Shown here piece after piece: positions 1 through 64,000 of a stretch of DNA of 64,000 bases (the first letter of the stretch is position 1; every line of letters starts with the position of its first letter). Below the pieces are notes generated by a model, which did no database searches, was not told where the DNA came from, and worked only from the letters and a program-made list of their open reading frames with translations. Source of the stretch: Taibaiella sp. KBW10 (GTDB lineage Bacteria; Bacteroidota; Bacteroidia; Chitinophagales; Chitinophagaceae); assembly GCF_003852495.1 (NCBI RefSeq), contig NZ_QAJI01000004.1, positions 269,718 to 333,717 of the forward strand. Reading direction: 5' to 3'. Both the position numbers and the translations under genes were made by a program.

Positions 1-19
1 CGCGCCACTATCTTTTTAT

Positions 20-47
20 AAAATAAAAGCATCATGCCTTTATTTAT
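20..47 (-). terminator. Probable terminator of the DUF6799 lipoprotein gene
   Basis: Reading the minus strand, AAATAAAGGCAT and ATGCTTTTATTT form a hairpin with one G-T pair, starting at the stop codon of the upstream gene and followed by T-rich sequence. It looks like a rho-independent terminator, though the stem is AT-rich. Confidence 0.5.
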
Positions 48-607
48 TTAGTTGCTTCATGAATGCTTTTTTTAACATCTTTTGCCGCTTCTTTAGTTGC
101 ATTTGCCGCGTCCTTGGCACCTTCTTTTACCGCTTTAGCAGCATTGGCAGCGCCCTCTTTAGCGTCTTTGGCCAGGTCTTTTGCACCTGCCGCCGCATTT
201 TCTGCAGCTTGGGCGGTTCCTTTAGCCACATCATTCGCTACTTCCTTGGTGGCATCCCAGGCATTACTGATGGCTGCTCCGGTTTTATCCAGAAAAGCAC
301 CCGTTTTCGTTACGGTATACCCTTCTTGTAATACAACCTCTTTTCCTTCTTTTTTTACTGTTCCGGATTTGGTCACAATCATCCCATTTTCCAGTGTTCT
401 GTCTGCTTCCAATGGTTTCCAGGCACCGTTTTGGTATACGACAATGGTGCCGTCTTTTTTCATCAGATCACCATCAACCGTAGTATAGGTTGTCGTTGTC
501 GTCGTTACCGAAGCATCGACAGGATCGGTAGCTGTGGTTGTGGTCGTTGTGCTTTTACAAGCGATAAAACTGGTGCTTACCGCAAGGGCTAAGATTATTT
601 TTTTCAT
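44..607 (-). CDS. Lipoprotein with DUF6799 domain and LEA-like Ala/Lys-rich C-terminus
   Basis: A 187-residue exported lipoprotein. Residues 1-17 form a signal peptide ending in a lipobox (FIAC, Cys17). A Thr-rich linker follows, then residues ~45-110 match the Bacteroidota DUF6799 pattern, with repeated short beta motifs such as MKKDGT, ENGMIV and KSGTV. Residues ~113-187 are a low-complexity Ala/Lys/Glu/Asp stretch with repeats like AAKDAKEGA, resembling late-embryogenesis-abundant (LEA) 11-mers and probably forming an amphipathic helix. The function of DUF6799 is unknown. LEA-like tails are often tied to desiccation or osmotic stress, so an envelope stress role is possible but is inference. 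The gene is monocistronic with its own terminator. The ATG start fits the signal peptide. Confidence 0.8.
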   Translation of the reverse strand: MKKIILALAVSTSFIACKSTTTTTTATDPVDASVTTTTTTYTTVDGDLMKKDGTIVVYQNGAWKPLEADRTLENGMIVTKSGTVKKEGKEVVLQEGYTVTKTGAFLDKTGAAISNAWDATKEVANDVAKGTAQAAENAAAGAKDLAKDAKEGAANAAKAVKEGAKDAANATKEAAKDVKKSIHEATK

Positions 608-720
608 TATTGATTAATTTTTTTGGTTCGTTTTTTATGCGTTTACTATTAATCGGCTTTAGTCAAAAAAGTAACCTGCATAAATGAACCAGCTGCAAAT
701 TTTGTTTTTTCTTTAACGGC

Positions 721-1107
721 CTAATCCTCTTCAGAATAGAACTCAATCAGAGAAGCTACATAAGGATCTTCCCAGCCTTCTGCAATATCTTCATAAGCCT
801 CGTCCGGAATATTGGTATGCCTGATCTCTAAAGAAGTACCTTTCTTGTCTTCATGCAATTTTATTGTGGCAATGGAAGGCGTTTCCTGTTCCCCGAAATA
901 CCATTCCTGTACAATTTTAGAAGAAGGAACCAACTCCAGAAATTTACCGACAATCGCACCATCCCACATGGAAAATTCACCATTTACTTCCGTTTGCATC
1001 TCGGTTTCGGCACCGGTCCACAAAGCAACAGTTGCTTCCTGGGTTAAGGCACGGTATACTTCTTCCGGGCTGGCCGGGATTACTGCATATAGTTTATAAT
1101 CTTTCAT
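721..1107 (-). CDS. SRPBCC (AHSA1-like) domain protein
   Basis: A 128-residue cytoplasmic protein of the START/SRPBCC superfamily (Activator of Hsp90 ATPase homologue-like). The family signatures are an N-terminal strand followed by PEEVYRALTQ, a TGAETEM segment, WDGAIVGKF, and the middle motif IVQEWYFGE. It ends in the usual long C-terminal helix. I chose the ATG at 1107; an upstream in-frame TTG at 1125 would add six residues without family support. Such proteins bind hydrophobic ligands or act as small stress factors, but the ligand cannot be read from the sequence. No operon partner is nearby. Confidence 0.8.
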   Translation of the reverse strand: MKDYKLYAVIPASPEEVYRALTQEATVALWTGAETEMQTEVNGEFSMWDGAIVGKFLELVPSSKIVQEWYFGEQETPSIATIKLHEDKKGTSLEIRHTNIPDEAYEDIAEGWEDPYVASLIEFYSEED

Positions 1108-1349
1108 AAATTGCTTTTGCCGCAAAGGTAATGACTTCTGCAGTACCTGCCGATGACAATATCTTTCGGAGGGCTAAATATAAAGATAAGGTCACAGGCC
1201 AATATATTAGTACCGGATGATGATGAATAAATAGACCTTACCCTATAAAAAGGATAAGGGATAAAGTTATTCCGGCAAAAGAAGTGTGCCTGGTTTTTCT
1301 TACAGAAAATATTTGCTACTTGGGTATGCTCAATGCCGGAGTTATTGTA
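1108..1349. other. Non-coding gap between the SRPBCC gene and tatC
   Basis: About 240 bases with no convincing gene. A minus-strand open frame here has no plausible start, family or composition. The CAAAGGTA at 1123-1130 reads TACCTTTG on the minus strand and is a plausible -7 element for the SRPBCC gene. Confidence 0.5.
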
Positions 1350-1390
1350 AAAAAAACAGAGCACATCCTTAGATGCGCTCTGTTTTTTTA
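1350..1390 (-). terminator. Terminator of tatC
   Basis: A stem of 15 of 16 paired bases (AAAAAACAGAGC-ACAT against ATGC-GCTCTGTTTTTT) flanked by A and T runs, lying 20 bases past the tatC stop. The symmetry would let it work in both directions. Confidence 0.85.
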
Positions 1391-1409
1391 TTCAATCAAT
1401 TATTAGAAT

Positions 1410-2270
1410 CTACCAGGGTAGTGTTTCATTTGCTTTCTTTTCTCTTTCTTTCGTGAGTCGGGCACTGATCACAATACCGGCTTCATAAAGCATTACCAAA
1501 GGAATGGCCACCAGGAAGATACTGAACCAATCGGGTGGGGTAATGATTGCCGCCAAAACCATAATGATTACAATGGCATACCTTCTGTTATCCCGCATCA
1601 TTTTAGGCGTTAAAATGCCTATTTTAGCCAGGATGTACACCAGGATCGGCAATTCAAAAACAATACCCATACCAAACACCAGGTCGCTCATCGTATCGTA
1701 ATAGTTTGATATGGTAATAATATTATCAAACTGCGGACTGAGTTTATAGGTCGCAAAGAAATTAATCGTAAAAGGGGCAATAATAAAATAGGAAAAAGCC
1801 ACACCGATCAAAAACAAGGCGCTGGCCCAAAACACGATACCACGTGTATGTTTTAGCTCTTTATCGGTCAATGCCGGTCTGGTAAATCTCCAGAACTCCC
1901 AGAACACATAAGGAAAAGCCACAATAAAGCCAATCATGAAACTGGCAGAAAAGCTCATCATGAACTGCCCGCTCAATTCCGTGTTTTGGAATTGCACTGT
2001 GACCGGATCCATGCATAAAGCATCTATATGGAGCAGCCTGCCTAAACCGCAGAACCATTTATAGGCAATGAAATCTTTATTTGCAGGGCCTAAGATAATC
2101 TTGTCGAAAATAAATTCGATATTGAAAAAGGCTACAATACCCGCAATAATAATAACGACAAGCGATCGTACGATATGCCATCTTAAAGCCTCGATATGAT
2201 CCATGAAAATCATTTCTCCATTTGGGTTTCCATGGGCTCTTTTGGCCAAAAATTTATCTAAAATACTCAA
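1410..2270 (-). CDS. tatC: Sec-independent protein translocase subunit TatC
   Basis: A 286-residue polytopic inner-membrane protein that recognises twin-arginine signal peptides and exports folded proteins with TatA. The TatC signature HIEALRWHI lies at residues 25-33. FP-x-x-x-WEFWRF lies at ~119-129 and holds the conserved acidic residue. Six membrane segments are visible, near 32-50, 103-127, 146-168, 196-216, 231-245 and 250-268. The start is TTG: an in-frame stop lies just upstream and no earlier ATG exists; an internal ATG at residue 20 would cut into the N-terminal tail. No tatA gene is in the window. rpiB sits 21 bases upstream on the same strand, so the two may be co-transcribed. Confidence 0.93.
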   Translation of the reverse strand: MSILDKFLAKRAHGNPNGEMIFMDHIEALRWHIVRSLVVIIIAGIVAFFNIEFIFDKIILGPANKDFIAYKWFCGLGRLLHIDALCMDPVTVQFQNTELSGQFMMSFSASFMIGFIVAFPYVFWEFWRFTRPALTDKELKHTRGIVFWASALFLIGVAFSYFIIAPFTINFFATYKLSPQFDNIITISNYYDTMSDLVFGMGIVFELPILVYILAKIGILTPKMMRDNRRYAIVIIMVLAAIITPPDWFSIFLVAIPLVMLYEAGIVISARLTKEREKKANETLPW

Positions 2271-2291
2271 AGAATGATTTATTTACAGGTA

Positions 2292-2744
2292 TTACAAACT
2301 GATCTTCTCGGCTCTTCTTTCATGTCTGCCACCTTCGAAATCGGTGGATAAGAAAATGTCGACCATTTTCTGAGCAGTTTCATAGCTTACGAAACGCTCG
2401 GGCATACACAATACATTAGCATTGTTATGTTGTCTGGACAAGGCTGCCAGTTCTTCATTCCAGCATAAAGCTGCTCTGATGCCCTGGTGCTTATTGGCGG
2501 TCATACAAACGCCGTTACCACTCCCACAGATCAGGATACCTGCTGTGGCTGCATCAGATTCGACCATTTCCGCTACCGGATGGGCATAATCGGGATAATC
2601 TGTGCTTTCTTCGGAGAACGTACCTTTATCTTCCACCGTCCAGCCATTATCCATAAGATAAGCTTTGATTTTTTCTTTATAAGTATATCCGGCATGGTCG
2701 CAACCGATAGCAACAGGTAATGCCTTGTCAAACGTGTGTTTCAT
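2292..2744 (-). CDS. rpiB: Ribose-5-phosphate isomerase B
   Basis: A 150-residue enzyme of the RpiB/LacAB family that interconverts ribose 5-phosphate and ribulose 5-phosphate in the non-oxidative pentose phosphate pathway. GCDHAG near the N-terminus binds the phosphosugar. The CGSGNG loop supplies the catalytic Cys and anion hole, and NKHQGIRAALC follows as expected. Length matches the family. The ATG at 2744 is clear. It lies between the pdhB terminator and tatC, so rpiB-tatC may be one unit. Confidence 0.93.
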   Translation of the reverse strand: MKHTFDKALPVAIGCDHAGYTYKEKIKAYLMDNGWTVEDKGTFSEESTDYPDYAHPVAEMVESDAATAGILICGSGNGVCMTANKHQGIRAALCWNEELAALSRQHNNANVLCMPERFVSYETAQKMVDIFLSTDFEGGRHERRAEKISL

Positions 2745-2784
2745 AAGAACCGCAAAATTAGCAATTTATATTATACAGAGTCCA

Positions 2785-2814
2785 TAAAAAAGGTGCAAAC
2801 TATTGTTTACACCT
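2785..2814 (-). terminator. Terminator of pdhB
   Basis: On the minus strand AGGTGTAAAC and GTTTGCACCT form a stem with one mismatch and a four-base loop, followed directly by seven Ts. It lies 18 bases past the pdhB stop. Confidence 0.85.
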
Positions 2815-2831
2815 GAAATATTCGTTAAAAT

Positions 2832-3815
2832 TTATTTTTTGAGGTACATCGCTTCTTTCACGAGGTTGACCGTGCGGCCTACATCCGGAAGATAAGACGC
2901 TACGAGGTTTGGAGCATAGTGCATATTGGTATCTGCAGAGCAAATACGTAATACCGGTGCATCCAGATAATCAAAGGCATCTTTCTGTACTCTGTACGCG
3001 ATTTCAGAAGAAATAGAAGCAAAAGGCCATTGCTCTTCTACAATCACACAACGATTGGTTTTCTTTACAGAATTTAAAATCGTTTCATGATCTAAAGGAC
3101 GGATCGTACGTAAGTCGATAACTTCAGCACTGATCCCTTCTTTTGCCAACTCTTCAGCAGCTCCTAAAGCCACTTTCATCATTTTATTATAAGAGATAAT
3201 GGTTACATCCGTACCTTCTCTGGCGATTCTTGCTTTTCCGATAGGAATTAAATACTCTTCGGTAGGTACTTCACCCAAGTCACCATACATCACTTCAGAT
3301 TCCATAAAAACAACCGGATCATCATCTCTGATGGCTGATTTTAATAAACCTTTCGCGTCATATGGATTAGAAACGGAGATTACTTTAATACCCGGGATAT
3401 TGGCAAACCAGCTTTCAAAAGCCTGAGAGTGTTGTGCCCCCAACTGACCGGCAGAAGCATTGGGTCCTCTGAATACGATTGGGTTACCAAAGTGTCCGCC
3501 ACTCATAGACAGCATTTTAGCAGAGTGGTTCAAAATCTGATCCAAAGCCAGTACGGCAAAGTTCCAGGTCATAAACTCTACTACCGGGCGTAAGCCGTTG
3601 GCAGCAGCACCCACCGCAATCGCTGTGAAACCTAATTCCGCGATTGGGGTATCTATAATTCTTTTAGGGCCAAACTCATCTAACATACCCTGGCTTACTT
3701 TGTAAGCACCGTTATACAGGGCTACTTCCTCACCCATTAAAAATACACGTTCATCTCTGCGCATTTCTTCCTGCAATGCCTCACGTAAGGCCTGACGAAA
3801 AGCTATTTCTGCCAT
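2832..3815 (-). CDS. pdhB: Pyruvate dehydrogenase E1 component, beta subunit
   Basis: A 327-residue E1-beta subunit of a thiamine-diphosphate 2-oxoacid dehydrogenase, most likely pyruvate dehydrogenase. Typical segments are FRQALREALQEEM, FLMGEEVALYNGAYKVSQG, DTPIAELGFTAIAVG, and the GAQHSQAFESWFANIPG loop that discriminates substrate. The C-terminal domain contains DLRTIRPLD and EEQWPFAS. The ATG at 3815 begins exactly where family members start; the open frame extends 27 codons upstream but without homology. The alpha subunit is not adjacent, which is common in Bacteroidota. The gene is monocistronic with its own terminator. Confidence 0.92.
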   Translation of the reverse strand: MAEIAFRQALREALQEEMRRDERVFLMGEEVALYNGAYKVSQGMLDEFGPKRIIDTPIAELGFTAIAVGAAANGLRPVVEFMTWNFAVLALDQILNHSAKMLSMSGGHFGNPIVFRGPNASAGQLGAQHSQAFESWFANIPGIKVISVSNPYDAKGLLKSAIRDDDPVVFMESEVMYGDLGEVPTEEYLIPIGKARIAREGTDVTIISYNKMMKVALGAAEELAKEGISAEVIDLRTIRPLDHETILNSVKKTNRCVIVEEQWPFASISSEIAYRVQKDAFDYLDAPVLRICSADTNMHYAPNLVASYLPDVGRTVNLVKEAMYLKK

Positions 3816-3935
3816 AAATATTCTAAACTTATCTGGTAAATAATATTTTAAATTAAATTGCGGTAAAGATACAGCACATTTTTGAATGTTGCACAATTAT
3901 TCAGGAAAGCAGATCAATATTTGTTTGAAAATCTT

Positions 3936-3966
3936 TTTGAATTTAAAGAATTGATTCGTAAATTTG
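3936..3966 (+). promoter_or_regulatory. Bacteroidota-type promoter of rpsP
   Basis: TTTG (3936-3939), a 19-base spacer and TAAATTTG (3959-3966) match the TTTG/TAnnTTTG consensus of the Bacteroidota housekeeping sigma factor exactly. Transcription should start near 3972, giving a leader of about 37 bases. Confidence 0.8.
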
Positions 3967-4008
3967 CAACTCATTTCATTTTGTTAAACGCAAATAATTT
4001 CAATTATT

Positions 4009-4557
4009 ATGGCAGTAAAAATTCGCCTGCAACGCCATGGGTCTAAAAAGCGCCCATTTTACTTTATCGTGGCTGCTAACAGCACGTCACCTCGTGATGG
4101 TAAGTTCATCGAGAAATTAGGAACTTACAATCCATTGACTGTACCAGCTACTATCCGCATCAACCGTGAAAGTGCTTTGGAATGGTTAAACAAAGGTGCT
4201 CAACCTACGAATACCGTACGTCGTATCCTTTCCTTCAAAGGAGTGTTATACATGAAACACTTAATGCGCGGGGTTGCTTTAGGTTTGTTCGATGAACAAG
4301 CAGCTAAAGAGAAATTCGAAAAATGGAATGGTGAGCATGAAGTTTTGGTTGCTAACCGTGAGGAAGCACACCGTAAACACAAACAAGACAAACGCCATAC
4401 AACGACTCAAGAGTCTGTACGTCGCGTAGAAGAAAAAGAAGCCGTAAAAGCAGCAACCAGAGCCGCTCAAATCGCTGAAGCTGAAGCTGACGAAACTACT
4501 CCAGAAGTAGAAGCGCCTGCTGCTACAGAAGGAGAAGCTCCTGCTGAAGAAGCATAA
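4009..4557 (+). CDS. rpsP: 30S ribosomal protein S16 with acidic C-terminal extension
   Basis: A 182-residue S16. Residues 1-~80 are the canonical domain ([43 protein letters not shown]). Residues ~100-182 are a long extension: a Lys/His/Arg-rich part, then an Ala/Glu-rich tail. Bacterial S16 is usually 80-90 residues; long tails are common in Bacteroidota. It is preceded by a canonical promoter and followed by a strong terminator before rimM. The usual partners trmD and rplS are absent. Confidence 0.96.
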
Positions 4558-4581
4558 TTTTGCTCTTTTAATAGGGTACTG

Positions 4582-4617
4582 AAAAAAGGAAATAACAACC
4601 GTTATTTCCTTTTTTTA
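4582..4617 (+). terminator. Strong terminator between rpsP and rimM
   Basis: AAAAAAGGAAATAAC and GTTATTTCCTTTTTT form a perfect 15-base stem with an AACC loop and a T run. It ends 20 bases before the rimM start, so rimM probably relies on read-through or its own promoter. Confidence 0.9.
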
Positions 4618-4636
4618 TGTGTAATTTTACCGCTTT

Positions 4637-5161
4637 ATGAATGACTATATTCAAATTGGGAAAATCACCAATACACATGGATTGGAAGGCCGGTTGTCGC
4701 TGATGCATAACCTGGGCAAAAACAAAGAACTCAAGCAATTGAAACATATCTTTATCGAATTGAAAAGGGAAAGTTATATTCCTTTCTTTATCAATAAAAT
4801 AACAGTAGATAATGATAAAGAACTGTTTCTGATACTGGATGAAGTAGATAGTGTAGAAGCCGCAAAAGCACTTGCAGGCAAGGAAGTGTATCTAAGTACC
4901 GAACAATATGAAAAAATGAAACCCAAAGACCAGGAGGTAAACTTCGTGGGCTTTGAGGTTTGGGATGAAGCCTTTGGCCTCATTGGTAAGGTCTCTGCTA
5001 TCTTTGAAACACCGGGACAGTTGCTGGCGACAGTAATGCATCAGGAAAAAGAAGTGATCGTCCCTTTGAACGAACAAACCATCAAATCGATACAAATCCA
5101 AACCAAAACCCTGAAACTGCAACTTCCGGAAGGACTCATTGAGGTATACCTGGAAGATTAA
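4637..5161 (+). CDS. rimM: Ribosome maturation factor RimM
   Basis: A 174-residue 16S rRNA processing factor that binds S19 and helps mature the 30S head. The N-terminal domain carries the signature GKITNTHGLEGRL (residues ~8-20). Residues ~95-174 form the PRC-barrel domain (VGFEVWDEAFGLIGKV, VIVPLNEQTIKSI, LPEGLIEVYLED). Length fits the family. It follows rpsP as in most bacteria, but trmD and rplS are missing and ftsK follows after 39 bases. Confidence 0.94.
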   Translation: MNDYIQIGKITNTHGLEGRLSLMHNLGKNKELKQLKHIFIELKRESYIPFFINKITVDNDKELFLILDEVDSVEAAKALAGKEVYLSTEQYEKMKPKDQEVNFVGFEVWDEAFGLIGKVSAIFETPGQLLATVMHQEKEVIVPLNEQTIKSIQIQTKTLKLQLPEGLIEVYLED

Positions 5162-5200
5162 ACTGAAATACAAATATAAAAAACTGCTTTAAATTATAGT

Positions 5201-7891
5201 ATGCCTAAAGAAGCTGCAAAAAAAGAGATTAAACCTACAAAGAGTACCCATACTGCAGCACCACCGACCGACCCGGCTGTAATTGCACAGCGTAAGAAAA
5301 ATATCCGTTTGGGTATCGGTTTTTTTGTAACCCTGGTGGGTTGTTTATGGACGCTTTCTATTATCAGTTATTGCTTTAACTGGCGTCACGATCAGAATAA
5401 CCTGATCTCCAATATGTCTCTTTGGGATTTTTTGTTTCAGGATAAATCGCCTGTGCACAATTGGGGGGGGCGTTTAGGTGCAGCCATGTCACATTTGCTG
5501 GTATTCAGAAGTGTCGGAATCATGTCGCTGATATTTACTTTGTGGATTATTGCCAAAGGCGTTAATATTCTTTATGGCACAAAATATATCAATACCTCTA
5601 AGTGGATCAGATGGATGGCGCTGGCCTTTCTATTTGTGAGCCCTTTGCTATCCTTTTTGTTTTTAGACCAACCTTTTCCTTTTGGCGGCGCTTTGGGCAA
5701 TGGGGTCGTACAATGGACAGAAGGTTTTGCCGGGAAGATGGGGACGATCTTTGTATTGATCACGGTCTTCCTGATCTTTGCCTTTATCGTTTTTAATTTT
5801 GACATTAAGCCCTGGCTGCGTAAAGCCAAAAGCCTGGCGAAAGATACCGTATCCGATCCCAAAAAGGATACGGACATGCTGATGGATGATGGACATCAGG
5901 AGGCAGCCGAAAAGGAAGCGGATGCTGAATATAAGTTTACTACCGTTTATCCTGATGAAACCGACCTGCCGCAATTAGAGCAGGAAAATCGACTATTGAG
6001 TGAAGAGGGTATGCCCAATAAGATTGCAAATCCGGAACCCGAAGCCGATCTTGGCCTCACCTTAGTGGAGATTAACGAAGAGAAAACCCCTGAACTGGAG
6101 CTGAATATACCCGATCATATGATTATTGCCCCGGTATCGAAGGCACCGGATACGGTATCGATTCCGACAAATGGTGCTTTGGCTATGGAGTTGCCGGCAG
6201 AAGAGGACCTTTTTGAACCGGAAATTTATGCGGAAACTACTTTAGAAGAAGATACAGAAGATACTGCTTTTGAGAGCTTTGAGTCAGAAGAAATCGAAGA
6301 TGATTTCGTGGTAAATAAACCGGTAAGCGAAGAAAAAATTGTTCCGGCTAATGGTGGGCATGTCAGTATTGAAAGTGGCGAGCCTTATGATCCCTCTTTA
6401 GATCTACCTAATTATAAATATCCTACGCTTGACTTATTAGAGTTGTTCTCTCAGGGAGATATTGCCTTTGACCGGGAAGAACTGGAGCGCAATAAAAACC
6501 AGATCATTGCTACGCTGAGAAGCTTTGGAATTGAAATACAGAAAATTTCAGCCACCGTCGGACCTACAGTTACCTTATATGAGATTATTCCGGCAGAAGG
6601 GGTACGTATCTCCAAAATCCGTAACCTGGAAGATGATATTGCCCTAAGCCTTGCCGCCCTGGGTATTCGTATGATTGCCCCGATTCCGGGTAAAGGAACC
6701 ATCGGTATCGAGGTACCTAATGCGAATAAGCAAATGGTTTCGATGCGTGCTTTATTGGAAAGTGAGAAGTTTGTCAACAATAAAATGAGCCTTCCGATCG
6801 CTTTGGGAAAAAAGATCGATAATGAAAACTACATCGTGGATCTGGCAACCATGCCCCACTTATTGATGGCAGGGGCTACGGGACAAGGTAAATCGGTAGG
6901 GATTAATGCGATTCTGGTTTCCTTGTTATATAAGAAACACCCATCACAACTCAAATTTGTGATGGTGGATCCTAAGAAAGTAGAATTGTCTATTTACCGT
7001 TTGATTGAGAAACATTTTCTGGCCAAACTCCCGAATGAGGAGGAAGCCATCCTTACCGATACAAAGAAAGTGATCAATACTTTGAATGCTTTATGTATCG
7101 AAATGGACAACCGTTATGAACTCTTAAAGGATGCCGGTACCCGGAATATTAAAGAATATAATGAGAAGTTTATCAAGCGTCGTTTAAATCCGAATGACGG
7201 GCATAAATTCCTGCCTTTTATTGTATTAGTGATTGATGAGTTTGCCGATTTGATTATGACTGCAGGTAAAGAAGTGGAAATGCCGATTGCCCGCTTGGCG
7301 CAACTGGCCCGTGCCATTGGTATCCATATTATTGTGGCTACGCAAAGACCATCTGTAAATGTTATTACGGGTATCATTAAAGCTAACTTCCCGGCACGTA
7401 TTGCCTTTAGGGTTTCTTCTAAGATTGATAGCCGTACCATTCTTGATACAGGTGGGGCCGATCAGCTCATCGGCCGTGGCGATATGCTGATCTCTCATGG
7501 TAGCGAACTCATTCGTCTACAATGTGCTTTTGTGGACACACCTGAAGTAGAACGTATTGTGGAATTCATTGGTAATCAGAGAGGTTATCCTTCTGCATTT
7601 GAACTACCTGAATATGAAGGTGCCGAAAATGAGGGTATGGAAGAGAAAAATATTGACCTATCCAAAAGAGATAAAATGTTTGAAGAATGTGCCCATATGG
7701 TTGTGCATTCACAAAGTGGCTCCACCTCCATGTTACAGCGTAAATTCAACCTGGGTTATAACCGTGCAGGTCGTATTATGGATCAGCTGGAAGCGGCAGG
7801 TATCGTTGGATCAACTCAAGGTAGTAAACCAAGGGATGTATTGGTGAAGACCGAATATGAGTTGCAGGAAGTATTACAATCCTTTTTATAA
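5201..7891 (+). CDS. ftsK: DNA translocase FtsK
   Basis: An 896-residue septal DNA pump that clears chromosomes from the division plane and acts with XerCD at dif. Several membrane segments occupy residues ~35-205, followed by an acidic, poorly conserved linker (~215-400). The motor has Walker A GATGQGKSV (~558-566) and Walker B VLVIDEFADLI (~675). The gamma winged-helix domain is at ~825-896 (FNLGYNRAGRIMDQLEAAGIVG) and should read polar DNA signals. Length is typical of Bacteroidota FtsK. The ATG at 5201 is well placed. Confidence 0.96.
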   Translation: MPKEAAKKEIKPTKSTHTAAPPTDPAVIAQRKKNIRLGIGFFVTLVGCLWTLSIISYCFNWRHDQNNLISNMSLWDFLFQDKSPVHNWGGRLGAAMSHLLVFRSVGIMSLIFTLWIIAKGVNILYGTKYINTSKWIRWMALAFLFVSPLLSFLFLDQPFPFGGALGNGVVQWTEGFAGKMGTIFVLITVFLIFAFIVFNFDIKPWLRKAKSLAKDTVSDPKKDTDMLMDDGHQEAAEKEADAEYKFTTVYPDETDLPQLEQENRLLSEEGMPNKIANPEPEADLGLTLVEINEEKTPELELNIPDHMIIAPVSKAPDTVSIPTNGALAMELPAEEDLFEPEIYAETTLEEDTEDTAFESFESEEIEDDFVVNKPVSEEKIVPANGGHVSIESGEPYDPSLDLPNYKYPTLDLLELFSQGDIAFDREELERNKNQIIATLRSFGIEIQKISATVGPTVTLYEIIPAEGVRISKIRNLEDDIALSLAALGIRMIAPIPGKGTIGIEVPNANKQMVSMRALLESEKFVNNKMSLPIALGKKIDNENYIVDLATMPHLLMAGATGQGKSVGINAILVSLLYKKHPSQLKFVMVDPKKVELSIYRLIEKHFLAKLPNEEEAILTDTKKVINTLNALCIEMDNRYELLKDAGTRNIKEYNEKFIKRRLNPNDGHKFLPFIVLVIDEFADLIMTAGKEVEMPIARLAQLARAIGIHIIVATQRPSVNVITGIIKANFPARIAFRVSSKIDSRTILDTGGADQLIGRGDMLISHGSELIRLQCAFVDTPEVERIVEFIGNQRGYPSAFELPEYEGAENEGMEEKNIDLSKRDKMFEECAHMVVHSQSGSTSMLQRKFNLGYNRAGRIMDQLEAAGIVGSTQGSKPRDVLVKTEYELQEVLQSFL

Positions 7892-7913
7892 ATAGATACT
7901 TAAGCAATGAGGT

Positions 7914-7941
7914 AAAAAGATATCCGATTGGGTATCTTTTT
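7914..7941 (+). terminator. Probable terminator after ftsK
   Basis: AAAAAGATATCC pairs with GGTATCTTTTT apart from one bulged base, with a short loop and a T run, 23 bases past the ftsK stop. Confidence 0.65.
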
Positions 7942-7957
7942 ATGCCTTTATTTGCCA

Positions 7958-8278
7958 ATGATTTACGATAGGATAGATAAGGGCAAGCTTATGATCTATG
8001 AGGCTGATAAAAAGAGGATAACCATTAGGGATGCAAAACAACAGACAGAATCGGTTTTTCTACTCAGTGATATCCGGCATGTTTTTCATATAATGACAAC
8101 ACCCATGGCGGAAAAGAGGAGGTATTACTTTCCTTGGGATAGCTATAATTACTCAGAAATTTATTTAAATAATGGGGAGCGTTATACGATCACAAGTCTG
8201 ATGGTCCATAGACTGGAATTACCGGTAGGGTCGCGATACCAGGTAGTTACTGCCTTTTATCCCTATCCTGAAATTTAA
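7958..8278 (+). CDS. Small unknown protein, possibly PH-like fold
   Basis: A 106-residue protein that I do not recognise. It is rich in short beta-like segments (KLMIYEADKKRITI, SVFLLSDIRHVFHIM, SEIYLNNGERYTITSLMV), which suggests a compact beta fold like those of PH-domain-type small proteins. It has no signal peptide or membrane segment, so it is probably cytoplasmic. I start it at the ATG at 7958; a TTG at 7928 would place the start within the ftsK terminator. It lies convergent to lptC. Confidence 0.6.
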   Translation: MIYDRIDKGKLMIYEADKKRITIRDAKQQTESVFLLSDIRHVFHIMTTPMAEKRRYYFPWDSYNYSEIYLNNGERYTITSLMVHRLELPVGSRYQVVTAFYPYPEI

Positions 8279-8300
8279 AGATAAGGGTTAGCAATAAATC

Positions 8301-8891
8301 CTACTCTGCAGGCATTTGGTCCTTTTCTACGGGAATAGTACCTCTTTGATTGAATATCCGGATCCAGGAGAAATCCTTATTGGCTTCCAATCCGGTACCA
8401 TAGGTAACGGAAGTACCCCGGATGATCTGTACCTGTTTTTGGGTGTAGAACTTTTGTAGTTCGTTATTCCAGACCATTTGTTCGGTAAGCAATTTTTCCC
8501 CTTTATTATTGATTACGAAAACGCTATCCTGTACCAGGATATTATTGTTGGCAGTATAAAAACGAGCGGTTTTTGCGGTCAGTGTGCTTTCTATGTTAAG
8601 GCTGTCATCATAAAACTCCACTTTCAAACCCTTATTCATATCCAGGTAGGGTGGTTTCGCCTCTTCGTTCTGTACAAATTCCTTAGTGCGCAAGCGTGCT
8701 TTGGTATGGCCATCCTTGCTGATGATCACGGTTACACTATCCGCACGATCAATAGTGAGCTCGTCTTTAGTTACTACTTTATTGGACTTGGAGATGGTAT
8801 CGCCGGTGCAACCGGTACTGTATAAAGTGATACAGGCCATTATACAATATAATGACCTGTTGGAAAAATAGTATTTAAAATGTGCACTCAT
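8301..8891 (-). CDS. lptC: LPS export periplasmic lipoprotein LptC
   Basis: A 196-residue protein with a lipoprotein signal (LYSTGC, Cys28) and an LptC-type jellyroll. Conserved segments include SKDGHTKARLRTKEF, KGLKVEFYDDSLNIESTLTA, TARFYTANNNILVQDSVFVIN and the late AnkdFSWIRIFNQRGT part. LptC receives lipopolysaccharide from LptBFG and passes it to LptA across the periplasm. It directly abuts the barrel gene upstream (stop to start with no spacing), forming the operon coaX-barrel-lptC. Confidence 0.88.
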   Translation of the reverse strand: MSAHFKYYFSNRSLYCIMACITLYSTGCTGDTISKSNKVVTKDELTIDRADSVTVIISKDGHTKARLRTKEFVQNEEAKPPYLDMNKGLKVEFYDDSLNIESTLTAKTARFYTANNNILVQDSVFVINNKGEKLLTEQMVWNNELQKFYTQKQVQIIRGTSVTYGTGLEANKDFSWIRIFNQRGTIPVEKDQMPAE

Positions 8892-10223
8892 TTAGTCATA
8901 TTTTGGTCTGCGGAACCAAAGGTCATTAAAACGAAGGCCTAGGGTGAACTTCACATAAAATTCCTTAGCCAAATTATTATTGATCGTTCCACGGTTGCCC
9001 ATATCTAAAGATAGATTCAGTGCGCCGGACTGATCATAAGTAGGTTTGAACGGTAATTGTGCTCCTAAAGTAAGTCCGTAATAATTAATATTTGTACCGT
9101 TGATATAATAGTAATCTTTACCATAATACGCACCAAAACGATAGGTCATCGCGGCAAAATATTCCTTGCCGGTTGCCTTTACATTAGGTACGACCTCACC
9201 ACCAATAGCAAGACGGTAAGCATTCTTACCTACTCCGGTTTCTGAAGCATCGTAGCGTTTAAATACCGACCAGTCTGCATAAGTAATATCCAAACCGAAA
9301 TCATAGTTGTTACCCTTACCGTAGTGTATCCCAAAGCCTAATTCAGTAGGTAATACCATTTTGCCTTTACGATCATAACTGGCACTTACGGTGTCGGTAA
9401 TAGCGCCCAAAGGATTATTCAAAGCAGTATCTGTACCGGCAACAAAATATTCGGTTCTGCTGCTGTTTACTTTTTGAGATAAAGTGGCGGTAGCGCCAAC
9501 ACTGATGTACTGGCTATTCTTCATCGTAGCTCTATACATTAGTCCTCCTTTCCAATATAGCCCACCGTAAATATCTTTACGGGAGGCATCCGTATTACGA
9601 GTGTAATTAGCATTAGAATCCACCACATTGAAATAAGAAGAATTGCGAATGTTACCAAACAGGTATCCGGCATTAACGCCAACACTAAATCCTTTGGTAC
9701 CACCCGAAAGCCCAAGATAAGCAAAGTTAAGGTTTCCCTCTCCGTTATAAGTACGGGCTGCCTGGCCTAAACCCGGAACCATAATACTATCGGCAGCATT
9801 GTAATATACTTTAGAAATCGGCGTGTACCCGATATTCATACCCAGGTTTCCTTTTTTAATAGGGAAAGCCAGGTTAAACTGGCTGATGGTAAAAGTACCT
9901 GATTTGGTTACATCTTCTCCAATACGCGCACTGTTTGATTGCATATCTATTGCAAATTCCAGCGTTGTCCTGTTTAGATAAGTATAGCTCGCGGGGTTAT
10001 AAGCATTGATCGTATAATCTTTTGCATAGCCGTTGGCTGTACCGCCCATTCCGCGAAGCCCTGCACTCCTGTTATCTGCCATATTACCAATCCCAAATCT
10101 GGAATAGGGAGAATTGATTCTGCCCGATTTTGGTTCATTAGTATTAACCGTAGCCTGAGACCAGGAAGTGGTTGCCGAAAGGGATAAGAAAAGAAAAAAT
10201 GCCAGGTGCTTATTATTGCGCAT
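8892..10223 (-). CDS. Outer-membrane beta-barrel protein of the coaX-lptC operon
   Basis: A 443-residue exported protein. A signal peptide ends near SWSQA (residues ~20-24). The NSPYSRFGIGNM segment and repeated aromatic beta strands (ISVGATATLSQKV, YDFGLDITYADWSVF, GAYYGKDYYYI) indicate an outer-membrane barrel, and the protein ends in strand-like YVKFTLGLRFNDLWF. It resembles the FadL-like barrels of Bacteroidota, but the substrate cannot be told. It overlaps coaX by 11 bases and abuts lptC, so its expression is coupled to both. A role in envelope or LPS assembly is inferred from the operon only. Confidence 0.78.
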   Translation of the reverse strand: MRNNKHLAFFLFLSLSATTSWSQATVNTNEPKSGRINSPYSRFGIGNMADNRSAGLRGMGGTANGYAKDYTINAYNPASYTYLNRTTLEFAIDMQSNSARIGEDVTKSGTFTISQFNLAFPIKKGNLGMNIGYTPISKVYYNAADSIMVPGLGQAARTYNGEGNLNFAYLGLSGGTKGFSVGVNAGYLFGNIRNSSYFNVVDSNANYTRNTDASRKDIYGGLYWKGGLMYRATMKNSQYISVGATATLSQKVNSSRTEYFVAGTDTALNNPLGAITDTVSASYDRKGKMVLPTELGFGIHYGKGNNYDFGLDITYADWSVFKRYDASETGVGKNAYRLAIGGEVVPNVKATGKEYFAAMTYRFGAYYGKDYYYINGTNINYYGLTLGAQLPFKPTYDQSGALNLSLDMGNRGTINNNLAKEFYVKFTLGLRFNDLWFRRPKYD

Positions 10224-10941
10224 TATAGTTTAAAATTAAGTTTAACCCCTTAAAAAGAAGTTTTGAGTCTGCAAATATCTGATTTTTTATTCTGTTTTCA
10301 AAAAAGGAAAGGTTACCTCCGGTCAGGATCACAGCAAGGTTTTCGTAGGTGGCCGCATACTCCTCAATGAAATAATTGATTTCTCCTACAATACCATTGA
10401 TCACACCACTTTTAATACTGCTTTCCGTGTCATATCCCAACAGCTGAATATAACCCATATCCTCTATTAACGGTAATTTATCCGTTTGCGTATTTAAAGC
10501 CTCAAATCTTAGGCGCATACCCGGAGAAATAGCACCACCACGGAAGAATTTATTATACGTAATGAAGTTATAAGTAATGGCTGTACCTAAGCTGATTACC
10601 AGACAGTTTCTATCGGCATAGTGGTGTTGGCCTGCGACGGCAAGCGCCACACGATCCATGCCCAGCGTGGACGGACTGGCATAAGCATTTACAATAGGTA
10701 AAGGCGTATTGCCATTCAGTACGATAACACGACTACATTTTTCGGACAGTTTTTGATGGATGGATTCCGGATGATTGATTACTGAAGAAAGAATAGCATT
10801 TTGAGGGTGATAAGTGTTCAGTATATCCTCTATAGCCTGTTCGGCTTCTGCAGCCGAAAAACTAAAGCGTTCTACTAATTGATCATTTTCGAATAAAGCG
10901 GCTTTACACGTACTGTTCCCAAAGTCTAAACAAAGATTCAT
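10213..10941 (-). CDS. coaX: Type III pantothenate kinase
   Basis: A 242-residue ASKHA-fold kinase that phosphorylates pantothenate in the first step of CoA synthesis. CLDFGNSTCKAA is the N-terminal phosphate motif, STLGMDRVALAVAG is the CoaX GxDR signature, SLGTAITYNF and GGAISPGMRLRFEAL follow, and ILTGGN is the adenosine motif. Type III enzymes need a monovalent cation and are insensitive to CoA feedback. It is first in the operon with the barrel and lptC. Confidence 0.93.
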   Translation of the reverse strand: MNLCLDFGNSTCKAALFENDQLVERFSFSAAEAEQAIEDILNTYHPQNAILSSVINHPESIHQKLSEKCSRVIVLNGNTPLPIVNAYASPSTLGMDRVALAVAGQHHYADRNCLVISLGTAITYNFITYNKFFRGGAISPGMRLRFEALNTQTDKLPLIEDMGYIQLLGYDTESSIKSGVINGIVGEINYFIEEYAATYENLAVILTGGNLSFFENRIKNQIFADSKLLFKGLNLILNYNAQ

Positions 10942-11035
10942 GTGCTATTTTTTATGCAAAATAATTATTTTATCCTTAACAACACTTAATTAACAGGACA
11001 AGGGTTAAATTCGCATCTTTTACTATACCAATTAC

Positions 11036-13477
11036 TTGCAGTTCGCCGAAATCATATTGCCCTTACATTTATCAAGAACACTCACTTATGGGGTGCCCCT
11101 TGATATGCAGTCCTCTATCCAGGTAGGGGTTAGGGTTGAGGTGAATATGGGCAGAAATAAATTGTATGCCGGTATTGTAGCAGAGTTGCATGATCGGGCA
11201 CCGGAACAATATAATGTAAAACCTATCCGGAGCATTATTGATGAAAACCCTATCATCACCAAAACGCAATTACAGTTATGGTATTGGGTTTCCTCGTATT
11301 ACATAGCCACTTTAGGTGATGTAATGCAGGCTGCACTGCCCGCACATTTGAAGCTTATGAGTGAAAGCCTGCTCGTGTGGACTAATGCTTATGACGATGT
11401 GCCGCAGGGATTAAGCGACGATGGTTTTATTATAGCAGAAGCCTTGCTGATCAGGAAACAACTGACCATATCTGAAGTGCATCAGTTGGTACAGGGCAAG
11501 CATCATGCAAAGGCCATTAATGAAGTGCTGGAAACCGGAGCAGCAGTCGTTTCGGAGATGCTGGAAGAACGGTATAAAGAAAAAAAAGAGAAATATGTTT
11601 TTCTTCATACAAACTTTGAAGAGGAAGAAGCGCTCAAAGCTTTATTTGACCGGTTAGAAAAACAACCTAAGCAATTGGCTATTCTGATGAGCTTTTTGCA
11701 CTTGCGCAAATCCCTGAAAGGTATCCCGCAGACGGAGTTGTGCAAGAAAACCAATGCCACTGCTGATCAAATTAAAAGAATGGCGGCAAAAGATATTTTC
11801 TATATTGAGGAAATAGCGACCGATCGTTTGATCGATATAGCCAATACCCAAGTCAGTGAAGTTTCTCTTAGTGCTGCGCAGCAAAAAGCATATGAGGCCG
11901 TGTATACTTCCTGGGAGAATCATACGACAACATTATTACAAGGGGTGACCGGAAGTGGTAAAACGCTTTTGTATATCCGAATGATTAAAGAAGCGATTGC
12001 CAAAGGGCAGCAAGTATTGTTCCTACTACCGGAAATCGCCCTGACCACTCAGATTCTGTCCCGTTTACGCGCTTATTTTGGAGAAGAACTAGGTGTGTAC
12101 CATTCAAAATACAGTAATAATGAACGGATCGAAATATGGAAGAAAGTAGCGACTTCAAAATATAAAGTTGTTATCGGCCCGCGTTCTGCTTTATGGTTAC
12201 CTTTTCAAGATTTGGGACTGATCATTGTAGACGAGGAGCATGACGGATCCTATAAGCAGCAGGAACCGAGCCCCAAATTTCATGCAAGGGATGCGGCGAT
12301 TTACCTCGCACAGCTGCATCAGGCAAAAGTATTGCTGGGTACTGCAACACCTTCGATAGAATCGGCTTACAATGTACAAAAAGGGAAATTCGGTTTTGTC
12401 CTGCTCAATGAGCGCTTTATGGGGGTTTCCTTACCAGAGATCGAGACCGTGAACGCCAAGAATGTGCAGGCTGCTTTGTCGCCTATACTGACCTTAGATT
12501 TATTGTCTGCCATGCAGGATGCGATTAAAGCAGGAAAACAGGTTATCCTTTTTCAGAATAAAAGAGGCTATGCGCCTTTCCTGATGTGTGGCTCCTGTGG
12601 GTTTGTACCTCAATGTAAATATTGTGATGTGTCGCTGACCTATCATAAGGCTACGGACAAATTGCATTGTCATTATTGCGGAACCAAATCAGCGCCGATC
12701 AAACATTGTCCGCAGTGCGGCAATGCACAGATTAGTGCCCGGACTTTTGGTACCGAAAAAATAGAAGAAGATATTCAACGTATATTCCCGCATTATAAGG
12801 TCGCACGGATGGATTGGGATAGTATGCGTACCAAAGGCAGGCAGATACAATTGATTGATGATTTTGCTGCAGGTAAGGTCGATATTCTGGTAGGGACACA
12901 AATGGTGGTCAAAGGCCTGGATTTTGAGAACGTAGCGCTGGTGGGTATCTTAAGCGCAGATAGCTTATTAAGTTATCCCGATTTTCGGGTGAATGAACGG
13001 GCTTTCCAGCTGATGGAGCAGGTGAGTGGCCGTGCCGGTAGAATGGATGGAAAGGGTAAAGTATTGATCCAGACACTTAAACCGATGCATCCTATTATCA
13101 ATTACATCAAACAGCATGATTTTAAAAGCTTCTATATTTTCGAAATCAGCAACCGTCAGCAATTTGGTTATCCTCCTTTTGTGCGCTTGATCAAAATGAT
13201 CTTTAAACATAAAGATGCCCAAAAAGCAGGGCAGGGGGCTATCTTATTTGCCAATGCTTTAAAAGAATCACTTCCCGACATCTTTTTACAAGGACCGGCA
13301 GAAGCCATTGTGCCGCGCGTTCGGAATATGTATCTCCACGAACTACTAATCAAAATGCCTTTAGACGGTCCTTATATACAACAGGTAAAAGGATTGATCC
13401 AATCCTTAATACAAACCATACCGCAAAACCGGGGCTTCTCTGCCCTGCAGATTTTTGCGGATGTCGACCCGAATTAG
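11036..13477 (+). CDS. priA: Replication restart helicase PriA
   Basis: An 813-residue superfamily 2 helicase that reloads the replisome at stalled forks. The N-terminal DNA-binding part begins FAEIILPLHLSRTLTYGVP. Walker A GVTGSGKT is at ~303-310 and DEEH at ~398-401. Residues ~517-563 hold the zinc-binding cysteines (CGSCG, CKYC, CHYCG, CPQCG). The C-terminal motifs GTQMVVKGLDF and QVSGRAGR are present. The start is TTG, since an in-frame stop precedes it and no ATG occurs before residue 24. It is divergent from coaX. Confidence 0.95.
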   Translation: MQFAEIILPLHLSRTLTYGVPLDMQSSIQVGVRVEVNMGRNKLYAGIVAELHDRAPEQYNVKPIRSIIDENPIITKTQLQLWYWVSSYYIATLGDVMQAALPAHLKLMSESLLVWTNAYDDVPQGLSDDGFIIAEALLIRKQLTISEVHQLVQGKHHAKAINEVLETGAAVVSEMLEERYKEKKEKYVFLHTNFEEEEALKALFDRLEKQPKQLAILMSFLHLRKSLKGIPQTELCKKTNATADQIKRMAAKDIFYIEEIATDRLIDIANTQVSEVSLSAAQQKAYEAVYTSWENHTTTLLQGVTGSGKTLLYIRMIKEAIAKGQQVLFLLPEIALTTQILSRLRAYFGEELGVYHSKYSNNERIEIWKKVATSKYKVVIGPRSALWLPFQDLGLIIVDEEHDGSYKQQEPSPKFHARDAAIYLAQLHQAKVLLGTATPSIESAYNVQKGKFGFVLLNERFMGVSLPEIETVNAKNVQAALSPILTLDLLSAMQDAIKAGKQVILFQNKRGYAPFLMCGSCGFVPQCKYCDVSLTYHKATDKLHCHYCGTKSAPIKHCPQCGNAQISARTFGTEKIEEDIQRIFPHYKVARMDWDSMRTKGRQIQLIDDFAAGKVDILVGTQMVVKGLDFENVALVGILSADSLLSYPDFRVNERAFQLMEQVSGRAGRMDGKGKVLIQTLKPMHPIINYIKQHDFKSFYIFEISNRQQFGYPPFVRLIKMIFKHKDAQKAGQGAILFANALKESLPDIFLQGPAEAIVPRVRNMYLHELLIKMPLDGPYIQQVKGLIQSLIQTIPQNRGFSALQIFADVDPN

Positions 13478-13515
13478 AATTATAGTGGTAATTAAATTTA
13501 AGGCTTATCCCACTA

Positions 13516-14076
13516 CTATGGGGCAAGATTTACAATAGTTGTGCCATGATAATGAAAGTTGACCCCGCCGAGTGTTGCCGTTCCAGCTGTATTATTATAT
13601 TGATAAGCGGCAGCTAGTATGGTACATTGTTGGTTGCCTGCTACAACAAGTATGTCATGATCAACATAAAACATTGGATCAACAGTTACCTCAACATCTG
13701 GAGCCTGTATAAAATATAATCTTGCAGTGCTTGATCCGACTCTTTCCATAATAAAATTGTAAGAGATGGATGCATCAAAAGGAGCGGGTCCTAAGAAGAT
13801 TCTTTCTATACATGCACCAAAACAACTTACACAATTGCAGCCTTTATGGGTGATTTTAGAAAACCCTCCGTAGCGATGTAAAGAAATAGCCTGTAATTGG
13901 TCGTAGGCACCAGCATAGCTTGGGAAGTAGATATTACTGGCAGCCTGAGTGCTTAAGCCCTTTGTATTGCCCGGTATTTTCTCATCTTTCTGACAACTTA
14001 TCCATACAACAGAAGCGATTAAAAGAAAGATCATAACGGAGGCAAATGAAATAAATGTCTTTTTCATAATGTTCAT
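13516..14076 (-). CDS. Exported Cys-rich lipoprotein of unknown function
   Basis: A 186-residue protein that I do not recognise. A long hydrophobic signal ends in a possible lipobox (VWISC, Cys27-28 depending on start). A cysteine cluster GCNCVSCFGAC at ~80-90 suggests metal binding or disulfides. The C-terminal half looks beta-rich and carries a HYH triplet near the end. Two ATGs are possible (14076 or 14067); the second begins MKKTF, a common lipoprotein start. The upstream 120 bases are markedly AT-rich compared with neighbours, which may mean recent acquisition or just a promoter. Confidence 0.7.
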   Translation of the reverse strand: MNIMKKTFISFASVMIFLLIASVVWISCQKDEKIPGNTKGLSTQAASNIYFPSYAGAYDQLQAISLHRYGGFSKITHKGCNCVSCFGACIERIFLGPAPFDASISYNFIMERVGSSTARLYFIQAPDVEVTVDPMFYVDHDILVVAGNQQCTILAAAYQYNNTAGTATLGGVNFHYHGTTIVNLAP

Positions 14077-14305
14077 TTTAAACGGTTTGGAAATAATTTT
14101 ATGTTTGACGAAAATAAATATTATTTTTCATTATTAGGAAATAATATTAAAATATTTATTAAAAATAAATGTCCTTTAAGACTATATGAATTTTGCCTGA
14201 GTAATTATGTTTCATGACTATCCGCATATAGACAAGCATTTTTTCGGTCCTTTTATCTGGCAACAAAAGCACTGAAAATACCTGTTTTGATCAAGGTGAT
14301 TATTG
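14077..14305. other. AT-rich intergenic region
   Basis: No gene is supported here. The first ~120 bases are very AT-rich and probably hold the promoter of the minus-strand lipoprotein. The rest leads into the dispersed repeat at 14306. Confidence 0.5.
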
Positions 14306-14455
14306 TGCACCACAACTTTTATTACGTTGTGTGCCTTTATTTTTTGGCGGTACCTTTTGCATCAAGGTAAAAGGGACGGCATAGCTATAAATGGAGACCA
14401 AAAGAATAAAGAAAGTCTTTGTTTCCTAAAAGAGGATAGTCGATTTATGTATTAT
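14306..14455 (+). repeat. Dispersed intergenic repeat, copy A
   Basis: A hairpin (GCACCACAAC against GTTGTGTGC, 14306-14333) is followed by a core beginning GGCGGTACCTTTTGCATCAA (about 14343). The core continues through ATAAATGG, ACCAAAAG, AAGTCTTTGTTT and CTAAAAG to about 14455. The same blocks in the same order occur in inverted orientation at 42366-42475. It encodes nothing convincing. Confidence 0.75.
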
Positions 14456-14469
14456 CATTCCCATAAACC

Positions 14470-14503
14470 AAAAGTCCTTCCGAGTATACCGGAAGGACTT
14501 TAA
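14470..14503 (-). terminator. Terminator of pfkA
   Basis: AAAGTCCTTCC pairs perfectly with GGAAGGACTTT around a nine-base centre. On the minus strand it is followed by a T-rich stretch. It lies 23 bases beyond the pfkA stop. Confidence 0.75.
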
Positions 14504-14525
14504 ATATAATAGTTGTTTAAAAGCA

Positions 14526-15494
14526 TTAAGAAGACAGGATCTTCACCATATCCAACAGATCATCATCAATGCTCTGGTGTTTTTTGACCACCTCATCTAA
14601 AGGAGAAAGTTTTACTTCATTATTAATGATGCCTGCCATGAGCTGAGACTTACCTTCTTTTAAGGCTAATACGGCATGATAGCCTAATCGGCTGGCCTGT
14701 ACACGATCATAATAACTTGGAGAACCTCCACGTTGCATATGGCCTAAAACAGAATGCCTGATCTCCATCTCCGGAAATTTATTTTGTAACACATGCGTCA
14801 GTGCTTCTGCGCCAAAATCATCGCCTTCGGCCACAACAATAATGTGCACATTTTTCTTACGTTTCTGATCATAATCGATCATATTCAATACACGCTCCAC
14901 ATTCGTAATGCGCTCGGGTACCAATACTGATTCGGCACCGGTAGCAATCCCACTATTCAGGGCTATATACCCGGCATCACGCCCCATCACCTCAATAATG
15001 AATAGGCGATCATGTGCCGCAGCCGTATCCCTTATTTTGTCAATTGCTTCTACCGCTGTATTTACAGCCGTATCAAATCCAATGGTATAATCGGTTCCGG
15101 AAATATCTTTATCAATCGTGCCCGGAATACCGATAATGGGCACCTGGTGTTCTGCATATAATTTGCAGGCACCTTTAAAACTACCGTCCCCGCCGATGAT
15201 CACCAGGCCATCAATATTATGTTTCTTAAGCTGTTCCGCGGCTAAAGCCCTACCTTCCACAGTCATGAATTCTTTACTGCGTGCGGTTTTGAGCATAGTG
15301 CCTCCAAGCTGAATGATATTCGCAACATCACGGGAACGCATTGGGAAAATATCGTCTTCGATAAGTCCTTTATAGCCGTAACGGATCCCATACACCTCTA
15401 TATTGTGATAGATAGCGGTACGCACAACCGCACGTACAGCGGCATTCATACCTGGGGCATCTCCACCGGAAGTTAATACTGCAATTCTCTTCAT
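14526..15494 (-). CDS. pfkA: ATP-dependent 6-phosphofructokinase
   Basis: A 322-residue glycolytic enzyme that phosphorylates fructose 6-phosphate. TSGGDAPGMNAAVRAVV opens the protein. GGDGSFKGA has the Gly typical of ATP users rather than the Asp of pyrophosphate users. PGTIDKDISGTDYTIGFDTA contains the catalytic Asp, and MGRDAGYIAL and LGHMQRGGSPS are substrate motifs. Length matches bacterial PfkA. It is followed on the same strand by a terminator, and dut lies 6 bases upstream, suggesting co-transcription with dut and the IMPase gene. Confidence 0.95.
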   Translation of the reverse strand: MKRIAVLTSGGDAPGMNAAVRAVVRTAIYHNIEVYGIRYGYKGLIEDDIFPMRSRDVANIIQLGGTMLKTARSKEFMTVEGRALAAEQLKKHNIDGLVIIGGDGSFKGACKLYAEHQVPIIGIPGTIDKDISGTDYTIGFDTAVNTAVEAIDKIRDTAAAHDRLFIIEVMGRDAGYIALNSGIATGAESVLVPERITNVERVLNMIDYDQKRKKNVHIIVVAEGDDFGAEALTHVLQNKFPEMEIRHSVLGHMQRGGSPSYYDRVQASRLGYHAVLALKEGKSQLMAGIINNEVKLSPLDEVVKKHQSIDDDLLDMVKILSS

Positions 15495-15500
15495 ATCAAA

Positions 15501-15935
15501 TTATTTAGTACCGGTATGTCCAAAGCCACCTGTTCCGCGATCGCTTTCTTCCAGACTATCGGTCAGTTCCCAGATAATGTGTTCATGTTTGGCAATCACC
15601 ATTTGTGCTACTCTTTCGCCATGTTCTATTGTTTGTGTTTCGTTAGAAAGATTCACAATCGGTACTTTAATCTCTCCGCGGTAATCACTGTCGATCGTAC
15701 CCGGGGTGTTAATCACCGTAATCCCTTTTTTAATGGCCATACCACTTCTTGGACGCACCTGTGCTTCATAACCCAAAGGTAGTTCCATAAACAGTCCTGT
15801 AGGAATAAGCGTGCGCTCTAATGGTTTTAATTCAACGGGCGATTCCAAATTGGCTGCCAGATCCATTCCCGCAGAACCTTTTGTTTGGTATTGTGGTAAG
15901 GGATTGCCCGATTGATTAATGATTTTAACTTGCAT
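15501..15935 (-). CDS. dut: dUTP diphosphatase
   Basis: A 144-residue trimeric dUTPase that removes dUTP and supplies dUMP. All five motifs are visible: [40 protein letters not shown] and the C-terminal [10 protein letters not shown]. Full length. It sits between the IMPase-family gene (22 bases upstream) and pfkA (6 bases downstream). Confidence 0.96.
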
Positions 15936-15957
15936 GGATGTATTCGTTTTATTTGTT

Positions 15958-16722
15958 TTATGAAAATAATAAATCTAAAGTGGCTTCGTGCATAATGCCA
16001 TTCGTTGCCAGGCTTTCTTTATCCCAGATTGTATAGGGCTGATTTGAAAAATTGCTTACCCTGCCGCCGGCTTCTTCTACAATCAGATAGCCTGCAGCAA
16101 TATCCCATGCCTGCAAATTGTATTCCCAGAAAGCGTCAAAGCGGCCACAGGCTACCCAACAAAGGTCTAAGGCCGCAGAGCCCAGTCGCCGTACCGGCAA
16201 TCCTTTAGCTACTACTTTGGTGAAAATTTCCAGGGGATGTATTTTGGTATCGGGAAAATGATAAGGAAAACCAGTCACTAAAAAAGCTTGTTCAATATTA
16301 CTTTTGGTAGACACTCGTATTGGCTTTTCGTTCAGCGATGCGCCTTTCCCTTTTTCTGCAAAAAACAGTTCGTCCATCATTGGATTATAGACTGCGCCCA
16401 TAATTACCTCTTCCTTATGGGTTAGGGCAATGCTGATACAGCATAAAGGTACATGATGTGCAAAGTTCACCGTTCCATCAATAGGATCTATGATCCATTT
16501 ATACGCCGCATCCTCATTTTCATTACCAAACTCTTCACCTACGAATCCATGTTCGGGATAGTGTGCCTTGATGGTGTTTACAATCAGTTCTTCCGAGGCC
16601 TTATCGATAGTGGTCACCAGATTATTGATTCCATCCTTATGACTCACTTCAAAGTCTTGGTAGAATCCTTCTTTAACCAGTACACCGGCCGCTTTTATGG
16701 TCTGTAATAAAACTTCTTTCAT
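15958..16722 (-). CDS. Inositol monophosphatase family protein
   Basis: A 254-residue lithium-sensitive-type phosphatase. GEEFGNE gives the first metal ligand, [13 protein letters not shown] is the central metal-binding motif, and [15 protein letters not shown] is the third. Substrates in this family include inositol phosphates, histidinol phosphate and 3'-phosphoadenosine 5'-phosphate, and the sequence does not decide between them. It heads a likely unit with dut and pfkA and is preceded by a good promoter. Confidence 0.9.
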
Positions 16723-16747
16723 GATAGCACTGCTTTTTATAGCCGCA

Positions 16748-16776
16748 CAAAGATAACCCCGATCTGCAAATTCAAA
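16748..16776 (-). promoter_or_regulatory. Candidate promoter of the IMPase-dut-pfkA unit
   Basis: On the minus strand TTTG (16776-16773), a 17-base spacer and TATCTTTG (16755-16748) fit the Bacteroidota consensus, with a slightly short spacer. It lies 26 bases upstream of the ATG. Confidence 0.55.
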
Positions 16777-16823
16777 AACTAAAATATGTGCCTAAAATGA
16801 TAATATTTAAGTCATAATAGGCC

Positions 16824-16855
16824 ATTGTATTTTAAATATATAATTCATACATTTG
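16824..16855 (+). promoter_or_regulatory. Bacteroidota-type promoter of the surface protein gene
   Basis: ATTG (16824-16827), 20 bases, then TACATTTG (16848-16855). The predicted leader is about 100 bases before the ATG at 16960. Confidence 0.75.
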
Positions 16856-16959
16856 TGAATAAGTGTTATAGAATGTATTTTTTTAAAGTTTACCAATTGA
16901 GTAAAGAGGATGCGGAAAATCTTACAGAGTACGCAAAACATTAAAAACAATTAGTTCTT

Positions 16960-18624
16960 ATGAAAACAAGTAAACACACAAACCAAAACGTCTTTTTAAA
17001 GACCAGAACATTGAATCTTGCGGCTGCAGGATTTGTAACCTTATTAGCATTGAGCAATACGGTACAGGCACAGAACTCGTCCTATAATGCCAATACCGTA
17101 CCTATTGGTGGCGGGCAAAACAGCGCGTTCGGGCAATTAGCAATGCCTTCTACAAGTGGTACTGCAAATTCAGCGATTGGTTATCGCGCACTTAATGCGA
17201 CAACATCAGGTGGCTATAATACCGCTGCAGGGGGCTATGCACTTGCTTTTAACGTTACCGGTAATTATAATTCGGGTTTTGGTTATCAGGCGCTGTACAA
17301 CAATACAACAGATAATAATACGGCTGTAGGATTCAGATCGATGTACATAAATTCTACCGGTGCAAGCAATGTAGCCACCGGTTATGCTGCACTGTACACT
17401 AATTCTACGGGAAGTAATAATGTAGCGAATGGCTTTCAGGCCCTTTATGGTAATACAACAGGTGTTAATAACTCGGCTACGGGCTACAATGCACTTTATG
17501 CCAATACATACGGACGGGACAATGTCGCAAATGGGTTCAATTCCCTTACCGCCAATACCAGCGGTTCTTACAATGCTGCCGGGGGCTCTTATTCCATGTC
17601 CAGAAATGTGACCGGCTTTTATAATGCAGCATTCGGATACCAGGCGCTGTCTAATAGTTTATCTGATAACAATACGGCTATAGGATTCCGGTCACTGTAT
17701 CTTAACGGGACGGGTGCCAATAATACGGCAAGTGGTTTTGCGGCACTGTATAATAATGGTGCAGGAAGCGATAATACCGGCGTCGGTTATCTGGCAGATG
17801 TATCGACCAGTACCTTGTCGAACGCAACCGTTATTGGTAGCGGAGCGGTCGTTAATGCCAGCAATAAAGTAAGGATCGGAAATGGAGCCGTAACGGTAAT
17901 AGAAGGTGAGGTGCCTTTTTCATCTGTTTCGGATGGCCGTTTTAAAACCAATGTAAAAGAAGAAGATGTAAAAGGCCTGGATTTTATTAAAAAACTAAGA
18001 CCCGTGGTGTATAATTTGGATACTAGAAAACTAACAGAGTTCCGGATTAAGGATATGCCGGAAAGCGAGCGTGAAAAATACCTGAAACAGGATTTTACCG
18101 CTGCTACTAATGTACGCCAAAGCGGATTTATCGCCCAGGAAGTAGAAAAAGCAGCTAAAGAGGTTAATTATAACTTTAATGGCGTGCATGCTCCGGCAAA
18201 TGATAATGATAATTACAGCCTTGCCTACGCTGAGTTTGTCGTGCCTTTGGTAAAAGCAGTACAGGAACAACAACAAATAATCGAAAAATTGCAACAACAG
18301 ATCAGTGATCTTCAGGAAACTCAGGGATTAACTACTGCCATAGCCCAAAATTCGGTGATGGGTGCCTCAATGGAACAAAATGTACCGAATCCTTTTTCTC
18401 AAGAGACGGTCGTTAAATTTAATTTGCCTACACAAATCGTTACGGCATATATGACCGTATATGATTTACAAGGGAAACAAATTAAAACCTTACCGATTAG
18501 TGAGCGTGGCGCAGCTTCTATTACCATCAAGGCTGATCAGCTGAAAGCAGGAATGTATATTTATGCGATCATCGCTGATGGCAAATTAGTCAGTTCAAAA
18601 CGTATGGTGATTGCGGATAGATAA
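16960..18624 (+). CDS. Surface protein: head-like repeats, S74 chaperone-type domain, T9SS sorting domain
   Basis: A 554-residue secreted protein. The signal peptide ends at VQAQ (~37). Residues ~45-300 are ~23-residue degenerate repeats rich in N, G, T and A (patterns like NTAVGFRSMYxNSTG and NNVANGFQALYGNTTG), similar to trimeric adhesin head repeats. Residues ~322-440 match the peptidase S74 / intramolecular chaperone domain: SVSDGRFKTNV with Ser324, FIKKLRPVVYNLD, QSGFIAQEVEKAAKEV and LAYAEFVVPLVKAVQE, followed by a trimerising coiled coil. Residues ~473-554 are a type A T9SS sorting domain (QNVPNPFSQETVVKFNLP, YDLQGKQIKTL, LKAGMYIYAI). It is likely displayed on or released from the cell surface as a trimer. 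Its promoter and terminator make it monocistronic. Confidence 0.9.
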   Translation: MKTSKHTNQNVFLKTRTLNLAAAGFVTLLALSNTVQAQNSSYNANTVPIGGGQNSAFGQLAMPSTSGTANSAIGYRALNATTSGGYNTAAGGYALAFNVTGNYNSGFGYQALYNNTTDNNTAVGFRSMYINSTGASNVATGYAALYTNSTGSNNVANGFQALYGNTTGVNNSATGYNALYANTYGRDNVANGFNSLTANTSGSYNAAGGSYSMSRNVTGFYNAAFGYQALSNSLSDNNTAIGFRSLYLNGTGANNTASGFAALYNNGAGSDNTGVGYLADVSTSTLSNATVIGSGAVVNASNKVRIGNGAVTVIEGEVPFSSVSDGRFKTNVKEEDVKGLDFIKKLRPVVYNLDTRKLTEFRIKDMPESEREKYLKQDFTAATNVRQSGFIAQEVEKAAKEVNYNFNGVHAPANDNDNYSLAYAEFVVPLVKAVQEQQQIIEKLQQQISDLQETQGLTTAIAQNSVMGASMEQNVPNPFSQETVVKFNLPTQIVTAYMTVYDLQGKQIKTLPISERGAASITIKADQLKAGMYIYAIIADGKLVSSKRMVIADR

Positions 18625-18646
18625 GCAACTTCTTTTGACGAGATAT

Positions 18647-18681
18647 AAAAAAAGGTCGCTCTAGTTGGAGCGACCTTTTTA
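18647..18681 (+). terminator. Bidirectional terminator between the surface protein and accC
   Basis: AAAAAGGTCGCTC and GAGCGACCTTTTT form a perfect 13-base stem with a six-base loop, with A and T runs on both sides. It serves the plus-strand gene and probably also the convergent biotin carboxylase gene. Confidence 0.9.
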
Positions 18682-18726
18682 TCTGTGTCAGGTATGATCA
18701 TTAAGCCAAACCTTAGCTAATATTAT

Positions 18727-20202
18727 TTATCTTTTCATTTTCCATTTACTGTTCGCTGTTGCCTGACTTTGAACCGGAACGGTTTTCTTGCCTTGCTCCC
18801 ATAATAATCCGGCCAAGGCAGCGGCTACATTGCGTTCCTCCTCATCGGCGGCCATCAGGTATTCGGGTTTGTAATATTTATTGATAAAGTTCGTATCAAA
18901 CTTACCTTCTACGAAAGCCGGCTGGCGTACCGCCCATTTTCCAAAAGCCAAAGTTGTTTTGATCCCTTTAATTTTATATTCATCTACCGCTCTGCATAAA
19001 CGGTCTATGGCCTCATTGCGGTCTTTACCCCAAACCACCAGTTTGGCGATCATCGGATCATAAAAGATCGGAATATCCATACCTTGCTCATAACCGTCGT
19101 CTACGCGCACACCATTACCCTGAGGACGAATGTATATTTCCAGTTTACCGGTATCCGGTACAAAATTATCCAAAGGATCTTCGGCACATACCCTTAATTC
19201 CAGTGCATGGCCATTTATTTTAAGGTCTTCCTGTGCAAAAGATAGTTTTTCTCCGCGGGCTACACGAATCTGCTCTTTTACCAGGTCTACACCGGTAATG
19301 TATTCCGTTACACAGTGTTCTACCTGCAAACGGGTATTCATTTCCAGGAAATAGAAATTCAGGTCATCATCTACTAAAAACTCCACCGTACCTGCACCAT
19401 GATATTTACAGGCTTTAGCTACATTCACCGCACATTCCCCCATCGTTTGACGGACATCGGGTGTCAGGCAGGAAGAAGGTGCTTCTTCAATCAGCTTCTG
19501 GTGTCTTCTTTGAATGGAACATTCTCTTTCAAAAAGGTATACATAATTACCATGCTGGTCGCCTAATATCTGGATCTCGATATGTTTCGGAGAACCTACA
19601 TATTTTTCTATAAATACATCATCGTTGCTAAAGGCACTTAAAGCCTCGCTTTGCGCCATGTGCATCTGCTCTTCCAGTTCAGAAGCTTCATTGACCACAC
19701 GCATACCTTTACCACCACCACCGGCACTGGCTTTGATCAGGATAGGGTAGCCCACACGCTCGGCAATTTCATGCGCCTCTGCAGCACTAGTCAGGGGTTT
19801 ATCCGTGCCCGGTACCATCGGTACATCAAAAGTTTGTGCCGCTTGTTTGGCCGCAATCTTGCTGCCCATCATATTAATGGAATAAGCACTTGGCCCGATA
19901 AAGGTTAGCCCGGCATCGGACACCGCTTGAGAAAAAGAAGCGTTTTCACTTAAAAAGCCATAACCCGGATGAATGGCATCTGCACCCAGCTGTTTGGCTA
20001 CTTCAATTATTTTATCTGCTCTTAAATAAGATTGCGCGGAGGGGGCAGGCCCGATACATACTGCTTCGTCTGCATATTGTACGAAAGGCATCGTTCGGTC
20101 TGCTTCTGAATACACGGCTACCGTTTTAATACCCATTTCTTTTGCAGAGCGCATCACACGCAAGGCAATTTCGCCACGATTGGCTACTAATATTTTTTGC
20201 AT
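18727..20202 (-). CDS. accC: Biotin carboxylase subunit of an acyl-CoA carboxylase
   Basis: A 491-residue ATP-grasp enzyme that carboxylates biotin on a carrier protein. KILVANRGEIALRVMRSA opens the pre-ATP domain, followed by IHPGYGFLSENA, KASAGGGGKGMR as the glycine-rich ATP loop, ERECSIQRRHQKLIEEAPS and FLEMNTRLQVEH with the catalytic residues. The last ~45 residues extend beyond E. coli AccC (449 residues) and end in KWKMKR, a pattern I associate with propionyl-CoA or other acyl-CoA carboxylases in Bacteroidota. No carrier or transferase gene is adjacent, so the acyl-CoA used is undecided. Confidence 0.88.
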   Translation of the reverse strand: MQKILVANRGEIALRVMRSAKEMGIKTVAVYSEADRTMPFVQYADEAVCIGPAPSAQSYLRADKIIEVAKQLGADAIHPGYGFLSENASFSQAVSDAGLTFIGPSAYSINMMGSKIAAKQAAQTFDVPMVPGTDKPLTSAAEAHEIAERVGYPILIKASAGGGGKGMRVVNEASELEEQMHMAQSEALSAFSNDDVFIEKYVGSPKHIEIQILGDQHGNYVYLFERECSIQRRHQKLIEEAPSSCLTPDVRQTMGECAVNVAKACKYHGAGTVEFLVDDDLNFYFLEMNTRLQVEHCVTEYITGVDLVKEQIRVARGEKLSFAQEDLKINGHALELRVCAEDPLDNFVPDTGKLEIYIRPQGNGVRVDDGYEQGMDIPIFYDPMIAKLVVWGKDRNEAIDRLCRAVDEYKIKGIKTTLAFGKWAVRQPAFVEGKFDTNFINKYYKPEYLMAADEEERNVAAALAGLLWEQGKKTVPVQSQATANSKWKMKR

Positions 20203-20260
20203 ATCAATAATTGAATCTTTTTTTGGAGTTCAAAAGTAGCTAAAAACTCCTTTGATCAAA

Positions 20261-20297
20261 ATAAAATGTGCCGATAATTTTACCGGCACATTTATAT
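20261..20297 (-). terminator. Terminator of the bacilliredoxin gene
   Basis: AAATGTGCCG pairs with CGGCACATTT around a ten-base centre. On the minus strand the stem is followed by TTTTATTTTG. It lies just past the stop at 20314. Confidence 0.75.
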
Positions 20298-20313
20298 AAC
20301 GTAATTAATTTGC

Positions 20314-20727
20314 TTAGCAATACTGCTCGTATGCTTGCTGAAGATTTGCAGCAATCATAGCTGCAGAGCGGCCTTCGATCATATGACGCTCGATCATATG
20401 CACCAATTGACCATCTTTTAATAAAGCGATCGCGGGAGAAGAAGGAGGGTAAGGCAATAAGAATTTACGGGCTTCCTGTACACCTTCTACATCAAAACCG
20501 GCAAAAGAAGTCACCAATTGATCGGGTTTCTTACCTTCACCATTCAGAGACTGGATGACACCAGGGCGTGCCGTACCGGCAGAACAACCACATACTGAGT
20601 TGATTACCAATAGGGTAGTGCCGCTTTTTTGCATAGCGTCCTGAACTTGATTTGTATTTACTATTTCCTGAAATCCGTTTTGTGTTAACTCTTGTTTCAT
20701 CGGATTCACTAAATCTGCTGGATACAT
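20314..20727 (-). CDS. BrxA/BrxB family bacilliredoxin
   Basis: A 137-residue thioredoxin-fold protein of the YphP/YqiW family. VCGCSAGTARPG holds the CGC active site that removes bacillithiol from mixed disulfides. MYPADLVNPMKQELTQNGF and ALLKDGQLVHMIERHMIEGR are family segments. This points to bacillithiol use, which is known in several Bacteroidota, although no biosynthesis gene is in the window. It is separated from accC by a terminator. Confidence 0.92.
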   Translation of the reverse strand: MYPADLVNPMKQELTQNGFQEIVNTNQVQDAMQKSGTTLLVINSVCGCSAGTARPGVIQSLNGEGKKPDQLVTSFAGFDVEGVQEARKFLLPYPPSSPAIALLKDGQLVHMIERHMIEGRSAAMIAANLQQAYEQYC

Positions 20728-20860
20728 ATAATGATACTGTTTTTAGAATTAAATGTAAGCAAAGGTAAATCTAATATTTTCATTACGCAATAAATTCAAT
20801 TTACATACCTATTTACAAAGATTATTAGTCCTATTTTTGCCCTATCTTTAACAAACCCTC

Positions 20861-21886
20861 ATGCAAGACGCACTTCAAGTATATACCCCTGAAATTATCC
20901 AAACTTATTTAGCTCCCAGAGCAGGAGAACAAAAACTCGGCAATACGATTCAGTGCGCTGCGCGGGCATCCTGGCAAGCGTCCTTAGAAGATAGCACCGC
21001 CAAATATGTTTTAGTGGGTATTCCGGAAGATATCGGCATAAGGGCCAATGGTGGTGTAGGTGGGGCAGAAAGCAGTTGGGTGCCTTTCTTAAAAGCATTT
21101 CTGAACATTCAGGACAACGAATTTCTCTCGGGAAGTGACCTCTTTTTATTAGGCCATGTTGATTTAAGCTCCTTATTGAAAAAATACCAGCATGAAACCG
21201 CGCCAGAACCGCTCAGGCAGGCCACCACAGAAATCGATGCTTTGGTTTATCCTATTATTCAGACCATAGTTTCCTGTGGTAAAATACCCATTATTATCGG
21301 TGGCGGGCATAACAATGCCTATCCTATATTAAAAGGAAGCTCTTTGGCAAAGAAAGCAGCGATAAATGCCATAAATATGGATGCACATGCCGATTTCAGG
21401 GAGCTGGAGGGCAGGCATAGCGGCAATGGTTTTCATTACGCCTATCAGGAGCAATATTTGAAACAATATGCCGCCTTTGGTTTACATGAAGGATATAATA
21501 ATGCCACCATCTGGCAACATTTCCAGACCAATAAAGACCTTTTCTATACCTCTTTTGAGCAGATGTATCTTCGGTCGGAACTTAGTTTTGAAGCGGCCCT
21601 GGCACAAAACCTGAGCCATGTACAAAAAGATTATTATGGTGTGGAATTAGACCTGGACTGTATTGCCGATACCCTCAGTAGTGCGGTGTCGCCCCTGGGC
21701 TTTAGCCGTACTGAGGCCTTGCGCTATCTTTATCTTGCAGGCCAGCACACACATGTGGCCTATGTACACCTTACCGAAGGCGTATTTACCCGTGCCGATG
21801 GCATGCAATACCCCTTAACCGGCAAGCTGCTTAGTTATCTGGTACAAGCCTTTGTCAAAGGCAACAAGGATATAAAACCGCAGTAA
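20861..21886 (+). CDS. Arginase-family hydrolase (formimidoylglutamase-like)
   Basis: A 341-residue ureohydrolase-fold enzyme with the binuclear manganese motifs in order: GGGHNNAYPI (~147), NMDAHADFRELEGRHSGNGFHYA (~170) and GVELDLDCI (~264). The VLVGIPEDIGIRANGGVGGAE-type N-terminus is typical of the Bacteroidota branch annotated as formimidoylglutamase, which hydrolyses N-formimidoyl-glutamate in histidine breakdown. No hut genes are nearby, so the substrate is not certain; agmatinase or another guanidino activity is possible. A TATTTTTG -7-like box lies at 20832-20839. Confidence 0.82.
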   Translation: MQDALQVYTPEIIQTYLAPRAGEQKLGNTIQCAARASWQASLEDSTAKYVLVGIPEDIGIRANGGVGGAESSWVPFLKAFLNIQDNEFLSGSDLFLLGHVDLSSLLKKYQHETAPEPLRQATTEIDALVYPIIQTIVSCGKIPIIIGGGHNNAYPILKGSSLAKKAAINAINMDAHADFRELEGRHSGNGFHYAYQEQYLKQYAAFGLHEGYNNATIWQHFQTNKDLFYTSFEQMYLRSELSFEAALAQNLSHVQKDYYGVELDLDCIADTLSSAVSPLGFSRTEALRYLYLAGQHTHVAYVHLTEGVFTRADGMQYPLTGKLLSYLVQAFVKGNKDIKPQ

Positions 21887-21951
21887 ACCGAGGCTTTTAT
21901 TTAGTTTAATAGATTCATTATCTTTGCCCTTTCAGGCTTTTAGTTTAATAT

Positions 21952-22752
21952 ATGTTAGATAATCTTACACCCTATTGGAGTTATGCAGTAGAAGGTTTCA
22001 ATACTACGGATATCGTAGGAGAGGAGCTTATAATATGGAAGAACGGTTGTTGTGTGTTTTTATATAATGATACCGACGTGTTGGAAGCTTATGTATATAC
22101 CACAACGCAAAATTGGGACGAAGCATTTTTTGAAAAAATATTCCTGCATGAGGCCATGGGGCCACATAACCAAAAGATCAAAAAGATCTGGGTGGCTGAT
22201 GAGCGCTCGCTGATCATACCCGATAAATTATTTTTGGGGGAAGAGTCCCGTTTGTGGTTAAAAAGACTACACCATATTGGTCCCGACGATGATATTTTTG
22301 ACAATAAAATACCCGAAATCAATACCCATGTGGTCTACGCTTACGACAGTAAGATTGCCCAGTTAATGAAGCGGTATTTTAATCATCTGCAGGTAATGTC
22401 CTTATCACGTTTTTCGCTGAGTACAATTGCAGACCTGCATCATGAGGGGAGTGTGGCTAATCTTATTTTGCTGCAAAATGAAGCCCTGTTGAGTGTGACC
22501 AATTCCGGAAAGTTGCTGGCGCACCAAACATTCGAGTTTGAAACGGTAGAAAACGTGGTATATAAAATCGCGCTGATTGCCGAAAAAAATGATTTTGATC
22601 CCTTATTGATACAATTTAAGGTTTCCGGGATTATTGAAAACGTGGAAGAATTTGCTTTAGATCTTAAGGCCTATTTTAAGAATGTTCATATCATTACAGG
22701 AGACAAAGGACCTATATTACAACTTATAAAACAGATTATACAATGCGCATAA
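21952..22752 (+). CDS. DUF3822 family protein
   Basis: A 266-residue protein of a Bacteroidota-restricted family with an actin-like ATPase-type architecture but no known role. Segments such as YWSYAVEGFNTTDIVGEELIIWKNG, VNTHVVYAYDS-like strands and NLILLQNEALLSVTNSGKLL fit the family. It overlaps the RsmD-like gene by 10 bases, an arrangement I recall as recurrent in the phylum, so a shared role in rRNA modification is possible but unproven. TATCTTTG at 21919-21926 is a plausible -7 element. Confidence 0.8.
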   Translation: MLDNLTPYWSYAVEGFNTTDIVGEELIIWKNGCCVFLYNDTDVLEAYVYTTTQNWDEAFFEKIFLHEAMGPHNQKIKKIWVADERSLIIPDKLFLGEESRLWLKRLHHIGPDDDIFDNKIPEINTHVVYAYDSKIAQLMKRYFNHLQVMSLSRFSLSTIADLHHEGSVANLILLQNEALLSVTNSGKLLAHQTFEFETVENVVYKIALIAEKNDFDPLLIQFKVSGIIENVEEFALDLKAYFKNVHIITGDKGPILQLIKQIIQCA

Positions 22753-23291
22753 TTGGGGGTAAATTCGGAGGTAGAAAATTTCATCCTCCGGCAAAATTGC
22801 CAAATACAAGACCCACTACGGATATTGCCAAAGAAGGATTGTTCAATACATTACAGAATTTAATTGATTTTGAAGGCATCAAAACGCTGGATTTATTCGG
22901 TGGTACGGGTAGCATTAGCTACGAACTGGCTTCCCGTGGAGCAGCAGAGCTGACCATTATAGAACGGGACAAAGTGCCGGCAGCCTTTATTAAAAAAACA
23001 GCACAGGAGTTGAATATCGAGCATTTTAACCTGTTTCAGGGAGATGTCTTTAAATTTCTTTCTCAATGCACAGAGCAATACGGCTTTATTTTTGCCGGGC
23101 CGCCCTATGCCTTACAGGAAATAGATGACCTGCCCCGTATGGTGATTGAGCGTAACCTGATCGCTGACGAAGGTATTTTTGTACTGGAGCATACGCCCCG
23201 GAATAACTATGAAGATCATCCCAACCTCTTGCGTGTAAAGAATTACGGAACCACACTGTTCTCGTTCTTTACGGCAAAGCCTAATGTATAA
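22743..23291 (+). CDS. rsmD: RsmD-family RNA methyltransferase with altered motif IV
   Basis: A 182-residue class I methyltransferase resembling RsmD, which makes m2G966 in 16S rRNA. MRIIGGKFGGRKFHPP, TRPTTDIAKEGLFNTL and the SAM motif LDLFGGTGSISYEL fit the family. Motif IV, normally (D/N)PP(F/Y), reads GPPY here (Gly119-Tyr122). The Asp or Asn is thought to position the target amine, so activity is in question. The gene overlaps the DUF3822 gene by 10 bases. Confidence 0.87.
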   Translation: MRIIGGKFGGRKFHPPAKLPNTRPTTDIAKEGLFNTLQNLIDFEGIKTLDLFGGTGSISYELASRGAAELTIIERDKVPAAFIKKTAQELNIEHFNLFQGDVFKFLSQCTEQYGFIFAGPPYALQEIDDLPRMVIERNLIADEGIFVLEHTPRNNYEDHPNLLRVKNYGTTLFSFFTAKPNV

Positions 23292-23306
23292 AAATTTAAT
23301 AAGCAT

Positions 23307-23888
23307 ATGACCGAAATTTCCCCAAAAGATTCCTTGTATCAAGACCTGATAGAAGACTGGCATGAACAAAAAGCCATCATCAAAGAGCAAATGACTTTGA
23401 TCGATCCTATGGCCACTTCTTTACGCAAATCGACGGCGCAGCGCTTTCTGAATGCTTCTATGAATGTCCTGATGGAAATACTGATGTATTTATTGAGTCT
23501 GGGCAGCATCATATACTTATTTTTCATGAATAACCTGGGCCCCTTTTTTGTTATGGGTAAGGTAGCCGGCAATCCGGAGATTGTTCCGGCAAAAATTTCC
23601 AGTACGGAAATGGAACAATTTGACTATACCGTAAAAGGAATGTTCGTTTTGTTGGCCATATTGTTTTTTATCATTGGCCGTATGCTCGCCAATATCAGGA
23701 AGAAAAACAGTACTTTAAGTCTTGCCGGAAAAAATATGAAAACCATAGCGGGACAACACCTGAAGCGCAAAAGCAAAATAGAATCGCTGGAACAAAAACA
23801 TGTGATGACGCTACCGGAAACCGATATTAATATCGATTCTATCGGACCTATTGAATACAATAACAATACAGAAGATACTTTACTTTAA
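23307..23888 (+). CDS. Small membrane protein of unknown function
   Basis: A 193-residue protein that I do not recognise. The N-terminal ~45 residues are charged and cytoplasm-like. Two membrane segments (~53-80 and ~110-128) enclose a short loop, and a basic then acidic C-terminal tail follows. It starts 15 bases after rsmD and ends 12 bases before the purine nucleoside phosphorylase gene, so it belongs to the same transcription unit. Confidence 0.65.
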   Translation: MTEISPKDSLYQDLIEDWHEQKAIIKEQMTLIDPMATSLRKSTAQRFLNASMNVLMEILMYLLSLGSIIYLFFMNNLGPFFVMGKVAGNPEIVPAKISSTEMEQFDYTVKGMFVLLAILFFIIGRMLANIRKKNSTLSLAGKNMKTIAGQHLKRKSKIESLEQKHVMTLPETDINIDSIGPIEYNNNTEDTLL

Positions 23889-23900
23889 ATATACTTAAGT

Positions 23901-24716
23901 ATGACCTTTGAACAAATACAAGAAACAGCAGATTATATAAAATCTAAAGTGGCCGCACTGCCCAGTTATGGTGTGATATTGGGTAGCGGTTTAGGTGGCC
24001 TTACCGAAGCGGTAAATATCCAGTCTGAACTGAGTTACAACACCATTCCCAACTTTCCGCAATCGACGGTAGAAGGGCATGCGGGCAAACTGATCTTCGG
24101 AACTATAGGTGATAAGCAGGTGGTGATGATGGCCGGCCGTTTTCATTATTACGAAGGATACAATATGCAGGAAGTGACCTTTCCGGTAAGGGTGATGAAA
24201 GCCCTGGGCGTAGAAACCCTTTTTGTAAGTAATGCTGCCGGTGGCATGAACCGCGATTTCAAAATCGGCGATATCATGTTCATTAAAGACCATATCAATC
24301 TATTTCCCGAACATCCGCTCAGAGGAAAAAATGATACCCGTTTAGGAACCCGTTTTCCGGACATGAGTGAACCGTACAGCTATGAGATGATTGCTAAAGC
24401 CAAAGTACTTGCGGCTGAGGCGGGAATTGAGGTAAAAGAAGGGGTGTACATAGGTTTGCAAGGACCTACTTTTGAAACCAGGGCAGAGTATAAATGGCTG
24501 GATGTAATCGGTGGCGATGCTGTAGGTATGAGTACTGTACCCGAAGTTATTGTGGCGATTCACGGAGGCATGAAAGTCTTTGCAGCCAGTATCATTACTG
24601 ACCTTGGCATCAGAGAAGAATTAAATACCATCACCCATGAAGAAGTGTTGGAGGCGGCTAATATCGCGGCACCAAAACTGGCTAAAATTGTTAGTGAACT
24701 GATTAAATCTTTATAA
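23901..24716 (+). CDS. Purine-nucleoside phosphorylase
   Basis: A 271-residue trimeric-type phosphorylase that splits inosine and guanosine with phosphate. GVILGSGLGGL binds phosphate, STVEGHAGKLIFG and MMAGRFHYYEGY form the active site, VSNAAGGMN follows, and GPTFETRAEYKWL and DAVGMSTVPEVIVA are the purine-site motifs. Length and motifs match the human-like PNP class. It is in tandem with a YHS lipoprotein 3 bases downstream. Confidence 0.94.
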   Translation: MTFEQIQETADYIKSKVAALPSYGVILGSGLGGLTEAVNIQSELSYNTIPNFPQSTVEGHAGKLIFGTIGDKQVVMMAGRFHYYEGYNMQEVTFPVRVMKALGVETLFVSNAAGGMNRDFKIGDIMFIKDHINLFPEHPLRGKNDTRLGTRFPDMSEPYSYEMIAKAKVLAAEAGIEVKEGVYIGLQGPTFETRAEYKWLDVIGGDAVGMSTVPEVIVAIHGGMKVFAASIITDLGIREELNTITHEEVLEAANIAAPKLAKIVSELIKSL

Positions 24717-24719
24717 AAT

Positions 24720-25001
24720 ATGAAAGCGATATTATTAATTTCCGGTTTGGTATTAACCTTAACCTCTTGTGGCAATAATAGTGCAAAAAGTACTGATGGC
24801 ACCACTACGATGCATACAGATGCTCATAAAGAAGTAGCGGAAGCTAAAGACCCGAATGCGAAAGTAGATCCGGTATGTGATATGCCTAAAAAAGCCGACT
24901 GGACAGAGTTTTCTGTAGTGAACAAGGATACAACCTGGTTCTGCAGCCCTCATTGTAAAGAAACATTTGATAAAGATCCAGCTAAATTTGCGAAGAAATA
25001 A
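24720..25001 (+). CDS. YHS-domain lipoprotein
   Basis: A 93-residue exported lipoprotein. The lipobox is LTSC (Cys17). Residues ~50-93 match the YHS/TRASH pattern: VDPVCDMP, WFCSPHCKETFDKDPAKF. Such domains bind metal through Cys and occur in heavy-metal handling proteins, so periplasmic metal binding is likely. It follows the phosphorylase gene by only 3 bases and has a strong terminator after it. Confidence 0.88.
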   Translation: MKAILLISGLVLTLTSCGNNSAKSTDGTTTMHTDAHKEVAEAKDPNAKVDPVCDMPKKADWTEFSVVNKDTTWFCSPHCKETFDKDPAKFAKK

Positions 25002-25022
25002 ACCGCTCCGCTTTCCCGGAAT

Positions 25023-25079
25023 AATGTTCGTTTTGAAGGAATGCGTCTGGAGGCGGATTTCTTTAAAACGAACATTTTT
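25023..25079 (+). terminator. Long-stem terminator after the YHS gene
   Basis: AATGTTCGTTTT-GAAGG-AAT pairs with ATT-TCTTTAAAACGAACATT, allowing G-U pairs, giving a stem of over 20 bases, then a short T run. The stem is unusually long for a simple terminator. Confidence 0.8.
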
Positions 25080-25141
25080 AATAAAGGCTCTTTGTGCATT
25101 GTGCGCTCCCTTAGCGGTACGAAGACTAAATGATCTGTAAT

Positions 25142-26191
25142 ATGAATATCCACGAACAATATATGTACCGTTGCCTGGAACTGGCGGGCAAGGGTGCCGG
25201 AGCGGTAGCCCCTAATCCGATGGTGGGTGCCGTGCTGGTATATCAGGACCAGATCATCGGAGAAGGCTGGCATCAGCAATACGGACAGGCACATGCAGAG
25301 GTCAATTGTTTTAAGAGTGTAGCCCCGGAAGATGTTCCATATATACCCGAAAGTACCCTCTATGTGAGTCTGGAACCTTGCGCCCACTATGGAAAAACAC
25401 CGCCCTGTGCCGAACTGATTGTGCAACATCGGGTACCACAGGTTGTCATTGCTTGTGTGGATACTTTTGCACAGGTGGCGGGTAAGGGAATTAAAATATT
25501 GGAAGCGGCCGGCATTACAGTACACACTGGTGTTTTGGAAAAAGAAGCCCGGGCTTTGAACAAACGATTTTTTACCTATCACGAAAAAAAACGCCCTTAC
25601 ATTATCCTGAAATGGGCACAGAGTGCCGACGGGTACATGGCTCCTGAACAAGGCACTAAAGTGATGTTAAGCAATGCGCTGGTACAACGGTTTGTACATC
25701 AAATGCGCAGCGTTGAAGGGGCTATTCTAGTAGGCTACCAAACAGCATTGAAAGATAATCCGTACCTGACAAATCGTTATTTTGGCAAGCAGCAACCTTT
25801 GCGCCTGGTGATTGACGCGCAAAATGCCTTACCGGAAACACTGCACCTTAAAACGGATGGTTTACAGACGATCATCTATAACCATAAAAGCAGCCTACAG
25901 TTCGATGCGTTGACCTATGTTCCGCTAGCTGCTACATCGCCTTTACCGGAACAAATAGTAAAAGATTTGTACCAAAGAGGTATTAATAGCCTGATTATCG
26001 AGGGCGGGCAAAAGACTTTGCAACAATTTTTGGATGCCAATTTTTGGGATGAAGCCTTTTGCATTGACACACCGGTACTGCTGGAGCAAGGTACACCGGC
26101 ACCACAACTAGCCCATGCTTTGATACACAACAGTATTACACTTGGCGATAATATTATTAAGCACTATACGCGTACCCATGAATACTTATAA
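25142..26191 (+). CDS. ribD: Bifunctional riboflavin deaminase/reductase RibD
   Basis: A 349-residue two-domain enzyme of riboflavin synthesis. Residues ~1-140 are the deaminase: MVGAVLV, GQAHAEVN and EPCAHYGKTPPCAELI bind zinc. Residues ~145-349 are the reductase: RPYIILKWAQSADGYMAP, VGYQTALKDNP, and IIEGGQKTLQQFL near the end. I use the ATG at 25142; another ATG four codons upstream (25130) is possible. No FMN riboswitch is apparent upstream. Its end overlaps the next gene by 14 bases. Confidence 0.94.
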   Translation: MNIHEQYMYRCLELAGKGAGAVAPNPMVGAVLVYQDQIIGEGWHQQYGQAHAEVNCFKSVAPEDVPYIPESTLYVSLEPCAHYGKTPPCAELIVQHRVPQVVIACVDTFAQVAGKGIKILEAAGITVHTGVLEKEARALNKRFFTYHEKKRPYIILKWAQSADGYMAPEQGTKVMLSNALVQRFVHQMRSVEGAILVGYQTALKDNPYLTNRYFGKQQPLRLVIDAQNALPETLHLKTDGLQTIIYNHKSSLQFDALTYVPLAATSPLPEQIVKDLYQRGINSLIIEGGQKTLQQFLDANFWDEAFCIDTPVLLEQGTPAPQLAHALIHNSITLGDNIIKHYTRTHEYL

Positions 26192-26774
26192 GACGATACA
26201 AGGCCCGACCGCAGCAGAATTCAGAGACCGTGGCAGTAAATTTCTGGCCTATACCTTTCCGATCAATCATGTAGATGAGGTAAAAACCAGAATACAGGAA
26301 TTGAAAAAAGAACACCCTAAAGCAGTACACCACTGTTATGCCTATCGTATGGGCATAGATGGGCTGGTGTACCGTGCCAATGATGATGGAGAACCTTCTG
26401 GAAGTGCCGGCCGGCCTATATTAGGGCAAATCGATAGCGCCGGTATCACCAATGTACTCGTTGTGGTGGTGCGTTATTTCGGAGGTACCTTATTAGGTGT
26501 TCCGGGCCTGATCAATGCTTATAAAACTGTGACCACCGATGCATTAGCGCTTTGTGAAACGATAGAGCGTAATGTAGAATTTCCGATGGCTTTAAGCTTT
26601 GATTATACCATTATGAACGAGGTCTTAACCGTCTTAAAACAATATGAAGTCACGATCATCAAGCAGGATATGCAACTGTTTTGCGACTATGAGATTGGTA
26701 TTCCCCTTGTGCATAAAGAGGCTTGCGTACAACGATTAACAGAAATATATGGTTTGACCCTTAAGGCAACATAA
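26178..26774 (+). CDS. YigZ/IMPACT family protein
   Basis: A 198-residue protein of the UPF0029/YigZ family. The IMPACT domain (residues ~15-115) holds RGSKFLAYTFPI, HCYAYRMG, DDGEPSGSAGRPIL and VVVVRYFGGTLLGVPGL. A shorter C-terminal domain (DUF1949-like) follows. Eukaryotic IMPACT regulates GCN2; the bacterial role is unclear, possibly in translation. The ATG at 26178 starts just before the homologous region; a TTG at 26142 would add 12 unrelated residues. It is translationally coupled to ribD. Confidence 0.92.
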   Translation: MNTYKTIQGPTAAEFRDRGSKFLAYTFPINHVDEVKTRIQELKKEHPKAVHHCYAYRMGIDGLVYRANDDGEPSGSAGRPILGQIDSAGITNVLVVVVRYFGGTLLGVPGLINAYKTVTTDALALCETIERNVEFPMALSFDYTIMNEVLTVLKQYEVTIIKQDMQLFCDYEIGIPLVHKEACVQRLTEIYGLTLKAT

Positions 26775-26861
26775 TATTATTACACCGATTATCTGTATTT
26801 TTGGATACAGAAATGATCCTCCGGGATTGTTCCCATTTTTAATTGTCCTTATCGTCCTATT

Positions 26862-27707
26862 ATGATCTTAGTAGAATGCCCTAGAGATGCCATGCAAGGC
26901 TGGGCGCACTTTATACCCACAGCTACAAAAGTTGCTTACCTGAATCAGTTGTTGAAAGTAGGTTTTGACATACTCGATTTTGGTTCTTTTGTATCAGCCA
27001 AAGCGATACCACAACTGATTGATACCAAAGAAGTGATTCCCCAGTTAGACCTGAGTAATACCCGTTCTAAACTGTTGGCGATTGTAGCCAATACCCGCGG
27101 GGCACAGGAAGCAGTTGTATATGATGAAATTACCTATTTGGGTTTTCCATTTTCCATATCGGAAACCTTCCAGATGCGCAATACCAACAAAACAATTGCC
27201 GAATCCTTAGCGCAGGTCGAAGAGATCCAGAACCTATGCGCACAAAATAATAAGAAAGCCGTTTTATATATCTCTATGGGTTTTGGCAATCCTTACGGAG
27301 ATGAATACAGTGCCGATATTGTGTACCAATGGTTTAATACTTTAGTGAACCTTGGAGTGACTAATATTGCGCTTGCCGATACGGTAGGGGTATCCAATCC
27401 GCAGAATATTCAAAGTATATACCAAAAATTGATTCCCGAATTTCCTCAAATCCAGATCGGAGCGCACTTTCACTCTACTGAGCAAAGTACTGAAGAAAAG
27501 CTGCTGGCGGCCTGGGAAGCCGGTTGTACCAGTTTTGATACCTCTATCAGAGGCATTGGTGGTTGTCCAATGGCAAAAGATGAGCTGGTTGGTAATATTG
27601 CCACCGAAAAACTAATTGCTTTTGCAGACAAAATGCAGATCCCTTTATCGCTGGATAGAGAAGCCTTTGTGACTTCCATGATTATGGCAAATGAGGTGTT
27701 TGTCTGA
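26862..27707 (+). CDS. Hydroxymethylglutaryl-CoA lyase
   Basis: A 281-residue TIM-barrel lyase that splits HMG-CoA into acetoacetate and acetyl-CoA in leucine breakdown. LVECPRDAMQGW holds the catalytic Arg, DFGSFVSAKAIPQL follows, GAHFHSTEQS gives metal-ligand His residues, and GCTSFDTSIRGIGGCPMAKD-type residues contain the catalytic Cys. It matches the short Bacteroidota form. No leucine pathway genes adjoin. Confidence 0.92.
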   Translation: MILVECPRDAMQGWAHFIPTATKVAYLNQLLKVGFDILDFGSFVSAKAIPQLIDTKEVIPQLDLSNTRSKLLAIVANTRGAQEAVVYDEITYLGFPFSISETFQMRNTNKTIAESLAQVEEIQNLCAQNNKKAVLYISMGFGNPYGDEYSADIVYQWFNTLVNLGVTNIALADTVGVSNPQNIQSIYQKLIPEFPQIQIGAHFHSTEQSTEEKLLAAWEAGCTSFDTSIRGIGGCPMAKDELVGNIATEKLIAFADKMQIPLSLDREAFVTSMIMANEVFV

Positions 27708-27725
27708 TTGTTATGCTCTCCTTAG

Positions 27726-27746
27726 TTTGTTAAATAAATTAACAAA
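27726..27746 (+). promoter_or_regulatory. Inverted repeat upstream of an outer-membrane lipoprotein gene
   Basis: TTTGTTAA and TTAACAAA are perfect 8-base arms around a 5-base centre, 19 bases past the lyase stop and 68 bases before the next ATG. It could be an operator or a weak terminator. Confidence 0.4.
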
Positions 27747-27813
27747 TATTCATATTTATCAAAAATAAAGTAATAGCTTAGCATATAGATTATTAACTTA
27801 ATAAATATACTAT

Positions 27814-28566
27814 ATGAAAAAAGCTTTACTCTTTACAACAATGGGCGGTCTGTTGCTGACCTCTTGTTATCGTCCTTTATATCGTGCCGAAATTGTGCAT
27901 GATCCTATGTTAAGCCAGCAAGGTGAGTTTACGGCCAATGCTTCCATATTGGCTGTGGGTGTCTATAATTTCCCTTCCTTCGACCTTGGTTTAGGCTATT
28001 CCCCGGTTAAAAATATCGGCATTAAAGCCAGTCTCCGAAACCGTGTATTTGGGACGAGCGGCAGTTTTGATAATGATGATTATCGAAGGAGAATGTACGG
28101 TACGACACTGGAAGGCGGTATTGGCTATTATAACCGCTATGGTAGTAACGGACTATTTTCTGTATATGCTAATGTGGCTTCCGGATATAATAAAGACCGT
28201 TCTTATTACATCAGCAATGGCAATACCCGGAATCAGCTGAATTCAAAATTTTGGGCTTTTTCGATACAACCGGCAGTAGGTATGGTGAAAAACAAAATCT
28301 CTATGATGGGAGGTGTTAAGGTTGGGGTGTATAAATTCTTTGATATCTCCTCCTTTGATGCGTATTATACCCAACAGGAATACAATAATATTGCAAAAAA
28401 TTATTACCCGATCATCGAGCCATATTATATTTTTGAAGTCGGTCCCCGGAATGTAAAGTTCAATTTCCAGGCTGGTTTCGCATTGGCTCCCGGCGGCCCG
28501 GACAAAGACGAAAATTTCTTTACCCCAAAACTATCTCTGGGTATTACTGCCCGTTTTGGGAAATAG
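27814..28566 (+). CDS. Outer-membrane lipoprotein, probable beta-barrel
   Basis: A 250-residue exported protein. The lipobox is LLTSC (Cys18). The rest alternates polar and aromatic residues in strand-like stretches (LAVGVYNFPSFDLGLGYSP, GLFSVYANVASGYN, PYYIFEVGPRNVKFNFQAGF), ending in LSLGITARFGK, a barrel-type terminus. I cannot assign a substrate. Its 3' end overlaps the convergent thioredoxin-like gene by 23 bases. Confidence 0.75.
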   Translation: MKKALLFTTMGGLLLTSCYRPLYRAEIVHDPMLSQQGEFTANASILAVGVYNFPSFDLGLGYSPVKNIGIKASLRNRVFGTSGSFDNDDYRRRMYGTTLEGGIGYYNRYGSNGLFSVYANVASGYNKDRSYYISNGNTRNQLNSKFWAFSIQPAVGMVKNKISMMGGVKVGVYKFFDISSFDAYYTQQEYNNIAKNYYPIIEPYYIFEVGPRNVKFNFQAGFALAPGGPDKDENFFTPKLSLGITARFGK

Positions 28567-29077
28567 CAGACAATAGTGCTTTTGCCGTAATTGATCCGTT
28601 GTGCTTAAAGATCAGCTGATGTTTTCCATTATAGATATTGGTCTGTGGAAGGGCCTTGTATTCATATATTTGGGGAATCACATCCGAGCGGTCTGCGCCA
28701 ACCATAGTTTCCGGCATTTGCTTTAATCCGGTAGTGTTTATATAAGCAGCTAAATAAGGTTTCATATCCTTGGCCGCGATAAACACTACCGGAATATTTT
28801 TAAAGGCCTCTTTATGCGCTACAATATCTTTTCCTAAATCTTCACAATGCTCACAGGTCGGGTTAAATAAAACGACGATCAAGGGTTTATCTGCCGGGAA
28901 ATGATCCTGGTGTATCATTTTTCCATCCAGCGTTTCCATGCTAAACGACGGCAGTGGTGCTTGTATCGCTTTATAATCTGTCTCTGCAATTAAAGCAGTA
29001 GATTTCGGAGCATTCTGTGCCACAGCAACAAAAAAAGTACCAAAAGACAATAATAAAGAAAACGCCGCTTTTACCAT
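28544..29077 (-). CDS. Periplasmic thioredoxin-like (TlpA family) protein
   Basis: A 177-residue exported redoxin. A signal peptide ends near AVAQ (~20). PLPSFSMETLDGKMIHQDHFPADKPLIVVL and the CEHC active site (~80) define the thioredoxin fold of the AhpC/TSA-Redoxin type, followed by VVFIAAKD and the cis-Pro region ALPQTNIYN. It could reduce disulfides or act in cytochrome maturation. It converges with the lipoprotein gene, overlapping by 23 bases. Confidence 0.88.
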   Translation of the reverse strand: MVKAAFSLLLSFGTFFVAVAQNAPKSTALIAETDYKAIQAPLPSFSMETLDGKMIHQDHFPADKPLIVVLFNPTCEHCEDLGKDIVAHKEAFKNIPVVFIAAKDMKPYLAAYINTTGLKQMPETMVGADRSDVIPQIYEYKALPQTNIYNGKHQLIFKHNGSITAKALLSAISQNGQ

Positions 29078-29115
29078 TATGATGTAATTTTGAGCCTCAA
29101 AAGTATATCATTTTC

Positions 29116-30390
29116 ATGAACAATCTATCAAACGCAAAACCTTTGGCAGAACGGATGCGTCCGCAAACCTTAGCAGATTATATCGGGCAGGAACATTTAG
29201 TGGGCGAGGGTAGTGTCTTGCGAAATATGATAGAAAGTAAACAGTTGCATTCTTTAATTTTCTGGGGTGCACCCGGCATCGGAAAGACAACCCTGGCACA
29301 AATTATCGCGCATCAATCGGACTTGCCTTTTTTTAGCCTGAGCGCGGTAGATAGTGGTGTGAAAGAGATCAGGCAGATTATAGAGTTATCCAAAAAGGCG
29401 GGTAAAGCCATTTTATTTATCGATGAGATACATCGCTTTAATAAGGGACAACAAGACAGTTTATTAGGTGCTGTGGAGAAAGGGTATATCATCCTGATTG
29501 GGGCGACGACCGAGAATCCTTCTTTTGAGGTGATTAGTGCCTTGCTCAGCCGCTGTCAGGTATATATACTGCAACCCTTTATGGTAGCCGACCTCAAGCA
29601 TTTGGTTTATAATGCTATGGAGAAAGATCCCATAATGGCTGCCTTGTCGATTAATATTCTGGAATGGGAGGCCTTGTTACAACTCAGTGGGGGCGATGGC
29701 AGAAGAATGTTGAACCTGTTTGAGATTGTCGTGAATGCTTTGCCCGAAAATGATCTGGTGATTACCAATGAAAAGGTGCAGGCTATTGTGCAAAAGAAGA
29801 TGGCTTTATATGATAAGACGGGAGAACAGCATTATGATATCATCTCTGCTTTTATCAAATCTATGCGGGGCAGCGATCCGAATGCGGCGGTGTATTACCT
29901 GGCGCGTATGATTGAAGGGGGAGAAGACCCCAAATTTATTGCCCGGAGAATGGTCATTTTTGCCAGCGAAGATATTGGCAATGCCAATCCCAATGCACTG
30001 CTATTAGCAACTACCTGTTTTCAGGCCGTAGAATTGATTGGTTACCCCGAATGCCGGATCATTCTTTCCCAAGCCGTAACTTATTTAGCCTCTTCTGTGA
30101 AAAGTAATGCGTCCTATATGGCAATCAACGATGCACAAGCATTAGTTCGTAAAACCGGTGATCTGTCCGTGCCTTTACACATCCGTAATGCACCAACCAA
30201 ACTGATGAAAGAGATTGGTTATGGAGAGGATTATAAATATGCCCACAGCTATGAAGGCCATTTTGTAAACCAGGAATTTTTGCCGGAAGACATTGCCGGT
30301 ACGAAACTTTATGATCCTGCAGAAAATCCCTCTGAAGATAAAATGAGGACTTATTTACGACAATGTTGGAAAGAAAAGTACGGGTATTAG
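29116..30390 (+). CDS. rarA: Replication-associated recombination protein RarA
   Basis: A 424-residue AAA+ ATPase (MgsA/WRNIP1 family) working at stalled forks. The N-terminus is PLAERMRPQTLADYIGQEHL. Walker A WGAPGIGKTTLA is at ~49-60, Walker B LFIDEIHRFNKGQQD at ~99, sensor 1 IGATTENPSFE follows. The C-terminal tetramerisation domain includes SDPNAAVYYLARMIEGGEDP and NAPTKLMKEIGYG. Full length with a clear ATG. Confidence 0.95.
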   Translation: MNNLSNAKPLAERMRPQTLADYIGQEHLVGEGSVLRNMIESKQLHSLIFWGAPGIGKTTLAQIIAHQSDLPFFSLSAVDSGVKEIRQIIELSKKAGKAILFIDEIHRFNKGQQDSLLGAVEKGYIILIGATTENPSFEVISALLSRCQVYILQPFMVADLKHLVYNAMEKDPIMAALSINILEWEALLQLSGGDGRRMLNLFEIVVNALPENDLVITNEKVQAIVQKKMALYDKTGEQHYDIISAFIKSMRGSDPNAAVYYLARMIEGGEDPKFIARRMVIFASEDIGNANPNALLLATTCFQAVELIGYPECRIILSQAVTYLASSVKSNASYMAINDAQALVRKTGDLSVPLHIRNAPTKLMKEIGYGEDYKYAHSYEGHFVNQEFLPEDIAGTKLYDPAENPSEDKMRTYLRQCWKEKYGY

Positions 30391-30453
30391 CGTTATGCTC
30401 AAGAGCAAAGTGCTTTTTAAGCATATTATTGAACCAAATATATAAATTATTAC

Positions 30454-31329
30454 ATGAAGAAAATCCTGTTTACGATAGCCGTGCTGTCCTCCGTTTCTGT
30501 TTTTGCGCAACAAAAAATCCAATTGAAGGATACCATACCGTTTACGATCAATGAACAAAATACCCTTTATGTAAAGGCCGTTTTTAACGAAAAGGATACC
30601 CTTGATTTAAATTTTGATACTGGAACCACCGAACTGGTACTGACTAATTCCGTGATGAAGACAAAGCTTAAGTCTGTACCAAAGCTCTATAACACCATTT
30701 ACAACCTGAAGATCGGAACGCGCGAGTATAAAACCAAAGTCTATGATGCCGAATTGACGGGACATGGTACCGATGGCCGTTTTGGTTGGGATTTGTTTAA
30801 AGGTAAAGTTGTAGAGATCAACTACGATAAACACATCATAGTCATTCACGAGTCCTTACCGGCTTCCGTTTTAAAAGATAAGGCCTTCTCTACCTGTAAG
30901 ATCACGTACTTTAAAGAACTTCCTTTGATCGTCAGTACAATTACACAAAGCGGTATAGACAACACCGATTCTTTTTTGTTTGATACGGGTTATCAAAGAA
31001 CGGCTATGCTTGATGATGATTTGCTAAAAGCAGGTAAGTTTCCCACAGAGAAAATGGAAGTGATCAAAAAAGTAATGATGAAAGGTGCCCAGGGCAATGA
31101 GGTTCCCGTGATTACGGCAAATCTGGAAACATTACGTATTGGTAATTATGAATTGAAAAATGTTCCGGTACAGCAGATAACCACCAATAAACCCTTGAGG
31201 GGCGCTAATATCCATATTTTAGGCAACGAAGTCTTAAAAAGGTTCAATACTTTCCTGGATCTTCAAAATGATGTGGTGTATCTAAAACCGAATCAATTGT
31301 TTAGTGTGGCCTATATTGAACAAAAGTAA
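30454..31329 (+). CDS. Exported aspartyl-protease-fold protein
   Basis: A 291-residue protein with a signal peptide ending at FAQ (~21). It carries two DTG triads in homologous settings, LDLNFDTGTTELVLT (~51) and DSFLFDTGYQRTAML (~173), as in pepsin-like or retropepsin-like enzymes with two lobes. The Asp residues are intact, so it could be a single-chain periplasmic protease. Many Bacteroidota paralogues of this kind are uncharacterised. It lies in tandem with two unrelated small genes. Confidence 0.82.
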   Translation: MKKILFTIAVLSSVSVFAQQKIQLKDTIPFTINEQNTLYVKAVFNEKDTLDLNFDTGTTELVLTNSVMKTKLKSVPKLYNTIYNLKIGTREYKTKVYDAELTGHGTDGRFGWDLFKGKVVEINYDKHIIVIHESLPASVLKDKAFSTCKITYFKELPLIVSTITQSGIDNTDSFLFDTGYQRTAMLDDDLLKAGKFPTEKMEVIKKVMMKGAQGNEVPVITANLETLRIGNYELKNVPVQQITTNKPLRGANIHILGNEVLKRFNTFLDLQNDVVYLKPNQLFSVAYIEQK

Positions 31330-31404
31330 AATCACTGCTGAGGGCAATAGCGTGCTAGCAGGGAGTCATTTTTTAAGTATTTGTTTATGCTGTAAATCAA
31401 TAAT

Positions 31405-32064
31405 ATGCTAAAAAATAATTCATTAATGAGAATATATAAATTTGCCGTTTTTGTACTCCTGTTCCTCCTTTCCGGACAGGTGTTTGCACAAACGACTACT
31501 ATATTGAGCCCCAAGGAGACCCTGGAACTGCAAAGCGAAATACCGGATATTCCTTTCTCCATACGTAGGGCCTATGCCTACTCCGATAAACGTGGTTCTT
31601 TTGATCTGGTGCTTTGCGAAAAAGAATCCCGTATTAGAGAAAATGATACCCTGAAATCGAACCTGACTGCTATTTGCTATCTGCAAGACCATGGCGGTTA
31701 CCGGGAACAATGGAGGATAACAGATGCTTTGGCCGGTATACAAGATCAAGAATATGGTACGGAGTATACGATCTGGTTTTGGACAAAATATTGTTCGGCA
31801 ACCGATATTGACGGAGACGGGATTGTAGAACCGATTATCGTATATGGAACCAAAACAGAATACGGCTACAAGCGGATTAAGATCATTACGCTTTATAAGG
31901 GCCATAAGTACGCGATCCGCGCGGTAGAATGCGACCTGGACTTTTGCAGGACTTTTGTCAAAGACGCAAAAATGAAAGAACTTCCGCTCAAAATAAGACA
32001 ATATATAGATCAGCTACTAGAGCAGATGCGCAAGGAGCAGGACCTTATCCTGCACCATCATTAA
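31405..32064 (+). CDS. Exported protein similar to the M949_RS01915 family
   Basis: A 219-residue protein. A signal peptide ends near VFAQ (~29). The ATDIDGDGIVEPIIVYG segment is an Asp-rich calcium-loop-like motif, and WFWTKYC lies just before it. The layout resembles the family NCBI names M949_RS01915 (surface polysaccharide biosynthesis in Riemerella), but the function is not established and my match is from memory. A second ATG at 31426 is possible. Confidence 0.6.
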   Translation: MLKNNSLMRIYKFAVFVLLFLLSGQVFAQTTTILSPKETLELQSEIPDIPFSIRRAYAYSDKRGSFDLVLCEKESRIRENDTLKSNLTAICYLQDHGGYREQWRITDALAGIQDQEYGTEYTIWFWTKYCSATDIDGDGIVEPIIVYGTKTEYGYKRIKIITLYKGHKYAIRAVECDLDFCRTFVKDAKMKELPLKIRQYIDQLLEQMRKEQDLILHHH

Positions 32065-32112
32065 AGCAAGCAGCAGCAGCAGATTAATTACATAATCAAA
32101 AATCGGGGCGAT

Positions 32113-32829
32113 ATGAACCTATTACAACAGACCGCAAGAACAATCATCAGGAAATCATTTCATTTATCGGTTTGGACTATCGAACAATTTTATGATATTG
32201 CCATATATGAACAAAAGGCAAGGCAACTGCAGACCTTACCCGAGGGCACACTTGGCAGGGATATTGGCGATTGTTTGGCTAAGAACGACTTGCATTTAGT
32301 GCCCAATTATGAAAGCCACGACCTGAAACATGTGTTATTAGACTTTGAAATGACCGCTGTTGATGAGATCAGAATGCAGGCTTTTATGCTTGGAAATGGT
32401 AATTATTCTCTACCCAGTTTTGCGATTTTTATTTTCGGGGCTTTATTGCTGCCGGATCTATGGACCACCTTTTACAAGGATTATATAAACGGTCGGAACG
32501 CAAAGCCGATCAGCACCTGGACAATTGAAGAGTATGCCCATTGTCAGACCACAACGCTGCGGGAAATTGTATTTAATTATAAACCTTCAGTGCAGCATAA
32601 GATAGATAGCAGATCACTGGCTAAATTAGGGGCTTTTACTGCTATAACTTTAGGGATATTCGGTATGGTTTTCTGTCTTCCGTTTCTCTTTTCCGTTCAT
32701 CTTGAAGATTTAGTAGGGGCCGGCTTCGGGTTTTTAGGAGCCGCTATGATCGCCGGTGCAGGACTAATTGCCTTATCTAACCTGGTCAAACAGAACAAGC
32801 AATCATTTGAAAAGGTAATAACTTCCTGA
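32113..32829 (+). CDS. Coq4-family protein
   Basis: A 238-residue protein with the COQ4 zinc motif HDxxH-x11-E: HDLKH followed by 11 residues and Glu at ~76-92. It also has the NLHLVP-like and family AFMLGNGNYS part. Two hydrophobic segments occur at ~175-195 and ~205-225. COQ4 is needed for ubiquinone synthesis in eukaryotes, where it acts at C1 of the ring. Bacteroidota normally make menaquinone, so the substrate here is likely different. No quinone genes adjoin. Confidence 0.8.
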   Translation: MNLLQQTARTIIRKSFHLSVWTIEQFYDIAIYEQKARQLQTLPEGTLGRDIGDCLAKNDLHLVPNYESHDLKHVLLDFEMTAVDEIRMQAFMLGNGNYSLPSFAIFIFGALLLPDLWTTFYKDYINGRNAKPISTWTIEEYAHCQTTTLREIVFNYKPSVQHKIDSRSLAKLGAFTAITLGIFGMVFCLPFLFSVHLEDLVGAGFGFLGAAMIAGAGLIALSNLVKQNKQSFEKVITS

Positions 32830-32973
32830 CTCTTTCGTCACTTTAAAAAGGTGATGAAGCCGGTTTAAAACATTCAAAATGTCATTATTGTCCTTTAATT
32901 GGAACTACCGGCCTTAAAGGTCATGCTGGAATAACTTCTAAAAATTATCTATAATTCTTTTGCTGTAAAAGTA

Positions 32974-33513
32974 TTATTGGTTTTTATGCCCACTTAGGTA
33001 TCTTGTGGCTATTATATGTCTGTGGTGCAGCTCATGCCCTGCAATGATCCAGGCGCAGGCACGTACACTCATGGTATATTGGCTGGCAATGCCCGCGCGC
33101 TCCACTTGTTTGGCCGTAAGGTTATTAAAGAAAGCAATAGTCAGGTTGCGGTTAGCATTATATTCCTTCAGCAATTTTGAAAGCGGAATTTTATCAGCCT
33201 GTGCCTGTTTCGCAAATTCATTTTCATCAAAAAACGGTAACGGTGTACGATCCAACCGGGCGAAACGCATGGCGCGGTATACAAATACCCGTTCCACATC
33301 AATGAGGTGCATCAGCAGGTCTCTTAAAGACCACTTACCGGGCTCATAAGGGGTCAGCAGACTGGCCGTATCTAAAGATTTATACAGCGCTGTAACCTCT
33401 TTTGCGGAGGCTTTTAACTGATCCAAAACGCTCGGCTCAGCCGGCACCAGCTTTACATAATTTTCATAGTACAGAGCATATTCCGTATCGCGTGGTTTGC
33501 TGATCTTCTTCAT
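32974..33513 (-). CDS. DinB family protein
   Basis: A 179-residue four-helix-bundle protein of the DinB/YfiT superfamily. PGKWSLRDLLMHLIDVERVF holds the first metal His and AGHELHHRHI the later ones, giving the three-His metal site. Family members include bacillithiol-dependent transferases, which would agree with the bacilliredoxin at 20314, but no activity can be fixed. It stands alone on the minus strand. Confidence 0.88.
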   Translation of the reverse strand: MKKISKPRDTEYALYYENYVKLVPAEPSVLDQLKASAKEVTALYKSLDTASLLTPYEPGKWSLRDLLMHLIDVERVFVYRAMRFARLDRTPLPFFDENEFAKQAQADKIPLSKLLKEYNANRNLTIAFFNNLTAKQVERAGIASQYTMSVRACAWIIAGHELHHRHIIATRYLSGHKNQ

Positions 33514-33591
33514 TTCTGATTAAAATTAAAGCCGAAAATTAAGATTTTATTTAAACATCAAACAACTATCTTGCACATACATATTTCGTAC

Positions 33592-34239
33592 ATGAAAAAA
33601 ATAAAAATGCTTGTCCTTGTCTTACTATTAATCTCATTGTGTAGTGTTGCTTTGGTTTACAGTATCAAAAAAGAAGCCAATCGTTATTGCTACCGGAATA
33701 TAGACCGAGTTCCTGCGGCATACACCGGCATTATTTTTGGTGCAGGCATTGTTAACAACCAACCTAGTAAATACCTTAAAGACCGTTTGGATGCGGGTAT
33801 TGCCTTATACAAAGCCGGTAAGGTCAAACGCCTACTGGTCTCCGGAGATAATGGGCAGGACGAATATGATGAGGTCAGCGTCATGAAACAATATTGTGCC
33901 GATCATGGCGTTCCAAAAGCAGATATTTTTGCAGACTACGCAGGTTTTGATACGTATTCTACTGTATACCGGGCCAAAGACCTGTTTAAGGTGGCAGATG
34001 CCATTATGATCAGCCAGAATTACCATTTAGATCGTGCCGTATATTTAGGCAAATCCATGAATATCAATTCTTATGGCTTTGCAGCGGATAAAGGAGATTA
34101 TGTATTTCTGTTCAAAAATAAAGTGAGGGAAGGACTGGCGATCTTAAAATCTTTTGTAGATGTACACCGGGGCCGTAAACCCAAATATTACGGCGGAGAT
34201 ATTGATATTCAAGGGCCATCCAATTTCGATAAAAAATAA
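33592..34239 (+). CDS. SanA/ElyC-like DUF218 membrane protein
   Basis: A 215-residue protein with one N-terminal membrane segment (~5-24) and a periplasmic DUF218 domain. IIFGAGIVNNQPSKYLKDRLDAG, VKRLLVSGDNGQDEYDE and ISQNYHLDRAVYLGK are family motifs. SanA in enteric bacteria affects envelope permeability to vancomycin. The ATG at 33592 begins the signal-like segment; an upstream TTG at 33571 is less likely. Confidence 0.88.
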   Translation: MKKIKMLVLVLLLISLCSVALVYSIKKEANRYCYRNIDRVPAAYTGIIFGAGIVNNQPSKYLKDRLDAGIALYKAGKVKRLLVSGDNGQDEYDEVSVMKQYCADHGVPKADIFADYAGFDTYSTVYRAKDLFKVADAIMISQNYHLDRAVYLGKSMNINSYGFAADKGDYVFLFKNKVREGLAILKSFVDVHRGRKPKYYGGDIDIQGPSNFDKK

Positions 34240-34311
34240 ACGATATTATATTGTTTGTTTACCTTTATATTTGCTTAATAAAATTGTTACACAAATCTAA
34301 CATTTAAACAA

Positions 34312-36177
34312 TTGGATAAGCAACACAGATCATTACACGATGTACACAGCAGTGTGGATATTACGTCTAAAAAAAACGGCTGGCGTAAGATTATGGCTTT
34401 TTTCGGGCCTGCATATTTAGTAAGTGTAGGGTATATGGATCCGGGAAACTGGGCCACAGACCTTGCCGGCGGCTCTCAATTTGGTTATACCCTCATCTGG
34501 GTACTCTTATGTAGTAATCTTATCGCTTTATTCTTACAGTCTCTATGTACCCGTTTGGGTATTGTACGCGGTAAAGATTTGGCACAATGCAATCGGGAGA
34601 CCTATCCCAAAGGCATGAATTTTGTATTATACCTCCTGGCCGAGATTGCAATTGCGGCTTGTGATCTCGCCGAAATTCTGGGTATGGCCATCGGCTTACA
34701 ATTGTTATTTGGCCTGGATCTGATGTGGGGTGTGCTCATTAGCTTCGGGGATACTTTTCTGCTCTTATACCTGCAACGTCTGGGTATTCGTAAAATGGAA
34801 CTATTTATTATCGGAACCATTTTTATAATTGGCATGTGCTTTCTGATCGAGATGTTTTTAGCAAAACCAGATATGCACGCGCTGGCCAAAGGATTTATCC
34901 CTTCACTTCCCAATACACAAGCGCTATATATCGCCATTGGTATTATCGGGGCTACGGTCATGCCCCATAACCTATACCTGCATTCGGCATTGGTGCAAAC
35001 CCGAAAGATCGGTAAAGACCATAACTCTATTAAAAAAGCGATAAAGTATAATTTTTGGGATAGTGCTATTGCCTTGAACCTGGCATTTTTTGTGAATGCG
35101 GCCATCTTGATTTTAGCGGCATCGGTGTTTCATAAAAACGGGATGACCGAAGTGGCCGAACTGGAAGATGCCCATAAATTATTATCGCCAACTATAGGTT
35201 CAGAATGGGCTTCCCGGTTGTTTGCCGTTGCCTTGATTGCTGCAGGGCAGAGCTCGACCATCACCGGGACCTTAGCTGGTCAGATTGTGATGGAAGGCTA
35301 TTTACAACTGCGCATTAGTCCTGCCTTAAGGCGTATTATTACCCGCCTGCTCGCGGTAGTGCCCGCGGTGATTGTGATTGCACTGATGGGTAATAAAGGC
35401 GTCGGAAAATTACTGATCTTCAGCCAGGTCTTATTAAGCATGCAGCTCTCTTTTGCCATCATTCCCCTGATCTATTTTGTAAGTGATAAAAAGCAAATGG
35501 GTCGTTATGCGATTCCGACGCTGAGTAAGATTATAGGTTGGTTGATCGTGGTATTGGTGGGTGGCTTGAACCTGAAATTGGTTTATGAATCTATACAGGA
35601 TATTTTAAAAACAGACCTTAACCCGACGCTTAAAATATTATTGGTGATCGGAGGCATAGGTCTTTTGGTTTTACTCGCACTTACGATCATTTATCCTTTG
35701 TATAAGAGAACCCATAAAGTCAATATAGACATTCATAAAGATGCGGTGATTGCGATCACAGAAGTGTCCGGATTCAATACGATTGCTGTGGCACTCGATT
35801 ATTCCGAAGTAGATCAGAAGACCATCAGTTATGCCCTGAAACTGGCTCATGAGCATACAACAATGGTATTGATCCATGTGGTAGAAAGTGCTGCGGCATT
35901 GCGTTCCGGCCCCGAAACACAGGATTATGAAACGCATAAAGACCTGAAGCGCTTACGCGAATATGTGGATTTTATAAGCAGCAAAGGCTATAACGTCATT
36001 TCGGTAATGGGCTACACCAACAGGGTAAAGGAGATCGCGAAATCATGCGAAACCTATGCTGCCGATCTGTTGGTAGTAGGCAGCCACGGGCACCGGGGTT
36101 TGAAAGATTTTATTTATGGAGAAACAGTCAATAATTTAAGACATAAAGTGAAGATTCCGGTCTTTATTGCACAGTAG
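34312..36177 (+). CDS. mntH: Nramp divalent metal transporter fused to a universal stress protein domain
   Basis: A 621-residue inner-membrane protein. The Nramp core spans ~28-475: DPGN (Asp43-Asn46) and MPHN (Met214-Asn217) are the two metal-binding breaks that coordinate manganese or iron with proton symport. Residues ~485-621 are a UspA-like domain (TIAVALDYSEVDQKTISYAL, VVGSHGHRGLKDFIYG, nucleotide-binding pattern GxxGHxG). Such fusions occur in Bacteroidota and could couple uptake to ATP or stress. The start is TTG: the preceding residues HDVHSSVD fit relatives, and no upstream ATG is available. Confidence 0.93.
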   Translation: MDKQHRSLHDVHSSVDITSKKNGWRKIMAFFGPAYLVSVGYMDPGNWATDLAGGSQFGYTLIWVLLCSNLIALFLQSLCTRLGIVRGKDLAQCNRETYPKGMNFVLYLLAEIAIAACDLAEILGMAIGLQLLFGLDLMWGVLISFGDTFLLLYLQRLGIRKMELFIIGTIFIIGMCFLIEMFLAKPDMHALAKGFIPSLPNTQALYIAIGIIGATVMPHNLYLHSALVQTRKIGKDHNSIKKAIKYNFWDSAIALNLAFFVNAAILILAASVFHKNGMTEVAELEDAHKLLSPTIGSEWASRLFAVALIAAGQSSTITGTLAGQIVMEGYLQLRISPALRRIITRLLAVVPAVIVIALMGNKGVGKLLIFSQVLLSMQLSFAIIPLIYFVSDKKQMGRYAIPTLSKIIGWLIVVLVGGLNLKLVYESIQDILKTDLNPTLKILLVIGGIGLLVLLALTIIYPLYKRTHKVNIDIHKDAVIAITEVSGFNTIAVALDYSEVDQKTISYALKLAHEHTTMVLIHVVESAAALRSGPETQDYETHKDLKRLREYVDFISSKGYNVISVMGYTNRVKEIAKSCETYAADLLVVGSHGHRGLKDFIYGETVNNLRHKVKIPVFIAQ

Positions 36178-36254
36178 CTTTATTATGGCGCTTTTCATGC
36201 CCCATAATAGCCATAATAAATTCTAAATCTTTAATTACTTTTGAGGCTGTACAC

Positions 36255-37760
36255 ATGAAGCACCAAATTGTAATCATAGGATCCGGGCTAGGCGGTTTGC
36301 TCACAGCCGTTTTGCTAGCCAAAGAAGGCTATGATGTTGCAATTATAGAGCAGAACAAGCAGATCGGGGGCTGTCTGCAAACCTTTTCTTTTGATAAGAA
36401 AATATTTGACAGCGCGGTACATTACCTGGGTTCTTTAGGAGAGGGAGAGGTGCTAAACCAGATTTTTTCCTATGCCGGTATCCAAAAAGACTTACAGCTT
36501 AAACGCCTGGATCAGGATTGTTTTGATGCGGTATTATTCGGATCAGACCCGCAGCAATACAAGTTAGCCCAGGGTTTAGATAACTTTGCCGATAGCCTCT
36601 GGCAGCAGTTTCCCGAAGAAAAAGAAGCTATTAATGCTTATACCCGTCTATTACAAGATACCTGCGACCGTTTTCCTTTATACAACCTGAGAAATGGTGA
36701 TGCGGCAGAGAAAGAGGAAGTTCTTCATCTGAAATTAGCACAGGAATTACAAAAGATAACGACAAACCAAACCTTACAAAAAGTACTTAGCGGAAATGCG
36801 ATTCTCTATGCCGGTATGGCGCAGAAAACAGCTTTCTCTACACATGCACTTGTCAGTAAAAGCTATATCGACAGTTCATGGCGTTGTGTAGGCGGCAGTT
36901 CTCAAATCGCCAAATTGCTTTGGCGCAAATTACAAGAATATGGAGGGGTGATCTATCGACATGAAAAGATCAAGCGACTGGTGGTAAACAATGGGATCAT
37001 TGAAAAAGCAGTTGCTGCATCCGGAAACGAATTTTTAGGTACCCATTTTATCGCTAATATCCACCCGCAACAAACCATTGCTTTATTGTCTGATCAAAGT
37101 ATCTTGAAATCTGTATTCAAGAACAGAATACTGGAGGCAACGCCAACAGTAGGCTGTATCATGGTTAATATCGTACTCAAGCCACGGACGGTGTCCTATA
37201 AGAATTATAACATCAACTGGAACCTTAAAGATGGTCTGGAAGTGATCGATGCCTTATCAGAATTTTTTCCTGTAAATTACTCCATATATTATACAGAAGA
37301 TTCGCATAATCATGGTTTTGCAGAATCTGTTTCAATCCTGAGTTATATTAATACTTCAGATTTTGCGGTATGGAAAAACTCTTTTAACAGTACCATGGCT
37401 GCTCAGGAGAGGGAACCGGCTTATACCGATTTTAAAGAAGAAAAAGCAGTACTGTTGATCAATAAGGTTGCAGAACGTTTTCCAGAACTGAAAGAACAGA
37501 TGCAGTCTTATAAAATAGCCACGCCACTTACTTATCGAGATTATCAGGGTTCGGTAACCGGTGATATGTATGGTATACAAAAAGATGTAAACCAGTTAAA
37601 CCATACCCGTTTTACTACGAAAACAAGAATTCCTAATTTACACCTTACCGGCCAGAATATAAACCTGCATGGTGTTTTGGGTGTGAGTATGACAGCCATT
37701 TCCTCTGCGGCCGATTTCTTAGGATTAGATTATCTGCTGCAAAAAATAAACGAAGCATAA
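36255..37760 (+). CDS. Phytoene-desaturase-like FAD oxidoreductase
   Basis: A 501-residue flavoprotein. IIGSGLGGLLTAVLLAKEG (residues 6-24) is the dinucleotide fold and IIEQNKQIGGCLQTF the FAD ribose/GG motif. The C-terminal NLHLTGQNINLHGVLGVSMTA closes the FAD site. The family includes CrtI, CrtISO and retinol saturase; the short insert pattern suggests the carotenoid-isomerase/retinol-saturase branch. No other pigment gene is adjacent. It starts 77 bases after mntH, with a TACTTTTG -7-like box at 36236-36243. Confidence 0.85.
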   Translation: MKHQIVIIGSGLGGLLTAVLLAKEGYDVAIIEQNKQIGGCLQTFSFDKKIFDSAVHYLGSLGEGEVLNQIFSYAGIQKDLQLKRLDQDCFDAVLFGSDPQQYKLAQGLDNFADSLWQQFPEEKEAINAYTRLLQDTCDRFPLYNLRNGDAAEKEEVLHLKLAQELQKITTNQTLQKVLSGNAILYAGMAQKTAFSTHALVSKSYIDSSWRCVGGSSQIAKLLWRKLQEYGGVIYRHEKIKRLVVNNGIIEKAVAASGNEFLGTHFIANIHPQQTIALLSDQSILKSVFKNRILEATPTVGCIMVNIVLKPRTVSYKNYNINWNLKDGLEVIDALSEFFPVNYSIYYTEDSHNHGFAESVSILSYINTSDFAVWKNSFNSTMAAQEREPAYTDFKEEKAVLLINKVAERFPELKEQMQSYKIATPLTYRDYQGSVTGDMYGIQKDVNQLNHTRFTTKTRIPNLHLTGQNINLHGVLGVSMTAISSAADFLGLDYLLQKINEA

Positions 37761-37817
37761 AAGCATTCTGGTCACATTGCAGTTGTATCCCAAAATCACC
37801 CTTATCATCGAGTAATT

Positions 37818-38917
37818 ATGAACATAAATTTGAAAGCCTTACTTACCGGAACGCTTATGGTATCTTGGTTGTACGTACAGGCACAGCAATTGGATTCTAT
37901 AGCGCTGTCCAAAAAATAGGACAACAACTTATTGCTCTCGAAATGGAAGGGATGAGCGCAACAAATACCAAGACAGATAACTGTATACGGGATAAAGACG
38001 GTAATTTTCTTTCCTGCTATTATGCCAGTGCACAACCGGAATGGGTTACAGATTTTAATGGAGATGGGATTGCTGATGCGCTCTTTCATTTTATGGACGA
38101 GGGTTTAGGCGGTGGGGGTAATGCATTTGGTTATGAATACCGTATTGTTCTCCTAGACCAAGCACAAAAGATTCAAAAACAATATGCGCTTTTTGGCGGT
38201 GGAAAAATGTCTTATGGGCAACTGAACATTAATCGCGTACATAATGGAAAAATTGAGGCCAGCTATGAAGAAAATCAATTCTTACGCGGCAATTATGAAG
38301 ACACCTTAAACCTTAAAAGTGAAGACTTGGTTTTCAGTCTGGAAGGAGACCGAATCGTAGAGGCTCATTATCATAACTGTCCGATGGCCATGATGAAAAA
38401 GCAGATTTTCAAAACAGATAAGGGCCTTAAAATTGAAAAAGACATCGCTTCTGATGACCAGTACAATGAGGAATGCACCGAAAGTATTACGATGCCTGAT
38501 CGTAGTCAGTATACCGCAATCCTTGGTGGATGTGAGGAGCTTTCTCTCCACTTTAGCCGTACGATAGCATATGATAAAAGATTGGAGACGAACAAAGCCT
38601 TTATCAAACAAACGTTACTAGAGGAGCTCTTATTCCTGAAAGAACATACACTATACCCAACCGTAATTAAAGCCGCCTATGATCAGGTTCAAAAAACGCA
38701 ATCGGGAAGCCTGACCATTGAACAATATGGCGGTGTAACCTTACATCTGAATATGGCCGATCACTGGCAGGCACATTTGTTTATTTCCGGAAATGCAGAA
38801 CAGGGTAGCTTTTTGACCCTTCGTTTTGTCAAAGCAAAAGCCGGGGAAACGATGGCGTTTTGGGAAAGCATGGATAATAAAATGAAATTAAAGCCACAAA
38901 AAAAGGCTACAAAATAG
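37818..38917 (+). pseudogene. Exported protein gene interrupted by a single-base frameshift
   Basis: From the ATG at 37818 a clean signal peptide is read (MNINLKALLTGTLMVSW, then LYVQAQQ), which hits TAG at 37917 just after six As (37911-37916). The following ~330 codons continue in the -1 frame and have good coding character, with an Asp-rich loop DFNGDGIADALF and paired cysteines. Adding one A would fuse them in frame. It may be a sequencing error, a true mutation or slippage. The downstream frame has only a TTG at 37865, which would lack a signal peptide. I do not recognise the mature protein. Confidence 0.7.
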
Positions 38918-38938
38918 TGATATTTTATAGCCTTTTTA
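38900..38938 (+). terminator. Bidirectional terminator between two convergent genes
   Basis: AAAAAGGCTACAAAATA and TATTTTATAGCCTTTTT pair over 17 bases with one mismatch and a four-base loop. It overlaps the last codons of the plus-strand frame and ends 20 bases short of the minus-strand gene. Confidence 0.85.
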
Positions 38939-38957
38939 ATAAGATTATATACTTTCC

Positions 38958-39761
38958 TTAGAAAATTTCATAGGCAAAACGGATGCCTATAGAAGCATAA
39001 GAAAGCTTTTGGACGACATCTTTGCCCATTTGGTATTTATAAGTCACATTATAGGCATTACTGACCGAAAGGGCTGCATTGCTGTTGAAAAATGAATAGC
39101 CAAATGTTAAGCCGACACTGATTTTGTCGGTTAGTTCATTATAGTTAAGTCTTTTATATCCTATATAAAGATTAGCATTACCATTACCATAGTGTTTATT
39201 CTCATCATTCATATTTAATGACTCCGTTGTCCCGTAACGCACCCTGTCTTTAGTTGACAAAACAGTAGTGCTGTATGTGGTATCGGATTGGGAAGTGATT
39301 TTGGCAAGGTACAGGGGTAAAGAAACGCCCACGCGTACATCAATACGGTGCTTCTGCGCAATGTCAAAGTAACGACCGATTTCAAAATGTGGTTCAAATA
39401 CCGGTACCGAAATCCCTCTTCTTCCCATAACCCCTTTAGGAAAAGTAGTATCGGAAGTAGGGGCAAATTCTTTAATGTATTTATAACTGAAGTTTCCGGT
39501 TCCTACAGATAAAGCCGTTCTAAAATACAATTTTCGGGTCAGGTGATAGCGGTATTCTACTCCTATTCTTAAAAAGGGCGCAAAGGTACTCGCATTGCCA
39601 TTTTTTGAGACTAGATTGCTTCCCATATTTTGGTTTAAATCGGCATAAAAGCCCAGATGTCTCCCATCTTTTGCGCGGTCAAAACTCCTGATTACCTGTG
39701 CAGAAGCACCAATGGATAGACTACAGATCAAAAAGAAAACTAAAGAAAAATATTTGCTCAT
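38958..39761 (-). CDS. Outer-membrane beta-barrel protein
   Basis: A 267-residue exported protein. A signal peptide ends near GASAQ (~22). Alternating strand motifs (GVEYRYHLTRKLYFRTALSVG, HRIDVRVGVSLPLYLA, KISVGLTFGYSFF, LSYASIGIRFAYEIF) end with a terminal aromatic, as in outer-membrane barrels of the PorT/OmpA-like kind. No ligand can be named. It converges on the frameshifted gene and shares its terminator. Confidence 0.75.
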   Translation of the reverse strand: MSKYFSLVFFLICSLSIGASAQVIRSFDRAKDGRHLGFYADLNQNMGSNLVSKNGNASTFAPFLRIGVEYRYHLTRKLYFRTALSVGTGNFSYKYIKEFAPTSDTTFPKGVMGRRGISVPVFEPHFEIGRYFDIAQKHRIDVRVGVSLPLYLAKITSQSDTTYSTTVLSTKDRVRYGTTESLNMNDENKHYGNGNANLYIGYKRLNYNELTDKISVGLTFGYSFFNSNAALSVSNAYNVTYKYQMGKDVVQKLSYASIGIRFAYEIF

Positions 39762-39915
39762 GATATTTTAGATAATTGTATTTAAGATAAATTTAATGTA
39801 AGTGTGTCGAAAGAAGATGCAATATAAATGAATATCTCTTTAATTTAAAAATAAATTATAAAAAATTATCAGTTATTACACTTAACTTCGCGAAACCTTT
39901 AATGTGGTTAATTTT

Positions 39916-39962
39916 TTAGAGACCTTAACCATATTATTTTAAGCTGAATATTCGGTCTCTAA
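39916..39962 (+). promoter_or_regulatory. Leader hairpin of pnp
   Basis: TTAGAGACC (39916-39924) and GGTCTCTAA (39954-39962) are perfect 9-base arms around 29 bases, within which ATATT and AATAT can pair again. It ends 21 bases before the pnp ATG. In E. coli a comparable leader hairpin is cut by RNase III and mediates PNPase autoregulation; here the same role is inferred. Confidence 0.5.
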
Positions 39963-39983
39963 GCTGACTTAAACAAAAGATAT

Positions 39984-42314
39984 ATGACATTGAATCCAAC
40001 TTCGGTTTCCTTTACTTTAGACAATGGTAAAGAAGTAATAATCGAAACAGGAAAATTAGCCCGTCAAGCGGACGGTGCTGTTACAGTTCGCTGTGGCGAC
40101 TGTGTAATCTTAGCTACTGTAGTAGCGAGTAAAGAGCCTAGACCAGGCCAATCTTTCTTCCCGCTGACTGTTGACTATCAAGAAAAATTTGCATCCGCAG
40201 GTCGTATTCCCGGTTCTTTCTTCAAACGCGAAGGCAGAATAAGTGATTATGAAATATTAATATGTCGTCTGATCGACAGAGCTTTACGTCCTTTATTCCC
40301 GGAAAGCTATTTATGTGAAGTACAGGTTTTAGTTTCCTTGATTTCCAATGATCCTGAAGTAATGCCAGACGCTTTGGCCTGTTTAGCAGCTTCTGCTGCA
40401 CTGGCAGTATCCGATGTGCCTATCCAAGAAATCATTTCTGAGGCCAGAGTTGCCCGTATCAATGGTGAAATGGTGGTAAACCCTTCGCCGGCGCAAATCG
40501 AAACAGCTGATATGGACTTTATCATCGCCGCTACCGAAAAGAATATCATGATGGTAGAAGGAGAAGCTAAAGAATGTCAGGAAGAAGACATGATCAAAGC
40601 GATCGAAGTAGCACACGAAGCGATTCGTAAGCAAGTAAAAGCACAAGAAGAATTAAGAGCTAAAGTTGGCGCTCCTGCTAAAAGAGTAGTAGCCGAATTT
40701 ACAGAGAACGAAGAAGTTAAAGCTGCTGTAGAATCATTTGCCGGAGCGCGCATGCTGGAAATCGCCAGAGCGGGTAGCAACAAACACGATCGTACAGATG
40801 CTATTAAAGCATTAAAAGAAGAATTGATGGCCAGCTTCGGGGAAACACCTGAAGAAGAAACCATCGCTTTTGCAAAACGTTATTTTGACGACCTGCAATA
40901 CTATAGTGTACGTAATATGATCCTGGATGAAAGCCGTCGTTTAGATGGTCGTAAACTAGATGAAGTACGTGGTTTATATATAGAAACCAATGCTTTACCA
41001 ACTCCTCACGGTTCTGCATTATTTACCCGCGGTGAGACTCAGTCTATGACCACCGTGACTTTAGGTACCAAAGACGATGAGTTACTGATCGAAACTGCCG
41101 GTACTTCCAATTATCAAAAATTCCTGTTACACTATAACTTCCCGCCATTCTCTACCGGAGAAACCAAGCCAATGCGTGGACCAAGCCGTAGAGAAGTAGG
41201 ACATGGTAACCTTGCGAAGCGTTCTTTATTCCAAATGATGCCAAAAGATTATGCGTATACTGTACGTGTTGTTTCTGATATCCTGGAATCTAATGGTTCT
41301 TCTTCTATGGCTACTGTTTGTGCCGGTTCTCTTGCTTTGATGGATGCGGGTGTACCTTTCCCTAAACACGTAAGTGGTGTAGCGATGGGTCTGATCAGCC
41401 GTGCCAGCGATGGTAAATGGGCTGTATTGACCGATATCCTGGGTGATGAAGATCATTTAGGAGATATGGACTTTAAAGTAACGGGTACCCGTGAAGGGAT
41501 CTGTGGTATTCAAATGGATATTAAAGTAGATGGTTTAAGTATGGATGTAATGCGTCAGGCATTGGCACAAGCCAATAAGGGCCGTTTACACATCCTGGAT
41601 GCCATGTATGAAGCCATGCCTGCATACAGACCGGAATTGAAACCACAAACACCACGTATCGAACAATTGATCATTGATCGTGAGTTTATCGGTGCGGTAA
41701 TCGGACCAGGTGGTAAAATCATTCAAGAAATTCAACGTACTACCGGTGCGGAAATCAATATCGAAGAAGTTGGCGAAACAGGTGTCGTTAAGGTATTCTC
41801 TAATAACGGAGAAAGCCTGAACGCAGCGATGAACTGGATTAAAGGTATCGTAGCCATTCCGGAAGTAGGAGAGGTGTATGAGTCTACCGTTAAATCAATC
41901 ATGCCTTATGGTGCTTTTGTAGAGTTTATGCCGGGTAAACAAGGTTTGCTGCATATCTCAGAAGTAAGCTGGAAGCGCCTAGATACTTTAGAAGGTGTAT
42001 TAAGCGAAAATGAGGTAATCAAAGTAAAACTGTTAGGCGTAGACCAGAAAACCGGTAAATTCCGTTTGAGCAGAAAAGTATTGATGCCAAAACCTGAAGG
42101 TTATGTAGAAAAACCAGAAGGGGAGAAAAGAGAGCGCAGAGAAGGTGGAGACAGAAATGACAGAGGAGATAGAAGAGACCGCGATAACAATCGTGATCGT
42201 GGCGACAGAAGAGGTCCACGTGAACCTCGTGAAGAGCAACCTGTTCAGGATACACCAATAGTAGAAAATAATACACCGGCCATTGATCCTGCTGATGCAG
42301 ATTTAGCCTTGTAA
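39984..42314 (+). CDS. pnp: Polyribonucleotide nucleotidyltransferase
   Basis: A 776-residue trimeric 3'-5' exoribonuclease. Two RNase PH-like domains frame an alpha-helical linker: TGKLARQADGAVTVRCGD, RRLDGRKLDEVRG, FTRGETQSMTTVTLG and LGDEDHLGDMDFKVTGT. KH (~560-620, FIGAVIGPGGKIIQEIQ) and S1 (~630-700, GEVYESTVKSIMPYGAFVEF) domains follow. The last ~75 residues are an Arg/Asp/Gly-rich tail (RGDRRDRDNNRDRG), probably for RNA or degradosome contacts. A leader hairpin precedes and a strong terminator follows it. Confidence 0.97.
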   Translation: MTLNPTSVSFTLDNGKEVIIETGKLARQADGAVTVRCGDCVILATVVASKEPRPGQSFFPLTVDYQEKFASAGRIPGSFFKREGRISDYEILICRLIDRALRPLFPESYLCEVQVLVSLISNDPEVMPDALACLAASAALAVSDVPIQEIISEARVARINGEMVVNPSPAQIETADMDFIIAATEKNIMMVEGEAKECQEEDMIKAIEVAHEAIRKQVKAQEELRAKVGAPAKRVVAEFTENEEVKAAVESFAGARMLEIARAGSNKHDRTDAIKALKEELMASFGETPEEETIAFAKRYFDDLQYYSVRNMILDESRRLDGRKLDEVRGLYIETNALPTPHGSALFTRGETQSMTTVTLGTKDDELLIETAGTSNYQKFLLHYNFPPFSTGETKPMRGPSRREVGHGNLAKRSLFQMMPKDYAYTVRVVSDILESNGSSSMATVCAGSLALMDAGVPFPKHVSGVAMGLISRASDGKWAVLTDILGDEDHLGDMDFKVTGTREGICGIQMDIKVDGLSMDVMRQALAQANKGRLHILDAMYEAMPAYRPELKPQTPRIEQLIIDREFIGAVIGPGGKIIQEIQRTTGAEINIEEVGETGVVKVFSNNGESLNAAMNWIKGIVAIPEVGEVYESTVKSIMPYGAFVEFMPGKQGLLHISEVSWKRLDTLEGVLSENEVIKVKLLGVDQKTGKFRLSRKVLMPKPEGYVEKPEGEKRERREGGDRNDRGDRRDRDNNRDRGDRRGPREPREEQPVQDTPIVENNTPAIDPADADLAL

Positions 42315-42333
42315 TTGTAAGTATATCATTTTG

Positions 42334-42366
42334 AAAATGCCGGTCGTTAACGCCGGCATTTTTTTA
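42334..42366 (+). terminator. Terminator of pnp
   Basis: AAAATGCCGG and CCGGCATTTT form a perfect 10-base stem with a nine-base loop and a T run, 19 bases past the pnp stop. Confidence 0.9.
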
Positions 42367-42542
42367 TATAAACTGAGTATCCACTTTTAGAAAACAAAGA
42401 CTTAATTATCCTTTTGGTTTCCATTTATTGGTATTGCTATCTTTTGCCTTGATGCAAAAGGTACCGCCAAAAATTGAAGGTGTCGTTCGGTCGTAAACCA
42501 AGCTCGCTGCGCTCAGACCGTGGTTTACGCCTTATCGACCGA
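42366..42542 (-). repeat. Dispersed intergenic repeat, copy B
   Basis: Read on the minus strand, a hairpin (TCGGTCG and CGTAAACCA on one side, TGGTTTACG and CGACCGA on the other; 42487-42542) is followed by the same core as copy A: GGCGGTACCTTTTGCATCAA, ATAAATGG, AACCAAAAG, AAGTCTTTGTTT, CTAAAAG. The hairpin centre contains AGCTCGCTGCGCTCAGACC, a motif I recall from intergenic repeats in other Bacteroidota. Confidence 0.75.
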
Positions 42543-42970
42543 GCCAATGATTTCCTTAACGCCGGATATATAAGGCCGGTCCTAAGTGGTCTGTTCTGTA
42601 CAGATCGCTTACCTTTTTTGCTCGAAGATCATATTTCCGCATGCAATTTGCTATCGCTGTATATAACACAGTAGCGAGTGCTGTTAGGAGTAGCGCACCT
42701 AATGCGTCATAGTAATGCGGTCTCTGTACCATCATTTGCTGAGACCGAAGGGACACCAAAATAAACTAAGCCCGGTGCAATTTTACCTATAAGAACTTTG
42801 TTTCCTACATGCGGATAGCCATATAATACGCTACACTGGTTATCAAAATGAGGGATAATCATATGAGAATAAGCTACATGCAACAATGGTCCAATAACTA
42901 TCGGAAGACTGGCATATTAGCGCTCGATTTGTCGCGAATTTTCGATAAATTTGGAGTTCAAATTCTTAAA
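42543..42970. other. Intergenic region between repeat B and the M13 peptidase
   Basis: About 430 bases without a supported gene. It contains a 7-base inverted repeat (CGGTCTC at 42718, GAGACCG at 42741) and a minus-strand open frame of ~60 codons (42735 down to 42556) with one hydrophobic segment but no recognised family. TAAATTTG at 42946-42953 could be a -7 element for the peptidase, though its spacing to the nearest TTTG is short. Confidence 0.45.
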
Positions 42971-45013
42971 ATGTATTCTATTCAATTGTACTCTAAAAAG
43001 TGGTTACTCTTATCAGCCACAGCTTTATTTATGGCACAGAACCCTATTCAGGCACAACAGAAAGTACCTGCCTTCCCCATTAGCGATTTAGACAAATCAG
43101 CACATGCCTGTGACGATTTTGATCAGTTTGCGAATGGAGGATGGAAGAAGAACAACCCTATTCCGAGCACAGAAAGCCGCTGGGGTGCCTTTGGTATCCT
43201 AGACAAAGAAAATAAAGATGTACGCCTCAAAGGAATCATTAAAGAGATCCTGGCGCAATCTAATTTAAAGAAGGGAACAGAAGCCCAACAAATTGCGGAC
43301 TTCTATAAAGCCTATTCAGATATCAATACCCTGAATAAATTAGGCGTGAGCCCGATAAAAAAATATGCCGATAAAATTAATGCGGTGAAAACGGTAAAAG
43401 AATGGACCAATCTATGCGGCGCACTGGATATTGCCGGTGTGGACGGTGTCCTTGGTTTCGGGATTTATGCCGATAAGAAAAACAGCAAATGGAATGCAAT
43501 ATATGCGGGCCAAAGTGGCCTGAGCCTGGGAGAAAAAGGGTTTTATTCCCGTGATGATTCGAGTGCAGTCGCCATTCGTAAAGAATTCGTAGGCCATATC
43601 AACAAAATGTTTAGTCTGGCGGGTTGGAAAGATAAAAACCCGGGTGAAACGATCCTCAAATTTGAAACGGCATTAGCCGCCTTACAATTATCCAATGTAG
43701 AGCTGAGAGATCCGATAAAGACTTATAATAAAATGCCTTACGGGGAATTCAAAACCCTGATCAAGGATTTTGATATGGACGGTTATCTGGCACATCAAGG
43801 CTTCAAAATAGATGTTGTTATTGTTCAGAATAAAGAATACCTGAGTCAATTGAATGCCTTGTTGAACAGTACCTCTGTGGATATTTTAAAACAATATTCC
43901 CGCTGGCAGTTATTGTCTTCTTTTGCAGGCTATCTTTCTGAAGACTTTCAAAATGAAGACTTCCGTTTCGGTAGTACTGTAATGCGTGGGGTAAAACAAC
44001 GCAAATCCATGGAAGAGCGTGCGACATCTGCCACCAATGGTATCATGGGTATGCCTTTGGGTAAACTGTTTGTTGCTAAATATTTCCCGGAAAGCTCCAA
44101 GCAAAAAGTAGCCGAAATGATTGAAAATGTACGCGTGGTTTTTGGTGAGCGCATCGATCAGTTGAGCTGGATGAGTCCCGAAACAAAAATTGAAGCCCGT
44201 AAAAAACTGGCTGCCTTTACTTATAAGATCGGATATCCTGATCAATGGAAAGATTATTCTACAATCGATATCAAATCCAATACACTGGTAGAAAATGTGA
44301 TCTCTGCAAGATTGTGGAGCCACAAAGAATCGATCAATAAAATAGGAAAAGAAGTAGATAAAAAAGACTGGGGCATGTCGCCACAAACGGTTAACGCTTA
44401 TTACAGCCCCTTGAATAATGAAGTGGTATTCCCTGCAGGAATATTACAACCGCCCTTCTTTAACCCGGATGCAGATGATGCGATCAACTATGGTGGTATC
44501 ATTGCCGTAATCGGTCATGAATTCAGCCATGGTTTCGATGATAAAGGTTCAAAGTATGATGCAGAAGGTAATATGAAAAACTGGTGGACAGAAGATGATC
44601 GTCAGAAATTTGATACCCTGGCCAATAAGTATATTGCTTATTTCGACAGTCGCGAAGTATTACCCGGATTAAACGTAAACGGAAAGTTGACCATTGGTGA
44701 GAATATCGCTGATCTGGGCGGTTTGACCCTTGCCTATCATGCCTTGGAGAAATCCTTAAAAGGAAAGCCGGAACCAGCCTTAATTGATGGCTATACCTGG
44801 CAACAACGTTTCTTCCTGGGTTGGGCACAAGTGTGGCATACCAATATTACGGAAGCGGCTTTACGCCAACAGGTGTTGACCGATCCGCATAGCCCGGCGC
44901 ATGACCGTATTAATGGCCCGATGCCGCACCTGATCGAATTCCATAAAGCATGGGATACAAAACAAGGTAATAAATTGTATTTACCCGAAACAGAAAGAAT
45001 CATTATCTGGTAA
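42971..45013 (+). CDS. M13 family metallopeptidase (PepO/neprilysin-like)
   Basis: A 680-residue exported zinc endopeptidase. A signal peptide ends near PIQAQ (~24). Catalytic motifs are NAYYSPLNNEVVFPAGILQPPFF, HEFSH (His516-His520), ENIADLGG (third ligand Glu577) and the C-terminal LPETERIIIW, the usual family ending. It should cleave peptides of up to about 40 residues in the periplasm. The ATG at 42971 is chosen because the signal peptide begins there; the open frame extends to 42848 without homology. Confidence 0.93.
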   Translation: MYSIQLYSKKWLLLSATALFMAQNPIQAQQKVPAFPISDLDKSAHACDDFDQFANGGWKKNNPIPSTESRWGAFGILDKENKDVRLKGIIKEILAQSNLKKGTEAQQIADFYKAYSDINTLNKLGVSPIKKYADKINAVKTVKEWTNLCGALDIAGVDGVLGFGIYADKKNSKWNAIYAGQSGLSLGEKGFYSRDDSSAVAIRKEFVGHINKMFSLAGWKDKNPGETILKFETALAALQLSNVELRDPIKTYNKMPYGEFKTLIKDFDMDGYLAHQGFKIDVVIVQNKEYLSQLNALLNSTSVDILKQYSRWQLLSSFAGYLSEDFQNEDFRFGSTVMRGVKQRKSMEERATSATNGIMGMPLGKLFVAKYFPESSKQKVAEMIENVRVVFGERIDQLSWMSPETKIEARKKLAAFTYKIGYPDQWKDYSTIDIKSNTLVENVISARLWSHKESINKIGKEVDKKDWGMSPQTVNAYYSPLNNEVVFPAGILQPPFFNPDADDAINYGGIIAVIGHEFSHGFDDKGSKYDAEGNMKNWWTEDDRQKFDTLANKYIAYFDSREVLPGLNVNGKLTIGENIADLGGLTLAYHALEKSLKGKPEPALIDGYTWQQRFFLGWAQVWHTNITEAALRQQVLTDPHSPAHDRINGPMPHLIEFHKAWDTKQGNKLYLPETERIIIW

Positions 45014-45045
45014 TCATATACCGGTCAAATATTATTTCCCGTTTT

Positions 45046-45074
45046 GTTGTGGCGCGCCGAAGGCGCGCCACAAC
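45046..45074. repeat. Perfect GC-rich hairpin
   Basis: GTTGTGGCGCGCC and GGCGCGCCACAAC are perfect 13-base arms around GAA, 32 bases after the peptidase stop. It lacks a real T run, so it may be a stem-loop of the mRNA end or a repeat rather than a standard terminator. Confidence 0.55.
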
Positions 45075-45181
45075 TGTTTTAGAGCAATTATACAAACTAA
45101 AATGAGCATCATTTTTTATGATAATAAAAAATATTTGAAAAGTTTTGTAACTTTTTTCCTCCGACAACGATTAACTATTAA

Positions 45182-45664
45182 ATGACCGCAAAAGAATACA
45201 ATATCACCGTAGAAGAATGGGCAGATGGCCTATACCGGTTTGCGTTCAAAACGCTGCAACATGCCGAAGATGCAAAAGATGTCGTCCAGCAAAGCTTTGA
45301 GACCCTATGGCTGAACCTGGAAGAAGTCTACTTTGAAAAGGCGAAAAGCTATCTGTTTACCGTGGCACACCGACGATGTATGGACCAATTCCGAAAGCCG
45401 AAGACAAGAGAACTGAACAACGAACATTTTTTAGAAACCACAAATATTAATAACACAAACGAATGGAAAGGATATCTACAAGAAGCACTGAAAATACTTG
45501 ATCAGCAAAGTAAGACCCTGATTTTATTAAAAGATTATGAAGGATACAGTTACGAAGAAATCAGCAAGATCACCACGCTCAACCTTACTCAGGTAAAAGT
45601 ATACCTGCACCGGGCCAGAAAAACACTAAAAGATTATCTCATCAGCAAAAAGCAAATTTTATAA
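45182..45664 (+). CDS. ECF-type RNA polymerase sigma factor
   Basis: A 160-residue group IV sigma factor. Region 2 (EEWADGLYRFAFKTLQHAEDAKDVVQQSFETLW) and region 4 (QSKTLILLKDYEGYSYEEISKITTLNLTQVKVYLHRARKTL) are both present, with no region 3. It overlaps the next gene by one base (TAATG), pointing to a sigma/anti-sigma pair. The upstream GTAAC near 45150 could be part of an autoregulated promoter, but this is weak. Confidence 0.92.
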   Translation: MTAKEYNITVEEWADGLYRFAFKTLQHAEDAKDVVQQSFETLWLNLEEVYFEKAKSYLFTVAHRRCMDQFRKPKTRELNNEHFLETTNINNTNEWKGYLQEALKILDQQSKTLILLKDYEGYSYEEISKITTLNLTQVKVYLHRARKTLKDYLISKKQIL

Positions 45665-46485
45665 TGAAACATACAGATATCACTTATATAGAGGAGCAAA
45701 TTATGCTGTTGGTCGATGGTGAATTAAACCCGGAGCAAGAGCAGGCGATCCTTGAAATTATAGATACTAAAGAGGCTTATCAGCAATTATATGCCGATTA
45801 CCTTTCTTTAAAACTGGATCCTCAAGACCATATGGTATATGCCTTTAAGGATGAGTTAAAGAAAACCATTCCATTGGTTGCCCCTGTTGCGGCTAAAAAG
45901 AAATGGCCTTTATATGCTGCGGCCGCTATTGCGCCTCTGGTACTCCTGTCTTCTTTATGGTTCTTTAACCAAGGGCAGCACACACCTGAACAAACAGTTG
46001 CTAAATCCCAGTTGCCCCCTGTTTTTACGAATCCAATCCCCACCAGCAGGCCTACTTCGACAAAGCCTTCAGGAAAAACCGTAAAACCACAGGCAACGAC
46101 AGAACCGAAGAAAGCAGATCGTATGGTGAATAAATCCAAACCCAATAATACCGGACTGGCACTACAGGTACCTGCACTACCTAAAGAAATAACAGCACAG
46201 CATACCAACGTACCCTTAATCCATACTCCGCAAGCCAATAAGTATGATGCAATCGCCATAGCCGGCAGCCCTGTAAACCCTATCGCAACACAGTATGTCG
46301 CTATCGAAACTATTGCCAATGAAGAAGACAATACGGACTTCGTTCGTAAATATGAAACGCCCAAAGGCTTGCTGGGCAATGTGATTAACGCAGGCAACTG
46401 GTTTTTTAAAGAAGAAAAATCAACAACAATTGAACTGTCATTAGGTAACAAAATCCATAAATCTTATACCATAACCCTAAAATAA
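45664..46485 (+). CDS. Probable anti-sigma factor
   Basis: A 273-residue protein with a cytoplasmic N-terminal part (~1-80, including QIMLLVDGELNPEQEQAILE, typical of anti-sigma N-domains), one membrane segment (~82-100) and a Pro/Thr-rich periplasmic tail. No zinc-binding His-Cys-Cys set is seen. Position next to the sigma factor, with a one-base overlap, is the main argument for the role. Confidence 0.72.
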   Translation: MKHTDITYIEEQIMLLVDGELNPEQEQAILEIIDTKEAYQQLYADYLSLKLDPQDHMVYAFKDELKKTIPLVAPVAAKKKWPLYAAAAIAPLVLLSSLWFFNQGQHTPEQTVAKSQLPPVFTNPIPTSRPTSTKPSGKTVKPQATTEPKKADRMVNKSKPNNTGLALQVPALPKEITAQHTNVPLIHTPQANKYDAIAIAGSPVNPIATQYVAIETIANEEDNTDFVRKYETPKGLLGNVINAGNWFFKEEKSTTIELSLGNKIHKSYTITLK

Positions 46486-46491
46486 ATAAAC

Positions 46492-47388
46492 ATGAAACAT
46501 TTACTCGTACTGGCCACTGCAGCCACATTATTAGGCACTGTAACCACCCAAGCTCAGGAAAAAACAAAAAAGATTACCAAAGAGCAAAAAGGGGATGTAG
46601 AACTCTACGTAATCGAAAATAAAACGCCCGGAGATACTACGAAAAAAAGCGATAAATATATTTCCATTACTACCAGCGGCGTTCGGGTAAGCGATACCAA
46701 GCAAGACGAGCGACGCGCGGAGAAAAGATTTCAGGTACAATGGGGTATGCTCGATCTGGGTTTAAATCTCTTGCAGGACAATACCGTCTATAATGTACAG
46801 GATGCTGCTTTAATGAATAATTTTAGTAACATTCCTAATGATAAAGTCAACAAAGACTTGTTCAGTCTGCAAAATGGCCGTTCCTGGAATGTAAATATTT
46901 ACCCGGTAATGTTTAATTATAAAGTAGTAAAAAATAAAAACTTCGGCATAAACCTGTACACCGGTGTAGGCTTGCAGATTTACAATTTCAGGTTCAATAA
47001 AAACATTTCATTTGTAAACGACCCGAATTATAAAATCGTAATGGACTCTGTTGCCTTTACTAAAAACAAACTATCCTTAAACTATCTTACCGTGCCTTTG
47101 ATGATCAATTTTAACCATAGAATTGATAAGAAAAACTGGTTGACCTATGGCTTCGGCGGTAGTGTAGGTTATCGCTTGAACAGCTGGACCAAGCAGGTTT
47201 CCGGAGAGAGAGGTAAAGATAAAAACCATGACCAGTTTAACTTTAGCAACTATAATGTAAACCTGAATGCAGAGATTGGTATTGGTAATGTGCGCTTCTA
47301 TGGCTCCTATCAAATAACCAATTTGTACAAAGATGCTTCTCTGACCCAACAACCGATCAGCTTCGGAATTCGCTTCGGAGGAATATAA
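46492..47388 (+). CDS. Outer-membrane beta-barrel protein of the sigma cassette
   Basis: A 298-residue exported protein. A signal peptide ends near TTQAQ (~22). A charged segment (~23-80) is followed by barrel-like strands (NFGINLYTGVGLQIYNF, WLTYGFGGSVGYRLN, ISFGIRFGGI). It starts 6 bases after the anti-sigma gene, so the three are co-expressed. It is probably a target or sensor of the cassette. Confidence 0.75.
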   Translation: MKHLLVLATAATLLGTVTTQAQEKTKKITKEQKGDVELYVIENKTPGDTTKKSDKYISITTSGVRVSDTKQDERRAEKRFQVQWGMLDLGLNLLQDNTVYNVQDAALMNNFSNIPNDKVNKDLFSLQNGRSWNVNIYPVMFNYKVVKNKNFGINLYTGVGLQIYNFRFNKNISFVNDPNYKIVMDSVAFTKNKLSLNYLTVPLMINFNHRIDKKNWLTYGFGGSVGYRLNSWTKQVSGERGKDKNHDQFNFSNYNVNLNAEIGIGNVRFYGSYQITNLYKDASLTQQPISFGIRFGGI

Positions 47389-47408
47389 TAATCGCATACC
47401 CTTTACAT

Positions 47409-47440
47409 AAAAAAGCCGGCTTGATGAAGCCGGCTTTTTT
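47409..47440 (+). terminator. Terminator of the sigma/anti-sigma/barrel operon
   Basis: AAAAAAGCCGGCTT and AAGCCGGCTTTTTT form a perfect 14-base stem with a GATG loop and T run. Confidence 0.95.
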
Positions 47441-47639
47441 ATGCCCTGAATATTACTTTATCGCAACCATATATTTTTATTACAGTGACAAGCAGTTGCT
47501 CATTTTACTCATCTGCGTATGGTCCAAAAGCAGTCCTGGTAAGCCTGCATCATTATTCCACACTTTTCGGTCGCCTTGTCGTAAAGTAAACGATTGTAAA
47601 ATTATTCCGGCAAATACTTGTTTGTTTTAAATTATGTAA

Positions 47640-47647
47640 TACATTTG
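47640..47647 (+). promoter_or_regulatory. Candidate -7 element of the arginine operon promoter
   Basis: TACATTTG matches TAnnTTTG exactly. A TTTT or TTTG lies 21-25 bases upstream, so the -33 part is imperfect. If used, the leader of the operon would be about 215 bases. Confidence 0.5.
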
Positions 47648-47708
47648 CCCCTCATTTTACAAATTGATTACAACACTTATATATCAATTTTCAGTCGATA
47701 CAGCAGAT

Positions 47709-47768
47709 ATGATTGCTGATAACTTATCGCACTTTAGCCCCAGATCATCGCGACAGGTGAACTGGTAG
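47709..47768 (+). other. Possible 19-codon leader peptide of the arginine operon
   Basis: ATG at 47709 opens a frame of 19 codons with Arg at positions 12 (AGA) and 15 (CGA), ending in TAG at 47766. The last codons fall inside the inverted repeat at 47751-47791. This geometry resembles transcription attenuation, but two Arg codons alone are weak evidence. Confidence 0.3.
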
Positions 47769-47791
47769 TAGTTGTTTACAAACTGCTGTCG
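47751..47791 (+). promoter_or_regulatory. Inverted repeat in the arginine leader
   Basis: CGACAG (47751) and CTGTCG (47786-47791) can pair, with a second possible stem inside (AGTTG against CAAACT). GTCCCTCTTTTT follows, which looks like a degenerate T run. It may be an attenuator. Confidence 0.35.
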
Positions 47792-47810
47792 GTCCCTCTT
47801 TTTATTTGAA

Positions 47811-47827
47811 ACACTAGCCACTAGTGT
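47811..47827 (+). promoter_or_regulatory. Palindrome upstream of the arginine operon
   Basis: ACACTAG-CCA-CTAGTGT is a perfect 7-base inverted repeat with a 3-base centre, 42 bases before the first start codon. It is a candidate operator or second leader hairpin. Confidence 0.4.
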
Positions 47828-47868
47828 CTTCTTTTCGTTTTCCGTTTTTTATTTTAAATAATTAATAA

Positions 47869-48564
47869 GTGCCAGATTCTAAGATAATTTTTCGCACTGC
47901 AGGGCAGGCAGACGTGTCTTATGCAACAACCATCATCAATGAGATGGAGCATAGTGCCCAAGTAAGGGGCACCGGTATTGCCAAACGGTCTCCCGATTAT
48001 ATTGCACAAAAAATGCTGGAGGGAAAGTCTGTCATAGCCCTTACGACCACCGGTATCTGGGTAGGCTTTTGCTATATCGAAACCTGGAGCCATGGCGCTT
48101 TTGTGGCCAACAGCGGCCTGATCGTCAATCCCGATTTTAGAGGCCATGGTGTCGCAAAAGAAATCAAAAAACAGATCTTTAACCTGAGTAAAACACTTTA
48201 TCCGCAGGCTAAAATATTTGGATTAACCACAGGGCTGGCCGTGATGAAAATCAATAGCGACCTGGGTTATGAGCCGGTGACGTATAGTGAACTGACACAG
48301 GAAGAACATTTCTGGTCGGGCTGTAAAAGCTGTGTCAATTATGAGATCCTCATGATGAAAGAACGCAAAAACTGCCTCTGTACTGCCATGATGTATGATC
48401 CGGAAGATCATTATACAGCCTCAGAAACCAAACAATTCTTTAAAGAGAAAAATAAAGTCCTGGCCCGTTTATTACGACTGAAGCGAAACAATATGCTAGG
48501 CAAACTATTGAAAGCACGCGCATTGAAAAAAGAAGAACGTAAATCAAAAAAAGAAATTTCATAA
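47869..48564 (+). CDS. GNAT acyltransferase, probable N-acylglutamate synthase
   Basis: A 231-residue GNAT protein. NSGLIVNPDFRGHGVAKEIKKQIF (~81-104) contains the acyl-CoA loop. A four-cysteine cluster (Cys152, 155, 169, 171; CxxC and CxC) suggests a metal-binding finger. The C-terminus is strongly basic. It heads the arginine operon, which lacks argA and argJ elsewhere in the window, so it most likely acylates glutamate. The start is GTG. Whether the donor is acetyl- or succinyl-CoA is not visible. Confidence 0.78.
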   Translation: MPDSKIIFRTAGQADVSYATTIINEMEHSAQVRGTGIAKRSPDYIAQKMLEGKSVIALTTTGIWVGFCYIETWSHGAFVANSGLIVNPDFRGHGVAKEIKKQIFNLSKTLYPQAKIFGLTTGLAVMKINSDLGYEPVTYSELTQEEHFWSGCKSCVNYEILMMKERKNCLCTAMMYDPEDHYTASETKQFFKEKNKVLARLLRLKRNNMLGKLLKARALKKEERKSKKEIS

Positions 48565-48586
48565 AAGGGAAATCGCATAAAAAATC

Positions 48587-49786
48587 ATGAAAAAAATTGT
48601 TTTAGGATTTAGTGGCGGGCTGGATACCAGCTATTGCGCCCAATACCTGAGTCAGGAGCTGGGCTATGAAGTGCATAGCGTGATTGTCAACACCGGTGGC
48701 TTTACGGCCGAAGAATTAAAGACGATCGAGGCGCATGCCTATACCTTGGGTGTGGCTTCCCATACAAGCATAGATGCCGTACATCACTATTACGACAGCA
48801 TTATCAAATACCTCGTCTTTGGCAATTGTCTTAAAAACAATACCTATCCCTTAAGTGTAAGTGCTGAAAGGCTGTGCCAGGCCATACATATAGCCAATCA
48901 TGCCAAAGCAATACAGGCCGATGCCGTCGCGCATGGCAGTACCGGGGCAGGCAACGATCAGGTGCGTTTTGATATGGTTTTTCACCAGGTAATACCGGGT
49001 GTGGAGATTATTACCCCAATACGCGATCAGCAATTGAGCCGTGCAGAAGAGATTGCCTACCTTAAAAGCAAAGGCATAGCCATGGACTTTGAAAAAGCGG
49101 CTTATAGCATCAATAAAGGGTTATGGGGCACCAGCATAGGTGGTAAGGAAACCTTACAAAGCCACGGGATGCTTCCAGAAGAGGCCTGGCCCACTGCCTG
49201 TACCAAAACAGAAATGGAAAAGGTAACCCTGGAGTTTATTCATGGAGAATTGAAGGCCGTTAATGACCGGAATTTTGCCCATCCGGTGGCTGCTATTCAA
49301 TACTTGCAGCAGATCGCGGGACCTTTTGGTATCGGTAGAGATATTCATATTGGAGACACCATTATCGGTATTAAAGGCAGGGTAGGCTTTGAAGCTGCAG
49401 CGCCCATGGTGATCCTTAAAGCACACCATACCTTAGAGAAGCATGTGCTTACCAAATGGCAATTGCAATGGAAAGATACCCTGGCGCAGTTCTATGCCAA
49501 CTGGCTGCATGAAGGGCAATTGTTAGATCCGGTGATGAAAGATATCGAAGCCTTTTTTGAAAACAGCCAGCAACAGGTAAATGGTAAAGTCTTTGTTCAC
49601 CTCTATCCTTACCGTTTTATGATTGCAGGAATAGAGAGTGCACATGATCTCATGCACAATGCTTTCGGGCAATACGGAGAGATGAACAGCGGCTACACCG
49701 GAGCAGATGTAAGAGGATTCAGTACCATATTTGGCAACCAGGTAAAAATCTGGAATGCCGTAAACAACAGACCAAAACAAGACTAA
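48587..49786 (+). CDS. argG: Argininosuccinate synthase
   Basis: A 399-residue enzyme joining citrulline and aspartate with ATP. IVLGFSGGLDTSYCA is the PP-loop. VAHGSTGAGNDQVRFD and SINKGLWGTSIGGKE are substrate motifs. Length matches the family, with a clear ATG. It follows the GNAT gene by 22 bases and precedes argC by one base. Confidence 0.96.
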   Translation: MKKIVLGFSGGLDTSYCAQYLSQELGYEVHSVIVNTGGFTAEELKTIEAHAYTLGVASHTSIDAVHHYYDSIIKYLVFGNCLKNNTYPLSVSAERLCQAIHIANHAKAIQADAVAHGSTGAGNDQVRFDMVFHQVIPGVEIITPIRDQQLSRAEEIAYLKSKGIAMDFEKAAYSINKGLWGTSIGGKETLQSHGMLPEEAWPTACTKTEMEKVTLEFIHGELKAVNDRNFAHPVAAIQYLQQIAGPFGIGRDIHIGDTIIGIKGRVGFEAAAPMVILKAHHTLEKHVLTKWQLQWKDTLAQFYANWLHEGQLLDPVMKDIEAFFENSQQQVNGKVFVHLYPYRFMIAGIESAHDLMHNAFGQYGEMNSGYTGADVRGFSTIFGNQVKIWNAVNNRPKQD

Positions 49787-49787
49787 G

Positions 49788-50771
49788 ATGAAAACAATAA
49801 GAATAGGTATTATCGGTGGCGCAGGCTATACCGGCGGAGAGTTGATCCGGGTATTAGTACAACACCCGGTTTCGGAAATTGTTTTTGTACACAGCAGGAG
49901 CAATGCAGGCAAAGCAGTTACTTCCGTACATCGGGACCTGATCGGAGAAACGGATTTGTATTTCACCGATACCCATACACAGGAGATTGACTTATTGTTT
50001 CTGTGCCTGGGTCATGGAGCATCCCGGGCCTTTTTGGAGCACAATACTATAAAGGAACATATCAAAGTGATTGATCTGGCGAATGATTTTCGCATACAGG
50101 ATCAGGCTTTATGGAAAGGCCATGCTTTTATATATGGTTTACCGGAGCTGCAAAAGGAAAAAATAAAGACGGCGCAATACCTGGCTAATCCCGGCTGTTT
50201 TGCTACGGCCATCCAATTGGGTTTGCTGCCCTTAGCCGCAGCGGGTGTGTTAGGAGCCGTTTATACTACGGGAATTACCGGTAGTACCGGCGCCGGCCAG
50301 TCATTAAGCAGTACCAGCCACTTTAGTTGGCGTGCCAATAATATTCAAGCTTATAAAACGCTGAGCCACCAACACCTGACAGAAATAGGGCAGTCCTTAA
50401 AACAATTACAAGCCGATATCCCTGCCGATGCGGTACATTTTATACCCTGGCGCGGCGACTTTCCCAGAGGTATCTTCGTGAGTACACAATTAAAAAATGA
50501 TCTGTCCTTAGATGCATTATACACTCTATATGAACATTACTACCGGGAACATCCTTTTGTACACCTTAGTAAAGATCCCATCGACCTGAAGCAAGTGGTG
50601 AATACCAACAAATGTCTGATCCAGATTGAAAAGCAAGGGGAGGACACTGTCATACACAGTACTATCGATAACCTGTTGAAAGGCGCTGTAGGTCAGGCAG
50701 TACAAAATATGAACCTGATGTTTGGCCTGGAAGAAATGACCGGCTTGCACTTAAAATCTTTAGTTTTTTAA
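49788..50771 (+). CDS. argC: N-acetyl-gamma-glutamyl-phosphate reductase
   Basis: A 327-residue NADPH-dependent reductase. IGIIGGAGYTGGELIRVL is the nucleotide-binding loop, VIDLANDFRI follows, and ANPGCFATAIQLGLLPL contains the catalytic Cys. TGSTGAGQSLSSTSHFSWR is a substrate motif. It could act on acetyl or succinyl substrates. It starts one base after argG. Confidence 0.95.
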   Translation: MKTIRIGIIGGAGYTGGELIRVLVQHPVSEIVFVHSRSNAGKAVTSVHRDLIGETDLYFTDTHTQEIDLLFLCLGHGASRAFLEHNTIKEHIKVIDLANDFRIQDQALWKGHAFIYGLPELQKEKIKTAQYLANPGCFATAIQLGLLPLAAAGVLGAVYTTGITGSTGAGQSLSSTSHFSWRANNIQAYKTLSHQHLTEIGQSLKQLQADIPADAVHFIPWRGDFPRGIFVSTQLKNDLSLDALYTLYEHYYREHPFVHLSKDPIDLKQVVNTNKCLIQIEKQGEDTVIHSTIDNLLKGAVGQAVQNMNLMFGLEEMTGLHLKSLVF

Positions 50772-50781
50772 TCCATACCAT

Positions 50782-51927
50782 ATGAATTTATTTGACGTAT
50801 ATCCCATCAATCCTATCAATATTGTAAAAGCTTCAGGTTCTTATGTATGGGACGAAAAAGGGCAATCCTATCTCGATATGTATGGCGGCCATGCCGTGAT
50901 CAGTATCGGGCATACCCATCCGCATTGGACAAAAGCCATCAGCAAACAATTACAGGAAATTGCCTTTTACTCTAACTCAATTCAGATTCCGATACAGCAA
51001 CAATTGGCTGATAAACTGGGTCAGGTCTCAGATAAAAAGGACTACCAGTTGTTCTTGTGCAACAGTGGCGCAGAGGCCAATGAAAATGCAATGAAGCTAG
51101 CCTCATTTCATACCAATAGAAAAAAGATCATTGCTTTTAGCAAAGCCTTTCATGGACGCACTTCCTTAGCGGTAAGTGCCACGGATAACAAAAGCAATAT
51201 TGCTCCCGTCAATGAAACAGATAATATTATTTTCCTGCCCTTTAACGATGTGACGGCATTAGCAGAAACATTCGCTACGGAAGGCCATGATATCGCTGCA
51301 GTAATTACAGAAGGTATACAGGGTGTAGGTGGCATTAATATGGCCAGCGTACCGTTTTTACAGGCCATCAGGGCTTTATGCGATCAATACGGAGCACTAT
51401 ATATTGCCGACAGTGTACAATGCGGTTATGGACGCTCCGGTAAATTTTTTAGTCATGATTATGCCGAAGTCAATGCAGATATCTATACTATGGCAAAAGG
51501 CATGGGCAATGGTTTTCCCGTAGCCGGTATCATTATTGCACCGCATATTCATCCCAAACACTTTATGCTGGGCACCACCTTCGGAGGCAATCACCTGGCT
51601 TGCGCTGCAGCATTAGCCGTTTTGGAAGTGATCGAAAAGGAGCATTTGATCACACATGCTTTAGAGATGGGTAACTACCTGATGGAAGCCTTAAGGCAAG
51701 TGGCACCCCTGGAAAACGTGCGCGGCCATGGACTCATGATCGGCTTCGATGTGCCGGAAAGCATTGCATCTTTAAAAAAGCATTTACTGCAAAAGCATTT
51801 TATTTTCACCGGAGAGGCGAAACCCAATGTGATTCGTTTATTGCCGAGTTTAGCCTTAACGAAAGCAGATGCCGATCTGTTCTTAACCGAGCTCAGAAAG
51901 GCCATACACACTTTACAAAACACTTAA
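50782..51927 (+). CDS. argD: Acetylornithine-type aminotransferase
   Basis: A 381-residue PLP class III aminotransferase. YLDMYGGHAVISIGHTHP, NSGAEANENAMKLA, FHGRTSLAV and the PLP lysine in TMAKGMGNGFPVAG are visible, as is GTTFGGNHLACAAA. It transaminates N-acyl-glutamate semialdehyde to N-acyl-ornithine. Slightly shorter than E. coli ArgD, as usual here. It is within the operon, 10 bases after argC. Confidence 0.94.
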   Translation: MNLFDVYPINPINIVKASGSYVWDEKGQSYLDMYGGHAVISIGHTHPHWTKAISKQLQEIAFYSNSIQIPIQQQLADKLGQVSDKKDYQLFLCNSGAEANENAMKLASFHTNRKKIIAFSKAFHGRTSLAVSATDNKSNIAPVNETDNIIFLPFNDVTALAETFATEGHDIAAVITEGIQGVGGINMASVPFLQAIRALCDQYGALYIADSVQCGYGRSGKFFSHDYAEVNADIYTMAKGMGNGFPVAGIIIAPHIHPKHFMLGTTFGGNHLACAAALAVLEVIEKEHLITHALEMGNYLMEALRQVAPLENVRGHGLMIGFDVPESIASLKKHLLQKHFIFTGEAKPNVIRLLPSLALTKADADLFLTELRKAIHTLQNT

Positions 51928-51937
51928 ATATTTTGTT

Positions 51938-52912
51938 GTGCAAAAATTCACCTGCGTACAAGACATTGCAGATAGCGGACAGGACTTATCTCTGGCCATA
52001 AACCAATTGATTCAGGAAGCATCGGCTTTTAAGAAGACACCTTTTGCCCAACAGACTTTGGGTCTGCAAAAACGTATCGGGTTAATCTTTTTAAATCCCA
52101 GCTTACGCACGCGTTTAAGTACGCAGGTAGCGGCAGAGCAATTAGGATTGCAGGCGATGGTTTTTAATATAGGTAGCGAAGGCTGGACCTGGGAATTTGA
52201 AGACGGTGTGGTGATGAAAGGCAATACTGCAGAACATATTAAAGATGCCGTTCCAGTATTGAGCAGCTATTTTGATGTATTGGCGATCCGTACCTTTCCC
52301 GGTTTAAAAGACCGCCAATTAGATTATTGCGAATTTTATCTAAACCAATTTATTAAGTACAGTACCGTACCGGTGATCAGTTTAGAGAGTGCCACATTAC
52401 ATCCCTTACAATCGCTGACAGACCTTATGACCATTAGCGAATTCGGGCTTAAACGACCTAAGATTGTTTTGTCCTGGGCACCACATGTAAAAGTCCTGCC
52501 ACAATGTGTTGCCAATAGCTTCGCCCAATGGGTGACTGCATGGGATCAGGCCGATTTTATCATTACGCATCCCGAAGGTATGGAACTTGAAGAAACCTAT
52601 ACACGTGGAGCAAGCATAATCCATGACCAAAAAGAAGCCCTGGCAGAAGCAGATTTTGTATATGTCAAAAACTGGAGCAGTTATCGTGATTATGGACAAG
52701 CAATGAATGGAAAAGAAGATTGGCTATTACAGCCGGAGGATTTGTCCCGGACCAATGCTGCCAAAATAATGCACTGTCTGCCCGTAAGGAGGAATGTAGA
52801 ACTGAGTGATGCCTTGCTGGACAGTAAGCAAAGTATTGTTACCCAACAGGCCGCCAATAGGGTATGGGCTGCACAAGCCGTACTGGCACAAATATTAAAT
52901 ACCAATGGATAA
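51938..52912 (+). CDS. argF': N-acylornithine carbamoyltransferase
   Basis: A 324-residue transcarbamylase of the Bacteroidota branch that uses N-acylated ornithine. NPSLRTRLS is the carbamoyl-phosphate motif, HPLQSLTDLMT the HPxQ loop, and MHCLPVRRN the C-terminal HCLP motif. At the position that decides between acetyl (Glu in Xanthomonas) and succinyl (Pro in Bacteroides) the sequence has Ala98 (NTAEH). The start is GTG. It overlaps argB by 8 bases. Confidence 0.92.
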   Translation: MQKFTCVQDIADSGQDLSLAINQLIQEASAFKKTPFAQQTLGLQKRIGLIFLNPSLRTRLSTQVAAEQLGLQAMVFNIGSEGWTWEFEDGVVMKGNTAEHIKDAVPVLSSYFDVLAIRTFPGLKDRQLDYCEFYLNQFIKYSTVPVISLESATLHPLQSLTDLMTISEFGLKRPKIVLSWAPHVKVLPQCVANSFAQWVTAWDQADFIITHPEGMELEETYTRGASIIHDQKEALAEADFVYVKNWSSYRDYGQAMNGKEDWLLQPEDLSRTNAAKIMHCLPVRRNVELSDALLDSKQSIVTQQAANRVWAAQAVLAQILNTNG

Positions 52913-53687
52913 AATCACTATTATAAAAATCGGGGGCAATATCATTGATGAGGAAACGCAACTGGCCTCTTTCCTAAAGCAATTTGCACAGATAGCCGGG
53001 AAGAAAATCTTGGTACATGGGGGCGGTAAACTGGCGACCCGAATGGCAGACCGTCTGGGTATCCCACAGGAAATGGTCGAAGGCAGACGCCTTACCGATG
53101 CTGCTACTTTACAGATTGTCACTATGGTTTATGCCGGTTATATCAATAAAAATATTGTAGCCCTTCTACAACAATACCCATGCAATGTGCTGGGAATTTG
53201 CGGCGCCGATGCCAATATTATAAAAGCACATAAAAGAACATCTTTTGAAGTAGATTATGGTTTTGCCGGCGATATTGATACGGTTAATGTAACCATGCTG
53301 GTTCAATTGTTGCAAACTACGGAAGCTTTGGTGATCGCGCCGATTACACATGATGGGCAAGGGCAATTGCTCAATACCAATGCCGATACGATTGCACAAG
53401 AACTGGCTAAAGCTTTAAGTTCCGTTTATGCAACTGAACTGGTGTACTGCTTTGAAAAACCGGGTGTGCTGTCGGATGTAAACGACGAAACCTCGGTGAT
53501 TCGGGTATTGCAACCGGCACCTTATGCACAACTAAAAGCCAAGCGAAAGATCTTTGAAGGCATGATCCCAAAACTCGATAATGCTTTTTCAGCCGTGCAG
53601 GCGGGTGTACAAGCAGTACATATCGGTAATGCTACCGCGCTCGACGCATTGATAAAAGGCCAGTGTGGCACCAAAATTATGTTATGA
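52905..53687 (+). CDS. argB: Acetylglutamate kinase
   Basis: A 260-residue amino-acid kinase that phosphorylates N-acylglutamate. IIKIGGNIIDEE is the lysine-glycine loop, LVHGGGKLATRMADRLGI follows, and NTNADTIAQELAKAL binds nucleotide. It lacks a long N-terminal helix, so arginine feedback of the usual hexameric type is unlikely. It overlaps both neighbours (argF' by 8 bases, the M20 gene by 4). Confidence 0.94.
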   Translation: MDKITIIKIGGNIIDEETQLASFLKQFAQIAGKKILVHGGGKLATRMADRLGIPQEMVEGRRLTDAATLQIVTMVYAGYINKNIVALLQQYPCNVLGICGADANIIKAHKRTSFEVDYGFAGDIDTVNVTMLVQLLQTTEALVIAPITHDGQGQLLNTNADTIAQELAKALSSVYATELVYCFEKPGVLSDVNDETSVIRVLQPAPYAQLKAKRKIFEGMIPKLDNAFSAVQAGVQAVHIGNATALDALIKGQCGTKIML

Positions 53688-54790
53688 CACCCTCCCCGGA
53701 ACTATTACAGCAAGATGCCATCGAGCTGCTGAAAGCATTGATCAAAATACCTTCTTTGAGTAAAGAAGAGGAACATACTGCCGACCTTATAGCCGGGTTC
53801 TTACAAGCACGTGGTATCGAAATTATCCGCATCGGTCATAATATATGCGCCCGTAATCTGCATTTTGATCTGCAAAAGCCGGTAATCCTACTCAATTCGC
53901 ATCATGATACGGTAAAAGCCAACAATGGATATACCCTGGATCCTTATGATCCTATAGAAGAAGGTACGCAATTGTTTGGCCTGGGCAGTAATGATGCCGG
54001 GGGGTGCCTGGTGGCCCTTATTGCAGCCTTTATCTTCTTTTATGATAAAACAGACCTTTCCTGTAACCTGGTGTTGGCCGCAACGGCAGAAGAAGAAATC
54101 AGCGGTAGCGGTGGCATCACTTCTTTATGGACAAATGAGGTATTTAATGCTTATACCGGATTTTTAGAGCATAAAGTGCATTGGTCTGCGATTGTCGGGG
54201 AACCCACACAATTACAAATGGCAGTGGTAGAACGCGGATTGCTGGTGGTTGATGTACGGGCGACGGGTAAAGCGGGGCATGCAGCACGTAAGGAGGGTGA
54301 AAATGCGCTTTATAAGGCATTGGAAGATATTGATTGGCTACGGAATTATACCTTCGAAAAAGTAAGTGATTTCTTAGGCCCGGTGCAACTCTCGGTAACC
54401 TCGATAGAAACGCCGAATAAACAACATAATGTGGTCCCTGATACCTGCGATTTTGTGATTGATATCCGGGTAAACGAATGTTATGACATGGCATCGATCC
54501 TGCACATCCTGCAAGCACACCTGCACAGTAGGATCAAGGCCAGAAGTACCCGTTTACGTCCCAGCAGTATTGCGCTGAACCATCCTTTAGTCCTGGCGGG
54601 AACAGCAATGGGGCTAAATTGCTTTGGTTCTCCCACCACGAGTGACAAGGCTTTAATGCCTTTTCCCGCGGTGAAAATGGGTCCGGGTGATAGTGCACGC
54701 AGCCATACGGCAAACGAATTTATTTTTATACCCGAAATAGCAGAAGGTATAGCCACTTATATCCAATTATTAGCAAGAATAATCCTTTAA
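53684..54790 (+). CDS. argE: M20 family deacylase, probable ArgE
   Basis: A 368-residue dinuclear zinc hydrolase. LLNSHHDTVKAN has the first metal His and Asp, LGSNDAGGCLVAL the bridging Asp, and ATAEEEISGSGGI the Glu pair. The dimerisation domain follows. Operon position indicates removal of the N-acyl group from acylcitrulline. The ATG at 53684 overlaps the argB stop (ATGA); a GTG at 53663 is less likely. Confidence 0.92.
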   Translation: MTPSPELLQQDAIELLKALIKIPSLSKEEEHTADLIAGFLQARGIEIIRIGHNICARNLHFDLQKPVILLNSHHDTVKANNGYTLDPYDPIEEGTQLFGLGSNDAGGCLVALIAAFIFFYDKTDLSCNLVLAATAEEEISGSGGITSLWTNEVFNAYTGFLEHKVHWSAIVGEPTQLQMAVVERGLLVVDVRATGKAGHAARKEGENALYKALEDIDWLRNYTFEKVSDFLGPVQLSVTSIETPNKQHNVVPDTCDFVIDIRVNECYDMASILHILQAHLHSRIKARSTRLRPSSIALNHPLVLAGTAMGLNCFGSPTTSDKALMPFPAVKMGPGDSARSHTANEFIFIPEIAEGIATYIQLLARIIL

Positions 54791-54794
54791 TCGT

Positions 54795-56093
54795 ATGAAA
54801 AAACTTTGGCAGAAAGAACATAGTTCCGTTTCGGAAATAGTGGAAACGTTCACAGTCGGGAAAGACAAAATGTTTGACCTATTATTGGCTGCTTATGATG
54901 TACAGGGCTCTGCAGCACATGTACGCATGTTGGGCGAAAACGGATTGATGCCTCCGGAAGATGCCGATCAGGCCATTCTGGGACTGAATGCGATTGCTGC
55001 CGAAATTGAAGCAGGCAATTTTCTGATTGAAGATGGGGTAGAGGATGTGCATTCACAAGTAGAACTGCTGCTCACAAGGCAACTAGGGGATATTGGCAAG
55101 ATGATTCATAGTGGCCGCAGCCGTAATGATCAGGTAGCGGTAGACATTAAGCTGTTTCTTCGAGCGGCCTGTATAGAACTTAAGGAAGCCACAAAAAGCT
55201 TGTTCGACGACTTGATTACCAAAAGTAATCTTCATCAGGCAGATTTGATACCCGGGTATACGCATTTGCAAATAGCCATGCCTTCTTCTGTGGGTTTGTG
55301 GCTTGGTGCTTATGCAGAAAGCCTGGTCGATGATCTGGCACTATTGGCCACTGCCTATAAACTGTGTAATAAGAATCCTTTGGGAAGCGGCGCCGGTTAT
55401 GGTTCTTCTTTTCCTTTAAACAGAAAACGCACTACTGAATTATTGGGTTTTGAAACCCTGCACTGGAACAGTATTTATGCGCAAATGAGCCGGGGAAAAA
55501 CAGAAAAAACGGTAGCCATTGCCATAGGCGGTATTGCCGCAACCTTAAGTAAACTGGCATTGGACTGTTGTTTATACCTGAATCAGGACTTTGGCTTTAT
55601 CTCCTTTCCGGAGGCATTGACGACGGGCAGCAGTATTATGCCCCATAAAAAGAATCCGGATGTACTGGAGTTGATCCGAGGCAAATGCAACCGTATTCAG
55701 GCGATACCTAATGAATTGACTTTGCTGATCAATAATCTGCCCAGTGGCTACCACAGAGAGTTGCAGCTCACTAAAGAAATATTGTTTCCTGCCCTTACAG
55801 AACTGGGAAGTTGTCTGCAAATGATGCGATTGATGCTGCAAGAGATAAAAGTAACTAAAGATATCCTGAAGGCTGATAAGTACCAATACCTGTTTAGTGT
55901 AGAGGCCGTAAATGAATTGGTATTGACAGGGGTACCCTTCAGAGCGGCCTATCAGCAAGTGGGGAAAGCCATTGAGGCCGGTACCTTTTCGGCGGGTGAA
56001 AAAAGAGTCCATACCCATGAGGGCAGTATTGATCATTTATGTAATGAAGAAATAATAAAAGAAATGGAGCAGGTATTAGCATTGTTTCCCTAA
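54795..56093 (+). CDS. argH: Argininosuccinate lyase
   Basis: A 432-residue fumarase-superfamily enzyme releasing arginine and fumarate. EDVHSQVELLL, IHSGRSRNDQVAVD, TLHQADLIPGYTHLQIA-type motifs and the signature loop GSSIMPHKKNPDVLEL are present. Full length. It is the last gene of the operon, with an unusual hairpin after it. Confidence 0.95.
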   Translation: MKKLWQKEHSSVSEIVETFTVGKDKMFDLLLAAYDVQGSAAHVRMLGENGLMPPEDADQAILGLNAIAAEIEAGNFLIEDGVEDVHSQVELLLTRQLGDIGKMIHSGRSRNDQVAVDIKLFLRAACIELKEATKSLFDDLITKSNLHQADLIPGYTHLQIAMPSSVGLWLGAYAESLVDDLALLATAYKLCNKNPLGSGAGYGSSFPLNRKRTTELLGFETLHWNSIYAQMSRGKTEKTVAIAIGGIAATLSKLALDCCLYLNQDFGFISFPEALTTGSSIMPHKKNPDVLELIRGKCNRIQAIPNELTLLINNLPSGYHRELQLTKEILFPALTELGSCLQMMRLMLQEIKVTKDILKADKYQYLFSVEAVNELVLTGVPFRAAYQQVGKAIEAGTFSAGEKRVHTHEGSIDHLCNEEIIKEMEQVLALFP

Positions 56094-56100
56094 CCATTTT

Positions 56101-56150
56101 ATACAATAGTAAAGGGGGTTCTGTAACAGAACCCCCCTTTACTATTGTAT
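56101..56150 (+). terminator. Very long hairpin after argH
   Basis: A 24-base arm (56101-56124) pairs with 56126-56150 with only one bulged C. The core is AAAGGGGGTTCTG against CAGAACCCCCCTTT. No T run follows, so the stem may act as an RNase III site or mRNA stabiliser as much as a terminator. Confidence 0.65.
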
Positions 56151-56219
56151 GATTATATTTTATCTGATGATCGTCATATGATAGGATAATATCTATTATC
56201 AACCACACTCATCAAATAA

Positions 56220-57461
56220 TTATTTTTTCGTTCTGGCTGCTTTGGCCATACCATTATTTCTTTTGGGCTGTGTCGACTGTCTTCTGTCCGGAGCGGCCGC
56301 TTTAGTGTCTTTTTTCTCCAATTGTTTCATCGGATAGTTATGGTTTTCTACTACCGGAATTTTCATACCGATAATTTTTTCAATGTCCTTGATATAAGCC
56401 ATCTCATCGATGTCACAAAAGGAAATAGCAATTCCTTCTGAACCTGCACGGCCACCTCTACCAATCCGGTGTACATAAGATTCCGGGATATTTGGAATTT
56501 CGTAGTTGATTACATATTTCAACAGGTCAATATCAATCCCTCTGGCGGCAAGGTCAGTTGCGACCAATACTTGAATCTCTTTTGATTTAAATCGCTCCAG
56601 AGCATTTTGCCTTGCATTTTGCGATTTATTACCGTGAATCGCCATGGCAGAAAGTTCTCTTTTATTCAAGATCTTCACCAGTTTATCCGCGCCATGTTTG
56701 GTTCGGGTAAATACCAGTACACTGTCTTTGATCTCATTGGCAATCAAATCGGATAACAATTGGTATTTGCTGGAACGGTCTACATAATACAAGCTTTGCT
56801 GAATAGTCTCTGCAGTTGTCGATTCCGGCGTTACCGATACTTTAACCGGTTTGCTCAGGATTGTATCTGCCAAAGCCTGTATCGCCTTAGGCATCGTTGC
56901 AGAGAAAAATAAGGATTGTCTTTTATGCGGCAGTAATTGAATGATCTTTTTTACATCATGAATGAAACCCATATCCAGCATACGATCTGCCTCATCTAAT
57001 ACAAATAACTCAATATCCTTAAGAGAAATAAGTTTTTGTCCGATCAGATCCAACAGTCTACCTGGGGTTGCGGTTAGGATATCTATGCCTTGTCTTATTT
57101 GTTGTACTTGTGCATGTTGGTTTACCCCACCGAAGATAACGGCATGTTTCAGGTGTAAAAATTCACCATATTCCGAAAAGCTCTCATCAATCTGGATCGC
57201 CAATTCGCGGGTAGGGGTTACAATAAGTGCTTTGATATTGGGTCTCTGTTTTGCAGGCCCTTTGGCATCTAATAATTGTAAAATAGGAATTGCAAAGGCA
57301 GCAGTTTTTCCGGTACCGGTTTGTGCACAGCCCAGTAAATCCTGTTGCTTCAATATATGAGGAATGGCTTGTTCTTGTATAGGGGTAGGATTTTGATATC
57401 CCAGCTTGTCTAAAGCTAATAAAATTGGTTTAATTAATGCTAAATCTTGAAATGTTGTCAT
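56220..57461 (-). CDS. rhlE: DEAD-box RNA helicase, RhlE-like
   Basis: A 413-residue helicase. The Q motif is TPIQEQAIP, Walker A AQTGTGKT (Ala46-Thr53), then PTRELAIQ, TPGRLLD, VLDEADRMLDMGF, SAT, and the second domain VLVATDLAARGIDI and HRIGRGGRAG. The C-terminal ~40 residues are basic. RhlE-like proteins remodel ribosomal or mRNA structures, often in cold. It is monocistronic. Confidence 0.93.
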   Translation of the reverse strand: MTTFQDLALIKPILLALDKLGYQNPTPIQEQAIPHILKQQDLLGCAQTGTGKTAAFAIPILQLLDAKGPAKQRPNIKALIVTPTRELAIQIDESFSEYGEFLHLKHAVIFGGVNQHAQVQQIRQGIDILTATPGRLLDLIGQKLISLKDIELFVLDEADRMLDMGFIHDVKKIIQLLPHKRQSLFFSATMPKAIQALADTILSKPVKVSVTPESTTAETIQQSLYYVDRSSKYQLLSDLIANEIKDSVLVFTRTKHGADKLVKILNKRELSAMAIHGNKSQNARQNALERFKSKEIQVLVATDLAARGIDIDLLKYVINYEIPNIPESYVHRIGRGGRAGSEGIAISFCDIDEMAYIKDIEKIIGMKIPVVENHNYPMKQLEKKDTKAAAPDRRQSTQPKRNNGMAKAARTKK

Positions 57462-57521
57462 TTATAAAAGTGTTAGCGCACCATTTGAGTTGCGCTTATT
57501 CTGTGCAAAGGTGCGTTATTA

Positions 57522-57629
57522 TTATCGAATAATTGTTTTTTGTCCGTATCCCTTATGTATTTTGTGTTTGGTTTTGCCTGAAGTACTGTGAAAATAAATA
57601 CCGGTCAGTCCTAAAACGATGCCCGCCAT
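57522..57629 (-). CDS. Possible 35-residue peptide upstream of rhlE
   Basis: ATG at 57629 opens a 35-codon frame with a hydrophobic start (MAGIVLGLTGIYF) and a basic tail, ending at 57522. It has coding-like character but no recognised family. It could be a leader peptide of rhlE, which starts 60 bases further on. Confidence 0.25.
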   Translation of the reverse strand: MAGIVLGLTGIYFHSTSGKTKHKIHKGYGQKTIIR

Positions 57630-57724
57630 CGCACAGTTGTTGCAAAAAAGAAGGCGGCAAACATACCTGGCGTTAAGGGGAAAATTGAAATTTTATGCGC
57701 ATGTTTATGTCCAGGGCCATAATT

Positions 57725-58177
57725 TTACTTCAGGATCATCAATTCCCTAGTATGGGCCAGAAAACCATATTTTTGGTATAATGTCCGTGCAGGTGCATTA
57801 TGGGGCTCTATTTCCAGGTAGATGATTTTCAGATCCAATGCTTTTTGTTGTGTCTTAATAAAGGCAACACTTGCACCACCGGCGCCTTTACCTCTTGCTT
57901 TATCGGATATATACAATTCGTCTAAAAAGGCGATTCGTCCGCCATATTCGAAACTCCAGACAAACGTAAGGATTGTATAACCGATCGCTTCGGCATTGTC
58001 CATAATCAGCCATGCTTTTCCCAACGTTTCTTCCTGAAGAAATGTATGTAACATTTGCTGTGTGCGTACCGGATCAATGGGATACTGATCTATAGCATAA
58101 AAGGCTTCCATCATGGGGATCATGGTGGCTATCGTTTCTTCCCCAAGCGGGCAAAACCGGATCGTGGTGTTACTCAT
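57725..58177 (-). CDS. GNAT family N-acetyltransferase
   Basis: A 150-residue acetyltransferase. FLDELYISDKARGKGAGGASVAFI contains the RGxGxG-like acetyl-CoA loop, and LEIEPHNAPARTLYQKYGF is the C-terminal family motif. The substrate is unknown. It overlaps the MFS gene by 4 bases (ATGA), so the two are co-translated; modification plus export of a compound would be consistent, but this is inference. Confidence 0.88.
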   Translation of the reverse strand: MSNTTIRFCPLGEETIATMIPMMEAFYAIDQYPIDPVRTQQMLHTFLQEETLGKAWLIMDNAEAIGYTILTFVWSFEYGGRIAFLDELYISDKARGKGAGGASVAFIKTQQKALDLKIIYLEIEPHNAPARTLYQKYGFLAHTRELMILK

Positions 58178-59421
58178 ACGTTTGATTGTTTAGCCTTCTT
58201 CCCTTTACGATCTAATAAATAATTGATACTGAAATGAAAACCGATGCTGGTGAGCACCAATAAAATCCCGGTGCCAATCCAAAGCTGATCAAAACCGAAG
58301 ACTGTTGCAATTTTGGAACCGAGTAAAGGGGAAATGATAAATGCAAGGGCCACGGAAATACCATTCATACCCATATAGCTCCCTTTATTATGTTTTCCTG
58401 CCCTTACCGCGGTGATGGTAGACATAAAGGGCAAAATGAGGATTTCTCCCAGGCTCAGCAGTGTAATGGAAATAAATAGTACAATCAGGTGGTGGTCTAA
58501 ACCAAGCATACTATAGGAAATCGCGCATAATAGCGTACCGATCACCATAGTTTGGGTAATGCTGAGTTTGTGTTCAGCAATGTGTACCAAAAGCATTTCA
58601 AAAAGCACTACGACAATACCACTGTATCCGAGTAATACCCCGATTTCCTGTCTGCTTAAGCCCGCCGTATCTTTATAGAACAGGGGCAGGGTGCTCAGTA
58701 ATTGAAAAAAACAAACAGAAAAGACGGTACACAAGATACAGAACAGTATAAACCGGCCATCAGTATAGGGAGAACGCTCTTTTTTCCGGACAACAGGCAC
58801 TTCCTTGACGGCTGCTTTCTGTACTTTGAACTGAAGATGTCTTTTTCGGAAAAAGTATACATAGGCAATACCGGCTACCAATGCGGCAATCGCATTGGAG
58901 ATAAACAGAAAGTTATAAGAAATAGCAGACAGTAAGCCGCCAAGCGCCGGGCCGATAGAGAAGCCCAGGTTTACCGCCATTCGATTCAGGGAAAATGCCC
59001 TGGTAATATTCTCGGGCTGTGCATACTTGGTAATAGCGACAGAGTTGGCCGGTCTAAAGATCTCGCTGGTTACGCTTTGTACAAAAACCATAGCCGCCAG
59101 GCTTATGGGCGTGGTAAACAGGGGCAGTAAACAAAACATCGGAACACTAGCGAACAGACTGAATGCCTGTATCCTAAACTCACCTATCTTATCTGTAATA
59201 TAGCCACCCAACCAGGAACCGACCACGGCACCTACACCGAAAAAACTTAAGACCATTCCTGAGTCTGCTATGCTGAATTTCAAGTGGTCGACCATGTATA
59301 CGCCCAAAAAAGGCAGTACCATGGAGCCGGCCCGGTTCAGGAGCATAACAGCAGAAAGCATCCATGATTCGATAGATAGTCCTTTAAAAGAGTCGGTATA
59401 TATTCTGAATATTCGTTGCAC
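58174..59421 (-). CDS. Major facilitator superfamily transporter
   Basis: A 415-residue transporter with about 12 membrane segments. The N-terminus YTDSFKGLSIESWMLSAVMLLNRAGSM fits the MFS branch of drug-efflux-like carriers, and GVGAVVGSWLGGYITDKIGEFR is motif A between segments 2 and 3. The start is uncertain: I prefer GTG at 59421; TTG at 59442 would add seven residues. Paired with the GNAT gene by overlap. Confidence 0.88.
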   Translation of the reverse strand: MQRIFRIYTDSFKGLSIESWMLSAVMLLNRAGSMVLPFLGVYMVDHLKFSIADSGMVLSFFGVGAVVGSWLGGYITDKIGEFRIQAFSLFASVPMFCLLPLFTTPISLAAMVFVQSVTSEIFRPANSVAITKYAQPENITRAFSLNRMAVNLGFSIGPALGGLLSAISYNFLFISNAIAALVAGIAYVYFFRKRHLQFKVQKAAVKEVPVVRKKERSPYTDGRFILFCILCTVFSVCFFQLLSTLPLFYKDTAGLSRQEIGVLLGYSGIVVVLFEMLLVHIAEHKLSITQTMVIGTLLCAISYSMLGLDHHLIVLFISITLLSLGEILILPFMSTITAVRAGKHNKGSYMGMNGISVALAFIISPLLGSKIATVFGFDQLWIGTGILLVLTSIGFHFSINYLLDRKGKKAKQSNV

Positions 59422-59542
59422 GGGTAGGTGGGAAAAGGGCAAATGTACGTTTTATCTCTAAGGGCTGATTCTTCTTAAGAAAAGTTTAATCTATTGATTA
59501 TTAGTTATTCTTGAAAAAGAATCGGCTTGGTTTCTGAAAAAA

Positions 59543-59576
59543 TAAAAAGGCTCCTCTGTAGAGAGAAGCCTTTTTA
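59543..59576 (-). terminator. Terminator of the DUF1573 operon
   Basis: AAAAAGGCT pairs with AGCCTTTTT, with an additional inner CTCT/AGAG pairing. On the minus strand a T run follows. It is 23 bases past the stop. Confidence 0.75.
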
Positions 59577-59598
59577 TGATCCTGCGGAGCAGGTCTTA

Positions 59599-59982
59599 CT
59601 ATTTTACAACATTACCCGTAATTTTTAATTCTACAGGGGTTCTGCTTGCATTAGATTTAATGTAAATAGATTTGTTAATAGGGCCAACTCGGTTAGCGGT
59701 ATTATACTTAACCGTGATTTTTCCTGTTTTTCCAGGTAAGATTGGTGCTTTAGGCCAATCTGGCGTCGTACATCCACAAGATGACTCTGCTGTCTGTATT
59801 AATATTGGCTGATCTCCGGTATTGGTAAACTCAAAAACATGAATAGCATCCGGTCCCTCTTTTACGGTTCCAAAATCAAAAGAATTATTTGATTCTTTGA
59901 AGCGGAAAGATGGTCCTGCCTGTGCAAAAGTTACAATAGAGAAGGTAAGCGCTAATATTAGTGAAGATAATGTCTTTTTCAT
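59599..59982 (-). CDS. DUF1573 domain protein (second of tandem pair)
   Basis: A 127-residue exported protein with a signal peptide ending at FAQA (~20). The DUF1573 core has FDFGTVKEGPDAIHVFEFTNTG, SSCGCTTPDWPKAPILPGKTG and NTANRVGPINKSIYIKSN. This Ig-like domain is common in Bacteroidota and has no set function. It is a paralogue of the upstream gene, 36 bases away. Confidence 0.9.
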   Translation of the reverse strand: MKKTLSSLILALTFSIVTFAQAGPSFRFKESNNSFDFGTVKEGPDAIHVFEFTNTGDQPILIQTAESSCGCTTPDWPKAPILPGKTGKITVKYNTANRVGPINKSIYIKSNASRTPVELKITGNVVK

Positions 59983-60018
59983 TTTAAAAAATCATTTTAT
60001 ACTTAACTAAAAATAGCC

Positions 60019-60489
60019 TTAATTAGCTTTCATTACTGATTTTACCTCAGGTGCAGAAGTAGCTGGTTTTGGCGTTACATTACCTGTGATCTGGATTACT
60101 TTAGTACCCATGTTAGACGTAACCGTAACATTTTTATTAATTGGACCTGGACGACCCGGAGTAGAATAAGCTACTTTAATAATTCCTTTTTTACCTGGCT
60201 TTACCGGCTCTTTAGACCAAGACGGGCTTGTACAACCACAAGAAGCAGTTACCGATTGCAGAATGATAGGCTCTTTTCCTTTGTTCACAAACTCAAAATC
60301 AAACTCGGCTTTATCACCTTCTTTTACGGTACCAAAATCATGAACTTCGTGCTTGAACTTCATTACGTCAGCAGGGTTAGCAGCAACTGCAGCTTCTTCT
60401 TTCGCTTTCAGCGATTTTCTGTTTTCTTGAGCAAATGCAGCAGTACCCATAAGCAATAATACTGCTAAAGACATTAATGGTTTTTTCAT
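60019..60489 (-). CDS. DUF1573 domain protein (first of tandem pair)
   Basis: A 156-residue exported protein with a signal peptide ending at AFAQ (~21). The core repeats the pattern of its neighbour (HDFGTVKEGDKAEFDFEFVNKG, ASCGCTSPSWSKEPVKPGKKG, STPGRPGPINKNVTVTSN), with an extra ~30-residue segment before it and a short tail after it. CAAAGTTA at 60533-60540 (TAACTTTG on the minus strand) is a likely -7 element. Confidence 0.9.
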   Translation of the reverse strand: MKKPLMSLAVLLLMGTAAFAQENRKSLKAKEEAAVAANPADVMKFKHEVHDFGTVKEGDKAEFDFEFVNKGKEPIILQSVTASCGCTSPSWSKEPVKPGKKGIIKVAYSTPGRPGPINKNVTVTSNMGTKVIQITGNVTPKPATSAPEVKSVMKAN

Positions 60490-60629
60490 TTTTATTGAAA
60501 TTTTATTTAGTTTGTAAATGTATTTTTCATGACAAAGTTATAACTACTTAAGATACAAAAAAAGATTATATGGGTTAATTGCAGGTTAAAAACATCTGCA
60601 TAACGTATATAACGCTGTAAAGCCCAGTA

Positions 60630-60746
60630 TTAAATTTTGTTGGGGCAACTATATTTGCTTCTCTTAGATCCTCCACAACTTTGCAACAAAGTACCTGTAA
60701 AGAGTACCGCAAATACAATAACAATAATACGTGTGTATTTTTTCAT
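60630..60746 (-). CDS. 38-residue lipoprotein
   Basis: ATG at 60746 gives MKKYTRIIVIVFAVLF followed by a lipobox LQSC (Cys24) and a short tail GGSKRSKYSCPNKI. It has a good signal sequence, a positive N-terminus and a clear lipobox, plus a canonical promoter (60787-60818), so it is very likely a real gene although only 38 codons long. The mature part is 15 residues with a second Cys. I do not know its function. Confidence 0.75.
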   Translation of the reverse strand: MKKYTRIIVIVFAVLFTGTLLQSCGGSKRSKYSCPNKI

Positions 60747-60786
60747 TGAAAAAAAATTGAAATATTTAATATATGAGTTTATAAAA

Positions 60787-60818
60787 CAAAGTTATGTAAA
60801 AAATAATAACATTACAAT
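60787..60818 (-). promoter_or_regulatory. Promoter of the small lipoprotein gene
   Basis: On the minus strand ATTG (60818-60815), exactly 20 bases, then TAACTTTG (60794-60787). It leaves a leader of about 35 bases. The same layout occurs at 16824-16855. Confidence 0.75.
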
Positions 60819-60918
60819 AGAAAATTATGCTCAAAATCCTTCTAAAGAGTTAATAATCACCGTAAGGCATCTGATTTACTATAATATTAACACCGCTGCT
60901 AAATGAGCACAACTGTGC

Positions 60919-61575
60919 TTAGCATTCCATTTCCTTTACATCTGCCGCAATAACTAAACGGCCTTCTGTTTTGGCTTTAATCTCTTCGATGGTTACTCCG
61001 GGTGCATATTCTTTTAATACAAAGCCTTCAGGGGTAATCTCAAAAAAGCCCAGATCAGTAACCACACGCTGTACACATTTTAAACCTGTGATCGGCAGCG
61101 TACATTGAGATAGTAATTTTGAATTGCCCTCTTTATCGGTATGCATCATCGCGACGATAATATTTTTGGCAGAAGCCACAAGATCCATCGCACCACCCAT
61201 ACCTTTAACCATTTTGCCCGGTACTTTCCAGTTGGCAATATCACCCTGATCAGATACTTCCATTGCACCTAAAACCGTCAAGTCTACTTTTCCGGCACGG
61301 ATCATCCCAAAACTCAAGGCGCTGTCGAAATAACTGCCTCCCTGACGTAGCGTAACGGTTTGTTTTCCGGCATTAATCAAATCTGCATCTACGTTTTCAT
61401 CCGTAGGGAAAGGGCCGATCCCTAACATTCCATTCTCACTTTGCAATTCAATTTCAATATTATCCGGTACGTTATTGGCCACCAGTGTTGGTACGCCGAT
61501 ACCCAGATTTACATACATGCCGTCTTTTAATTCTTTGGCAATACGTTGAGCGATTTGATCTCTGTTTAAACCCAT
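60919..61575 (-). CDS. scoB: 3-oxoacid CoA-transferase subunit B
   Basis: A 218-residue family I CoA-transferase B subunit. LGIGVPTLVANNVP, LQSENGMLGIGP with catalytic Glu47, and VPGKMVKGMGGAMDL are typical. It moves CoA between succinyl-CoA and acetoacetate or similar acids. The A subunit is not adjacent, unlike most bacteria. HMG-CoA lyase in this window would produce its acetoacetate substrate. Confidence 0.9.
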   Translation of the reverse strand: MGLNRDQIAQRIAKELKDGMYVNLGIGVPTLVANNVPDNIEIELQSENGMLGIGPFPTDENVDADLINAGKQTVTLRQGGSYFDSALSFGMIRAGKVDLTVLGAMEVSDQGDIANWKVPGKMVKGMGGAMDLVASAKNIIVAMMHTDKEGNSKLLSQCTLPITGLKCVQRVVTDLGFFEITPEGFVLKEYAPGVTIEEIKAKTEGRLVIAADVKEMEC

Positions 61576-61637
61576 AATTACGCTAGTGTTTTGTAATACG
61601 CAAATGTATATATTTTTTCGAGTCCTGCAATTATAAT

Positions 61638-62561
61638 TTAGTAGGTAAAAGTAGCCTTGAAATTAACCCTTTCCCGATCCTTCAATACAACCTTCCAATT
61701 GCCTTTATAGCTGATATAAGAAGGTAAAAGCGTATTGCCCACCTGCTTCAGGTCAACATACATCACGACATCGAAATCGTAGCCGAACGCGTCATAAGAA
61801 AGGGAATAATCCCTGGCGATAATGGAGTAATCGGACGGTCGGAACCAGGTGATGAAGCGGTTGATCACTACTTTGTTTTTATACGCTTCTTTCGGTAACG
61901 CTTCGAAGCAATAAGCTTCTTCCCCGTTTTTGGCCTGTGCTGTAAGCTTAAAATCATACATTTTAGCCACCTCCGGTTCGAAAATACCCACTTTATTACC
62001 AATGAACGGTAAGCCCGGAATACTCGAACCGGGATTAAACATTAATAGTTTAAGCTGTGTTTTGCTTTTTTCAATACGGTTACCGGACACTTCCCGGCTT
62101 AAAGCGCCTTTCACTACATTGTCTTCCTTACAAACGGTGCCTCGCGTAAAGAAGAGGTTGGCATACAGCTCTGCCGTAAAGTAATTATAGTTTCCTTTTT
62201 TCGTATAGAAATCGCCGGTAGTCTTTTCCTCCAGTACCCTCATGGTACGGCATCCATTCCGGTATATCTGTTTGGTTTCGCTTTGTAAAGATGCAGACAC
62301 CGCACCCCGTTTATTGAATACCACAATATTATTTTCCGCATCATAGGTACGCAGATGCATGGTTTTAAAAGCTTTGTAAAAAGTGGTATCTTCTTTGATC
62401 ACCTTAATAAAATTGGCCACATTAAAGCCTCCTTCTCTGGCCAAAACCATGACTTCATCCAGCTCTACGGGTATATAAAAGGTAGTGGTGTCTACCGTTT
62501 GTGCCTTGGCCGGTACGCAAAATGCAAGCAGAAATATATAAAAGAGATTAATTGTTTTCAT
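61638..62561 (-). CDS. Exported protein of unknown function
   Basis: A 307-residue protein with a signal peptide ending at AKAQ (~21). The rest is beta-rich with many aromatic residues (TRGTVCKEDN, ITWFRPSDYSIIARDYSLSY, YDFDVVMYVDLKQVGNTLLPSYISYKG), a layout like LolA-type or DUF-type outer-membrane-associated proteins of Bacteroidota. I do not recognise the family. It overlaps ispD by 14 bases. Confidence 0.68.
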   Translation of the reverse strand: MKTINLFYIFLLAFCVPAKAQTVDTTTFYIPVELDEVMVLAREGGFNVANFIKVIKEDTTFYKAFKTMHLRTYDAENNIVVFNKRGAVSASLQSETKQIYRNGCRTMRVLEEKTTGDFYTKKGNYNYFTAELYANLFFTRGTVCKEDNVVKGALSREVSGNRIEKSKTQLKLLMFNPGSSIPGLPFIGNKVGIFEPEVAKMYDFKLTAQAKNGEEAYCFEALPKEAYKNKVVINRFITWFRPSDYSIIARDYSLSYDAFGYDFDVVMYVDLKQVGNTLLPSYISYKGNWKVVLKDRERVNFKATFTY

Positions 62562-63243
62562 GAAGTTGGTTTAATAAGGCAGCAGCAAAAAGCAGGTCTT
62601 CCGGCGTCGTGATTTTGAGGTTACTTTTTTCGCCCTCCACAAGATGTACTGGTTGACCAAAGCATTCTACCACACTGGCCTCGTCGGTAAAGTCTTCCCG
62701 GTATTCCTGCGCAAATGCAGGCAGCAATAATGATCCTTTAAAGGTTTGTGGCGTTTGTATCGCCCGCAGGGCATTTCGATCTATTGCGATAGAGCCCGTG
62801 TTATTAACTTGTCTGATGCTGTCGCTCACGGTAATGGCAGGGATAGCACTTCCATGTGCCTGAGCAGCGGCATAGCATCTCTGGATCAGTTCGGGCGACA
62901 CCAAAGGCCTTACCCCGTCGTGAACAAAGATAATATCTTCTTCCTTTGCCTCAAGCAACCCGTTTTTTACACTGTGAAACCGGCTGGGGCCTCCATGCAC
63001 AATGGTGATTTCTACGCCACCGGAAAATTGCTGTAGTACCATATTGGCATAGCTGATCTGTTCGGTAGGCAATACCAGTACAATCCGTACAGCAGGAATG
63101 GCCTCTATAAAAGCCGCAATTGTATGGTATAATATGGGTTTATCCTGTAGGGGTAAGAATTGCTTGGGCAGGGCATTTTGCATGCGTAACCCTTTACCAC
63201 CGGCAACGATTACTGCTACGCATGGCGCTTGTTCTGGAATCAT
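62548..63243 (-). CDS. ispD: 2-C-methyl-D-erythritol 4-phosphate cytidylyltransferase
   Basis: A 231-residue MEP-pathway enzyme forming CDP-methylerythritol. VIVAGGKGLRM and LPKQFLPL bind CTP, HDGVRPLVSPELI and IQTPQTFKGSLL are substrate motifs, and NLKITTPEDLLFA closes the protein. Its presence shows that isoprenoids are made by the MEP route. TACCTTTG on the minus strand at 63280-63273 is a plausible -7 element. Confidence 0.94.
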   Translation of the reverse strand: MIPEQAPCVAVIVAGGKGLRMQNALPKQFLPLQDKPILYHTIAAFIEAIPAVRIVLVLPTEQISYANMVLQQFSGGVEITIVHGGPSRFHSVKNGLLEAKEEDIIFVHDGVRPLVSPELIQRCYAAAQAHGSAIPAITVSDSIRQVNNTGSIAIDRNALRAIQTPQTFKGSLLLPAFAQEYREDFTDEASVVECFGQPVHLVEGEKSNLKITTPEDLLFAAALLNQLHENN

Positions 63244-63352
63244 GAGTAAAAATGAGGTTTCTTTTTGCAGACAAAGGTAGTATAGAATGTAGATAAAGCA
63301 TAATATTTACTATTTTCGCCGCACTCTATTACTTAAGAAACTTTAAGTTCGT

Positions 63353-64000
63353 ATGGTTAGCCCAATAAAAAAAATAAACAAATTTGACTTCCTGCTCTTG
63401 ATTGCCATTGTTTTGGAAATCCTGTTTAGCGTTTACGCCAAGAAATTTTTCGATCAACCGGTTAATGCATTTGGTTTTTTCTTTTCGAGTCTTCTTTTTG
63501 GAGTTATTTTGTTGCTTAAATTCTACAACAAAGATGCTGTTTTATCTGTTCGGATAAAAGAAGCCAAGCGGAAAAATTGGCTGAGCCTGATCATGGTGCT
63601 GCTCAGTTTAATTGCGATTGCCTTTATCTCCAGAAGCAATATCGCCCTCTTTCTGCGCGTCCCGGTGGGTCCAGAAACCTCCGATGTAATTCCTACCGTG
63701 GCCGAGCTTTGTCAGCGTTACCTGAAGGGTTCTTTTGTGTATGAACCGATAGAAAAATTCGGCTACCATTTGCCCGTTACTTACCTGCCCATGCAGTGGA
63801 TGCCTTACCTGATTGCCGAAAAGGGTGGTTTTGACTATAGATGGATTGCCATTGGCATTTGGATCATCGCTGCGGTAGTCTTATTAATACGCAGTTTCCG
63901 GTCGCAAAATGTAATGGTCCGGTTCTTTGCACCGGTATTGCTGGTCATGTCTTATTTCTACATCTGTTATTATAACGACAGTATTGTAGCTAATGTGATC
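63353..64000 (+). CDS. Polytopic membrane protein, 3' end beyond window
   Basis: An open frame from ATG 63353 to the window edge (216 codons, no stop). It has at least five hydrophobic segments (around residues 12-27, 38-60, 80-98, 160-178, 188-206) and a LPVTYLPMQWMPYL loop. The layout suggests a GT-C-type glycosyltransferase of the DUF2029/GT87 sort, but the diagnostic loops are not decisive. Partial. Confidence 0.7.
   Translation, partial: MVSPIKKINKFDFLLLIAIVLEILFSVYAKKFFDQPVNAFGFFFSSLLFGVILLLKFYNKDAVLSVRIKEAKRKNWLSLIMVLLSLIAIAFISRSNIALFLRVPVGPETSDVIPTVAELCQRYLKGSFVYEPIEKFGYHLPVTYLPMQWMPYLIAEKGGFDYRWIAIGIWIIAAVVLLIRSFRSQNVMVRFFAPVLLVMSYFYICYYNDSIVANVI

Follow-up and report, generated by a model that had tools for sequence, protein, structure and literature searches.

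The window analysed here, a stretch of 64,000 nucleotides from Taibaiella sp. KBW10, carries a transcarbamylase gene, argF', within a run of arginine genes, and the question raised by this locus is which acyl group its product accepts. In the sequence-only reading, an alanine (Ala98) was noticed at the acyl-specificity position that bears Glu92 in the N-acetylornithine carbamoyltransferase (AOTCase) of Xanthomonas campestris and Pro90 in the N-succinylornithine transcarbamylase (SOTCase) of Bacteroides fragilis, and it was suggested that the pathway may run on succinylated intermediates. The open reading frame (ORF) very probably encodes an N-succinyl-L-ornithine transcarbamylase of the Bacteroidota type. 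Observed here are the alignment, a signature of three residues, the match in fold, the operon and the absence of a match for the alternative enzymes searched; from these we infer the substrate, what each residue does, and the functions of the GNAT protein and the M20 hydrolase encoded in the operon.

As shown in Table 1, the ORF lies in a same-strand run of genes. It is a transcarbamylase of the AOTCase/SOTCase type. The GTG start is plausible because the N-terminus, MQKFTCVQDI, resembles that of B. fragilis SOTCase, MKKFTCVQDI. Among the solved structures searched with phmmer, the top match was B. fragilis SOTCase 1js1 (E 3.4e-87, 295.7 bits), and 2fg6 and 2g7m, further entries of the same enzyme, gave 295.2 bits. 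The entries of X. campestris AOTCase ranked below these at 160–163 bits, with the wild-type enzyme 3kzc at 161.1 bits (E 3.3e-46). That the protein is an ordinary ornithine transcarbamylase, which belongs to the same superfamily, is improbable in the extreme, as the entries of that enzyme reached no better than E 1.7e-20, compared with 3.4e-87 for SOTCase, and the Trp of AOTCase and SOTCase is present as W83 together with other second-substrate residues.

Table 1. Positions in the window of the arginine genes and of the codons for the three signature residues of ArgF'.
Feature	Position	Strand	Evidence or remark
GNAT protein, ArgA2 type, proposed N-succinylglutamate synthase	47869..48564	+	weak sub-cut-off Pfam GNAT matches
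argG, argininosuccinate synthase	48587..49786	+	best NCBIfam argG-type model 287.7 bits; TIGR00032 259.2 bits, just under cut-off 268.2
argC, N-acyl-gamma-glutamyl-phosphate reductase	49788..50771	+	TIGR01850 297 bits, cut-off 233.6
argD, N-acylornithine aminotransferase	50782..51927	+	TIGR00707 346.7 bits, under cut-off 410.05
argF', predicted N-succinylornithine transcarbamylase (SOTCase)	51938..52912	+	324 aa, GTG start; Pfam OTCace_N, OTCace
codon of Ala98, GCA	52229..52231	+	= Pro90 (B. fragilis) = Glu92 (X. campestris)
codon of Pro188	52499..52501	+	= Pro181 (B. fragilis) = Asn185 (X. campestris); coordinates calculated from ORF start
codon of Glu288	52799..52801	+	= Ile282 (B. fragilis) = Lys302 (X. 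campestris); coordinates calculated from ORF start
argB, N-acylglutamate kinase	52905..53687	+	TIGR00761 193.5 bits, cut-off 151.3
argE/dapE-like M20 hydrolase, probable N-acylcitrulline deacylase	53681..54790	+	TIGR01910 130.6 bits, under cut-off 217.6; Peptidase_M20 and M20_dimer over cut-off; start taken at ATG, GTG at 53663 in the ORF list
argH, argininosuccinate lyase	54795..56093	+	TIGR00838 341.6 bits, cut-off 279.5

The structure of the protein was predicted with AlphaFold2 from 28 aligned sequences (mean pLDDT 90.9, pTM 0.91). The best fold match of the model was the B. fragilis SOTCase entry 2fg6 (TM 0.93, rmsd 1.6), followed by the AOTCase entries (TM 0.87–0.90, with 0.88 for 3kzc), and the ornithine and putrescine transcarbamylases among the best 50 matches reached TM 0.73–0.78. 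In this comparison of the whole fold, knotted entries were the best matches, and the proline-rich loop HPRPLP of B. fragilis SOTCase aligns to HVKVLP in the window ArgF', where one Pro is found.

The proposed equivalence of Ala98 was confirmed by alignment with the characterised AOTCase and SOTCase. In the phmmer alignments, the segment VMKGNTAEH of the window pairs without gaps with IMDGDKPEH of B. fragilis and VMDGDTEEH of X. campestris, the last of which was read from the K302E entry 3m5c, where Glu92 is retained. Ala98 thereby stands opposite Pro90 of SOTCase and Glu92 of AOTCase, and the MAFFT alignment of all rows places the three residues in the same column.

According to a review (PMC4581275), AOTCase and SOTCase are told apart by Glu92, Asn185 and Lys302 in the X. 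campestris numbering, at whose places SOTCase has A/S/P/V/Q, then P, then V/I/E. The window ArgF', with Ala98, Pro188 and Glu288, agrees with the SOTCase rule at all three positions and with the AOTCase signature at none. When ten active-site positions were compared in the MAFFT alignment, eight agreed with at least one of the two reference enzymes, and the remaining two, Ala98 and Glu288, are both in the published SOTCase list. The same review names H176, R178 and R278 as the succinyl anchors of SOTCase; H176 and R278 are kept as His183 and Arg284, and R178 is replaced by Lys185, which retains the charge and is also the residue of AOTCase; in the rows read, Lys is the more frequent residue at this place. 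W75, F112, E142 and K236 of SOTCase are conserved as well. The mutagenesis described in the sequence-only reading, by which replacing the Glu of AOTCase with a small residue changed an acetyl into a succinyl enzyme, is right in outline as judged from the statements in citing papers and from the PDB titles. These titles name four AOTCase mutants (E92A, E92P, E92S and E92V), all solved with carbamyl phosphate plus an N-succinyl ligand, as well as the reverse mutant P90E of B. fragilis SOTCase.

Taken as a whole protein, the window ArgF' resembles B. fragilis SOTCase (1js1, 2fg6) in its fold, in about 46% identity, in Pro188, His183 and Arg284, and in four other residues that contact the second substrate. 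It differs in having Ala98 for Pro90, Glu288 for Ile282 and Lys185 for Arg178, of which the latter two count against its reading as SOTCase. With X. campestris AOTCase (3kzc) it shares the fold, about 36% identity, Lys185 and the common second-substrate residues, whereas Ala98 replaces Glu92, Pro188 replaces Asn185 and Glu288 replaces Lys302. If it is a SOTCase, the enzyme would move the carbamoyl group from carbamoyl phosphate to N-succinylornithine to give N-succinylcitrulline. A small residue at position 98 instead of Glu could make room for the succinyl group, which is longer and charged and may be held by His183, Lys185 and Arg284. The M20 hydrolase of the operon would then most likely desuccinylate N-succinylcitrulline, and ArgG and ArgH would finish arginine.

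The GNAT gene is followed by seven genes in the order argG-argC-argD-argF'-argB-argE-argH. At a threshold of 1e-5, NCBIfam gave no match for the GNAT protein. Its sequence and that of the GNAT protein of a Bacteroides-like genome, G238, share 53% identity over 184 residues. In G238, the GNAT gene stands after an argR-like gene and immediately ahead of genes resembling argG, argC and argD (these neighbours were named by eye from the sequence), and the ArgF' of that genome shares 92% identity with B. fragilis SOTCase. The order GNAT-argG-argC-argD is common to both loci; in G238, argF' lies about 26 kb off, whereas in the window argF', argB, argE and argH stand in the same run. In B. thetaiotaomicron, GapMind (PMC7311316) assigns argininosuccinate synthase to BT3760 and the aminotransferase to BT3758, and regards BT3761 as probably the N-succinylglutamate synthase; the last of these roles has also been proposed for a GNAT protein named ArgA2 (PMC9026213). 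Based on gene order and the G238 locus, which link it to BT3761 and ArgA2, we propose that the window GNAT protein is of the ArgA2 type and may stand in place of ArgA or ArgJ. The gene set is like that of the Bacteroidetes succinylated pathway with ArgA2 in these two papers. M20 hydrolases gave eight matches in the window's genome; therefore, the deacylase role of the operon member rests on its position.

No match to ArgJ was found in the window's genome by a search that was positive in 10 of 14 control genomes. Classical ArgA had no match over the cut-off in this genome, which is a weak negative as the model passes its cut-off in only one of the 14 controls; the matches under the cut-off, confined to the acetyltransferase part of the model, were to argB and to two short segments. 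Aspartate transcarbamylase was the only other transcarbamylase found in the genome, with no separate ornithine transcarbamylase. The suggestion of a pathway running on succinylated intermediates is thus supported by the A/P/E signature and by the ArgA2-type GNAT gene before argG, and, in the genome, by the negative searches for these three enzymes. The alternative that the window ArgF' is an N-acetylornithine transcarbamylase of an acetylated pathway, as the nearest NCBI family name says, appears very unlikely: NF003384, N-acetylornithine carbamoyltransferase, is the top NCBIfam model and Lys185 is common to AOTCase, but the score of 271.9 bits is under the cut-off of 288, none of the three AOTCase specificity residues is present, SOTCase is far closer (by the phmmer scores given above), and the genome has neither an ArgJ match nor ArgA over the cut-off.

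The GNAT gene and argF' were followed across the phylum. In the 105 genomes of the window's class, both were found in 98 and neither in seven. Outside the class, 71 of the 109 genomes with an ArgF' match had the GNAT protein, and no genome of the phylum draw had GNAT without ArgF'. When the eight weak ArgF' matches are excluded, 30 of 101 genomes outside the class had ArgF' but no ArgA2-type GNAT at E 1e-10, and ArgF' and GNAT are therefore separable across the phylum. These 30 genomes must either start the pathway in another way or have a GNAT gene that was missed. The signature was read in 29 of them and has A, T or Q at the first position, P at the second and V or I at the third (e.g. L056, L058, L059, L060 and L062 of f14, L081 of f19, L082 and L084 of f36, and L057 and L064 of f56). 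In the window's family, the starts of the two genes were 4.1 to 5.2 kb apart in 12 of the 13 other genomes of the phylum draw with ArgF', and far apart in the exception, G269.

A survey of ArgF' homologues was carried out at the three signature positions. The phylum draw comprised 392 genomes, of which 207, the window's included, had a match at E 1e-20 or better. Of the other 206 matches, 189 were read and 17 left out, namely eight weak ones (best E 1.6e-25 to 8.6e-21), presumed to be ornithine-transcarbamylase-like, and those of G064, G199, G246, G258, G270, G278, G341, G359 and G371. The family search gave a match in 50 of 60 genomes, ten of which were already in the phylum draw, and added 34 rows; six matches were left out (G392, G396, G400, G404, G406 and G420). 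The resulting 223 rows, one per genome, exclude the window's own row and 11 named-contig loci. Viral contigs yielded no relative, as none of the 47 stretches that fit a pattern was confirmed.

In the Ala98 column, the 223 rows had V in 78, A in 77, S in 36, T in 15, Q in 12, P in three, and I and G in one each; Glu occurred in none of the homologues read, and the X. campestris sequence was the sole Glu-bearing control in the alignment. In the rows read, residues other than Glu are thus the rule in this column. The Pro188 column had P in 216 rows and A in seven, and the Glu288 column had E in 85, V in 85, I in 50 and K in three. These counts are to be set beside GapMind (PMC7311316), which states that most Bacteroidetes use succinylated intermediates, that 69 of 70 complete Bacteroidetes pathways belong to the Bacteroides type, and that the acyl-specificity position is occupied by S, P, A or V in 61 of 69 carbamoyltransferases. 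The published genetics of Bacteroidetes reveals the genes required and does not directly reveal the acyl group used.

Several rows depart from the published rule. Thr, Ile and Gly in the Ala98 column fall outside the A/S/P/V/Q list, and the rows with Thr belong to families f25, f28, f43, f56 and f57 (e.g. L063 and L066 of f43, L057 and L064 of f56). All three rows of family f10 (L100, L118 and L121) carry the mixed signature A-P-K, which is succinyl-type at the first two positions and has the acetyl enzyme's Lys at the last. Contrary to the rule, Ala replaces Pro188 in six of the seven rows of family f4 (V-A-E) and in one row of f38 (V-A-V).

The residue Glu288 raises a further alternative, in which the window ArgF' takes either acyl group or a different dicarboxylic one, as a negative charge stands where the assayed SOTCase has Ile. 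To our knowledge, the B. fragilis enzyme is the one biochemically characterised SOTCase. Glu fills this column in the 85 rows counted above, and no enzyme with Glu opposite Lys302 is known to us to have been assayed. Such a relaxed or shifted preference is nevertheless highly improbable for the window enzyme, as Glu is already a SOTCase residue in the published rule (PMC4581275) and two of the three succinyl anchors, His183 and Arg284, are conserved. The more general proposal that the whole Glu288 subfamily, to which most rows of the window's family belong, does not share the acyl preference of the B. fragilis enzyme, for example by accepting both acyl groups or another diacid, can be given little credence; if it were true, the succinyl pathway of the phylum would not be uniform.

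With respect to the origin of Ala98, the collection holds five genomes of the window's genus, and the four others all read V-P-E. The nearest named relatives, Edaphocola aurantiacus and E. flava (69%), are both V-P-E, as are 47 of the 57 rows of the window's family other than its own; these 57 include ten named-contig loci, of which one is partial and one is probably a duplicate of genome G017. In the FastTree tree, which was used only near the window row because long branches meet in it (tool warning), the five nearest listed rows all have Val and Glu. Since the four congeners have Val, Ala98 looks like a local change, and is most simply explained as a recent Val-to-Ala change in this species rather than a mark of the lineage. 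A single T-to-C change converts a Val codon to an Ala codon, and GapMind (PMC7311316), citing mutagenesis, counts both residues as succinyl-preferring. A sequencing error was also considered; Ala98 is credible because two other genomes of the family (L005 and L040) likewise read A-P-E. Val98 accompanies Glu288 in many rows. Of the pairs for positions 98 and 288, 11 were on starred branches, with Glu288 changing the same way in about four, the opposite way in none and showing no difference in about seven (median p 0.125), and coupling of the two positions is not claimed, as the independent pairs on the tree are too few.

The window ArgF' is one more case of the succinyl-type enzyme already known in Bacteroidota. 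Ala98 is one of the published SOTCase marks and is common in the phylum; it adds little beyond what the phylum and the operon lead one to expect, because the homologues read have no Glu in this column. The locus illustrates cleanly how the acyl group used in arginine synthesis is predicted by a single residue. A second lesson is that names can mislead, as the nearest NCBIfam model says N-acetylornithine carbamoyltransferase, yet the window ArgF' scores under its cut-off, and the same misnaming is reported by GapMind for BT3717 in Swiss-Prot (PMC7311316). What the survey adds is that few rows share the reference enzyme's Pro at the acyl-specificity position (3 of 223) and that Thr, a residue outside the published list, occupies it in 15 of 223.
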